Positions 1 to 39,535 of a stretch of 39,535 bases of DNA are shown here, in pieces. The stretch's first letter is position 1. Each line of letters begins with the position of its first letter. A program made the translations under genes and the position numbers. A model generated the notes under the pieces. That model ran no database searches and was not told the DNA's origin. It worked only from the letters and a program-made list of their open reading frames with translations. The DNA comes from Rhizonema sp. NSF051 (GTDB lineage: Bacteria > Cyanobacteriota > Cyanobacteriia > Cyanobacteriales > Nostocaceae), in assembly GCA_029379265.1 (NCBI GenBank), contig JAQYWN010000002.1:1-39535 (forward strand), given 5' to 3'.

Positions 1-70
1 ATTTAATAGTTGGTGCATTGATAATCTTCACCTCATAAGTTTTTAAATATTTACCAAGTGAGTTACACCC

Positions 71-397
71 ATGCAGATGAAACATTACAGTGATGAATGG
101 ATTAACGAATGGTGTCATGACAATGGCTGGACGGATTTATTTATGGAACGGAACAACAATTACTGGGCTTTTCCTCCAGGGGCAGTCATGCCTGAACCTA
201 TTCCGCCTAAAGTACTCAGGTTCATTAAAGCCGAAAAAGGATTAACCTTTGAGGAAAGATGGTGGTCTATATCGGCAGTGATTGGCACAATTGTAGCCAT
301 TGTTTCTACTTATGTGTTAAAGTGTCCAATGCCACTGATTTTTGCTTTCGCTTTTGATGCTGTAACGGCTGCTCAGCTTGAAGTTGAGGATATTTAA
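71..397 (+). CDS. Small membrane-associated hypothetical protein
   Basis: This encodes 108 residues and I do not recognise a characterised family. The N-terminal 60 residues are polar and aromatic-rich (several Trp, Tyr and Asn), with a WINEWCHDNGW stretch. The C-terminal third (about residues 75-105) is hydrophobic with one or two short membrane-compatible segments split by a KCP motif. A second ATG lies two codons downstream at 77 and could be the real start. No gene shares its strand closely; the next clear gene begins 650 bases downstream. A strong palindrome about 100 bases past the stop may terminate it. The reading frame is uninterrupted and its composition is gene-like, so I believe it is real, but its function is unknown. 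Confidence 0.6.
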   Translation: MQMKHYSDEWINEWCHDNGWTDLFMERNNNYWAFPPGAVMPEPIPPKVLRFIKAEKGLTFEERWWSISAVIGTIVAIVSTYVLKCPMPLIFAFAFDAVTAAQLEVEDI

Positions 398-1051
398 TCA
401 TCTGTTATGCATTGACATTTCACTTCAGACTAGTGAAGGTTGTCTTGAATGTCACTCATGTTCTAAATATTACAAGTTTTTAAGAAAGAAAAATAAGATT
501 CCCGACTTCTTTAAGAAGTCGGGAATCTTAGCAGGCGAGATTTTCACAAATTAAATAGGATTGCTATACATAAATTTGTCACAGATTAACGGCTTCCGAG
601 TGGCGATCGCACAAGAAACCGATTTTGCCACTGGATAGCTTAAGCTTGCTCGCCAGATGAAAACTGTATCAATTTCTGGGCCGCCAGGATATTCTGACTA
701 TTGTTAAATAGGATGGACAATTGGGATTCCAAGTTCAATAGGCATTGGTACCCTCAAAATTATCATCGATCTTAACGAGTGTTCTTACTGACTGATGTAA
801 AGGCACTGATTGCTGCCATCGCATCCTCTGTGATCACAGCAGCGCAAACAAGTATATTGATGTTGGATTGTGTTACAACAGGAAACGGGACAGCCACTTC
901 TTCGCCCTGTGCTAGGAGTAAACTGGCTTATGTACCAAGGAAAGAAATTTTTGAGATAAAGATGCGATCGCAAAGAATGTTTTTCAAAGGATTTAAGCCT
1001 GATAGGATTGTACCAAGATAATTAGAGATTACCAACAATATTGGTAAATAT
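398..1051. other. Gene-poor stretch with possible decayed coding sequence
   Basis: This 654-base stretch holds the palindrome at 494-530 and two HIP1 sites (near 603 and 964). Between about 600 and 1020 short open segments in different frames are broken by stops. One example is a frame around 600-710 reading through one TAG. Another is an 80-codon open stretch at 779-1021 without recognisable homology or a convincing start context. This looks like the remains of one or more genes, but I cannot name the ancestor. Confidence 0.3.
494..530. terminator. Perfect 37-bp palindrome, possible terminator
   Basis: Two 18-base arms (494-511 and 513-530) are perfect reverse complements around one base at 512. 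The core is TCCCGACTTCTT/AAGAAGTCGGGA. As RNA it would form a very stable hairpin. It lies about 100 bases after the stop of the 71-397 gene, so it may be a terminator, but it lacks a following U-tract and could equally be a dispersed palindromic repeat. Confidence 0.6.
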
Positions 1052-1534
1052 ATGCCTAGAAAAGATCAAGGATGGATTACATTTCAGACATCAGAGGAGG
1101 AAAAGAAAATTCTCGAAGAGTTCTGCCAGCTTTCTCAACGCACCAAAACTGAGATCTTGCGGGAACTCGTACGGGGTTTAAATAAGCAATCCCCACCACC
1201 TGATTCGTTACCACCCTCGCGACAAAATATGCGGAGAGTAACGGAGGATATTCGCAATCCTAATGCTTATGCTCACGATGCTTACACTGATAATCACAGA
1301 GAAGTTCTAAGTGAAAAGAAATCACTAAAAGTGAGTTCCCGCAATATCTTGAAGGGTGTTGTCAAACGAGTTGTCACAGGAGCAGTTAACAGTGAAGTTA
1401 CGCTGGAGATTGTTCATAAAGTTGAACTTACCTCAATTATCACTAAAGTATCTGCAGAAGAATTAGAACTTGTTGAGGGAGGAGAAGCTTATGCAGTTAT
1501 TAAGTCTAATGATATAGTAATTGCTAGAGAATAA
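1052..1534 (+). CDS. Ribbon-helix-helix / Mop (TOBE) domain fusion protein, putative molybdate-responsive regulator
   Basis: The protein has 160 residues. Residues 1-45 look like a CopG-type ribbon-helix-helix DNA-binding domain: a short strand (WITFQTS), a helix (EEEKKILEEFCQLSQ), a turn and a second helix (RTKTEILRELVRGL). A polar, Pro- and Asn-rich linker follows (about 46-90). Residues 92-160 form a Mop/TOBE domain, with the typical start SSRNILKGVVKRVVTG, a VNSEVTLEI strand and the ending AYAVIKSNDIVIA. Mop domains bind molybdate or tungstate oxyanions in ModE, ModG and ModC. Pairing one with a DNA-binding module suggests a ModE-like sensor with a different DNA-binding fold; that role is inference. 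It stands alone and is convergent with the DUF427 gene, with a hairpin between them. mobA lies in the same window but 29 kb away. Confidence 0.8.
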   Translation: MPRKDQGWITFQTSEEEKKILEEFCQLSQRTKTEILRELVRGLNKQSPPPDSLPPSRQNMRRVTEDIRNPNAYAHDAYTDNHREVLSEKKSLKVSSRNILKGVVKRVVTGAVNSEVTLEIVHKVELTSIITKVSAEELELVEGGEAYAVIKSNDIVIARE

Positions 1535-1536
1535 AA

Positions 1537-1595
1537 GGTAATGGTAATGGGGAATAGAAAGAAAGAACAATGATTAAACCCCAATTACCATTACC
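1537..1595. terminator. Inverted repeat between convergent genes
   Basis: The arm GGTAATGGTAATGGGG (1537-1552) pairs with CCCCAATTACCATTACC (1579-1595) with a one-base bulge. It sits three bases after the stop of the RHH-Mop gene and ahead of the stop of the convergent DUF427 gene, so it is a likely bidirectional terminator. Confidence 0.6.
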
Positions 1596-1628
1596 TAATT
1601 CCCTGATATTTTTTGCCAGGACGGCTAA

Positions 1629-1913
1629 CTAAGATTCGACCTTTACTCCTTTCCAGAAAGCTACATAGCCTTCAATTTGCTTTGCTTTTTCCTTGGCGCT
1701 GGGATAATACCAAGCAGCATCTTTGTTGACTTCTCCGTTAACTTCAATGCTGTAATAATTGGCGAGACCTTTCCAAGGACAACTCGTATGGGTGTTACTG
1801 TCCTTAAAGTACTGCTTGTTAATGGATTCAGGAGGAAAGTAATGGTTGTTTTCCACAACTACTGTATTATCACTTTCGGCTAAAGTGGTGCCCTTCCAGA
1901 TTGCTTTTGGCAT
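1629..1913 (-). CDS. DUF427 domain-containing protein
   Basis: The protein has 94 residues and belongs to the DUF427 family of small beta-rich proteins of unknown biochemical function. The signature is clear: MPKAIWKGTTLAES at the start, then VVENNHYFPPESI, and the family hallmark TSCPWKGLANYYSIEV followed by AAWYYPSAKEKAKQIEGYVAFW. The whole family fold is covered, so the gene is complete. I chose the ATG at 1913 because it gives the usual family N-terminus; the frame stays open to a GTG at 1955, but the extra 14 residues do not look like the family. It is divergent from the PhzF-family gene, with about 200 bases between starts. Confidence 0.88.
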   Translation of the reverse strand: MPKAIWKGTTLAESDNTVVVENNHYFPPESINKQYFKDSNTHTSCPWKGLANYYSIEVNGEVNKDAAWYYPSAKEKAKQIEGYVAFWKGVKVES

Positions 1914-2114
1914 AAATGACAAATGTGAATAAACTTTACAATAACATTCTGCCACTCTCTCGACCTGATGAGGATAAACTGATCTTGCGAAGATTTGGGA
2001 GCGATCTCATAACGCCTCAAAATCTGTACTAGTTAAAATTGTTCAAATGTGTACCTGTGAAAGATGATCGCCGTGTTTGTATACTGCTTTACAAGGTAAA
2101 CACAGTGATGTAAA

Positions 2115-2957
2115 ATGAGCAATCTACCCTTCAAGCAAGTTGATGTCTTCACCGCAATTCCCTTTCGCGGTAATCCAGTGGCAGTGGTTCTCAACGCTGA
2201 TGAATTAAAAGATGAAGAGATGCAGCGTATTGCCAACTGGACAAATCTTTCAGAAACAACATTCATCCTATCCTCACGGCAAGCTGATTATCGACTGCGG
2301 ATCTTTACAACTCAAAATGAACTGCCGTTTGCTGGACATCCAACCATTGGTTCGGCTCACGCTGTCAGAGAAGCAGGTATTGTTGATCGTGACGCTAAGA
2401 CGTTTGTACAAGAGTGCGGTGCAGGACTTATTCCATTACAGGTTGATGACTCCGGTATGATTTTGGCTCGCGTACCAACACCAAAGATCCTGCACACTGC
2501 GATGGCTCTAAATCCTTTGATGACAGCTATGGGAACCACTAGTTTACTCGATCCATTGGCAATTGATGTAGGTCCTGTTTGGCTCACTGCCCGCCTAGAG
2601 CAACCAGAAATCCTTCACTCCCTTGAGATTAACAATGACAAATTAGCAGCGCTCAGTCATCAACTGGGAATAGTAGGTGTGACAGTCTATGCAATTGACA
2701 AAAGTATAGGTGTTCGAGTACGGTCATTCGCTCCTGATCAAGGTATCAATGAAGACCCCGTATGTGGGAGTGGTAATGCCTGTGTAGCAGCACATCTCAA
2801 AGCAACAGATCAACAGCATGCTGTGGGCGAAACTTACATCGCATTTCAAGGAGAGAGCCTTGGACGAGATGGTAGAGTGCAAGTGAGTCTCAAAGATGAT
2901 GACGTTTTAATTGGTGGCATGGCAGTGACTGTGATTGACGGTAAGATTACTTTGTAA
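2115..2957 (+). CDS. PhzF family isomerase/epimerase-like protein
   Basis: The protein has 280 residues, normal for the PhzF (phenazine biosynthesis-like, diaminopimelate-epimerase fold) family. Seen motifs are FRGNPVAVVL (about 17-26), the TNLSETTFIL segment with E47 at the catalytic-Glu position of PhzF, FAGHPTIGSAHAV in the first lobe, and EDPVCGSGNACVAAHL in the second lobe. PhzF isomerises trans-2,3-dihydro-3-hydroxyanthranilate, but most genomic homologues lie outside phenazine clusters and have unknown substrates. No phz genes are nearby, so a phenazine role is not supported. The gene appears monocistronic, followed about 90 bases later by hisC on the same strand. Confidence 0.9.
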   Translation: MSNLPFKQVDVFTAIPFRGNPVAVVLNADELKDEEMQRIANWTNLSETTFILSSRQADYRLRIFTTQNELPFAGHPTIGSAHAVREAGIVDRDAKTFVQECGAGLIPLQVDDSGMILARVPTPKILHTAMALNPLMTAMGTTSLLDPLAIDVGPVWLTARLEQPEILHSLEINNDKLAALSHQLGIVGVTVYAIDKSIGVRVRSFAPDQGINEDPVCGSGNACVAAHLKATDQQHAVGETYIAFQGESLGRDGRVQVSLKDDDVLIGGMAVTVIDGKITL

Positions 2958-3011
2958 GCATTCAGCCGTTAGTTATCAGCAATTGGATAATAACGATATC
3001 GCTTATGTGAG

Positions 3012-3017
3012 TATAAT
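3012..3017 (+). promoter_or_regulatory. Candidate -10 element upstream of hisC
   Basis: A perfect TATAAT lies 30 bases before the hisC ATG, which would give a short leader. No good -35 element is seen at the usual spacing, so this is only a candidate. Confidence 0.3.
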
Positions 3018-3046
3018 ACTTCACTCTTCTGATTCCTGATAGCTAA

Positions 3047-4135
3047 ATGCTAAGTATGAGCTACTTCCGTCCTGCCATTGATGCCATGACTGGCTACATT
3101 CCTGGTGAACAACCTAAACCAGGAACAAAAATTATCAAACTCAACACAAATGAGAATCCCTATCCGCCTTCTCCTAAGGCGATGGAAGTGCTGCGTTCAT
3201 TAGATAGTGAGTGGCTGCGGCGCTACCCCGATCCATTTGCGAAAGAGTTTTGTCAAGCAGTTAGCGATGCGTTGGGAGTACCTGCGGATTGGGTAATTGT
3301 GGGTAATGGAAGCGATGAGATACTGAATGTGCTGATCCGATCCTGTGCGGAGGGGAGCGATGCCTGCGGCGGGCTACGCCAACGCAAAGTCGTGTATCCC
3401 ATGCCTACGTACGTGCTGTATCGAACTTTAGCAGCCATGCAACCTGCGTCCGTGGTTGAGGTTCCTTATGGCAACTTTCAGTTACCGATTGAGGATCTCG
3501 TGGCGGCAAATGGAGCAATTACGTTTATTGCCTCTCCGAATAGCCCCTCCGGGCACTCGGTACCTTTGGACGATTTACGGGAATTGGCACAGCGAGTATC
3601 GGGAATTGTGGCGATTGATGAGGCATACGCTGACTTTGCTGAGTATACAGCGTTACCGTTGGTACAAGAATTTGAGAACGTAATTGTTTTGCGTACTATG
3701 TCGAAAGGGTATTCTTTGGCAGGTTTGCGGATGGGCTTCGGGATTGCAAATCCAAAACTGCTGGCTGGCTTATTTAAGGTAAAAGACAGTTACAACATTG
3801 ATGCGATCGCCATAGCCGTGGGTACAGCAGCAATGCGGGATCAAGCCTACAAGAATGCTTGTGCCGACAAAGTGAAAATTTCACGGGCGAAGCTAACGGT
3901 AGATTTGAAGAATCTGGGGTGGAGAGTGCTTGATTCTCAAGGTAACTTCGTTTTGGCAACTTCTCCAGAGGGAAATGCTGAGTCTCTTTATTTGGCATTG
4001 AAAGAACGAGGAATCTTGGTGCGCTACTTTAAGCAACCTGGTTTAGAGGATAAGCTGCGGATTACGGTAGGCACGAACGAACAAAATCAGACATTGATAG
4101 AAGCGTTAGTGAGTTTAATGAACAAAAACACTTAG
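3047..4135 (+). CDS. hisC: Histidinol-phosphate aminotransferase
   Basis: HisC is a PLP-dependent fold-I aminotransferase that converts imidazole-acetol phosphate and glutamate to histidinol phosphate and 2-oxoglutarate in histidine synthesis. The 362 residues show the family N-terminus (KLNTNENPYPPSP), the cofactor-binding VGNGSDEIL, YPMPTYVLYR, ASPNSPSGH, IDEAYADF and the Schiff-base lysine K220 in TMSKGYSLAGLRMGFG, then the C-terminal LRITVGT. An in-frame stretch at about residues 102-113 (SDACGGLRQR) falls where homologues usually run directly from an acidic EGD-type turn into KVVYPMPTY; its DNA is a dispersed repeat (separate entry). A second in-frame ATG at 3056 would give MSYFRPAID and is an equally plausible start. 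Confidence 0.93.
   Translation: MLSMSYFRPAIDAMTGYIPGEQPKPGTKIIKLNTNENPYPPSPKAMEVLRSLDSEWLRRYPDPFAKEFCQAVSDALGVPADWVIVGNGSDEILNVLIRSCAEGSDACGGLRQRKVVYPMPTYVLYRTLAAMQPASVVEVPYGNFQLPIEDLVAANGAITFIASPNSPSGHSVPLDDLRELAQRVSGIVAIDEAYADFAEYTALPLVQEFENVIVLRTMSKGYSLAGLRMGFGIANPKLLAGLFKVKDSYNIDAIAIAVGTAAMRDQAYKNACADKVKISRAKLTVDLKNLGWRVLDSQGNFVLATSPEGNAESLYLALKERGILVRYFKQPGLEDKLRITVGTNEQNQTLIEALVSLMNKNT
3356..3385 (+). repeat. Small dispersed repeat inside hisC (copy 1)
   Basis: The 30 bases beginning AGCGATGCCTGCGGCGGGCT match, in inverted orientation, the sequence at 4152-4181 at 27 of 30 positions. Short GC-rich repeats of this type (GATGCCTGCGGC...GGCTACGCC) are known as small dispersed repeats in Nostoc-type genomes. 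Here the repeat lies in frame within hisC and is translated. Confidence 0.75.
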
Positions 4136-4151
4136 AGTGCAGGTGGAAAAT

Positions 4152-4181
4152 GCGTAGGCGTAGCCTGCCGCAGGCATCACT
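4152..4181 (-). repeat. Small dispersed repeat downstream of hisC (copy 2, inverted)
   Basis: This is the reverse-complement copy of the hisC repeat, starting 17 bases after the hisC stop. On the plus strand it begins GCGTAGGCGTAGCCTGCCGC. It differs from copy 1 at three of 30 positions. Confidence 0.75.
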
Positions 4182-4269
4182 CTTTTCATGAAACAGTGAT
4201 GAGCACAACTTGGGGAAGATACCACAGATACCGATGTAGGGGCGTTCGCCACGACTGCGTTCTGTTGGG

Positions 4270-4296
4270 TTGTGGATGCAGCATGTACATCCACAA
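4270..4296. repeat. Short hairpin in the hisC-antitoxin intergenic region
   Basis: The arms TTGTGGATG (4270-4278) and CATCCACAA (4288-4296) are perfect reverse complements with a nine-base loop. It could be a terminator for hisC or part of a dispersed repeat; there is no U-tract. Confidence 0.45.
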
Positions 4297-4402
4297 TCCT
4301 TTGAAAAAGACTTGAAGTTAGTCCAAGTCTCTTGGAGCAAGCGCAGAGGTTTTCAACGAGCATTCTTATAATTGATTTTAATGCCAGACGAAAATTTCCC
4401 TT

Positions 4403-4636
4403 ATGCAGCCCATTCAACAGCAAGTTATTGAAACACTCCAAAGACTGTCTCCTGCTGAACAACAAGAGGTTCTGAACTTTGCAGAGTTTCTCACGAGCAA
4501 GCGGCAAAGACTGCCTTCCCCGAACGTACAACCAGCTCAATCCTTTCTAGAAACAGCCCAAGCTTATATCGGTGCAGGCTCTGGTCCGGGAGATCTTTCT
4601 ACTAATCCTGAGTACATGGAAGGATATGGTGCTTGA
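4403..4636 (+). CDS. DUF2281-type antitoxin
   Basis: The protein has 77 residues. The N-terminal 35 residues (QQQVIETLQRLSPAEQQEVLNFAEFLTSK) form the amphipathic helical DUF2281 motif typical of small antitoxins paired with PIN-domain toxins in cyanobacteria. The C-terminal half is Gly/Ser/Pro-rich and ends with a PEYMEGYG motif, likely the toxin-docking tail. Its stop overlaps the toxin start (TGATG), consistent with translational coupling. A TATAAT-like element is present near 4367. Antitoxin function is inferred from family and gene pairing. Confidence 0.8.
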   Translation: MQPIQQQVIETLQRLSPAEQQEVLNFAEFLTSKRQRLPSPNVQPAQSFLETAQAYIGAGSGPGDLSTNPEYMEGYGA

Positions 4637-5055
4637 TGCGCGACTCAATCCTCCTTGACACTGGTCCCCTGATAGCTTTCATTGATCGCCGTGATCATTA
4701 TCACTCTTGGGTAACGACAGAACTTGCCACAATCCAACCTCCATTACTTTCTTGTGAAGCAGTTATTTCAGAAGCATGGTTCTTATTGCAACGTGTGAGC
4801 AATGGGCGAGAAACTTTAGTTGAATTACTCAAAAGTCAGCAAATTTTGGTTGCTTTTCAGCTCAATCAAGAAGTTGAGTCAATTACTGAGCTATTAACCC
4901 GATATATTTCTGTTCCCATATCCTTGGCTGATGCAAGTCTGGTACGAATGGCAGAGCGCTATCCAGGAAGCATTGTCTTAACCCTAGATAGTGACTTCCT
5001 GATCTATCGAAAGCACAAGAATCAACCTATTCCAGTCATCATGCCGGGAGCATAA
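4636..5055 (+). CDS. PIN-domain toxin (VapC-like ribonuclease)
   Basis: The protein has 139 residues. PIN domains are Mg-dependent single-strand ribonucleases with a cluster of acidic residues. The four expected positions are visible: Asp in LLDTGPLIAFID near the N-terminus, Glu in VISEAWFLL, Asp in SLADASLVRMAE and Asp in LTLDSDFLIYR. I chose the ATG at 4636, which overlaps the antitoxin stop by one base; a TTG one codon earlier is also possible. It is the second gene of a DUF2281/PIN type II toxin-antitoxin pair. The RNA target is unknown. All catalytic acids are present, so the toxin should be active. Confidence 0.85.
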   Translation: MRDSILLDTGPLIAFIDRRDHYHSWVTTELATIQPPLLSCEAVISEAWFLLQRVSNGRETLVELLKSQQILVAFQLNQEVESITELLTRYISVPISLADASLVRMAERYPGSIVLTLDSDFLIYRKHKNQPIPVIMPGA

Positions 5056-5270
5056 ATTTTTAGGCATGGGTTGAATCGGTATCAAAAGATCGTTCAATCT
5101 TTAAGGAAACCACACATTGTCGGAACTTTTAGCAGCAGCAAAGCACCGAAGATCATGCTTGAGGGCAAGAGCTTATTTAATACAGTGCGCTTATTCCCCC
5201 TCTAACCTAGTATTGGTTATGATTTAGGACAGGGCTTATCTTATATGCCTCCCTTGTCAAACAGTCACCT

Positions 5271-7427
5271 ATGGCTCAGTATTCCAATTTAGAACAAGCG
5301 TTAAAACATTACTTTGGCTACGACAACTTCCGCCCAGGACAACGGCAAATTATAGAAGGTGCGCTCCAAAATCGGGATTTACTGGTTGTGATGCCGACGG
5401 GAGGGGGAAAATCGTTGTGCTTTCAACTACCAGCATTGCTGAAAAAAGGTATCAGTATTGTGGTATCGCCGTTGATTGCCTTGATGCAGGATCAAGTAGA
5501 AGCACTGCGAGATAACGGTATTGCGGCAACATTTCTCAATAGTAGTCTTAACTCATATCAAACGCGATCGCGTGAAGAAGCGATTGTCAATGGGAAGGTG
5601 AAACTGCTTTACGTTGCCCCCGAAAGGTTACTTAGCGATCGCTTTCTGCCATTTCTCGATTTAGTCCATCATCAAGTTGGCATTTCTGCTTTTGCCATTG
5701 ATGAAGCCCACTGTGTGTCTGAGTGGGGACACGACTTTCGTCCGGAGTATCGCCAACTGAAATCTCTACGAAAACGCTATCCTGATATCCCCACTCTTGC
5801 CCTCACCGCCACAGCCACTGATCGCGTCCGCAGTGATATTATCCAACAACTCGCTCTCAAGCAACCAACTGTTCACGTTGCCAGCTTCAACCGCCCAAAC
5901 CTTTACTACGAAGTACGTCCTAAGACGAAGTCTGCTTATACCGAACTCTTAGAAATTATCCGAGAAAATGAAGGTTCGGGAATTATCTATTGCCTGACAC
6001 GTAAAAAAGTTGATGAAATCACGTTGAAACTGGAACACGATAAGATTTCCGCCTTGTCTTATCATGCCGGATTAACTGATGAAGAACGCTCAAAAAACCA
6101 GACTCGGTTTATTCGTGATGATGCGCGAATTATGGTGGCAACGATTGCTTTTGGCATGGGAATAAATAAACCTGACGTGCGGTTTGTGATTCACTATGAT
6201 ATATCTCGTAATTTAGAGAGTTATTATCAGGAATCGGGAAGGGCAGGAAGGGACGGAGAATCTTCTCGGTGTACGCTTTTTTTCGGTTACGGTGATATTA
6301 AAACAATAGAATTTCTCATCAATCAAAGATCTGATTCCCAAGAACAGTTGATTGCCAAACAGCAACTGCGGCAGATGATAGATTATGCTGAAGGAACAGA
6401 TTGCCGTCGCACAATTCAACTTGGTTATTTTGGGGAACGTTTTCCAGGAAGTTGTGGTAACTGTGACAATTGCCGTCATCCCAAACCAATGCAAGATTGG
6501 ACAATAGAAGCGATGAAGTTTTTATCTTGTGTGGCACGATGTAAAGAAAGGTTTGGAATGCTTCACATTATTGATGTGTTGCGGGGAGCGAAAAATCAGA
6601 AAATTAATCAGAACGAACATGACAAGCTTTCTACCTATGGGATCGGCAAGGATAGAAGTTTGGATGAGTGGCGAATGCTGGGGCGATCGCTATTGCATCA
6701 AGGATTACTAGAACAAACGAATGATGGTTATTCAGTACTGAGACTTAACGCCCTCAGTTGGGAAGTCATGCGGCGACAGCGAACTGTATCGATTGCTGTT
6801 CCCGTAGTACAAAAGATTACGGCGGAATACGGTAATGAAAAAGCAGCAGAAGTGGAAGTCCTTATGCAGAGGTTGCGATCGCTTCGCAAACAACTTGCTG
6901 ATGAACAATCTGTACCACCCTATGTGATCTTTCAAGATTCTACCCTCAAATTGATGGCCCAAGTACAACCTCAAACAAAAGTAGAATTTAGTAAACTTTC
7001 TGGTGTTGGTAGCCACAAACTTGCCCAATATGGAGACAAATTCCTCGCTGAAATTTGCGCCTACCGTACTGAACAAGGTTTACTAACACTAGAGGATTAT
7101 TCCACACATGTAGTCAACTCACCCTCAGAAACAGAATTATACACATTACAGCTACATCAGCAAGGCTTTAATGTGAAAGAAATTGCCCAAAAACGTAATA
7201 TTCGTCCAACAACAATTATCCGTCACCTTTCAGATTTAGTTGAGAAAAATCAGCCAGTAGATTTAAATCAGTTAATTCCCTTAGAACGCCAGCAAAAAAT
7301 TTGGCAGGTTTTAGACACTCTTGGCGATATTTCTCTGAATCCAATTAAAGAATATCTTGGCGAAAGCTACAGTTACGACGAAATTCGTTTAGTAAGAGGA
7401 AAGTGGCGGGGGCAAACTCGTAAGTGA
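5271..7427 (+). CDS. recQ: ATP-dependent DNA helicase RecQ
   Basis: RecQ is a 3'-5' superfamily 2 helicase that unwinds recombination and stalled-fork intermediates. The 718-residue protein carries the Walker A motif MPTGGGKS (41-48), the DEAH box (D144-H147), SALSYHAGLTDEER, TIAFGMGINKPDVRFVIHYD and the motif VI sequence ESGRAGRDG. The RecQ zinc site is intact (C378, C395, C398, C401). A winged-helix RQC region follows. An HRDC domain lies at about 535-610 (SGVGSHKLAQYGDKFL), and a C-terminal helix-turn-helix segment spans about 630-715 (KEIAQKRNIRPTTIIRHL). The domain order is that of a full-length RecQ. It is monocistronic with about 215 bases upstream. Confidence 0.96.
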   Translation: MAQYSNLEQALKHYFGYDNFRPGQRQIIEGALQNRDLLVVMPTGGGKSLCFQLPALLKKGISIVVSPLIALMQDQVEALRDNGIAATFLNSSLNSYQTRSREEAIVNGKVKLLYVAPERLLSDRFLPFLDLVHHQVGISAFAIDEAHCVSEWGHDFRPEYRQLKSLRKRYPDIPTLALTATATDRVRSDIIQQLALKQPTVHVASFNRPNLYYEVRPKTKSAYTELLEIIRENEGSGIIYCLTRKKVDEITLKLEHDKISALSYHAGLTDEERSKNQTRFIRDDARIMVATIAFGMGINKPDVRFVIHYDISRNLESYYQESGRAGRDGESSRCTLFFGYGDIKTIEFLINQRSDSQEQLIAKQQLRQMIDYAEGTDCRRTIQLGYFGERFPGSCGNCDNCRHPKPMQDWTIEAMKFLSCVARCKERFGMLHIIDVLRGAKNQKINQNEHDKLSTYGIGKDRSLDEWRMLGRSLLHQGLLEQTNDGYSVLRLNALSWEVMRRQRTVSIAVPVVQKITAEYGNEKAAEVEVLMQRLRSLRKQLADEQSVPPYVIFQDSTLKLMAQVQPQTKVEFSKLSGVGSHKLAQYGDKFLAEICAYRTEQGLLTLEDYSTHVVNSPSETELYTLQLHQQGFNVKEIAQKRNIRPTTIIRHLSDLVEKNQPVDLNQLIPLERQQKIWQVLDTLGDISLNPIKEYLGESYSYDEIRLVRGKWRGQTRK

Positions 7428-8030
7428 ACTAAGCGCGACTAACAGACAATATACTCAGTTTCTAAAATAAAATAGCCCTGGCAGGATATCCCGTAAATAT
7501 TAAGTAGAATTTGCTATACTAGATTTCTTGAAATAAAGCTTGCGATCAAGCATTTATCTCTTGAAGAAGTGAAAGAGCTTTCTTGCTGGCTCCAAGAATT
7601 ACGTAGACGATGATTTTAAATCTCACAATCTCATATCATGTTCGGCAAATGAGTTATAAGTACAAACATTATTATAAGTGTTCAACAGAACATGATATCA
7701 CGCAAAGGCGCGAAGTCGCTCCCCACCAAAAATAAAACCTCTATAAAAACTACTTTTTTACTTGACAAATATCATATTTTCCGTTAGTAAAAACATGGTG
7801 TCAATTGAGTCAAAATATATACCAACTTCAATTATGTTTGTTTACCAGCAACTAAACTCAGCTTTATTTAAACTAACGGTAGGATAATAAAGAGGTACCA
7901 GCTTAGTTAGGCTGTTGAATTCAACGGACTTTAATCGGGTGATAAGCTTAACAAAGTAGCATTTTGTTGTGCTTTTATATATAAATTACCGTTTACTAGT
8001 AGTTTTTTATTTTCGTTTGAGAAACGTGGA
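7428..8030. other. Intergenic region between recQ and the TerC gene
   Basis: No complete gene is seen in these 603 bases. A frame ending at 7612 reads IKHLSLEEVKELSCWLQELRRR before a TGA, resembling the tail of a small antitoxin-like protein, but it has no normal start codon. An extended -10-like TTTGCTATACT lies just upstream of it (7510-7520). An inverted repeat (7633-7643 with 7688-7698) follows. The last 250 bases are AT-rich and probably hold the promoter of the TerC-family gene. Confidence 0.4.
7633..7698. repeat. Inverted repeat with 11-bp perfect arms
   Basis: ATATCATGTTC (7633-7643) and GAACATGATAT (7688-7698) are perfect reverse complements separated by 44 bases. This could fold as a large hairpin or mark the ends of a small palindromic element. 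Confidence 0.5.
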
Positions 8031-8783
8031 ATGCTTGACCAAATTTCAGACTACCTACACTTTCACTTCAGCGTTGAAGCTCTTGTCGTCCTTGGCATCC
8101 TCATCTTGTTAGAGGCGGTGCTCTCTGCTGACAATGCAATCGCGTTAGCAGCAATCGCCCAAGAGCTAGAAGACAAAAAACTCGAAAATCAGGCACTTAA
8201 CATTGGCTTGGTAGTTGCCTATGTCCTGCGAATCGGGTTACTTCTGACAGCTACCTGGGTGCAACAGTTATGGCAGTTTGAGTTACTTGGTGCCGCTTAC
8301 CTACTGTGGCTGGTATTCCAACATTTTAAGGCTAACGAAAGCGAAGAAGATGGAAAATCTGGTTCCCGTTATAACTCTCTTTGGCAAGTTATACCTGTAA
8401 TTGCACTGACAGATTTAGCTTTTTCTCTCGATAGCGTCACGACGGCGATCGCTGTTTCTAATGAAACGTGGCTGGTACTAACAGGCGCTACCATTGGCAT
8501 TATTGCTTTGCGCTTTATGGCAGGTTTATTTATCCAGTGGTTGGATGAATTTGTCCACTTAGAGGATGCTGGTTATATCACTGTGGCACTGGTCGGCTTA
8601 AGACTCTTCTTAAAGGTAGTTAATGATACTTTGGTACCTCCGGAGTGGGCGATGATCGCTGCAATCTCTCTGATTTTAGCTTGGGGATTTTCCAAACGAA
8701 CTCCTCCACAAATATCACAAACAGTAGAGGAAACGGAAAAACCCGAAGTCATAGATAGAGAGGAAGTCGGGAAGATCGGTTAA
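8031..8783 (+). CDS. TerC family integral membrane protein
   Basis: The protein has 250 residues and belongs to the TerC/Alx family of multi-pass membrane proteins, linked to tellurite resistance, manganese export and, in plastids, thylakoid biogenesis. The family's two inverted-repeat acidic motifs are both present: LLEAVLSADNAIALA (E28, D34) and ALTDLAFSLDSVTTAIAV (D128, D134). About seven hydrophobic segments can be drawn, with a charged loop at about 101-114 (NESEEDGKSGS) and a charged C-terminal tail. The exact substrate is not shown by sequence. Convergent with ndk, with a hairpin between. Confidence 0.92.
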   Translation: MLDQISDYLHFHFSVEALVVLGILILLEAVLSADNAIALAAIAQELEDKKLENQALNIGLVVAYVLRIGLLLTATWVQQLWQFELLGAAYLLWLVFQHFKANESEEDGKSGSRYNSLWQVIPVIALTDLAFSLDSVTTAIAVSNETWLVLTGATIGIIALRFMAGLFIQWLDEFVHLEDAGYITVALVGLRLFLKVVNDTLVPPEWAMIAAISLILAWGFSKRTPPQISQTVEETEKPEVIDREEVGKIG

Positions 8784-8797
8784 GAGGCGTGAAATAT

Positions 8798-8855
8798 GGG
8801 CAGGTTTAATATAGATATCGTGTTTGCTCATATACGATTTCAATTAAACCCGCCC
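8798..8855. terminator. Inverted repeat between convergent TerC-family gene and ndk
   Basis: GGGCAGGTTTAAT (8798-8810) pairs with ATTAAACCCGCCC (8843-8855) with one mismatch. Located just after the TerC-family stop and before the convergent ndk stop, it probably serves as a terminator for one or both. Confidence 0.6.
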
Positions 8856-8916
8856 GTACTGGAGGCGAGGAGTTAGATTTTTTATTCCTTACTCATGACG
8901 AATAACTTTATTGGCG

Positions 8917-9366
8917 TTATTCGTGCAGCCAAGGTGTCAAATGAGGTTGCCAACCAACCAATTCTTCATCCTTGAACCATAGAGCTATTTCCCGTTGTGC
9001 TGTTTCAATAGCATCGGAACCGTGGATGAGGTTACGACCAATGTTAATGCCAAAATCACCTCGGATCGTGCCTAGTTCTGCAGTAAGTGGGTTTGTTGCT
9101 CCAATCATCTTCCTGGCAGTGGTGACAACGCCATCACCTTCCCAAACCATAGCCACCACGGGACCAGAAGTGATAAATCCCACTAAACTGCCGAAAAAAG
9201 GTCTTTCCTTATGAACATCGTAGTGCTGTTCAGCTAATTCCCGACTGACCTTCGTGAACTTTAAGCCAACGAGGGTAAAGCCCTTGTTTTCAAAGCGACG
9301 GATAATTTCACCGACAAGTCCGCGCTGTACGCCATCTGGTTTAATTGCTAAGAATGTACGTTCCAA
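8917..9366 (-). CDS. ndk: Nucleoside diphosphate kinase
   Basis: Ndk transfers the gamma phosphate of ATP to nucleoside diphosphates through a phosphohistidine. The 149 residues match the family from the first residue ([20 protein letters not shown]) through [23 protein letters not shown] to the active-site NLIHGSDA with catalytic H115. The start codon is TTG at 9366: the family N-terminus begins exactly there, and an in-frame TAG lies four codons upstream, so no ATG is possible. GGAG sits about ten bases before the TTG as a ribosome-binding site. Length and motifs are normal. Confidence 0.96.
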
Positions 9367-9409
9367 AGCTATCTCCTAAAACTTAGTAAACATGTCATGA
9401 AGAAGGAGT

Positions 9410-9437
9410 CAGAATTCAGAATTCAGAATTCTGAATG
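9410..9437. repeat. Tandem heptamers (CAGAATT x3, plus a variant)
   Basis: Three perfect CAGAATT units (9410-9430) are followed by CTGAATG. The array is self-complementary (GAATTC cores). This is of the short tandemly repeated (STRR) class typical of heterocystous cyanobacteria. Confidence 0.7.
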
Positions 9438-9492
9438 CATTTAATGGGGGGTTGAACCCTATACTCATCCATCAGTCGCACACTTTTCATTC

Positions 9493-9527
9493 TGACTCCT
9501 GGCTCCTGGCTCCTGACTTCTGAGTTC
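9493..9527. repeat. Tandem heptamers (TGACTCC-type, five units)
   Basis: The units are TGACTCC, TGGCTCC, TGGCTCC, TGACTTC and TGAGTTC. This is a second STRR-class array in the ndk-speA intergenic region. Confidence 0.7.
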
Positions 9528-9705
9528 TTTCTTGGTCATTTGTCCTTTGTGGTTTGCTATTTGTCAATAAATGATGACAAATAACCGATGACGCATGATG
9601 AATGACCAACTTGAGATTAACATTCATAAAGCAATCTCTGAGTACATGTATGTCCAGATAAGTTAAATTGTTAGTTTGTGGGTGACACACAGAGGTTAGT
9701 AAGCA

Positions 9706-11724
9706 ATGCATGTTGAGTCAACTGCTACATCAGATGATCAAGCCGTTACATCGGCGTCCAATGGAAGCGAGGTTGAAGTGAGTAATCGTCAGACTAAAAA
9801 ACTATTGCCACCGACTACTTCAATAGACACGCACCGTTCGTGGAAAATTGAGGATAGTGAAGCACTTTACCGCATTGAAGGTTGGGGACAACCTTATTTT
9901 TCGATTAATGCTGCTGGTCATATCACTGTTGCTCCTAAAGGCGATCACGGTGGCTCTCTAGATTTGTTTGAATTAGTTAACGCTCTCAAGCAGCGTAACT
10001 TAGGATTGCCCCTGTTGATTCGCTTTTCTGATATTTTGGAGGACCGCATTGAGCGGTTAAATGCGTGTTTTTCCAAGGCGATCGCTCGCTATAACTACTC
10101 TGGGATTTACCGTGGCGTATTTCCTGTCAAATGTAACCAGCAACGACACTTAGTAGAAGACTTAGTAAGGTTTGGCAGACCTCATCAATTTGGCTTAGAA
10201 GCTGGTTCCAAACCAGAACTAATGATTGCTTTGGCATTATTGGATACACCAGGAGCGTTGTTAATATGCAACGGCTATAAAGACCAAGAATACATCGAAA
10301 CAGCGATGTTGGCTCAAAGACTCGGACAAACGCCAATTATCGTCTTAGAGCAAATAGAAGAAGTCGATTTGGTAATTGAGGCCAATCGTCAGTTAGGTAT
10401 CAAGCCGATTGTTGGTGTTAGAGCTAAACTCAGTACTCATGGAATGGGTCGCTGGGGAACTTCAAGCGGCGATCGCGCTAAATTTGGTCTGACAATCCCG
10501 GAAATTATCGGCGCAGTAGACAAGTTACGCGAAGCTAATCTACTGGATTCTTTACAATTGCTACACTTCCACGTTGGCTCACAAATTTCTGCCATTAATG
10601 TGATCAAAGACGCTATTCAGGAAGCTAGCCGCATCTACGTAGAATTAGCAGCATTAGGGGCGGATATGAAGTATCTTGATGTTGGAGGCGGCTTGGGGGT
10701 GGATTACGACGGCTCGCAGACCAATTTCTATGCCTCGAAAAATTACAACATGCAGAACTATGCCAACGATATCGTAGCAGAGTTAAGGGATACCTGTACA
10801 GAGCGAAATATTCCCGTCCCAACACTGATTAGTGAAAGTGGACGTGCGATCGCCTCCCATCAGTCAGTGTTAATTTTTGATGTTCTCAGTACCAGTGACA
10901 TTCCCTCTGACTCAATAGATCCGCCAAAAGAGGGAGAATCTCCAATTGTTCTTTACCTTTGGGAAACTTTCCAATCTATCAACACCGAAAATTACCAAGA
11001 GTTTTACCACGACGCCGCCCAATTTAAAGAAGAAGCAATCAGCCGCTTTAACTTGGGGATTTTGAGTCTTACTGAAAGAGCTAAAGCTGAACGGCTTTAC
11101 TGGGCTTGTTGCCAGAAAATACTGAATATCATCAGACAGCACGATTACGTACCTGATGACTTGGAAGACTTAGAAAAAATTATGGCGAGCATCTACTACG
11201 TTAATTTTTCTGTGTTTCAATCAGCACCTGATTGTTGGGCTATCGATCAGCTCTTTCCGATCATGCCAATACACCGTTTAGGTGAGGAACCAACGCAGCG
11301 GGGAATTTTAGCCGACCTTACCTGCGATAGTGACGGCAAAATCGACCGTTTTATTGACCTCCGAGATGTGAAGTCTGTTTTAGAACTGCATTCGTATACT
11401 CCAGGAAAACCATACTACCTGGGAATGTTCCTCAACGGAGCTTACCAGGAAGTTATGGGCAATTTGCACAACTTATTTGGCGATACTAATACTGTTCATA
11501 TTCAATTGACTCCCAAAGGATACCAAATTGAACATGTTGTCAAGGGTGACACCATGAGTGAAGTTGTGAGCTACGTGCAGTACGATTCTGAGGATATGGT
11601 GGAGAGTATTCGCCAACGCTGCGAACACGCTTTAGAAGAAAATCGTATTACTTTAGCGGAATCTCAGCGACTACTCCAAACCTATGAACAAAGTTTAAGA
11701 AGGTATACGTACTTGGCTTTGTAA
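9706..11724 (+). CDS. speA: Biosynthetic arginine decarboxylase
   Basis: SpeA is a PLP-dependent fold-III decarboxylase converting arginine to agmatine, the entry to putrescine and spermidine synthesis. The 672-residue protein has an approximately 50-residue polar N-terminal extension, then WGQPYFSINAAGHITV, the PLP lysine K142 in GVFPVKCNQQRHLVEDLV, FGLEAGSKPEL, LHFHVGSQ, the glycine-rich LDVGGGLGVDYDGS and SESGRAI. The C-terminal LADLTCDSDGKIDRFID carries the catalytic cysteine, followed by GAYQEVMGNLHNLFGD. Length is normal for bacterial SpeA. It is convergent with the nucleotidyltransferase gene. Confidence 0.96.
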   Translation: MHVESTATSDDQAVTSASNGSEVEVSNRQTKKLLPPTTSIDTHRSWKIEDSEALYRIEGWGQPYFSINAAGHITVAPKGDHGGSLDLFELVNALKQRNLGLPLLIRFSDILEDRIERLNACFSKAIARYNYSGIYRGVFPVKCNQQRHLVEDLVRFGRPHQFGLEAGSKPELMIALALLDTPGALLICNGYKDQEYIETAMLAQRLGQTPIIVLEQIEEVDLVIEANRQLGIKPIVGVRAKLSTHGMGRWGTSSGDRAKFGLTIPEIIGAVDKLREANLLDSLQLLHFHVGSQISAINVIKDAIQEASRIYVELAALGADMKYLDVGGGLGVDYDGSQTNFYASKNYNMQNYANDIVAELRDTCTERNIPVPTLISESGRAIASHQSVLIFDVLSTSDIPSDSIDPPKEGESPIVLYLWETFQSINTENYQEFYHDAAQFKEEAISRFNLGILSLTERAKAERLYWACCQKILNIIRQHDYVPDDLEDLEKIMASIYYVNFSVFQSAPDCWAIDQLFPIMPIHRLGEEPTQRGILADLTCDSDGKIDRFIDLRDVKSVLELHSYTPGKPYYLGMFLNGAYQEVMGNLHNLFGDTNTVHIQLTPKGYQIEHVVKGDTMSEVVSYVQYDSEDMVESIRQRCEHALEENRITLAESQRLLQTYEQSLRRYTYLAL

Positions 11725-11728
11725 AGAT

Positions 11729-11793
11729 AGTGGTTAGTAGTTATTAATTTGTTTTATTTTATTCCGAATAATAACTACTAATCACTAACCACT
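11729..11793. terminator. Inverted repeat between convergent speA and nucleotidyltransferase genes
   Basis: AGTGGTTAGTAGTTATTA (11729-11746) is complementary to the TAATAACTACTAA...CCACT segment at 11769-11793, which contains a seven-base insertion (TCACTAA). It begins a few bases past the speA stop and touches the stop of the convergent gene: a likely shared terminator. Confidence 0.6.
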
Positions 11794-12958
11794 AAGTTCC
11801 ATTAGTCCTCAGCAATTCCGCGATCGCCTGCCCTTCTAGGGGGGTATGGGATGGGATCGTATGACGGGCATCAGTAATCAACCAGTCTAAAGCAGCAGCT
11901 TGCAGGTCTATGGTTGCTCCAGTTTTATCTATGCAGTAACGCCCAAACACCAACTTATCAACTAAGCTGACTCCCGGTCCGAGTCGTGACCAATCAAAAA
12001 TCACGCTGTTGTCTACCATTGCGCCACTACATATCCAGCAATTGGAACTAATCATAGCTGGACCGACAATTTTTACTCCGTCTTCAATCCGGGTCATCCC
12101 ACCTATATAAACTGGACCTGTAATATCCACTTTGTCCCAATTCACTGCGACATTTAAGCCAGTGTAAATACCAGGTGCAACTTCATGTCCGGGGATGCGG
12201 ACGTTTTTTATTTCCCCAAGCAAAACACCACGAATTGCTCGCCAGTAATCTGGTACTTTACCAATATCTACCCATTCAAAATCCATTGGGATGGCGTAGA
12301 AGGGCGCACCGATTTCTACTAGTTTCGGGAACAGCTGGCTACCAATGTCATATTCTACACCAGAAGGTATATAATCTAAGATCTCCGGCTCAAAGATGTA
12401 AATACCCGTATTGATGTTGGTGCTGAGGGCTTCGTTGACGTTTGGTTTTTCTTGGAAAGCTTTGACTCGACCGCTTTCATCGGTAACGACGACACCGTAG
12501 CTTGAAACTTCTTCTCGTGGGACAGATTTCATCACGATGGTCGCGATCGCTCCTTTGGATTTATGCCATTTTACTGCTGCTGTTAAATCCAAATCGATTA
12601 AAGCATCGCCGCACAATACGACAAAGGTGTCATCAAAAAATGGCGAGAAGTCTTGAATACGACGCATTCCACCAGCCGAACCAATCGCTTCTCCCACTAA
12701 TGTACCGTCAACAATGTGACCTTCAAAAGAATAGGCAATTTGCACGCCAAATCGCTGACCATCTCGGAAATAGCTTTCAATTTCTTCTGCCAGATGGCTA
12801 ACATTGACCATAATTTGGTCAAATCCATGCTGGCGTAACAGTTCTAGTAAAAATTCCATCACTGGCTTTTGCAGGATGGGCATCATCGGTTTGGGAGTTA
12901 TGTGGGTAATTGGACGTACACGAGTACCCTTACCAGCTGCAAGAATCATCGCTTTCAT
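11792..12958 (-). CDS. Sugar-phosphate nucleotidyltransferase (mannose-1-phosphate guanylyltransferase-like)
   Basis: The protein has 388 residues. The N-terminal domain (1-235) is a nucleotidyltransferase of the RfbA/GlmU/GDP-mannose pyrophosphorylase type. It has the signature MKAMILAAGKGTRVRPIT, TPKPMMPILQKPVMEF, GSAGGMRRI, VLCGDALIDLDL, FQEKPN, NINTGIYIFEPEIL and FEWVDIGKVPDYWRA. The C-terminal part (about 250-345) carries left-handed beta-helix hexapeptide repeats (GPVYIGGMTRIEDGVKIVGP), followed by a tail that is not repeat-like. It probably makes an NDP-sugar for exopolysaccharide or glycan synthesis; the nucleotide and sugar cannot be decided from sequence alone. scpA lies 198 bases upstream on the same strand. 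Confidence 0.88.
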   Translation of the reverse strand: MKAMILAAGKGTRVRPITHITPKPMMPILQKPVMEFLLELLRQHGFDQIMVNVSHLAEEIESYFRDGQRFGVQIAYSFEGHIVDGTLVGEAIGSAGGMRRIQDFSPFFDDTFVVLCGDALIDLDLTAAVKWHKSKGAIATIVMKSVPREEVSSYGVVVTDESGRVKAFQEKPNVNEALSTNINTGIYIFEPEILDYIPSGVEYDIGSQLFPKLVEIGAPFYAIPMDFEWVDIGKVPDYWRAIRGVLLGEIKNVRIPGHEVAPGIYTGLNVAVNWDKVDITGPVYIGGMTRIEDGVKIVGPAMISSNCWICSGAMVDNSVIFDWSRLGPGVSLVDKLVFGRYCIDKTGATIDLQAAALDWLITDARHTIPSHTPLEGQAIAELLRTNGT

Positions 12959-13156
12959 AGATATTTATTCCTCAACCACAAGCCAGTTTACGATTCATCA
13001 ATTGATACTTGATCATCAATTTATTTCTGTTATCAGTCATCCCAAAAATTACGGTTAGTAATTGAACTAAGTAGAATCATAAGTATAAAAGGTATCGCTA
13101 ATCTCTCATTTTTTCAACAGGCGTTAGTTAGAAGTCTCTCATCATGACAAGCTTAC

Positions 13157-13972
13157 TCAGCACAAAGGCACTTCCAAGGAATTACTATTGCTTGCTAACT
13201 CTGTTAATAAACGAATCTTAATATCCTGGTAGAACTCCTCTTGATATATTTCTATCTTAGATTGAGCGGATAGAAGTAGCAGTGCCCAGAAAACACTAAT
13301 CAATTGGCTGTTATGTGACTGGTGAGTAGACTGATTTTGGTTTGCTTGCTTTGTCTCGACCCATAATTCTACAAGCTGTTCGAGATTCAACCAGTTTTTT
13401 TGCGAACATTCTATTGCCTTTTGTTGCAACACCTGCTCTAATTCCGAAGCCACTTCTGTCAGATTTTCCTGGTGAGCTAACGAGAGCGCTGCTCGCATAG
13501 TTTGAAGACTAGGTTGACGTCGGGATCGGACAGTTTTGCTTGCTTTGTCTACAAGTTGCAGCTGTTGTGCCATGACTTGCAATTGCTCGATCAACTCTTG
13601 CAGAGTCACACGGCGTTTCGGCGGCGGCATTGCTATTGGGCGACGACGCAAGTGCTTTTCTAACGGCAATCTCGAACCCTGATGTCTCAACTCGTCTTCA
13701 TTTGTTTCGACGACAGCCTCTTGTTCTTCGACTGCGGATTGCAATTCCATTAGAGTGTTTGCCTTGAATAAGACAAGCATTGAAGCTGACAAAAAAGCCT
13801 GTCCTGATTTAGATAAATCAGTTTCATAACTTCTTGTTATTGTCTCCGGTGCCATGAGTTCTATGTATCGATCAATCACCTCAATCACCTTGACATCCCA
13901 AGGGTCTATTTCGCCCTGCTCAGCTTGGTGAATAAGCAGTGTAATTGTTTCCAATAGCTCGGAAGCATCCAT
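13157..13972 (-). CDS. scpA: Segregation and condensation protein A
   Basis: ScpA is the kleisin that bridges the Smc heads in the bacterial condensin complex. The 271 residues show the kleisin N-terminus (SELLETITLLIHQAEQGEIDPWDVKVIEVIDRYIELM), including the conserved EIDPWDV. The hydrophobic FLSASMLVLFKANTLM helix follows, then a basic linker (LEKHLRRRPIAMPPPKRRVTLQELIEQL) and a C-terminal winged-helix-like part with VFWALLLLSAQSKIEIYQEEFYQDI. I chose the ATG at 13972; a TTG two codons earlier is the limit of the frame. The partner scpB is not in the window. Confidence 0.92.
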   Translation of the reverse strand: MDASELLETITLLIHQAEQGEIDPWDVKVIEVIDRYIELMAPETITRSYETDLSKSGQAFLSASMLVLFKANTLMELQSAVEEQEAVVETNEDELRHQGSRLPLEKHLRRRPIAMPPPKRRVTLQELIEQLQVMAQQLQLVDKASKTVRSRRQPSLQTMRAALSLAHQENLTEVASELEQVLQQKAIECSQKNWLNLEQLVELWVETKQANQNQSTHQSHNSQLISVFWALLLLSAQSKIEIYQEEFYQDIKIRLLTELASNSNSLEVPLC

Positions 13973-13994
13973 CGACAAGTTTAAAAAATTGAGA

Positions 13995-14050
13995 GTTGGT
14001 AGTTGTTGGTTGTTAGTTGGCGGTTGTTAGTTTTTGGTTACTGGTGGTTG
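13995..14050. repeat. Tandem heptamers (GTTGTTA-type, eight units)
   Basis: Eight contiguous seven-base units start with GT (GTTGGTA, GTTGTTG, GTTGTTA, GTTGGCG, GTTGTTA, GTTTTTG, GTTACTG, GTGGTTG). They lie between scpA and the LapA-domain gene and are followed by degenerate CCACGTTCC repeats to about 14098. STRR class. Confidence 0.7.
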
Positions 14051-14100
14051 TTAGTTTTTCTAGTCACCACGTTCCTATTAACCACGTTCCCACGTTCCTA

Positions 14101-14454
14101 CTAACCATTAGCTAGTTCCTTTAAAGAATCACCTGAGGAAGGTGGTAGTGCTAGTTGTAATGATTGAATTTCTACCTGATATTGTTCAACCTTACTCTCC
14201 AATTCCTTAATTTGGTAATTTTGTTGGCGAACTTGTTGACTAAATGCTAACTGTCGTTGTAGTTGTGTCCAGATACTGAACATCCAAGCAAAAACTGCAC
14301 CTAAACCAACTGCTAAGAGCAACTCAACGGCGATCGGTGCTTGCACCTGTAAGTTAGGGACAATATGAATTGTTCCTGCTTCAGTGTTTTCGATAGTAAA
14401 TAATGCGAAAGCCAGACACAAAATAAAAATTATGACAAAGTTAACTTGTCTCAT
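14101..14454 (-). CDS. LapA/DUF1049 domain membrane protein
   Basis: The protein has 117 residues. It has two membrane segments (about 4-21 and 42-61) separated by a short loop, the LapA (lipopolysaccharide assembly protein A, DUF1049) layout, with the typical N-terminus VNFVIIFILCLAFALFTIENTEAGTIHIV. The C-terminal half (about 66-105) is a predicted coiled coil (QQVRQQNYQIKELESKVEQY). In E. coli the family member helps regulate outer-membrane assembly; a role here is inferred only from domain membership. The stop lies just after a heptamer array, and about 510 bases of non-coding DNA lie upstream. Confidence 0.82.
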   Translation of the reverse strand: MRQVNFVIIFILCLAFALFTIENTEAGTIHIVPNLQVQAPIAVELLLAVGLGAVFAWMFSIWTQLQRQLAFSQQVRQQNYQIKELESKVEQYQVEIQSLQLALPPSSGDSLKELANG

Positions 14455-14963
14455 TGGAAACCTAAGTATTACCTAAAGAATTTGACCTAATTGTTCCCCA
14501 ATCTTTGAGATCAATACTATTTTGAATTGTGCGCTAAAATTGTGCAACTTGATAATCTAATAATTTAAGTTACTAGTAGTAAGCAGTCGTGCCGTCAGCT
14601 ATAATGGGTTAATAAGTTGTTAGCAGTCCTATATTATAAGATCGCGAAATCCTTACAAAAGTTTCTCCTCAGAGATTGGGAAACACAATTAGCTGTTAGC
14701 CACTAGCCCACGCATCATCCACGAATAGCTATTGATAAATGCAAGCTTTACAGATACACATCAAGATTGTATAGTAACAATGCTCAACAAGCAAGTACGC
14801 ACTAATAGTATTTTATACTTGATGAACGCCTTTTTTGTGGTTAATTGTGTTCCAAAATACGTTTTTTTAGTAGAACACTGAGAAATGATTTGAGGATAAC
14901 TTGGAATTCAGAATATTATGACCTTAGTCAGGACTTTAGTTTTCTTTTTTGAAACCTCTGACT
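14455..14963. other. Non-coding stretch upstream of the LapA-domain gene
   Basis: No open frame of note lies in these 509 bases. The stretch is AT-rich and must contain the LapA-domain promoter and the 3' region of the permease gene. A weak inverted repeat (GTGTTC near 14847, GAACAC near 14873) flanks a T-tract. Nothing else is supported. Confidence 0.4.
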
Positions 14964-16043
14964 TTAAGTTATATCATTTTGAGTCCTGAGTTCTGATTCC
15001 TTAACAGAATTGTTGCTTTTGAGCGCATCGAAGGTGCCTTTAATGGTACCAGCAATTGGAACAGCAACGACTGTTCCTAGCAATTTACCAATCTCGAATC
15101 CCATCAAAATAGAGACAAAAATCCAGATGGGATTAAGTCCGATAAATTCGCCTAATAATCTGGGAGCCAATAGGTTATCCTTAAGTTGCTGCATGACAAC
15201 TGCTGCCCCAGCCACTTCAGCTGCTAACAACCATTGTTGTTGCAGCAAAATCAAAATAGTCACTAGACCAATGCCTAAAGTTGCTCCAATAAAGGGAATG
15301 AGTTCAGATAAGCCGATTAGTATAGCGAATAATAGGGCAAACGGCACCTTAAGAATTAAGAAAATTGGGGTGAGGGTCACTATCATGAACAACCCCAGCA
15401 ACAATTGGCTAATAAAGAAGTTTTGAAAATTTAGCCGCAAAGAACTCGTAAAAGGAACACTAATATTAGATGGCAGCAGATTAATTAAACCCAGCCAAAC
15501 TTGGTTGCCATATAAGAGCATGTAAAACGCCAGCACGACTACTAATACTAGGTCCAGTAACCCTGACAGTAGGGTTCCGGCTACACCCACAGCATTACTT
15601 GCCAGCTGTTGCGCCCATCCTTCGATGTTAGCATTGATTTGTGTGCTGAGAACGTGCAAATCTAATGGCAAATGTCGTTTTTTCGCTAAATCTTGTAAAT
15701 TTTGTAAGTTTTTTTGACTGCTCTCTACCAAGCTAGGTATCGTTCGTAACAGTTGGTTTGTTTGATCTAATACCATTGGCACCAGTGTCACGCCTAAAAT
15801 GACTAAAAGCGTTAAAGTAGCCAGTAACACAATGATCACAGCCTGAGAACGAGTCATGGGGGCACGTTCCAAGAACTTAACTGGATAGCTTAGTAAAAAA
15901 GCCAGAATTGCTGCAACAGCGAGGATGCTAAATGGACGCTGAAAATACTGAAAAACTGAGGATAACAGCCAGATGTTCAGAGCGATGACCGGACCGCTCA
16001 GACCATAGATTAACAAACGTTGAATAGACGTTGCACGGCGCAT
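14964..16043 (-). CDS. AI-2E family transporter (PerM/UPF0118)
   Basis: The protein has 359 residues and belongs to the AI-2 exporter-like PerM family of multi-pass membrane proteins. It has two or three N-terminal membrane helices (about 9-55) and another near 65-90. A long soluble segment (about 90-155) is rich in Gln, Asn and Leu. A C-terminal bundle follows, containing the family signature LIGLSELIPFIGATLGIGLVTILIL and then QQLKDNLLAPRLLGEFIGLNPIWIFVSILMGFEIGKLLGTVVAVPI. I chose the ATG at 16043; a TTG three codons upstream is possible but less likely. The substrate is not known. Divergent from pdxH, with about 120 bases between starts. Confidence 0.88.
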   Translation of the reverse strand: MRRATSIQRLLIYGLSGPVIALNIWLLSSVFQYFQRPFSILAVAAILAFLLSYPVKFLERAPMTRSQAVIIVLLATLTLLVILGVTLVPMVLDQTNQLLRTIPSLVESSQKNLQNLQDLAKKRHLPLDLHVLSTQINANIEGWAQQLASNAVGVAGTLLSGLLDLVLVVVLAFYMLLYGNQVWLGLINLLPSNISVPFTSSLRLNFQNFFISQLLLGLFMIVTLTPIFLILKVPFALLFAILIGLSELIPFIGATLGIGLVTILILLQQQWLLAAEVAGAAVVMQQLKDNLLAPRLLGEFIGLNPIWIFVSILMGFEIGKLLGTVVAVPIAGTIKGTFDALKSNNSVKESELRTQNDIT

Positions 16044-16166
16044 TTTTTGCAATTTTTTTTAAGAGCTCCTTGGCAGAATAATACTCTGTTGACGCTAATA
16101 ATTATGCTAAGTATTTTTAGCAAAGACATATATTAGCGTAACCGATATTCACCGAAGCAAATCATC

Positions 16167-16811
16167 ATGGACAAGAATATAGCCGATCTTCGCAAAGACT
16201 ACACTTTACAGGGTTTGAGCGAAACCGAGGTTGACCCTAATCCTTTTATACAATTTAAAAAATGGTTTGACCAGACACTCTCCACTCAACTTTTGGAACC
16301 AAATGCAATGACTCTTGCCACAGCTACTCCGGAAGGTAAACCTTCAGCAAGAATTGTCCTACTGAAAGATTTTGATTGTCGGGGCTTTGTTTTCTACACA
16401 AATTACAACAGTCATAAAGGACAAGAGTTAGCAGAAAATCCCCTGGCGTCCCTGGTTTTCTGGTGGGGAGAACTAGAACGCCAAGTCCGCATTTGTGGAC
16501 GTGTAGAGAAAGTTTCAGAAAAGGAGTCGGATGAGTATTATCACAGCCGTCCTTTTAACAGTCGCCTTGGTGCATGGGCGTCGAATCAAAGTGAGGTGAT
16601 AGAAAGTCGCGAAGTTCTTGAACGACAGTTACAGGAACTACAAATAAAATATCAACATCAAGATGTCTTGCGCCCCCATCACTGGGGAGGTTTCCGAGTG
16701 ATCCCCACAGAAATTGAGTTTTGGCAAGGACGCTCCAGTCGTCTGCACGATCGCTTGCTTTATACTTTATTAGATAATGGCAGTTGGAATATTCAGCGCT
16801 TATCGCCTTAG
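16167..16811 (+). CDS. pdxH: Pyridoxamine 5'-phosphate oxidase
   Basis: PdxH uses FMN and oxygen to convert pyridoxamine or pyridoxine 5'-phosphate to pyridoxal 5'-phosphate, the cofactor used by HisC and SpeA elsewhere in the window. The 214-residue length is normal. Family motifs are present: DPNPFIQFKKWFDQ, AMTLATATPEGKPSARIVLLKDFD, GFVFYTNYNSHKGQELAENP, the FMN-contacting WWGELERQVRICG, SRPFNSRLGAWAS, PHHWGGFRVIPTEIEFWQG, the substrate-binding SRLHDRLLY and the terminal WNIQRLSP. Confidence 0.96.
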   Translation: MDKNIADLRKDYTLQGLSETEVDPNPFIQFKKWFDQTLSTQLLEPNAMTLATATPEGKPSARIVLLKDFDCRGFVFYTNYNSHKGQELAENPLASLVFWWGELERQVRICGRVEKVSEKESDEYYHSRPFNSRLGAWASNQSEVIESREVLERQLQELQIKYQHQDVLRPHHWGGFRVIPTEIEFWQGRSSRLHDRLLYTLLDNGSWNIQRLSP

Positions 16812-16831
16812 TTTTTCAGCGTTCGTTAAAG

Positions 16832-16875
16832 GTTGATAGTTAATGGTTAATTGCAATCAACTATTAACTATCAAC
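16832..16875. terminator. 44-bp near-perfect palindrome between convergent genes
   Basis: Two 22-base halves (16832-16853 and 16854-16875) match as reverse complements at 20 of 22 positions, starting with GTTGATAGTTAAT and ending with ATTAACTATCAAC. It lies between the pdxH stop and the convergent DUF3153 stop and probably terminates both. Confidence 0.65.
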
Positions 16876-16881
16876 ATTTAT

Positions 16882-17820
16882 TTACAAATTAAACTGAATT
16901 CTGGGATCAGGCATAAAACTGTATCTCAGATATATTCCTGCCCAGACAAACAAAATAATAAATAACGTACCAATACCTATGGGACTGGGAAGCCAGAAAA
17001 CGACTTCTATATGGTTTAGTTCCCCAGGTTGTAGCTTCCACAGGAACTGATTCTTATTAATTTGTGGCGGAATCGCATTTTCTGTTAAGAGAATATTTCT
17101 GGCACCCCAAGGAGTCTTCAAGCTGAATTCTAAATCTAGAATTGAACCAGGATGAGCCAGGACCAAAGCTTTACTCGCAATTAGAGCAAGCGATCGCAAA
17201 TCCAAGTCATAAATCAATCGATTTCGGACTACGAGTAAAAAATTATTCTGATTCAACAGTAAGTTTGATTCAATCTTCGGTAGTTCCGAGTCTGACGATC
17301 CCTGAAAAGAATCAGATTTTCGATTGCTAGTGGGTTGGAAAAACTTGTTAAATTTGGATTGTAACTCTTGAGGGTTACTGAAAGGAATTGTCACAATAAT
17401 TTCTTCGTTTGAAAGTCGTTGCGTTTTACCTTCCAATTTACGAGCGCGATTTTCTATACTGTTTAACCATTCGTATACGGAATCACCACTAAAACTCGTT
17501 AAGCGTTCTCCCAACTTAATGTGCTGCACCAGTTCGCCACGATTCTGGTTACTAAAGGTCAGACCTACGTCATATTGGACACAACCAGACAGTAGTAGGG
17601 ATACTAACAGCACCAGACCTACAAGGGAATTTTTGATGTGAGATTTTGCGGAAACTTGCGTTTTAGCCTGAGCATCCGGCAGGTTACCCGTAGGCGAGGA
17701 GTGGTAGGGTTTCTCTCCGTGGCAAACTTTAACAGAGGAATTATGAATTGCAAAAACACGATTAAATTTCCCCAGTACAAAATCAAATGCTCTGAATACC
17801 AGTCCTAAACTTTTTTTCAT
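16882..17820 (-). CDS. DUF3153 family lipoprotein
   Basis: The protein has 312 residues with the chosen ATG. It is a cyanobacterial DUF3153 protein: an extracytoplasmic domain beginning CVQYDVGLTFSNQNRGELVQHIKLGERLTSFS, and a C-terminal membrane helix (IGIGTLFIILFVWAGIYLRY). The hydrophobic LVGLVLLVSLLLSGC carries a lipobox with Cys80, so it should be a lipoprotein. Unusually, the signal segment is preceded by more than 60 residues, part of which (CHGEKPYHSSPTGNLPDAQA) is encoded by a GC-rich repeat-like insert. ATGs at 17820 and 17847 and a GTG at 17892 are all possible starts; none lies close to the signal helix. It follows a TPR gene on the same strand and is probably co-transcribed with it. 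Confidence 0.8.
   Translation of the reverse strand: MKKSLGLVFRAFDFVLGKFNRVFAIHNSSVKVCHGEKPYHSSPTGNLPDAQAKTQVSAKSHIKNSLVGLVLLVSLLLSGCVQYDVGLTFSNQNRGELVQHIKLGERLTSFSGDSVYEWLNSIENRARKLEGKTQRLSNEEIIVTIPFSNPQELQSKFNKFFQPTSNRKSDSFQGSSDSELPKIESNLLLNQNNFLLVVRNRLIYDLDLRSLALIASKALVLAHPGSILDLEFSLKTPWGARNILLTENAIPPQINKNQFLWKLQPGELNHIEVVFWLPSPIGIGTLFIILFVWAGIYLRYSFMPDPRIQFNL
17650..17725 (-). repeat. Candidate dispersed-repeat insert in the DUF3153 gene
   Basis: On the minus strand this GC-rich stretch contains CACGGAGAGAAACCC and CGCCTACGGGTAACCTGCC. On the plus strand the core CGGCAGGTTAC resembles CGGCAGGCTAC of the dispersed repeat near hisC. It encodes an odd hydrophilic segment ahead of the lipoprotein signal helix. 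The boundaries are approximate. Confidence 0.4.
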
Positions 17821-17896
17821 ATATCGCTGAATCCTTACAAGCAACATTTGCGTTACGGCTGATGGCTGAGATCTGAATGCGAATGTTCTCACTTCG

Positions 17897-18484
17897 TTAA
17901 AAACTATACCAAACCAATGCCGCTATAGTGCAACCAATCGCAATTAATGCCACCCAGATAAAGCGATTATCTCTGGTATTAATCTGAGCGAGATCGTCGA
18001 ATTTTGGCTCGGTAAGCTCTGGCGTGACAGAAGATTTGCTCGTCTTAGCACTCAAACGTATTTTGGTTTCAGAGTCTTGCAATGTACCCAAATCGGGAAT
18101 TTCTGTCATCCATTCCTTTGGACGTTGTAACTTGGGCGCTTGAAAGATGTACTGCAACCGCCGTGATTCTTTATTAGTTTCGGGATCGGGGTGGCGTTTG
18201 AGTTTTTCGCATAAAGCGATCGCATCTTCATTGCGTCCTGCGGCTTCATAAGCTGTTGCCAACCAAATTTGAACCTCTCCACCAAGGCGAGAATTGCGAA
18301 CCAATAGGGCACTTGCCTTTTCGAGTTGTTCAACGGCTTCTCTATATTGCCCATTTTCAAAAGCAACTTTTCCTGCCTGATATCGAGTTTTAGCAATTTC
18401 TAAATGTGTTTCCACGCGCTTACCTACTGAATCAAAGAGAAAAGCTCTAGCATATTGCCAAGAAATAAATGCCCAGCAGTTCAT
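17897..18484 (-). CDS. TPR-containing membrane-anchored protein
   Basis: The protein has 195 residues. Residues about 28-100 contain two tetratricopeptide-like helical pairs (ETHLEIAKTRYQAGKVAFENGQYREAVEQLEKA, then EVQIWLATAYEAAGRNEDAIALCEKLKRH). The middle is polar (PKLQRPKEWMTEIPDLG), and the protein ends with a single membrane helix (FIWVALIAIGCTIAALVWYSF), placing the TPR domain probably in the cytoplasm. No specific function is known to me. It lies directly upstream of the DUF3153 gene, so the two are likely one operon and may act together at the membrane. Confidence 0.8.
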   Translation of the reverse strand: MNCWAFISWQYARAFLFDSVGKRVETHLEIAKTRYQAGKVAFENGQYREAVEQLEKASALLVRNSRLGGEVQIWLATAYEAAGRNEDAIALCEKLKRHPDPETNKESRRLQYIFQAPKLQRPKEWMTEIPDLGTLQDSETKIRLSAKTSKSSVTPELTEPKFDDLAQINTRDNRFIWVALIAIGCTIAALVWYSF

Positions 18485-18621
18485 TCTAGATCTCTGGTCG
18501 TAGTCGTAATATTCCCCAATCCGTAGTGCTATTTATTTTTATGGATCACTCCTAGGAGACATATCTACCGATTACACAGAATTGTTATTATATATTCTGG
18601 CTTCTAGCTCCTGACACCTTT

Positions 18622-19515
18622 TTACGGCATAAATTTAGAGCCGATGAGCATCGTTCCAATCCCGATATTAGTAAAAATTTCTAGTAATAGGGCGTGAGGA
18701 ATGCGGCCATCTATGATATGTGCTGCACCGACTCCTTGAGCGAGCGATCGCACACAACAATTGACTTTTGGTATCATCCCACCGCCAACTATGCCAGTAG
18801 TAATGAGTTGGCGGGCTTCTTGAATATCTACTTTAGGAATCAGGGTTGACGGGTCTTTATAATCTTTTAAAATCCCTCTGGTATCAGTCAGCAAAATTAA
18901 TTTTTCTGCTCCCATAGCAGCTGCTATTTCTCCAGCTATGGTATCGGCGTTAATGTTATAAGCTTGTCCTGCTTCATCTGCTGCAACACTTGACACTACA
19001 GGAATATAGCCATTGTTAACAAGTGTTTCTAAAATTTTGATATTTACACCACTAACTTCTCCAACAAAACCAATGTCTTCTTGACCTTGAGGACGAGCTG
19101 TGATTAAATCACCATCTTTACCGCACAGTCCGACTGCCGAACCACCAGCTTGATTGATCAGGGTAACAATTTCTTTATTAACTCGACCGACCAAAACCAT
19201 TTCTACGACATCCATTGTCAGGGCATCAGTCACTCGTAAACCGTTCTTAAATTGGGGTTCAATGCCTAGTCTATCTAACCAACTGTTAATTTCAGGTCCA
19301 CCGCCATGTACCAAAATTGGTCGCAAACCTACACAGGACAAGAAGACAATATCGCGGATGACTTTATCTTTGAGATTGCTATCTTTCATCGCCGCGCCAC
19401 CGTATTTTACGACGATAGTTCGACCTATAAAGCGCTGAATGTAAGGTAATGCTTCACTCAGTACTTGTACGCGAGTGGCTGCATCTTGCTTAATGTACTC
19501 AGTATCGTTAATCAT
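18622..19515 (-). CDS. argB: Acetylglutamate kinase
   Basis: ArgB phosphorylates N-acetylglutamate, the controlling step of arginine synthesis; in cyanobacteria it is arginine-inhibited and activated by PII. The 297 residues show VVKYGGAAM (K37), [59 protein letters not shown] and [13 protein letters not shown], then the C-terminal [25 protein letters not shown] typical of arginine-sensitive enzymes. I chose the ATG at 19515 (MINDTEYI); the frame runs on to a TTG at 19566, but that extension is not family-like. aroK lies about 210 bases upstream on the same strand. Confidence 0.96.
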
Positions 19516-19727
19516 TATGGGAAACTGTTGACAGTTTATAGCGGTTGTAGTTTTGATAAAATACAATACAACTTAGATGATGGGAAAGTTTATGCTGTAT
19601 CAGTAGCCTATAAGCATTTTAGCTTATATGGCGAAAGCAATATTGACAATGGTGAGTGGAGAGTGGATCGTGAGTAGAGAGAGGGTTCGTCGGGACAACA
19701 ATAACTCTGTTCCAAGAAGTCCTCTTG

Positions 19728-20291
19728 TTATGAAACGGATGGAGGTAATTTCTCTGGTTTCAAAACAGGAGGAATTGCCTGAATGATTCGTGTGGCAATT
19801 TGCTCGGTTGTGTCGTCAACGCTTACAGTGATTCGCAGATCGGCTTGGGCATAGAGTGCTTGTCTTTGTTCGAGAAGCGATCGCAGCTTTGCTTTAAGAT
19901 CTACATCTTGTAGTAGTGGTCTTGTCGTATCTTCTGCTAAACGTGTGTAAAGTACTTCCACTGGTACATCAAGCCAGACAATCAAACCGTGGTGCAGGTA
20001 ACTCCAGTTTTCTCGTCGCAAGATAATACCGCCACCAGTAGCTACACTCAACTTTTGGTGAGCACAAACTTGTGCTAAAGTTTTGCTTTCTAGTTCCCGG
20101 AATGCGGCTTCGCCTTCTTGGGCAAACAATTCACTGATTGTTCGTCCTGCTAATTTAGTAATAGCTTCATCAATATCTATAAACCTATAACTCAGTTGCT
20201 TGGAGAGTGCGAGTCCCACTGTCGTCTTTCCAGCGCCCATCATCCCAATTAAGTACAGGTTGATTCCTTGCAATAAATTTTCTGTTGTCAT
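19728..20291 (-). CDS. aroK: Shikimate kinase
   Basis: AroK phosphorylates shikimate at the 3-hydroxyl in the chorismate pathway. The 187-residue protein is normal in length. It has the P-loop LIGMMGAGKTTVG (K22), the shikimate-binding DIDEAI, FRELESKTLA, ATGGGIILRRENW, VWLDVP and the lid/adenine region TRPLLQ. I chose the ATG at 20291 (MTTENLLQG), two codons inside a possible TTG start. It is followed on the same strand by argB. Confidence 0.95.
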   Translation of the reverse strand: MTTENLLQGINLYLIGMMGAGKTTVGLALSKQLSYRFIDIDEAITKLAGRTISELFAQEGEAAFRELESKTLAQVCAHQKLSVATGGGIILRRENWSYLHHGLIVWLDVPVEVLYTRLAEDTTRPLLQDVDLKAKLRSLLEQRQALYAQADLRITVSVDDTTEQIATRIIQAIPPVLKPEKLPPSVS

Positions 20292-21128
20292 CCGCAATTT
20301 TCTATTGTTAGTTGATGATTGATTGTTGAAATAAGATACGCGCTATAGCACGTATCTACAGAAGAACGTTTTCTCCGTCGCCATCTCAATTGTCTTTATC
20401 TGCTTTTTTCATAGCAACGAGCGATAAATCTCTATATATTTCTTTACGAATATACTCCTTTTAAACTAAAATTTGGCAACAGCTAGACGCTTGCCACTCA
20501 ATGAGTGAGCGCTTTTGTAATAATTCTATAGCTTCCTACACTAATTTTTGCGCTCCCAACTGTTTGTTTTTTAGCAAGTCAACTCATAGAAACAGGCACT
20601 GCACAAAATGGATTCAAATCCATCCTCTACAATAAAACAATCTAAAAAATACAAAAAATTCATCATTTTTAAAAGACAATTTTCAATTTTTACACCTTTT
20701 TCTGGTGTTTGAGAGCAAACTTTCAGAAGTTCATTTAAAATAATTTTTGGGATCGAACGATAAAAAAGTCTTTAGCCATAAAAATTAACATAAGTTTCAC
20801 AACTTTTTTTGAAACTTTATAAGCAATATGGCAGTCAATACAGACAAGTAAGATTATATGAAGAGCGTAAATTGCCTTAGCTTTAGATAACACTGTGTTT
20901 CTACCAATACACTACGAAACAAGCTGATATCTATCGATTATCTAGTTGTATCAAGCCCCAATTCTCATCAACAAATGATTGTTTGTAGGTCGAGGTGTAA
21001 AATATGACTTATTTTCAAATGATATGTCCAAAAGCTTTAGCCAATTTAAGCATTGAGATACGAAAACTACTGCATACCTTATCAAAATAAGGGTGAATAA
21101 ATAAATGTGGTCGTTTGAGGTTTCAACC
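20292..21128. other. Long AT-rich non-coding stretch
   Basis: These 837 bases separate the divergent aroK and 21129 genes. They contain short palindromes (CACTCAATGAGTG near 20496; ATGGATTCAAATCCAT near 20609; ACACC...GGTGT near 20690), but no gene I can support. A 31-codon frame on the minus strand (20571-20666) is open but unsupported. The region presumably holds both promoters. Confidence 0.4.
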
Positions 21129-21320
21129 ATGATTCGGATTCGTGATATTGTCCAAAAAGCTTTAGCAACTGGTTACCTTTCGGTTGAAGCAGAAAATCAG
21201 CTGCGACACCTATTAACAACCCGCTATGACTTGGAAGACTTTAATGCTTTCATGATTTTGCAGGAAGCTGCAATGATCGGTCAAGTTAAACAAGAATCTC
21301 GTGAGCGTTGTGGGATCTAG
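21129..21320 (+). CDS. Small cyanobacterial hypothetical protein
   Basis: The protein has 63 residues, predicted mostly helical, reading MIRIRDIVQKALATGYLS, then VEAENQLRHLLTTRYDLEDF, then NAFMILQEAAMIGQVKQESRE. It resembles small conserved cyanobacterial proteins of unknown function that share the pattern of an amphipathic start and an AFMILQ.AAM.G.V.QESRE end. I prefer the ATG at 21129, preceded by GAGG eight bases earlier; an upstream in-frame ATG at 21105 would add eight residues. It stands alone behind a long non-coding leader. Confidence 0.7.
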   Translation: MIRIRDIVQKALATGYLSVEAENQLRHLLTTRYDLEDFNAFMILQEAAMIGQVKQESRERCGI

Positions 21321-21450
21321 TACCGCTTTGCTAGGAGGATAAATGAACACAGTCTTTATCTTACGGCTCTAGCTGTAGATGTAATGATATGCTTGTCTTC
21401 TCTAGGGTGATACTTGTAAAGATGCTGTATACGATTTTTCGCGCCTCTAG

Positions 21451-22143
21451 TCATAGGGAACGTTTATCTTTCTCAGAATCGTCATCATCAAAAAACCCCC
21501 AATCATCATCTTCAGCTTGATTGGTAGTCGGTGTTTGATAGGGAGGTACGATGACTCGGTAATCAGCATCGTATACGGACTCGGTTTTTCCCACTCCAGA
21601 ATCTTTTGGTTCTTGGTAGCCGTATGAGTAAGCTGAGCTTGACTTAGAACTGCTTTTAGAGTCTTGTTGACGTTCGTTGGTTTTAGAGTCATTAACCCGT
21701 GTATTTTGAGAATTAGGAGCAGACGCAACATTCTTGCTTTCCTCAAAGTCCCAATCATCATCTTGACTGTTCTCTATATCCCAATCATCTGACGCGTTAC
21801 TTGCTCTGGACTGTGTTTTGCTTGTCGGCTCTTGAGATGCTTCTGTTCGAGGTATGGGTTCTCTCCTGGAAGTTGAATTGGCACTCGTATTAGAGGCTGA
21901 TGATTTGAGCGAGGTTTGACGTTGTTGTCCCACAAAGTAATTTGACAATTTAAACAAACTCGCTATGAGTAAAGATGTAAAAGTACCAGCCGCAGTGCTA
22001 AACAAAATCCATAACGCTAATGGTAAAGACTGCGTCCGCATACCCAAAAACGTAAGTGGTAGGACAGGTGACCAATTTTGCACTAACAACAGCGTTAGTG
22101 ATCCCATCACCCCTACTAATAAAAATAAGCGAATTACAGCCAT
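21451..22143 (-). CDS. Two-TM protein with acidic, low-complexity cytoplasmic tail
   Basis: The protein has 230 residues. Two membrane segments (about 4-22 and 41-66) resemble the LapA/DUF1049 layout (VQNWSPVLPLTFLGMRTQSLPLALWILFSTAAGTFTSLLIASL). The remaining 160 residues are disordered and rich in Ser, Asn, Asp and Gln. They contain three acidic Trp motifs: SDDWDIE, DDDWDFEE and DDDWGFFDDDD. Such proteins are conserved in cyanobacteria without known function. The repeated DDDW motif suggests a docking site, which is inference. The start codon lies seven bases from a heptamer array at 22150. Confidence 0.75.
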   Translation of the reverse strand: MAVIRLFLLVGVMGSLTLLLVQNWSPVLPLTFLGMRTQSLPLALWILFSTAAGTFTSLLIASLFKLSNYFVGQQRQTSLKSSASNTSANSTSRREPIPRTEASQEPTSKTQSRASNASDDWDIENSQDDDWDFEESKNVASAPNSQNTRVNDSKTNERQQDSKSSSKSSSAYSYGYQEPKDSGVGKTESVYDADYRVIVPPYQTPTTNQAEDDDWGFFDDDDSEKDKRSL

Positions 22144-22149
22144 AATTAA

Positions 22150-22184
22150 TAGTCATTAGTCATTGATTATTGGTCATTAGTATT
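22150..22184. repeat. Tandem heptamers (TAGTCAT-type, five units)
   Basis: The units are TAGTCAT, TAGTCAT, TGATTAT, TGGTCAT and TAGTATT. The array lies immediately upstream of the acidic-tail protein gene, inside its probable leader. Confidence 0.7.
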
Positions 22185-22305
22185 AGACGAAGAAATAATG
22201 ACATCTATGTTTGAGATTAGCAATGACCTTGCTTAACTCAAATTTAAAATTCCAAATGATTGTTTAAATTTTTCATAGCATCGAATTTTGAATAGAACTT
22301 AGGGT

Positions 22306-22926
22306 TTATCCTTGCCATCTCTGAATTGGAATGCAGTCAATCTCTAGTTGATCTAAAACACGAGCAACTACAAAATCAACTATATCCTCTATGGTTTGGG
22401 GTTTGTGATACCAAGCGGGAATAGCTGGGACAACTCTAGCTCCTGCTTCTGCCAAAGTTGTTAAATTCCGGAGGTGAATCAGGCTAAAAGGAGTTTCTCG
22501 AGGAACAATCACTAGTTTTCGTCCTTCTTTTAGCTGTACGTCCGCAGCTCTTTCTAGGAGATCTGAACTCAAGCCCGCAGCTAGCTTTGCTACGGTACTC
22601 ATACTACATGGAAGCACAATCATCCCTAAGGTACGGAAGGAACCACTGGCAATATTTGCTCCAACATCACCCCACGGATGACAACGTAATTTACCGACTC
22701 CTTCCACTCCTGCTTGCTGCCGCCAAAACTGTTCTTGTTGAATAGGTTCTACTGGCATACGGATGTTTTGCTCGGATTGCCAAACCATATATGTTGACTT
22801 GGAAGCTACTAATTCAATCCCGTAATTGGCTTCTAACAAAAATTTAAGCGCACGAACAGCATAGATGAGACCAGATGCACCTGATATTCCTAAAATGAGC
22901 GGTTTAGTATTATTTAGAACTGACAT
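22306..22926 (-). CDS. ubiX: Flavin prenyltransferase UbiX
   Basis: UbiX joins a dimethylallyl group to FMN to make the prenylated flavin cofactor of UbiD-type decarboxylases. The 206 residues show the FMN-binding PLILGISGASGLIYAVRAL near the N-terminus, GDVGANIASGSFRTLGMIVLPCSMSTVAKLAAGLSSDLLERAADV, the KEGRKLVIVPRETPFSLIHLRN motif with the conserved Arg and Glu, and AIPAWYHKPQTIEDIVDFVVARVLD. Length and motifs are normal. It lies downstream of the RNB-family gene on the same strand, with heptamer repeats between them. Confidence 0.95.
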   Translation of the reverse strand: MSVLNNTKPLILGISGASGLIYAVRALKFLLEANYGIELVASKSTYMVWQSEQNIRMPVEPIQQEQFWRQQAGVEGVGKLRCHPWGDVGANIASGSFRTLGMIVLPCSMSTVAKLAAGLSSDLLERAADVQLKEGRKLVIVPRETPFSLIHLRNLTTLAEAGARVVPAIPAWYHKPQTIEDIVDFVVARVLDQLEIDCIPIQRWQG

Positions 22927-22956
22927 CTCAGTATAAATTGCTAGGGATTATAAACA

Positions 22957-23033
22957 AGTGAGCAGTGAGGAGTTATGAGTGAGAAGTTAAAAATAAAAAC
23001 TCTTCATTCCTCACTCTTAACTCTTCATTCATA
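22957..23033. repeat. Paired heptamer arrays between RNB-family gene and ubiX
   Basis: Five AGTGAGN-type units (22957-22991: AGTGAGC, AGTGAGG, AGTTATG, AGTGAGA, AGTTAAA) face five ACTCTTC-type units on the opposite sense (22999-23033). The arrays can pair as a hairpin with an AT-rich loop. STRR class; possibly a terminator for the RNB-family gene. Confidence 0.65.
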
Positions 23034-23039
23034 AATCTT

Positions 23040-25412
23040 CTAGTCCCTTCTTTCTCGATCAACATAGGATTCTAGGTCGTCGGTCTCAAGATCCATATCA
23101 TGTGGTAAATAGATATCTGAGGTTTGACCGTTAGGAATACTAAAGTTTCTAATTGACGAACCATCATTACCGACTGTGACCAAATCAATTTGTTGACGGT
23201 AATAATCGACACTTTTTACTTGTACGGCTACACGATCGCCCAACCTGTAAGAGGCACGATTTTTGCGACCAAACAGTGCTTGTTGTCTGGCGCGATATTC
23301 ATACCAATCGTCTTTGAGAGAACTGACGTGTACCAATCCTTCTACCCGTAAAGGCACGCGTGGATGCCCTTCTGTGCCGGACTCAGGTGGTAGAACTTCT
23401 ATTTCTACAAAGAACCCATAAGATTGGACACCAGTAATTACACCAGTGAAAACCTCACCAATACGCTGTTTCATCAAAGAGGCTCTTTGCAATCCTGCTA
23501 AATCAGCTTCGGCTTCTTGGACTTCTTTCTCGCGATCATTCAGTTGAACAATCACCCTAGTCAAATCAGTTTGAAGTTCTTGTTGTAATTCTGGTGGTAG
23601 AACATTCCAGTTAATTTCACTGTGACATGAGGAGGAGCGAAGGTTTACACGCTCTTTTACACGAGTATTGCGGCGATCGCGCCCGTGTTCGAGTAACGCA
23701 TAAAATACTCTCTGCATCAGTAAATCTGGGTAACGACGCAAGGGAGCGTGAGCATGAGTATAACCCTCTGGTAATGCTAGACCAAAGTGAGGTCCTTTAT
23801 TTGTGCTATACAGTGCTTGCTTGAGCGTATCCTGTAATAAATAAGTTAAAACTTGCTCGGATGGAGATTCTGCAAAAACCCTGGTCAAATGTTGATAATC
23901 TATGGGTTGAACATCAACTTCTGGATCTAATGCTAGTTCAATGCCTAAATTAATTGCTAATTTTAGCATTTCTTGGACATCTTCAGCATCAGGTGCGCCT
24001 TGGACTCGCCAAATTGTTGGAACAGCGAGAGCATTCAAGTGAGTCGCCATCAATTGATTAACGAGTAGTGCAAACTCAGTTAATAGCGATCGCACGGGTA
24101 AATCGTTCACGACGACACACCCTAAAATGCCCTCATCGTTGTAAGAGTTTTGGCTTGGAGGTAAATTTAACTGCAAGCAACCACGAGTTAAGCGTACTTG
24201 TTTCAACTTCAGTTGCACTGTTTTCAGTTGTTGAAGCAACTCAACCACTTCCGCCGAAGAGTCTGTCGATTGGTCAGTGAGAATTTTTTCTGCTTCTTGT
24301 TCGCTCAAATGCTCGTTTACGTTGACGACACTTGGTTGAATTTCCCACTCCAGTACTTCTCCGGATTTTGAATCAATCGCGATTAAAAAAGACATTGCTA
24401 AGCGATCATTTCCTGGTGAGAGAGAACAGCGTTCTACCACCACTTCTGGAAACATTGGCAGAACGAGTTCTCCCAGATACACCGATCTCCCCCGTCTGAG
24501 TGCTTCTCGATCCAGGGGTTCATCTGGTTGGATATGGTGAGAAACATCAGCTATGTGAAAGCCCAATTGCCAAAGCCCAGCTGCCGTTTTTTCCAAACTC
24601 AAAGCGTTTTCTACCATTTTGGACTTATCAAAAGCACTGCTACCTAAGGTTATGGTGTACTTTTGACGTAAATCCAGTCTATTTTTTAGGTCTGCTTTTA
24701 ATAGCTTTTTCGGTAACTTTGCCGCTGCTTCTTGAACAGAATCAGGGAAACTTCGTGATAGATCGTGTTTACAAGTTACTAAATCTATGTCCGCCGCCGC
24801 TTCTGCATCGCTCCCCAGAATTTGTACTACACGACCCACTGGCGGATATTGGGCAAGTGGGTATCGCAGGACTTCTACGTGAGCGAGGTGATCGATCGCC
24901 TGTTCCAAGTTAAGGTTTGATGCTAAAAGTTTGAGTTCAAATAATAGGCGATCATCTAGAGGTACGGCACGAAAACCACCTTCTACTTGCTTGACTCGTG
25001 CTAGTAAAGTGTGATTCGAGCGTTCTAGAATCAGCTTGACTTCTCCCTCTGGAGAACGGCGACGACTACCTTCTTTAAGAACCTTTACTAGAACCCGATC
25101 TCCGTTCCAGGCGTTACTTAGATGGCTTTCCCGGATATAAATATCCTCAGATCCTTCCACATCTTGAATTGCAAAGCAAAAACCTTTGCTAGAACATCTC
25201 AGCTTTGCTTCAATTAATCCTTCTTCTGAAATCCGGCGATACTTCCCGCGATCTTTTACTAAAATCCCGATTTTCTCCAGTACTTCCAAAGCGATGTGAA
25301 GTTTTTGTAATCCGTCTTCATCTTCACAACCAAGTTTCTTCTCCAACAATTTACGAGCTACCAATTTATCATCGGTGAAATTGGTAAGGAGTGTAGCGAT
25401 TGAAAATTCCAT
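23040..25412 (-). CDS. RNB (RNase II/R) family protein with altered active site
   Basis: The protein has 790 residues with RNase II/R architecture: N-terminal winged-helix and cold-shock-like domains (about 1-200), an RNB domain (about 240-590) and a C-terminal S1 domain (about 655-750, IGEVFTGVITGVQSYGFFVEI). Recognisable RNB features are GFHIADVSHHI, CSLSPGNDRLAMSFLI and THAHAPLRRYPDLL. RNB nucleases need an aspartate cluster in a TIDxxxxxDxDDA motif. Here that segment reads TITLGSSAFDKSKMVENA (T253-A270), with Thr for the first Asp and Glu-Asn (E268, N269) for the Asp pair, so normal 3'-5' exonuclease activity is doubtful. The frame is intact, so this is not a decayed gene. I withhold a gene symbol. 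Confidence 0.88.
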   Translation of the reverse strand: MEFSIATLLTNFTDDKLVARKLLEKKLGCEDEDGLQKLHIALEVLEKIGILVKDRGKYRRISEEGLIEAKLRCSSKGFCFAIQDVEGSEDIYIRESHLSNAWNGDRVLVKVLKEGSRRRSPEGEVKLILERSNHTLLARVKQVEGGFRAVPLDDRLLFELKLLASNLNLEQAIDHLAHVEVLRYPLAQYPPVGRVVQILGSDAEAAADIDLVTCKHDLSRSFPDSVQEAAAKLPKKLLKADLKNRLDLRQKYTITLGSSAFDKSKMVENALSLEKTAAGLWQLGFHIADVSHHIQPDEPLDREALRRGRSVYLGELVLPMFPEVVVERCSLSPGNDRLAMSFLIAIDSKSGEVLEWEIQPSVVNVNEHLSEQEAEKILTDQSTDSSAEVVELLQQLKTVQLKLKQVRLTRGCLQLNLPPSQNSYNDEGILGCVVVNDLPVRSLLTEFALLVNQLMATHLNALAVPTIWRVQGAPDAEDVQEMLKLAINLGIELALDPEVDVQPIDYQHLTRVFAESPSEQVLTYLLQDTLKQALYSTNKGPHFGLALPEGYTHAHAPLRRYPDLLMQRVFYALLEHGRDRRNTRVKERVNLRSSSCHSEINWNVLPPELQQELQTDLTRVIVQLNDREKEVQEAEADLAGLQRASLMKQRIGEVFTGVITGVQSYGFFVEIEVLPPESGTEGHPRVPLRVEGLVHVSSLKDDWYEYRARQQALFGRKNRASYRLGDRVAVQVKSVDYYRQQIDLVTVGNDGSSIRNFSIPNGQTSDIYLPHDMDLETDDLESYVDRERRD

Positions 25413-26195
25413 GCAGTGAACGACCTTTGGTCAAAACATCATTTTTTTTTGAATCTGGTTCTCTGGTGTTACCCTCACGAACTACAGACACTTGTTGGAG
25501 ACGAATAGCTCCGAAACAGGGTTCTACAGGAGCGTTTCAGAGTTGACTTACGTTCAAGTCCTGACTCTAAACAATCTTACAAAGCAAACCCGGTTCAGAT
25601 TTTTCCCTACTCGATAACTACTACGGGTCTCTAATCCGGCTTTGTTTTCAGGATCTACACTACCCATGCATCAATCTTTAAGGACACGAGAGGTGTTAGA
25701 TTGTCTAGAGTTAAGGTACTCTTACACGATGCAACTCCGATTGTGAACTAAGCGAAACTGCTGGCAAACCTAATCAACCCATACGCAGAATCGGTAACAA
25801 TTAGGTCAGCAGCGGAAGTATGCTGTGAGGATGAACCATTACTTCATTATTGTAGATTTAGAGGAGGACTTCTTTGAAAATAGTTCTAATCTAATTGGGT
25901 AATTAGTATAGCACGCACAATCAAATCACCTGTAGTAAGTCAGTGGTAGCTAAAAAGTTACTTCAACCTTCAAGCTACATCTAGGATATACGTAAAGTAA
26001 TAACAGAGACAAAGGGGAAGAGAAAGAGCGATCCGAAGAATAGGGGGAGTCCTAAGTATATTTTGACAGCACGACGGCATGACTCTTCATCTGATATAAT
26101 TGAGTAAACTGCAATACATAACCGTGGGCGGGAATGGAAATCTTAAATGAAATCAGTCCAGAGTCCCGCACAATGACAGAAATAACTTTAGTATT
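25413..26195. other. Long non-coding stretch between divergent genes
   Basis: No open frame, tRNA or known RNA was recognised in these 783 bases. There is a T-run near 25443 and several short stem-forming segments, among them GCTCC...GGAGC near 25508-25535 and CAGCA...TGCTG at 25807-25825. A good extended -10 element lies near the right end. The left part presumably drives the RNB-family gene. Stem density makes an unrecognised RNA possible but unproved. Confidence 0.4.
26092..26100 (+). promoter_or_regulatory. Extended -10 promoter element
   Basis: TGATATAAT combines an extended TGn with a perfect TATAAT (26095-26100). A TTGACA at 26063 is too far upstream (26 bases) to serve as a normal -35. 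It would drive the gene starting at 26196 with a leader of about 90 bases. Confidence 0.4.
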
Positions 26196-26987
26196 ATGTT
26201 GGTTCAACTTCAGAACTTGTATCCCCAAGCCTGTCTTATTTCTGAACTAGTACAAATGTATCAAGGAAAATACATTGTCCGAGCGAGCGTGCAAATTGAA
26301 GGTGTAACCCGCGCCACTGGTATGGCTAGCGCGGAAACTCTGGAAGATGCAGAAGACAGAGCTCGGAGTAGGGCGTTGATGGTTCTAGGAATCACAGGTA
26401 CGTCACAAAAAGCGGCAGCAATTCCCTCAGAACCAATAACGCAAGTCCAGCCAATCCCTTCCTTATCAAAGACAAGTGGATTAAACGAATCTGCGTATTC
26501 CGCCACAATAAACTCTATTCCCCAAACAGAAACAACTGTCAAACTTAAAACTGACACCATCAGGCAAGACTTAGACAGACGTGCCGTTAGCAGTCAACAA
26601 CAAGCTCAGTTTGATTTTCCTGAAGACAATTTGGAAGTTGTCTCCGGTGAACTAAAAGACAATCAGTCGCTACCAGAGATTGCTCCCAGTAACGTTACAC
26701 CATTTCCTCCACGAAGTTATACTCCTTCTCAACAGGATGTTGTAACGCCAACAGCAAAGAAAAGCAAGAAGACTGAACCAGTCGATCTTTCAGATGCCAT
26801 CACTAAAACTGATATCGAAATGCAGCGTTTGCACTGGACACCAGAGCAGGGACGGGAATATCTGAAAAAGACTTATGGCAAGATAGCCCGCAGTTTACTG
26901 AAACCAGAAGAATTGTTAGATTTCCTCAAATACCTAGAATCTCAGCCATCTGAACCCACACCCCCAGATCCTATCGCTGGGTTTTGA
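26196..26987 (+). CDS. Conserved cyanobacterial protein with N-terminal Rad52-like segment (function unknown)
   Basis: The protein has 263 residues. The N-terminal 70 residues (YPQACLISELVQMYQGKYIVRASVQIEGVTRATGMASAETLEDAEDRARSRALMVLGI) alternate strands and a helix in a way reminiscent of Rad52-type single-strand annealing or double-stranded-RNA-binding folds. The middle (about 75-200) is low-complexity and rich in Ser, Pro, Thr and Gln. The C-terminal 55 residues form a compact conserved motif around MQRLHWTPEQGREYLKKTYG and LLKPEELLDFLKYLESQP. This C-terminal motif also occurs, from my knowledge of cyanobacterial proteins, at the end of putative ssDNA-annealing proteins. A DNA-handling role is inference. 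Convergent with clpP. Confidence 0.75.
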   Translation: MLVQLQNLYPQACLISELVQMYQGKYIVRASVQIEGVTRATGMASAETLEDAEDRARSRALMVLGITGTSQKAAAIPSEPITQVQPIPSLSKTSGLNESAYSATINSIPQTETTVKLKTDTIRQDLDRRAVSSQQQAQFDFPEDNLEVVSGELKDNQSLPEIAPSNVTPFPPRSYTPSQQDVVTPTAKKSKKTEPVDLSDAITKTDIEMQRLHWTPEQGREYLKKTYGKIARSLLKPEELLDFLKYLESQPSEPTPPDPIAGF

Positions 26988-26990
26988 AAT

Positions 26991-27109
26991 GAGTAATGAG
27001 TAATGAGTTATGAGTCAGAAGAAAGTAAAGAAAGAAACATTCCAAATTTCAATTTATCTCCTCTCTCACTTGATTCTCCTAACTCATAACTCATAACTCA
27101 TTACTCATA
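26991..27109. terminator. Heptamer-built inverted repeat between convergent genes
   Basis: Left array GAGTAAT, GAGTAAT, GAGTTAT, GAGTCAG (26991-27018) is complementary to right array ACTCATA, ACTCATA, ACTCATT, ACTCATA (27082-27109). It lies directly after the stop of the 26196 gene and just before the clpP stop, so these STRR units may act together as a bidirectional terminator. Confidence 0.6.
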
Positions 27110-27116
27110 ACTTATT

Positions 27117-27722
27117 TTAGACAACCGACATTGGACGGCTGCCTGCGGCATGACGATCCACGACTTGATCTAGCAAGCCATAATCTTTGGCTTCCTCAGG
27201 AGACATAAAGAAGTCTCTTTCGGTATCTTCAGCAATCTTTTCTAGGGGTTGGCCGGTGTGTTCGGCTAAATACTCGTTGAGCCGCCGCTTGTGATAAAGA
27301 ATTTCTCGAGCTTGAATTTCAATATCAGTCGCTTGTCCCTGAGCGCCTCCCAAAGGTTGGTGAATCATAATCCGAGAGTGAGGTAAGCTCATGCGCTTAC
27401 CCTTAGTACCGGCGCTCAGGAGGAAAGCTCCCATACTTGCTGCCAATCCGGTACAAATGGTACAAACATCAGGGCGGATGTGCTTCATAGTATCAAAAAT
27501 ACCCATGCCTGCCGTCACTGAACCACCTGGAGAATTGATATACATATATATATCTTTCTCCGGGTCTTCAGCATCTAAAAACAGCAGTTGGGCAACAATT
27601 AAGTTCGCTTCATTGCTGTCTATTGGCTGTCCCAAAAAGATGATGCGTTCACGTAACAGCCGTGAGTAGATATCAAAGGCGCGTTCGCCCCGACCCGATT
27701 GTTCAATAACGATAGGAATCAT
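27117..27722 (-). CDS. clpP: ATP-dependent Clp protease proteolytic subunit
   Basis: ClpP forms the serine-protease chamber of the Clp protease. The 201 residues carry the full catalytic triad: S96 in [13 protein letters not shown]121 in [20 protein letters not shown] and D170 in DTERDFFM. The N-terminal [20 protein letters not shown] and [15 protein letters not shown] are also typical, so this is an active ClpP rather than a ClpR. Length is normal with almost no propeptide. Cyanobacteria usually have several clpP genes; no clpX or clpR neighbour is seen here, so which paralogue it is cannot be settled. Confidence 0.96.
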
Positions 27723-27963
27723 CTAGTGTACTGGTAGGTATTTTACAAATATTTTAACGATTTCAGCAGTTGATTGTTTTGTGCGATCGCATTCTTCTTT
27801 TAGTTAACGTTGAATTTTGTCAGAAAACGATCACTGTGTCAGCATTTTTACTGTCACATTTCCCGATTTATCTGATTTGTCAGTGTATATAAATAATAGG
27901 AAGTGGATTTGTGTTAATCAGTCCTACGTTAGAAAAACATCCACCCTTGAGGAGAAACGAGCC

Positions 27964-28119
27964 ATGTTAGAAAAATTTGTGCAAGCTACGATTCTTACTT
28001 TTTTACTCCATTTGATCGTTGTACTTAATTCAAACACCACATTTCAATCAAAAGCCATCCCATCTTTGGACACGGCGTCAGTGCCAATCGCGAAAACGCT
28101 GCTGAGTTCTGTGCGTTAA
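27964..28119 (+). CDS. Short hydrophobic peptide (51 aa), hypothetical
   Basis: The frame begins at an ATG preceded by a strong ribosome-binding site (GAGGAG, nine bases upstream). It encodes MLEKFVQATILTFLLHLIVV, a single membrane or signal-like helix, followed by a 30-residue polar tail. A longer in-frame opening from 27817 exists, but the strong site favours this start. I do not recognise a family. The signal-like N-terminus suggests a secreted or membrane peptide. Confidence 0.55.
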   Translation: MLEKFVQATILTFLLHLIVVLNSNTTFQSKAIPSLDTASVPIAKTLLSSVR

Positions 28120-28236
28120 GATTAACTATATTGAAAGTGGAAACACCCTTTTGAGGGTTATTCAAAATTCAAAATTTAAAATCTCAAATCTTTTCGAGGT
28201 AGACTAGGCACAGAAGGCAAATTCCTGTGTTTAACC

Positions 28237-30345
28237 ATGACTAATCGCCTTGCTGAAGCTAAGAGTCTATATCTCCGCAAACACGCTCTCAACCCCATAG
28301 ACTGGTGGTTCTGGTGCGATGAAGCACTCGCAACTGCAAAGGCACAGAATAAACCGATATTTCTCTCCATTGGTTACTCCAGCTGCCACTGGTGTACTGT
28401 CATGGAAGGGGAAGCTTTTTCTGACCCGGCTATTGCTGAGTATATGAACGCTAATTTTCTTCCTATTAAAGTAGATCGGGAAGAAAGACCTGACCTTGAT
28501 AGTATTTATATGCAAGTTCTGCAGATGATGAGTGGTCAAGGGGGTTGGCCTTTAAACATTTTTCTATCTCCAGAAGATTTAGTGCCATTTTATGCTGGAA
28601 CTTATTTTCCAGTTGATCCCCGCTACGGTCGTCCTGGTTTTCTGCAAGTTTTACAAGCACTTCGCCACTATTATGATACAGAAAAAGAAGACTTGCACAA
28701 TCGCAAAGCAGTAATTCTGGAGTCGCTTCTGACTGCTGTGGTGTTGCAAGCGGACAACGTCACGGAGTCTCAAGATAATGAATTGTTACAAAAAGGCTGG
28801 GAAATCAGTACTCGGATCATCACACCAAACCCATCGGGCAATAGCTTCCCGATGATTCCCTACGCGGAATTAGCTCTACGCTTAACTAGGTTTAATTGGA
28901 AAAACGAAGCAAAATCTGACAGCAAACAGGTTTGTACTCAACGAGGATTAGACTTAGCACTGGGTGGAATTTATGATCATGTAGGTGGTGGCTTTCACCG
29001 CTACACGGTTGATCATACCTGGACGGTGCCGCATTTTGAAAAGATGCTATATGACAACGGTCAAATAGTCGAGTATCTAGCTTCTTTATGGAGTGCAGGA
29101 GTGCAAGAACCAGCTTTTGAACAGGCAATCTTCTCTACTGTCCAATGGCTGAAGCGGGAAATGACTGACAAGAGTGGATATTTCTTTGCAGCTCAAGATG
29201 CTGATAGTTTTACAGATCCAACAGCAGCAGAACCAGAAGAAGGAGCATTCTACATCTGGAGTTATAGCGAATTAGAACAACTCCTAACTCTAAGAGAGCT
29301 AACGGAATTGCAACAACAATTTACCGTAACTCCTAACGGTAACTTTGAAGGTAACAATGTGTTGCAAAGGCGTTATCCAGGCAAACTGAGTGAAACACTC
29401 TCGACGACACTGACAAAGCTGTTTGCCGCACGTCATAATCTGCCACTTGATTCCCTAACAACAGATAATTCTATTACCATCCCTCCTGCCCGCGACAATC
29501 AGGAAGCAAAAACAGGCAACTGGCGCGGACGCATTCCTCCAGTGACAGATACAAAGATGATTGTGGCTTGGAATGCTCTGATGATTTCCGGTTTGGCAAG
29601 GGCATATGGAGTGTTCCAACAACCAGAGTATCTAGAACTAGCTTCCACTGCAGCGAATTTCATCATAGATCGTCAGTTTGTTGATGGACGATTCTATCGG
29701 TTGAATTATGAAGGTCAACCAACCGTTCTCGCTCAATCGGAAGATTTCGCTTTCTTTATTAAAGCTCTGCTAGATTTACATCACGCAACTCTTGGAATCA
29801 AGGAACTCTCTTCCCTCACTCCCCCTTCTTTTTGGTTGGAAAAAGCGATTGTTATCCAGGAGGAATTTAATGAATTTCTTTGGAGTGTTGAACTAGGCGG
29901 ATATAATAACACATCTCGGGACGCTAGTCAAGATTTAATTGTGCGAGAACGCAGTTATGCGGATAATGCAACTCCTTCAGCTAATGGAATCGCGATCGCC
30001 AACCTTGTTCGCCTTGCTCTCCTAACTGACGATCTCCACTATCTAGATTTTGCTGAATTGGGATTGAAATCTTTTAGGAGTGTGATGAATAGCGCTCCTC
30101 AAGCTTGCCCGAGTTTGTTTCAGGCTTTGGATTGGTATCGGAACTGTACCTTGATTCGCACCACAACAGAGCAAATCAATTTTCTCAATACTATGTATTT
30201 GCCTACTGTAATGTTTGCAACAGCATCCAATCTCTCACCAACAACTGTAGGCTTAGTCTGTCAAGGATTGAAATGTCTTCCTGCCGCAGAAAGTTTAGAA
30301 AAGTTGATGCAGCAAATTGACCGATGTCAGACGCGAGGCCGTTAA
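28237..30345 (+). CDS. Thioredoxin-domain protein of the SPATA20/YyaL (DUF255) family
   Basis: The protein has 702 residues. Residues 1-165 are the DUF255 thioredoxin-like domain: [41 protein letters not shown] with the C50-H-W-C53 redox-like motif, [14 protein letters not shown] and [24 protein letters not shown]. The rest is an (alpha/alpha)6-toroid-like region resembling N-acylglucosamine epimerases, with [34 protein letters not shown]...[42 protein letters not shown] and [13 protein letters not shown]. Length is normal or slightly long. The molecular activity of this widely conserved family is unknown. Appears monocistronic. Confidence 0.9.
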
Positions 30346-30514
30346 TGGTTAATCGGTAAGTATCAGTGCCCGAAGTGCTGCGACTCAGTCAGCGACAAGA
30401 GGAATTCGTAGACAACTGTGATACCACTTGAATTTGACAAATCGTACAGGCTTCGGAGTACTGTTGGTAGAATGCTTAGGTTACAAGTACTGTTAACAAT
30501 TAACCATTCACAAC

Positions 30515-30613
30515 TACTCCCTTTGCGGTGTAAGATTATTTACCTTATTTCTCTGCGTCTTTGGCGTGCGTGTGCGGTTTTTAATCGGTATTCTTAGGAG
30601 CGCAAAGGGAGTA
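30515..30613 (+). promoter_or_regulatory. Inverted repeat sequestering the mobA ribosome-binding site (candidate)
   Basis: TACTCCCTTTGCG (30515-30527) and CGCAAAGGGAGTA (30601-30613) are perfect 13-base reverse complements separated by 73 bases. The right arm contains GGGAG, the probable mobA ribosome-binding site, about 12 bases before the ATG. Pairing would hide it. This may be a regulatory leader, or simply a palindromic repeat that landed here. Confidence 0.35.
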
Positions 30614-30624
30614 ACTATTAACAA

Positions 30625-31230
30625 ATGACTAAATTGACTGCGATTGTTTTGGCTGGAGGTAGAAGTTCGCGGATGGGTAAAGATAAAGCCTTAATTCCCA
30701 TCCAAGGTATACCGTTATTACAATTGGTGTGTGGAATTGCTAGCGGTTGTGCTGACACAGTCTACGTGGTAACTCCTTGGCAGGAACGCTATCAACACTT
30801 ACTACTGCCCAAATGTCAGTTTATCCGAGAAGTGCCTTTATTTGGTGAAACAGGTGAAGAACTGCCACCAAATGGACCACTCCTTGGGTTTGCTCAAGGA
30901 CTAGCACATGTGGAAACAGAATGGGTGCTGCTGCTTGCTTGTGATCTCCCCAAGTTGCAGGTTTACGTGTTGCAAGAGTGGATCGCTTTTCTGGATGGTG
31001 TGGGAGATGGGGCGATCGCTGCTTTAGCTCACCATACCAAAGGATGGGAGCCATTGTGTGGTTTCTATCACCGTCGTTGTTTACCAAATCTACTCGACTT
31101 TATTCATCAAGGGGGGCGATCATTCCAAGATTGGCTTCAGCAGAATCCTGTACAAATTTTGCCAGTCCCAGAACCTTCCATGTTATTTAACTGTAATACA
31201 CCAGAAGATTTGTTAATTGTTAATCGCTAA
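30625..31230 (+). CDS. mobA: Molybdenum cofactor guanylyltransferase
   Basis: MobA joins GMP from GTP to molybdopterin to form the guanine dinucleotide form of the molybdenum cofactor, used for example by nitrate reductase. The 201 residues show the GTP-binding IVLAGGRSSRMGKDKALI near the N-terminus, PNGPLLGFAQGLAHV, the metal-binding LLLACDLPKL, GWEPLCGFYHRRCLP, GRSFQDWL and the C-terminal FNCNTPEDL. Length is normal. A 13-bp inverted repeat flanks its leader. ilvH follows on the same strand after about 85 bases. Confidence 0.93.
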   Translation: MTKLTAIVLAGGRSSRMGKDKALIPIQGIPLLQLVCGIASGCADTVYVVTPWQERYQHLLLPKCQFIREVPLFGETGEELPPNGPLLGFAQGLAHVETEWVLLLACDLPKLQVYVLQEWIAFLDGVGDGAIAALAHHTKGWEPLCGFYHRRCLPNLLDFIHQGGRSFQDWLQQNPVQILPVPEPSMLFNCNTPEDLLIVNR

Positions 31231-31314
31231 TTACCGTTTCAGTTTAAAATGGAATACCAGATTTAGATTTTTAGTATGGCAGTATGTGTAATGCTGTCAG
31301 CTTGAGTTAGCAAG

Positions 31315-31833
31315 ATGAAACATACCCTTTCAGTGCTTGTAGAAGATGAAGCGGGGGTGCTATCCCGCATTGCTGGATTATTTGCCCGGCGTGGCTTTAA
31401 TATTGAAAGTCTTGCTGTTGGTCCTGCGGAGCAATTTGGAGTTTCCCGGATTACAATGGTTGTTCCCGGTGATGATCGCGTCATTGAGCAACTTACCAAG
31501 CAACTGTACAAGCTCATCAACGTTCTCAAGGTTCAGGACATTACTGAAATTCCTTGCGTAGAAAGAGAATTAATGCTACTCAAGGTAAATGCGACAAGCA
31601 TCAACCGGGCAGAAGTCATCGAAATTGCTCAAATTTTCCGGGCGCGAGTGGTAGATGTGGCGGAAGATTCTCTGACTGTGGAAGTTGTGGGAGATCCAGG
31701 TAAGATGGTGGCGATCGTGCAGGTGCTGCAAAAATTTGGTCTCAAAGAAATAGCTCGTACTGGCAAAATTGCTTTAACTCGTGAATCGGGTGTCAATACT
31801 GAGTTGCTCAAGTCTTTAGAAGCAAAGGTTTAG
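31315..31833 (+). CDS. ilvH: Acetolactate synthase small (regulatory) subunit
   Basis: The small subunit activates acetohydroxyacid synthase, the first step of branched-chain amino-acid synthesis, and gives it valine sensitivity. The 172 residues begin with the ACT domain ([35 protein letters not shown], then [29 protein letters not shown]). The second half ([11 protein letters not shown] to GKIALTRE) forms the second ACT-like domain. Length is normal. The large subunit ilvB is not in this window. Confidence 0.96.
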
Positions 31834-31942
31834 GCTAGCCGCGAAAATTGATGACTTCTTTTCAAGATATAGCAACGGATTGATGCTTAAGACAAAAATA
31901 AATTCACGGCGGTACGCGCTTTTGTTGGCGTTTACCATCAAG

Positions 31943-31970
31943 TTGTCCTAACTGTGGCAACTGCTATAAT
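31943..31970 (+). promoter_or_regulatory. Candidate promoter for the 32066 gene
   Basis: TTGTCC (31943-31948) and an extended -10 TGCTATAAT (31962-31970) are separated by 16 bases between the hexamers. This would start transcription near 31977, giving a leader of about 90 bases before the ATG at 32066. Confidence 0.45.
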
Positions 31971-32065
31971 TTGCTGCTGTACGTTAACACTCCTTGCCTC
32001 TACTGATATTTTTAGAGAACTTTTGGGAAATATATATCTGTAGACTATATACCTGTAAGAAAGAC

Positions 32066-32860
32066 ATGATGTTCTTGATATTTCGTCAAGCTGTCATCAC
32101 ACCTTTTCTACTCTGTTTGTGCATGTTAGGAGTTAGCTTGCTTCAATTTCCCCGAATGCAAAAACTACTTTATAGTAGTAAAACTGCTTCTTTAGAGACT
32201 TTAGGAAAAGAGCTATATTCAGAAAAGCTACGTCTTAACTTACTTAATAAACTACCGAGTTTTGGCTACGCTAACTTAATCGCAGATTGGACATACCTTG
32301 GTTTTGTGCAATACTTTGGTGACGATGAAGTTCGTGACAAAACAGGTTACAGGCTTAGCCCTGAATTTTTTGAAGTCATTCTGGGACGCGATCCGCGTTT
32401 TTTAGCAGCTTACCTCAGTCTTTCTACTAGTACTTCCATATATGCTGCAATGCCAGAACGTTCTGTAGAATTAACAGAAAGAGGTTTAAAGTCCCTATCT
32501 CCTCAAATTCCCCCAAAATCTTATTATGTCTGGCGATATAAAGGAGTTGATGAATTATTATTTTTAGGAAATTCAACAGCTTCAAAGCAATCCTTTGAAA
32601 TGGCAGCAGCTTGGGCAAAGACTCATGCCGATCCCGAAAGTCAACAAGTCGCATTTGTTTCTAGTCAAACTGCTAAATTTCTCACTCACCATAAGAGCGG
32701 TAATTTTGCTAAGATAGTAGGCTGGACAATGATTTTAAATAACAAGGTTGATGAAAAAACTCGCACTAGAGCAATCAGGGAAATTAAAGCTTTAGGAGGA
32801 GATGTCATCACTAACTCCGACGGGACAACGAAAATTCAACTTCCAAAAAAAGATAGTTAG
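32066..32860 (+). CDS. Conserved hypothetical protein with N-terminal membrane anchor
   Basis: The protein has 264 residues from the first ATG; the frame is open back to a TTG at 31994. An N-terminal hydrophobic segment (FLIFRQAVITPFLLCLCMLGVSLL) anchors it or serves as a signal. The rest is helical and soluble, with conserved-looking patches FGYANLIADWTYLGFVQYFGDDEVRDKTGY, DPRFLAAYLSLSTS and YYVWRYKGVDELLFLGN, resembling a degenerate TPR solenoid. It looks like a conserved cyanobacterial family, but I cannot name a function. It stands between ilvH and a class IV aminotransferase on the same strand. Confidence 0.7.
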   Translation: MMFLIFRQAVITPFLLCLCMLGVSLLQFPRMQKLLYSSKTASLETLGKELYSEKLRLNLLNKLPSFGYANLIADWTYLGFVQYFGDDEVRDKTGYRLSPEFFEVILGRDPRFLAAYLSLSTSTSIYAAMPERSVELTERGLKSLSPQIPPKSYYVWRYKGVDELLFLGNSTASKQSFEMAAAWAKTHADPESQQVAFVSSQTAKFLTHHKSGNFAKIVGWTMILNNKVDEKTRTRAIREIKALGGDVITNSDGTTKIQLPKKDS

Positions 32861-33011
32861 TTGTAAGTTGTTAAAATACTCTTTGGGTAGATGTCAATGA
32901 ATGAAAATTTGTAGAGAATACTGAAAGTTGTAGAAAAGTCTGATTTTGGGTGTGTTCAGGACTTTCCATGATAATTTTCTTGATTTATCCATTACTTACT
33001 AGTAACTTACT

Positions 33012-33800
33012 ATTTTTTGGTATAACGGCAAATTTATTCAGTCTCAAACTTTAGAACTAGAAATTAGCGATCCGGGTTTACTGTATGGGGCAACGGTTTT
33101 TACCACGTTGCGAGTGTATGACAATTCGCTTGATAGTCGTTTAACTCACTGGCAGGCACATTGCGATCGCCTACAATTTAGCCTGCAAACCTTTAGTTGG
33201 CAGCAGCCTGATTGGCAACGCCTGCGTCAAGGGGCAGAAATCGTTATGGAAAACTTTCCTGTCCTCAGAATAACGATCTTTCCTGATGGAAGAGAGTGGA
33301 TAACTGGCAGGTTATTACCTATAAATTTGACAGAAAACCAAAAGAATGGTATACTAGCTCTTCTACCTATAGATAGATACGTACGAAGTCTACCTTCTCA
33401 TAAAACAGGAAATTACCTGAGCGCTTGGTTAGCAAAAAGCAGCGCTCAACAGCTAAATGCTCAAGAAGCAATATTAGTAGATGCTGCTGGAAGTTGGCTG
33501 GAAACCAGTACGGGAAATCTTTGGGGATGGCTTGATGGTATGTGGTGGACACCTCCCAAGATAGATATTTTGCCAGGAGTTGTGCGAAAGGAGCTATTGA
33601 ACTGGCTCTTGAGTTTTCAGAAAATTAGGGAGGAACCCTGGACAGTTGATGTAGTCAAGAGATTTGAGGCGATCGCTTACACCAACAGTGTTGTAGAAGT
33701 CGTCCCAATTCATACGGTCGTGCATCCTACAGGAAGGCTAATCTATAATTCTCACCATATTAGTCTTCAGCAACTCCGAAAATTTTTTATAGCATCATAG
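33012..33800 (+). CDS. Class IV aminotransferase (4-amino-4-deoxychorismate lyase-like), start codon uncertain
   Basis: Class IV PLP enzymes include branched-chain aminotransferase and aminodeoxychorismate lyase (PabC). The typical N-terminus (FWYNGKFIQSQTLELEISDP then GLLYGATVFTTLRVYDNSL) is present in frame, but no ATG, GTG or TTG precedes it. The first codon after the upstream stop region that fits is ATT at 33012 (262 residues). The first ordinary start is TTG at 33108 (230 residues), which would cut the conserved domain. PLP-site features are SLPSHKTGNYLSAWLAKS with the likely Schiff-base Lys, AILVDAAGSWLETSTGNLWGW, LPGVVRKELL and AYTNSVVEVVPI. Substrate is not certain; folate synthesis is the best guess. 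Confidence 0.78.
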   Translation: MFWYNGKFIQSQTLELEISDPGLLYGATVFTTLRVYDNSLDSRLTHWQAHCDRLQFSLQTFSWQQPDWQRLRQGAEIVMENFPVLRITIFPDGREWITGRLLPINLTENQKNGILALLPIDRYVRSLPSHKTGNYLSAWLAKSSAQQLNAQEAILVDAAGSWLETSTGNLWGWLDGMWWTPPKIDILPGVVRKELLNWLLSFQKIREEPWTVDVVKRFEAIAYTNSVVEVVPIHTVVHPTGRLIYNSHHISLQQLRKFFIAS

Positions 33801-33902
33801 GCGTTGCATTTGCTATATTTTAAGATAAGTTAACATAATTCTAAGAAATGTCCAATCTTGACAAAAAAGAACGGACAAGGAATGTAGGAGGATTGACCAA
33901 GC

Positions 33903-35747
33903 GTGAATAATAAGCGATGGAGAAATGCTGGGCTGTACGCACTGCTGTTTATTGTTGTCATTGCGTTAGGGACAGCGTTCTTTGACAAACAACCACAGAG
34001 CAGAGAGACATGGCGGTATAGCCAGTTTATTGATGAAGTACAAAAAGGCGCAGTAGAGAGAGTTAGTATTAGTGCAGATCGGACAACGGCTCTTGTCACG
34101 TCTAGGTCCGACCCAAATAAGAAGTTAGTGACTTTGGTTAATGACCCCGAACTGATCAACACACTGAGCGCAAAAGGTGTTGATATTAATGTTTTGGCTC
34201 AAAACGATGAAACACTTTGGTGGAAGGCACTGAGCAGCTTATTTTTCCCAGTAATGCTTCTCGTTGGCTTATTCTTCTTGCTGCGACGTGCTCAAAACGG
34301 TCCAGGAAGCCAAGCAATGAACTTTGGTAAGTCAAAAGCCAGAGTACAAATGGAACCGCAAACTCAAGTGACTTTTGGTGATGTCGCTGGGATCGACCAA
34401 GCCAAGTTGGAACTTAACGAAGTCGTAGATTTTCTGAAAAACGCTGATCGCTTTACAGCCGTTGGAGCAAAAATTCCTAAAGGCGTGCTGCTTGTTGGTC
34501 CTCCAGGAACAGGTAAAACCTTACTAGCTCGTGCTGTTGCTGGTGAAGCTGGTGTCCCCTTCTTCTCCATCTCCGGTTCCGAGTTCGTGGAAATGTTCGT
34601 GGGTGTAGGTGCATCTCGCGTCCGTGACTTGTTCGAGCAAGCAAAAGCCAACGCTCCTTGTATCGTCTTTATTGATGAAATTGATGCTGTAGGACGTCAA
34701 CGGGGTGCGGGTTTAGGCGGTGGTAACGATGAAAGGGAACAAACCCTCAACCAGTTGCTAACAGAAATGGACGGCTTTGAAGGCAATACTGGCATCATTA
34801 TTATTGCTGCCACTAACCGTCCCGACGTTTTAGATGCAGCGTTACTGCGTCCCGGTCGTTTCGACCGTCAAGTCGTGGTTGATCGTCCAGATTACGCTGG
34901 ACGGGTGGAAATTCTCAAAGTTCACGCCCGTGGCAAGACATTAGCAAAAGACGTAGATTTGGAGAGAATTGCCCGACGGACTCCTGGGTTTACTGGTGCA
35001 GATCTTTCTAACCTGCTGAACGAAGCCGCTATTCTAGCAGCACGTCGAAATTTAACTGAAATTTCGATGGATGAAATCAACGACGCCATTGATCGCGTAC
35101 TGGCAGGTCCAGAGAAGAAAGACCGAGTGATGAGCGAAAAGCGCAAAACCTTGGTAGCATATCACGAAGCAGGTCACGCCCTTGTGGGTGCCTTGATGCC
35201 AGACTACGACCCCGTCCAGAAAATTAGCATTATTCCTCGCGGTCGAGCAGGTGGTTTAACTTGGTTTACCCCCAGTGAAGACCGGATGGATACTGGTTTG
35301 TACAGCCGTGCTTATCTGGAAAATCAGATGGCAGTGGCTTTAGGTGGCCGTCTTGCTGAAGAAATAATCTTTGGTGAGGAAGAAGTCACTACTGGAGCTT
35401 CTAACGACTTACAACAAGTCGCCCGTGTAGCTCGTCAGATGGTAACACGCTTTGGCATGAGCGATCGCTTAGGTCCAGTTGCTCTCGGTCGTCAACAAGG
35501 CAACATGTTCTTAGGTCGCGATATTATGTCAGAACGCGACTTCTCTGAAGAAACTGCCGCAGCAGTTGATGAGGAAGTGCGTAAGCTGGTAGACACAGCA
35601 TACCAACGAGCAAAAGACGTGTTGGTCAGTAACCACCACATTCTCGAACTACTTGCACAAATGCTCGTCGATAAAGAAACTGTAGACGCCGACGAGTTAC
35701 AAGAATTGCTGTCTAGCAATGATGTAAAAATCGCAAGCTTCGCGTAA
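33903..35747 (+). CDS. ftsH: ATP-dependent zinc metalloprotease FtsH (FtsH3-like)
   Basis: FtsH is a membrane-bound AAA+ metalloprotease. The 614 residues start at a GTG with a strong AGGAGG about ten bases upstream. TM helices lie at about 10-27 and 109-128, separated by a small lumenal/periplasmic domain. The AAA module has Walker A GPPGTGKT (199-206), Walker [13 protein letters not shown] and the SRH arginine region RPGRFDRQ. The zinc site is HEAGH (H421, H425) with D502 as third ligand in GASNDLQQ. The N-terminus ([14 protein letters not shown]) matches cyanobacterial FtsH3, which partners FtsH1 in iron regulation and FtsH2 in photosystem II repair; that paralogue assignment is from memory. 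Confidence 0.95.
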
Positions 35748-35750
35748 TAA

Positions 35751-35792
35751 GTTAGGAGACAGGAGTTAGGAGACAGGAGTCAGGAGACAGGA
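35751..35792. repeat. Three tandem 14-mers (six heptamers) downstream of ftsH
   Basis: GTTAGGAGACAGGA occurs at 35751-35764 and 35765-35778, and GTCAGGAGACAGGA at 35779-35792. Each is two heptamers (GTTAGGA or GTCAGGA, plus GACAGGA). It lies three bases after the ftsH stop and before the convergent SpoIIM-like gene. Confidence 0.8.
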
Positions 35793-35834
35793 GGTAAAAG
35801 ACGAGAGTTATTATTCCCCTGTTCCCCCTCTTGC

Positions 35835-36806
35835 CTACTTCCTACGCAAAAGTTGAGAGCGCTGACGACGACAATAAGTTACTAAAGATACAAACAATCC
35901 CATACCAACAAGATACTTCATTGGAGCTGGTACCGCTGGATTGGGAGAGAAAAAGCCTTCTATCGTACCAGCAACAATTAACATTGGCACAATCCCAAAG
36001 ATTAATTGCACAGCTAGAGATCCATAGAATTTCAGTGCTTGCAAACGACGATATTTACCGGGAAATAAAATTGCTCTTGCAAGTAAAAATCCTGCACCCC
36101 CCGCAAAAAAAATAGCAGGTAATTCTAAGGAACCGTGCGGAAACACGAATGCCCAAAACGGATAAGCAAGATTATTTTGACCTACGAGAGTGGCAACAGC
36201 ACCAATTGATAAGCCATTAAACACTATTAAGTAAGTTGTGTATATCCCAGCTGTAATTCCACCAGCAACAGCACCAAAGGATACCGAAAGATTATTAATC
36301 ATAATCTCGGTGGATGCCAGAGGTTCAATGCCTACAATCGAACCCATCCACAATTTATGCTCATCTCGTACCGTTGTGATCAGCTTTTCCGGTACAATCA
36401 GTGACATAAAGGTTGGATCTTGCCACGCATACCACCAGGCAAATAGTGATCCCATGAGAAACAAAGCCGTAGCTGCTGCAATGTACGGATATGTCTGCTG
36501 TATTAAAGCTGGTAATCCCCAACGGTAGAATTCCAGGACCGCTTGCCATTCTTGTCGTCGCGAACCCTGATAAATCTGCGTATAAGCACGAGTTGTTAAT
36601 AAATGTATATTTTGTGTTAAATTGTTACCGATTTGCTGTGTCTGAACACGTGCCAAATCTGCTGCTGTGGAACGATATAAACTCGCTAATTCTCTAATTT
36701 CCTGCGCTTGCAGTGATTTTAACCCTTTTTTTTCTATTTGCCTTAACAAGGTGTCCAAACGTTGCCAATTTGGTTCTCGCCTCACAATCCAACGTTTAAC
36801 ATTCAT
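35835..36806 (-). CDS. Stage II sporulation protein M (SpoIIM) family membrane protein
   Basis: The protein has 323 residues and is a SpoIIM/DUF95-like multi-pass protein. The soluble N-terminal 100 residues are helical (REPNWQRLDTLLRQIEKKGLKSLQAQEIRELASLYRSTAADLARV). They are followed by five or six membrane segments, including IAAATALFLMGSLFAWWYAW, the family core INNLSVSFGAVAGGITAGIYTTYLIVFNGLSIGAVATLV and PHGSLELPAIFFAGGAGFLLARAILFPG. SpoIIM itself acts in forespore engulfment in sporulators; in cyanobacteria the role is unknown. It is divergent from two further membrane genes (multi-TM and RDD), a grouping often seen for SpoIIM-type and RDD proteins. Confidence 0.88.
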   Translation of the reverse strand: MNVKRWIVRREPNWQRLDTLLRQIEKKGLKSLQAQEIRELASLYRSTAADLARVQTQQIGNNLTQNIHLLTTRAYTQIYQGSRRQEWQAVLEFYRWGLPALIQQTYPYIAAATALFLMGSLFAWWYAWQDPTFMSLIVPEKLITTVRDEHKLWMGSIVGIEPLASTEIMINNLSVSFGAVAGGITAGIYTTYLIVFNGLSIGAVATLVGQNNLAYPFWAFVFPHGSLELPAIFFAGGAGFLLARAILFPGKYRRLQALKFYGSLAVQLIFGIVPMLIVAGTIEGFFSPNPAVPAPMKYLVGMGLFVSLVTYCRRQRSQLLRRK

Positions 36807-37214
36807 AAAATTTGGGAATACTGAGTTTAACTTACACTAAGATAGCCTCAAAGAGGGTGACAAAAAATTTCATTCCTTTTAAGTGTGGGATAGTAGTCGC
36901 CCCGTTACCATTCTTTGTCCATTCGTAGGGGCGGTTTTCATTTGTTAACCTGTGGTTCAAGTTAAACCCTTCCTTAGTATTTGCAAATGACAAAGGATGT
37001 TCGGCATTTCCTCGTCATTCCTCCCTACCTATAATCTTTATTAGGTGGGGAAGGAATCAATACTGCGTAGGATAAGCCCTTTTTTCCTCCCCTGCATCCC
37101 CTGCCCCCATGCTTGCCTCAACAGATAAATTCCAAAACCTACGCAGTATTGGGGGAGGAATGACGGATTTGGTGAAGTCGTTTACTGCCTTACTTTCCTG
37201 GAGCGTCGAAAATC
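36807..37214. other. Divergent intergenic region carrying a palindromic element
   Basis: These 408 bases separate the SpoIIM-like gene from the multi-TM gene and must hold both promoters. A CGCCCC...GGGGCG pair (near 36898 and 36927) flanks a short loop. The right half (37013-37165) is a compact inverted-repeat element, listed separately. No gene is seen. Confidence 0.45.
37013..37165. repeat. Roughly 150-bp nested inverted-repeat (MITE-like) element
   Basis: Outer arms CGTCATTCCTCCC (37013-37025) and GGGAGGAATGACG (37153-37165) are perfect 13-base reverse complements. Inner arms CAATACTGCGTAGG (37058-37071) and CCTACGCAGTATTG (37138-37151) are perfect over 14 bases. The segment between the left outer and inner arms itself has a hairpin (CCCTACCTATAA...ATTAGGTGGG). 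The centre is C-rich. No transposase is encoded. Confidence 0.6.
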
Positions 37215-38066
37215 ATGTCTTTTAATCTTGGTTCTCCCACCCCTATCCAACCATTAAGTCTTGGTAACACTGTAAGTGCGGGACTGCGGCTTTATCGCTC
37301 TCATCTAAAAGACTATTTTTTACTTGCCCTCAAGGCTTATGTGTGGCTGCTTGTTCCAGTCTATGGTTTGGCAAAGTTTTATGCTTTGATATCGCTGATT
37401 TCTCGTTTGGCTTTTGGTGAATTAGTCAATCAACCTGAAAGTATTTCATCAGGTCAACGTCACGTTAATTCTAAATTGTGGCAGTTTTTAGTGACGATGC
37501 TATTAATGTTTCTTATAAACATAGGCATCATCTTCGGTGCTACAGTTTTATTTGTTTTCTTTGGCATTTTATCCCGAGAGTTGGTGGGACGAGGTATTCA
37601 AGGAAATCCTACAACATCTTTCTTTATTGCTCTTATAACGATTGTGATTAGTATTGCGGCAATTGTGGCACTTTTGTGGTTCTTTCTTCGGTTTTATTTA
37701 GTGGATTTACCTCTTGCGATTGAAGATAATATTGATGGTTTGTCCACTATTAGTCGTAGCTGGGAGTTAACTCAGGGTTACGTTTGGCGGATTTTTTTGA
37801 TTATTTTCGTTACCTTTTTGATCACTCTACCCATCCAAGCTGTTGTTCAAATTATTACTCGTACACTTGGGGTAATTTTTGGCTCTTTGTTAAATCAAGG
37901 TTCTATTGTTTACAGCTTACTTTTTTTAGTACTGATTATAGCTTTAAGTTTCTGTAGTGGTGCAGTCGTTCTTCCTTTCTGGCAATCTATCAAAGCTGTC
38001 ATTTACTATGACTTACGGACCCGTCGTGAAGGGTTAGGCTTGAAATTACGCGATCGCGATGTGTAA
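37215..38066 (+). CDS. Multi-pass membrane protein (glycerophosphoryl diester phosphodiesterase membrane-domain/DUF975-like)
   Basis: The protein has 283 residues. The N-terminal PLSLGNTVSAGLRLYRSHLKDYFLLALKAYVWLLVPVYGLAKF is typical of the family named after the membrane domain of glycerophosphodiesterases, but no phosphodiesterase catalytic domain is present. About six hydrophobic segments follow. The conserved RFYLVDLPLAIEDNIDGLSTISRSWELTQGYVWRIFLIIF sits between them and resembles the amphipathic DUF975 signature. The C-terminus is basic (RTRREGLGLKLRDRDV). It is 33 bases upstream of the RDD gene and almost certainly co-transcribed. Function unknown. Confidence 0.8.
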   Translation: MSFNLGSPTPIQPLSLGNTVSAGLRLYRSHLKDYFLLALKAYVWLLVPVYGLAKFYALISLISRLAFGELVNQPESISSGQRHVNSKLWQFLVTMLLMFLINIGIIFGATVLFVFFGILSRELVGRGIQGNPTTSFFIALITIVISIAAIVALLWFFLRFYLVDLPLAIEDNIDGLSTISRSWELTQGYVWRIFLIIFVTFLITLPIQAVVQIITRTLGVIFGSLLNQGSIVYSLLFLVLIIALSFCSGAVVLPFWQSIKAVIYYDLRTRREGLGLKLRDRDV

Positions 38067-38099
38067 ATGATATTTAAATCCTAGCTAGGATCAACCACC

Positions 38100-38879
38100 A
38101 TGCACCTTTTCAATCGTGTCAAATCCCGTACACCCGAAAGTGTAGAACTAGAATTTACCCTTGCTGGCATTGGTAATCGCGCTTGGGCATTACTGATTGA
38201 CTATCATGTTTTGGGTGTTATTTTGATACTGTTTCTCATTATTTTATTAATAGTTTCTAGTCAACTAACTAATGTCTTGAAAGCAATTTTTGGTAACAGC
38301 GTGTTTACTTGGTTGCTGGCGATCGCATCCATCATCAGTTTCGGAATTTACACAGGTTATTTTGTCTTTTTTGAAACTTTATGGCATGGTCAAACCCCTG
38401 GTAAACGCTTCGCGAAAATTCGTGTAGTTCGAGATGATGGTAGACTTATTGGGCTGCAACAAGCAACACTTCGAGCCTTACTACGACCATTCGACGAAAT
38501 GTTATTTATCGGAGCCCTTTTGATCGTGTTTGGTCGCCATGAAAAGCGTCTGGGTGATCTAGCAGCTGGCACCATTGTAATTCAAAATCAGACACCTATA
38601 ACATCAGCAAATTTGACAATTTCTGAAGAGGCAAAGTTAGCTTCTGAGCAATTGCTCAACATTGCCGATTTATCAGCAATGTTACCTGATGATTTTACTA
38701 TTATCCGCGAATACTTGCTCAGACGTGGCGAAATGACATCAAAGGCAAAAGCATTAGTAAGCCTACAACTCGTCAACCAGCTTTTACCTATTATTAAGTT
38801 AGAAAAGATACCATATCATCTTACCCCTGATGTATTCCTAGAAGCTATTTACCTTGTGTATCAACAATCTTTTACATAA
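38100..38879 (+). CDS. RDD family membrane protein
   Basis: The protein has 259 residues. The RDD domain (about 12-165) has the family arginine and aspartate in GIGNRAWALLIDY (R27, D34). Membrane helices lie at about 37-53 and 73-93, followed by the conserved loop LWHGQTPGKRFAKIRVVRDDGRLIGLQQATLRALLRP and the GRHEKRLGDLAAGTIVI signature. Some RDD proteins act in sodium or proton exchange, but most are uncharacterised. The C-terminal 95 residues are soluble, helical and not typical of the minimal RDD domain. Second gene of a two-gene unit with the multi-TM gene, convergent with cobH. Confidence 0.88.
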   Translation: MHLFNRVKSRTPESVELEFTLAGIGNRAWALLIDYHVLGVILILFLIILLIVSSQLTNVLKAIFGNSVFTWLLAIASIISFGIYTGYFVFFETLWHGQTPGKRFAKIRVVRDDGRLIGLQQATLRALLRPFDEMLFIGALLIVFGRHEKRLGDLAAGTIVIQNQTPITSANLTISEEAKLASEQLLNIADLSAMLPDDFTIIREYLLRRGEMTSKAKALVSLQLVNQLLPIIKLEKIPYHLTPDVFLEAIYLVYQQSFT

Positions 38880-38910
38880 TACTTATAATTACTTTGTGCC
38901 TCCTAACTTC

Positions 38911-39522
38911 TCACTCCGACGCCAGTACAATTAAAGCATTGAGGATAGCAGCAGCAACAGGAGAACCACCTTTACGCCCTTCCACACAAATTTGATGAAC
39001 TGGTGTACTGGCGAGTGCTGCTTTCGACTCAATCACAGAGACAAAGCCAACGGGAACGCCAATCACTAAAGCAGGTAAGACTGACGCAGTGATTAACTCA
39101 TGACAAAGAGCTAGCAAAGCCGTTGGAGCATTGCCGATCGCATAAATAGCTTCTGGAAATTCCTTGTAGCATTGTAACAACCCAGTTTCCGTACGCGTTT
39201 TTCCAGGAAGTGCTTTGGGGGCAAGTTCCACGGCGTTAATTAATTGATTTCCAAATGTTTGAGCAACCAATCCCGCCACTCCCTGCTTTACCATACCGAC
39301 ATCAGCAATAATTGGGACACGGTGACGTAGTGCTGTCATTCCCGCTTCAATAGCGCCTTCTGAAAATCGCATCAGGTGCTGGAACTCAAAATCAGCAGTC
39401 GTATGAATGACTCGCCGGACAATTGCATACTCTGCACAATTGAAGTTATGTTCGCCAATTTCGCGATCAATGATTGTGAAACTCTGCTCTGTTATAGGAT
39501 GGATTAATGAACTCATACTCAT
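38911..39522 (-). CDS. cobH: Precorrin-8X methylmutase
   Basis: CobH (CbiC in the anaerobic pathway) moves a methyl group from C11 to C12 of the corrin ring to form hydrogenobyrinate or cobyrinate in cobalamin synthesis. The 203 residues are of normal length. They show HPITEQSFTIIDREIG, the active-site VRRVIHTTADFEF with catalytic H40, IIADVGMVKQGV, LPGKTRTETG, AIGNAPTALLALCHEL, the PALVIGVPVGFVSVIESK loop and GRKGGSPVAAAILNAL. The ATG at 39522 is used; a second ATG two codons in is possible. The gene is complete, with only 13 bases of upstream sequence in the window, so its promoter and neighbours are not visible. Confidence 0.95.
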   Translation of the reverse strand: MSMSSLIHPITEQSFTIIDREIGEHNFNCAEYAIVRRVIHTTADFEFQHLMRFSEGAIEAGMTALRHRVPIIADVGMVKQGVAGLVAQTFGNQLINAVELAPKALPGKTRTETGLLQCYKEFPEAIYAIGNAPTALLALCHELITASVLPALVIGVPVGFVSVIESKAALASTPVHQICVEGRKGGSPVAAAILNALIVLASE

Positions 39523-39535
39523 TATAGATTATTAG

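Follow-up and report, generated by a model that had tools for sequence, protein, structure and literature searches.

The zam locus and its neighbours

The window analysed here is a stretch of 39,535 nucleotides (contig JAQYWN010000002.1, positions 1-39,535; assembly GCA_029379265.1) from Rhizonema sp. NSF051. Its minus strand carries an open reading frame that runs uninterrupted from ATG to stop, spans exactly 23040-25412, and encodes 790 aa. The product, hereafter window Zam, matches the Pfam profiles RNB (3.6e-79), OB_RNB (2.7e-20), CSD2 (1.9e-15), and S1 (1.3e-8), in line with the first-pass annotation, which had described a full-length, intact frame with an RNB and an S1 domain. The gene, its domains, and its neighbours on the same strand are:

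23040..25412, minus strand: zam, 790-aa RNB-family protein with OB/CSD1, CSD2, RNB, and S1 domains (ORF, Pfam, tree, HMM)
25008..25217, minus strand: CSD1 region, aa 66-135 (OB_RNB match at aa 70-127; dN/dS 0.00-0.03)
25167..25199, minus strand: RCSSKGFCFAI, aa 72-82, the redox loop that holds C73 and C79 (conserved in Zam orthologues; redox role from PMC9145284)
24744..24899, minus strand: CSD2, aa 172-223 (Pfam PF17876)
23688..24680, minus strand: RNB domain, aa 245-575 (Pfam PF00773)
24603..24656, minus strand: degenerate active-site segment TITLGSSAFDKSKMVENA, aa 253-270 (MAFFT and hhalign alignments)
23181..23348, minus strand: S1 domain, aa 689-744 (Pfam PF00575; dN/dS 0.00-0.07)
22306..22926, minus strand: next gene downstream of zam, from the ubiX family of flavin prenyltransferases (in 124/125 zam loci over 5 kb)
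21451..22143, minus strand: 230-aa ORF, third in the order zam-ubiX-ORF (in 122/125 zam loci)

Zam, as described by Thomas et al. 2022 (PMC9145284), is a clade of cyanobacterial RNase II/R-family proteins whose active site is highly degenerate, and a number of results concern the place of the window protein in it. First, in a tree of RNB and CSD columns from which the active site was left out, a branch with an SH-aLRT of 99 separates the 75 Zam rows, window protein included, from the others. A second tree of 703 columns, also without the active site, gives the same split between Zam and canonical proteins (SH-aLRT 98). Second, the protein scores 1064 bits against an HMM of non-Nostocales Zam, versus 194 against one of canonical cyanobacterial Rnb. 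Third, the cysteines C73 and C79 of the L12 loop in CSD1, described as invariant, redox-active, and needed in vivo (PMC9145284), are present in 194/196 and 193/196, respectively, of the Zam orthologues that we collected, and their numbering in window Zam is identical to that in PCC 7002 Zam. Fourth, the protein has the CSD1-CSD2-RNB-S1 architecture of Zam. Because the cysteine loop and the tree place it in this clade, the finding concerns a member of a known family that has already been published. The gene is an ordinary Nostocales zam and its product a new sequence of that family, whose degenerate site was reported in 2022 (PMC9145284), so the novelty of the gene itself is low. What it adds is knowledge at the level of annotation, as databases score a published pseudo-nuclease family as RNase II/R. 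Window Zam reaches 441.6 bits with the NCBIfam model RNase_R (cut-off 597.85) and 70.8 with RNase_B (cut-off 641.9), although falling below these equivalog cut-offs is a weak test, since the canonical Rnb of the same genome does so too.

The genome encodes exactly two RNB proteins. The second one (L002), encoded directly after rpsR, is its canonical enzyme: it keeps the canonical segment TIDDESTTEIDDG, which window Zam does not. A canonical RNB protein likewise accompanies the published Zam of Synechocystis (sll1910) and PCC 7002 (A1543), which share with window Zam the clade, the domain order, C73/C79, and the degenerate site, with no difference in kind. There is one protein of the RNase E/G family in the genome. 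None of the 125 zam genes in our neighbourhood survey has rpsR beside it, and an Rfam search of the whole window gave no match. The 230-aa ORF had no Pfam or NCBIfam match; it probably corresponds to alr1242 of Anabaena (221 aa), a signature protein. On the other side of zam, a gene for an slr1353-family protein (26196-26987, plus strand) is divergent from it across an intergenic region of 783 bp, and is found in 120/125 zam loci.

Active-site residues and selection

The first-pass annotation had read residues 253-270 as TITLGSSAFDKSKMVENA and concluded that the canonical aspartate cluster was absent. Both points stand: in the MAFFT alignment, and also in the profile-profile alignment with hhalign, the RNase II residues D201, D207, D209, and D210 correspond to G257, M266, E268, and N269. 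No Asp occupies any of the four catalytic positions, and the sole acidic residue among them is E268, at the position of D209. Two details needed correction. The first Asp, thought to be replaced by Thr, aligns with Gly257, T255 being the conserved Thr two positions ahead of it, and the loop, described as about two residues longer, exceeds that of Escherichia coli RNase R by three. The replacement of the Asp pair by Glu-Asn (E268-N269) was read correctly and is nearly fixed in Nostocales, with Asn at the D210 position in 116/116 and Glu at the D209 position in 115/116 of the orthologues compared. Canonical RNB proteins have Asp at these positions in 23/23 and 22/23 cases. With this regularity, against D/D in canonical proteins, the E-N pair is not a product of chance. 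Sequencing error is excluded because the same segment recurs, in frame, in three genomes of the genus (98-99% identical).

Other landmarks of the family remain. RNase II Y253, R500, and E542 are retained as Y312, R559, and E635, which are invariant among Nostocales Zam. Canonical RNase II/R (E. coli rnb and rnr; cyanobacterial Rnb, including sll1290 and L002) has the same fold family, domains, and equivalents of these three residues, but window Zam has lost the Asp cluster and the canonical group has no CSD1 redox loop. Additional acidic residues in the RNB domain (E315, D336, D426, E427, and D478) are conserved specifically in Zam, and E268 is fixed throughout the group of Zam with the E-N pair. 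Most of this group (131/137) has at least one acidic residue in the loop, and 65/137 have Asp or Glu at the D201 position, which makes an unusual metal site conceivable for other members. Within the genus of the window the loop acids are not conserved, since the segment of the congener L003, TLGSGTNGKSKMVENA, has kept E268 as its only acidic residue. An AlphaFold2 model computed with 52 Nostocales orthologues had a mean pLDDT of 43, at which the pocket is unreadable.

Window Zam is under strong purifying selection, the active-site loop excepted. Against congeners and Nostocales relatives, the dN/dS of zam is 0.08-0.10, in agreement with what the first-pass annotation had deduced from the intact frame. 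It is lowest in CSD1 (0.00-0.03) and S1 (0.00-0.07), rises to 0.11-0.20 in the rest of RNB, and reaches 0.24-1.6 in the 14-codon active-site loop. Loop differences among congeners are clustered (4/10 and 5/17), and neighbouring changes may represent one event. Column entropies are ordered in opposite ways in the two groups: the active-site segment averages 2.87 bits in Zam versus 0.80 in canonical RNB, and CSD1 averages 0.76 versus 2.35. The RNB domain of Zam is less conserved than its CSD1 and S1. Low dN/dS together with a variable loop implies that selection maintains the protein for something other than its catalytic loop.

Candidate functions of window Zam

We consider it likely that window Zam has no catalytic activity and acts as an RNA-binding partner of RNase E that is switched by redox state. 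The protein would be an RNase R-like scaffold that has lost its 3'-5' exonuclease centre: with three catalytic Asp gone and D209 replaced by Glu, the canonical way of holding the metal pair is no longer available, and D209N alone abolishes the activity of RNase II (PMC3293843). We infer that no residual nuclease activity is left. What was retained would serve the binding of RNA and partners, namely the domains CSD1 (with its redox cysteines), CSD2, and S1, together with Y312 and R559 in the channel. C73 and C79 would form a disulphide depending on how photosynthesis sets the redox state, and Zam would bind RNase E, RNA, or both through its CSD and S1 domains, thereby changing RNA turnover. The redox switching, the necessity of the cysteines, and the binding and activation of RNase E are carried over from other strains and would hold here by analogy. 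The phenotypes reported for zam concern photosynthesis, pigment, and acetazolamide (PMC9145284).

An RNA-binding pseudo-enzyme or regulator had been among the functions proposed from the sequence. This part fits what has been published on Zam and the pattern of a nearly invariant CSD1 and S1 next to a loop that ranks with the most variable parts, and is opposed by the exonuclease activity that a review reports for Anabaena Alr1240. Purified PCC 7002 Zam showed no nuclease activity (PMC9145284). According to the review (PMC10989914, on Zhou et al. 2020), Alr1240 degrades unstructured RNA in the manner of RNase II, and it also binds and stimulates RNase E. Measured exonuclease activity, which the first-pass annotation had named as a refutation of its proposal, is thus on record second-hand for Alr1240 and negative for PCC 7002 Zam, and the two reports, as far as the review describes the former, conflict. 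Thomas et al. identified Alr1240 as a Zam (PMC9145284). Gene order leads to the same probable orthology, because alr1240-alr1241-alr1242 form one transcription unit (PMC10287535) that matches the conserved order zam-ubiX-ORF. The gene alr1242 encodes a 221-aa hypothetical protein (PMC2823733), and an ORF of 221 aa takes the third place at L021 and L035. The Zam encoded at these two loci are close relatives of Alr1240 with the segment ...INSDTKVxENA, without the Asp cluster. Alr1240 therefore shares its gene order with window Zam, but the RNA degradation described in the review is not what the sequences of its relatives predict. Taking the review's account as it stands, either the activity comes from a contaminant, or it is weak and uses an unusual site, or the argument from sequence fails. 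Two further observations count against our explanation: the conservation of Y312, R559, and E635 goes beyond the needs of a pure scaffold, and the negative assay used a preparation of Zam that was prone to aggregation (PMC9145284).

Among the alternatives, a substrate holder comes closest to a dead partner of RNase E and is in fact a variant of it, so that the chances given to the two overlap. The dead RNB channel would thread RNA 3' ends and protect or present them, and binding to RNase E would be secondary. Channel residues Y312 and R559 are conserved though catalysis is lost, and fungal RNase II pseudonucleases do work as RNA-binding proteins (PMC8097288). Yet purified PCC 7002 Zam bound none of the RNA substrates tried (PMC9145284), and the RNB domain shows lower conservation than CSD1 and S1 do; we regard this version as rather doubtful. 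Less probable still is an exonuclease, weak or specialised, whose metal site has been rearranged and is built from E268 and loop acids or from acids of the E315/D336 type. The activity that the review attributes to Alr1240 (PMC10989914), the fixation of E268, the Zam-specific acids, and the invariance of Y312, R559, and E635 in Nostocales argue for it. The effect of D209N in RNase II, the inactivity of PCC 7002 Zam, the variable loop acids in the genus of the window, and three proteins (L184-L186) that lack most of the segment and still fall within the Zam clade argue against it. The different metal arrangement that the first-pass annotation had allowed for finds little support in this genus, where the L003 segment keeps only E268. 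Lastly, a decaying pseudogene or sequencing artefact, to which lost catalytic residues and a variable loop might point, has a negligible chance and is refuted by matches in 60/60 relatives, nearly all with one open frame, by the dN/dS of the gene, and by the segment shared by three congeners.

The dead partner of RNase E that we favour resembles fungal Ssd1 and inactive Dis3L2, RNA-binding regulators in which Asp residues were repeatedly lost and cold-shock domains kept; Dis3L2/Ssd1 proteins lost their active site on at least four occasions (PMC8097288). The fungal proteins differ from Zam in being eukaryotic, derived from Dis3L2, and of independent origin, and a redox-cysteine loop of the Zam type is not described for them (PMC8097288).

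Catalytic aspartates in other cyanobacterial orders

Thomas et al. stated that the canonical site is found in no Zam and concluded that none has nuclease activity (PMC9145284). Among our 196 Zam sequences, none has all four Asp and 176 have no Asp at these positions, but nine have two or three. A targeted survey, in which the Zam redox-loop motif was the criterion of inclusion and is therefore present in all proteins, found the three Mg ligands D201, D209, and D210 (PMC8097288) in 30/30 Zam loci of the order of G252 (L235-L264) and in 30/30 of the order of G067 (L265-L294), as well as in the single genome from the order of G081 (L295). These proteins have the motif TIDGPxxxxAIDDAL, and the only Asp missing is D207, replaced by Val, Ala, Thr, or Ser. 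One exception is known, a Zam from G252's family outside the 60 loci (L155), with His at the D201 position. D209-D210 are also kept in the order of G105 (30/30, L297-L326) and the family of G039 (11/11, L327-L337, two of these loci being from one gene), where the D201 position is, in all proteins but one, Lys, a reversal of charge that each group has fixed. Judged by these residues, the universal absence of the active site in Zam does not hold across the class, which is new with respect to PMC9145284.

In the tree of 703 columns, the Zam that keep D209-D210 form one clade among degenerate lineages (SH-aLRT 95); in the first tree they make two small groups near the base. Their depth thus differs between trees, some deep branches have supports of 80-93, and long branches are present. 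As regain of three Asp is unlikely and this clade sits inside degenerate lineages, several independent losses are suggested, and the loss of the active site looks stepwise and repeated, comparable to that in fungal Dis3L2/Ssd1. D207 may have been lost first; in some groups Lys would then have replaced D201, and in the lineage of the window E-N would have replaced D209-D210. Tentatively, as a reading slightly more likely to be wrong than right, Zam may descend from a working RNase R-like enzyme with an added redox role in CSD1/S1 that all lineages kept, whose nuclease centre was lost stepwise and repeatedly, so that at least two orders may still cut RNA. If so, living bifunctional and dead forms could be compared directly. 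The clades with D-x-D-D, K-x-D-D, x-x-E-N, and none offer a natural panel for both the conflict over activity and the claim of universality, and a bacterial parallel to the fungal transition from Dis3L2 to Ssd1. That three catalytic Asp survive in particular clades of other Zam is the result most worth following.

Some lineages have gone further or elsewhere. The Zam of family f39 (L184-L186) have lost most of the active-site segment (RIGNAAAISI). In L189-L191 and further Zam of family f2, the match to window Zam breaks at residues 257-261, and lineage-specific insertions occupy the former loop. Finally, a third, shorter RNB-like protein with the segment PTSLDLDDGVW is encoded in the genome G089 (L218) alongside Zam and Rnb.
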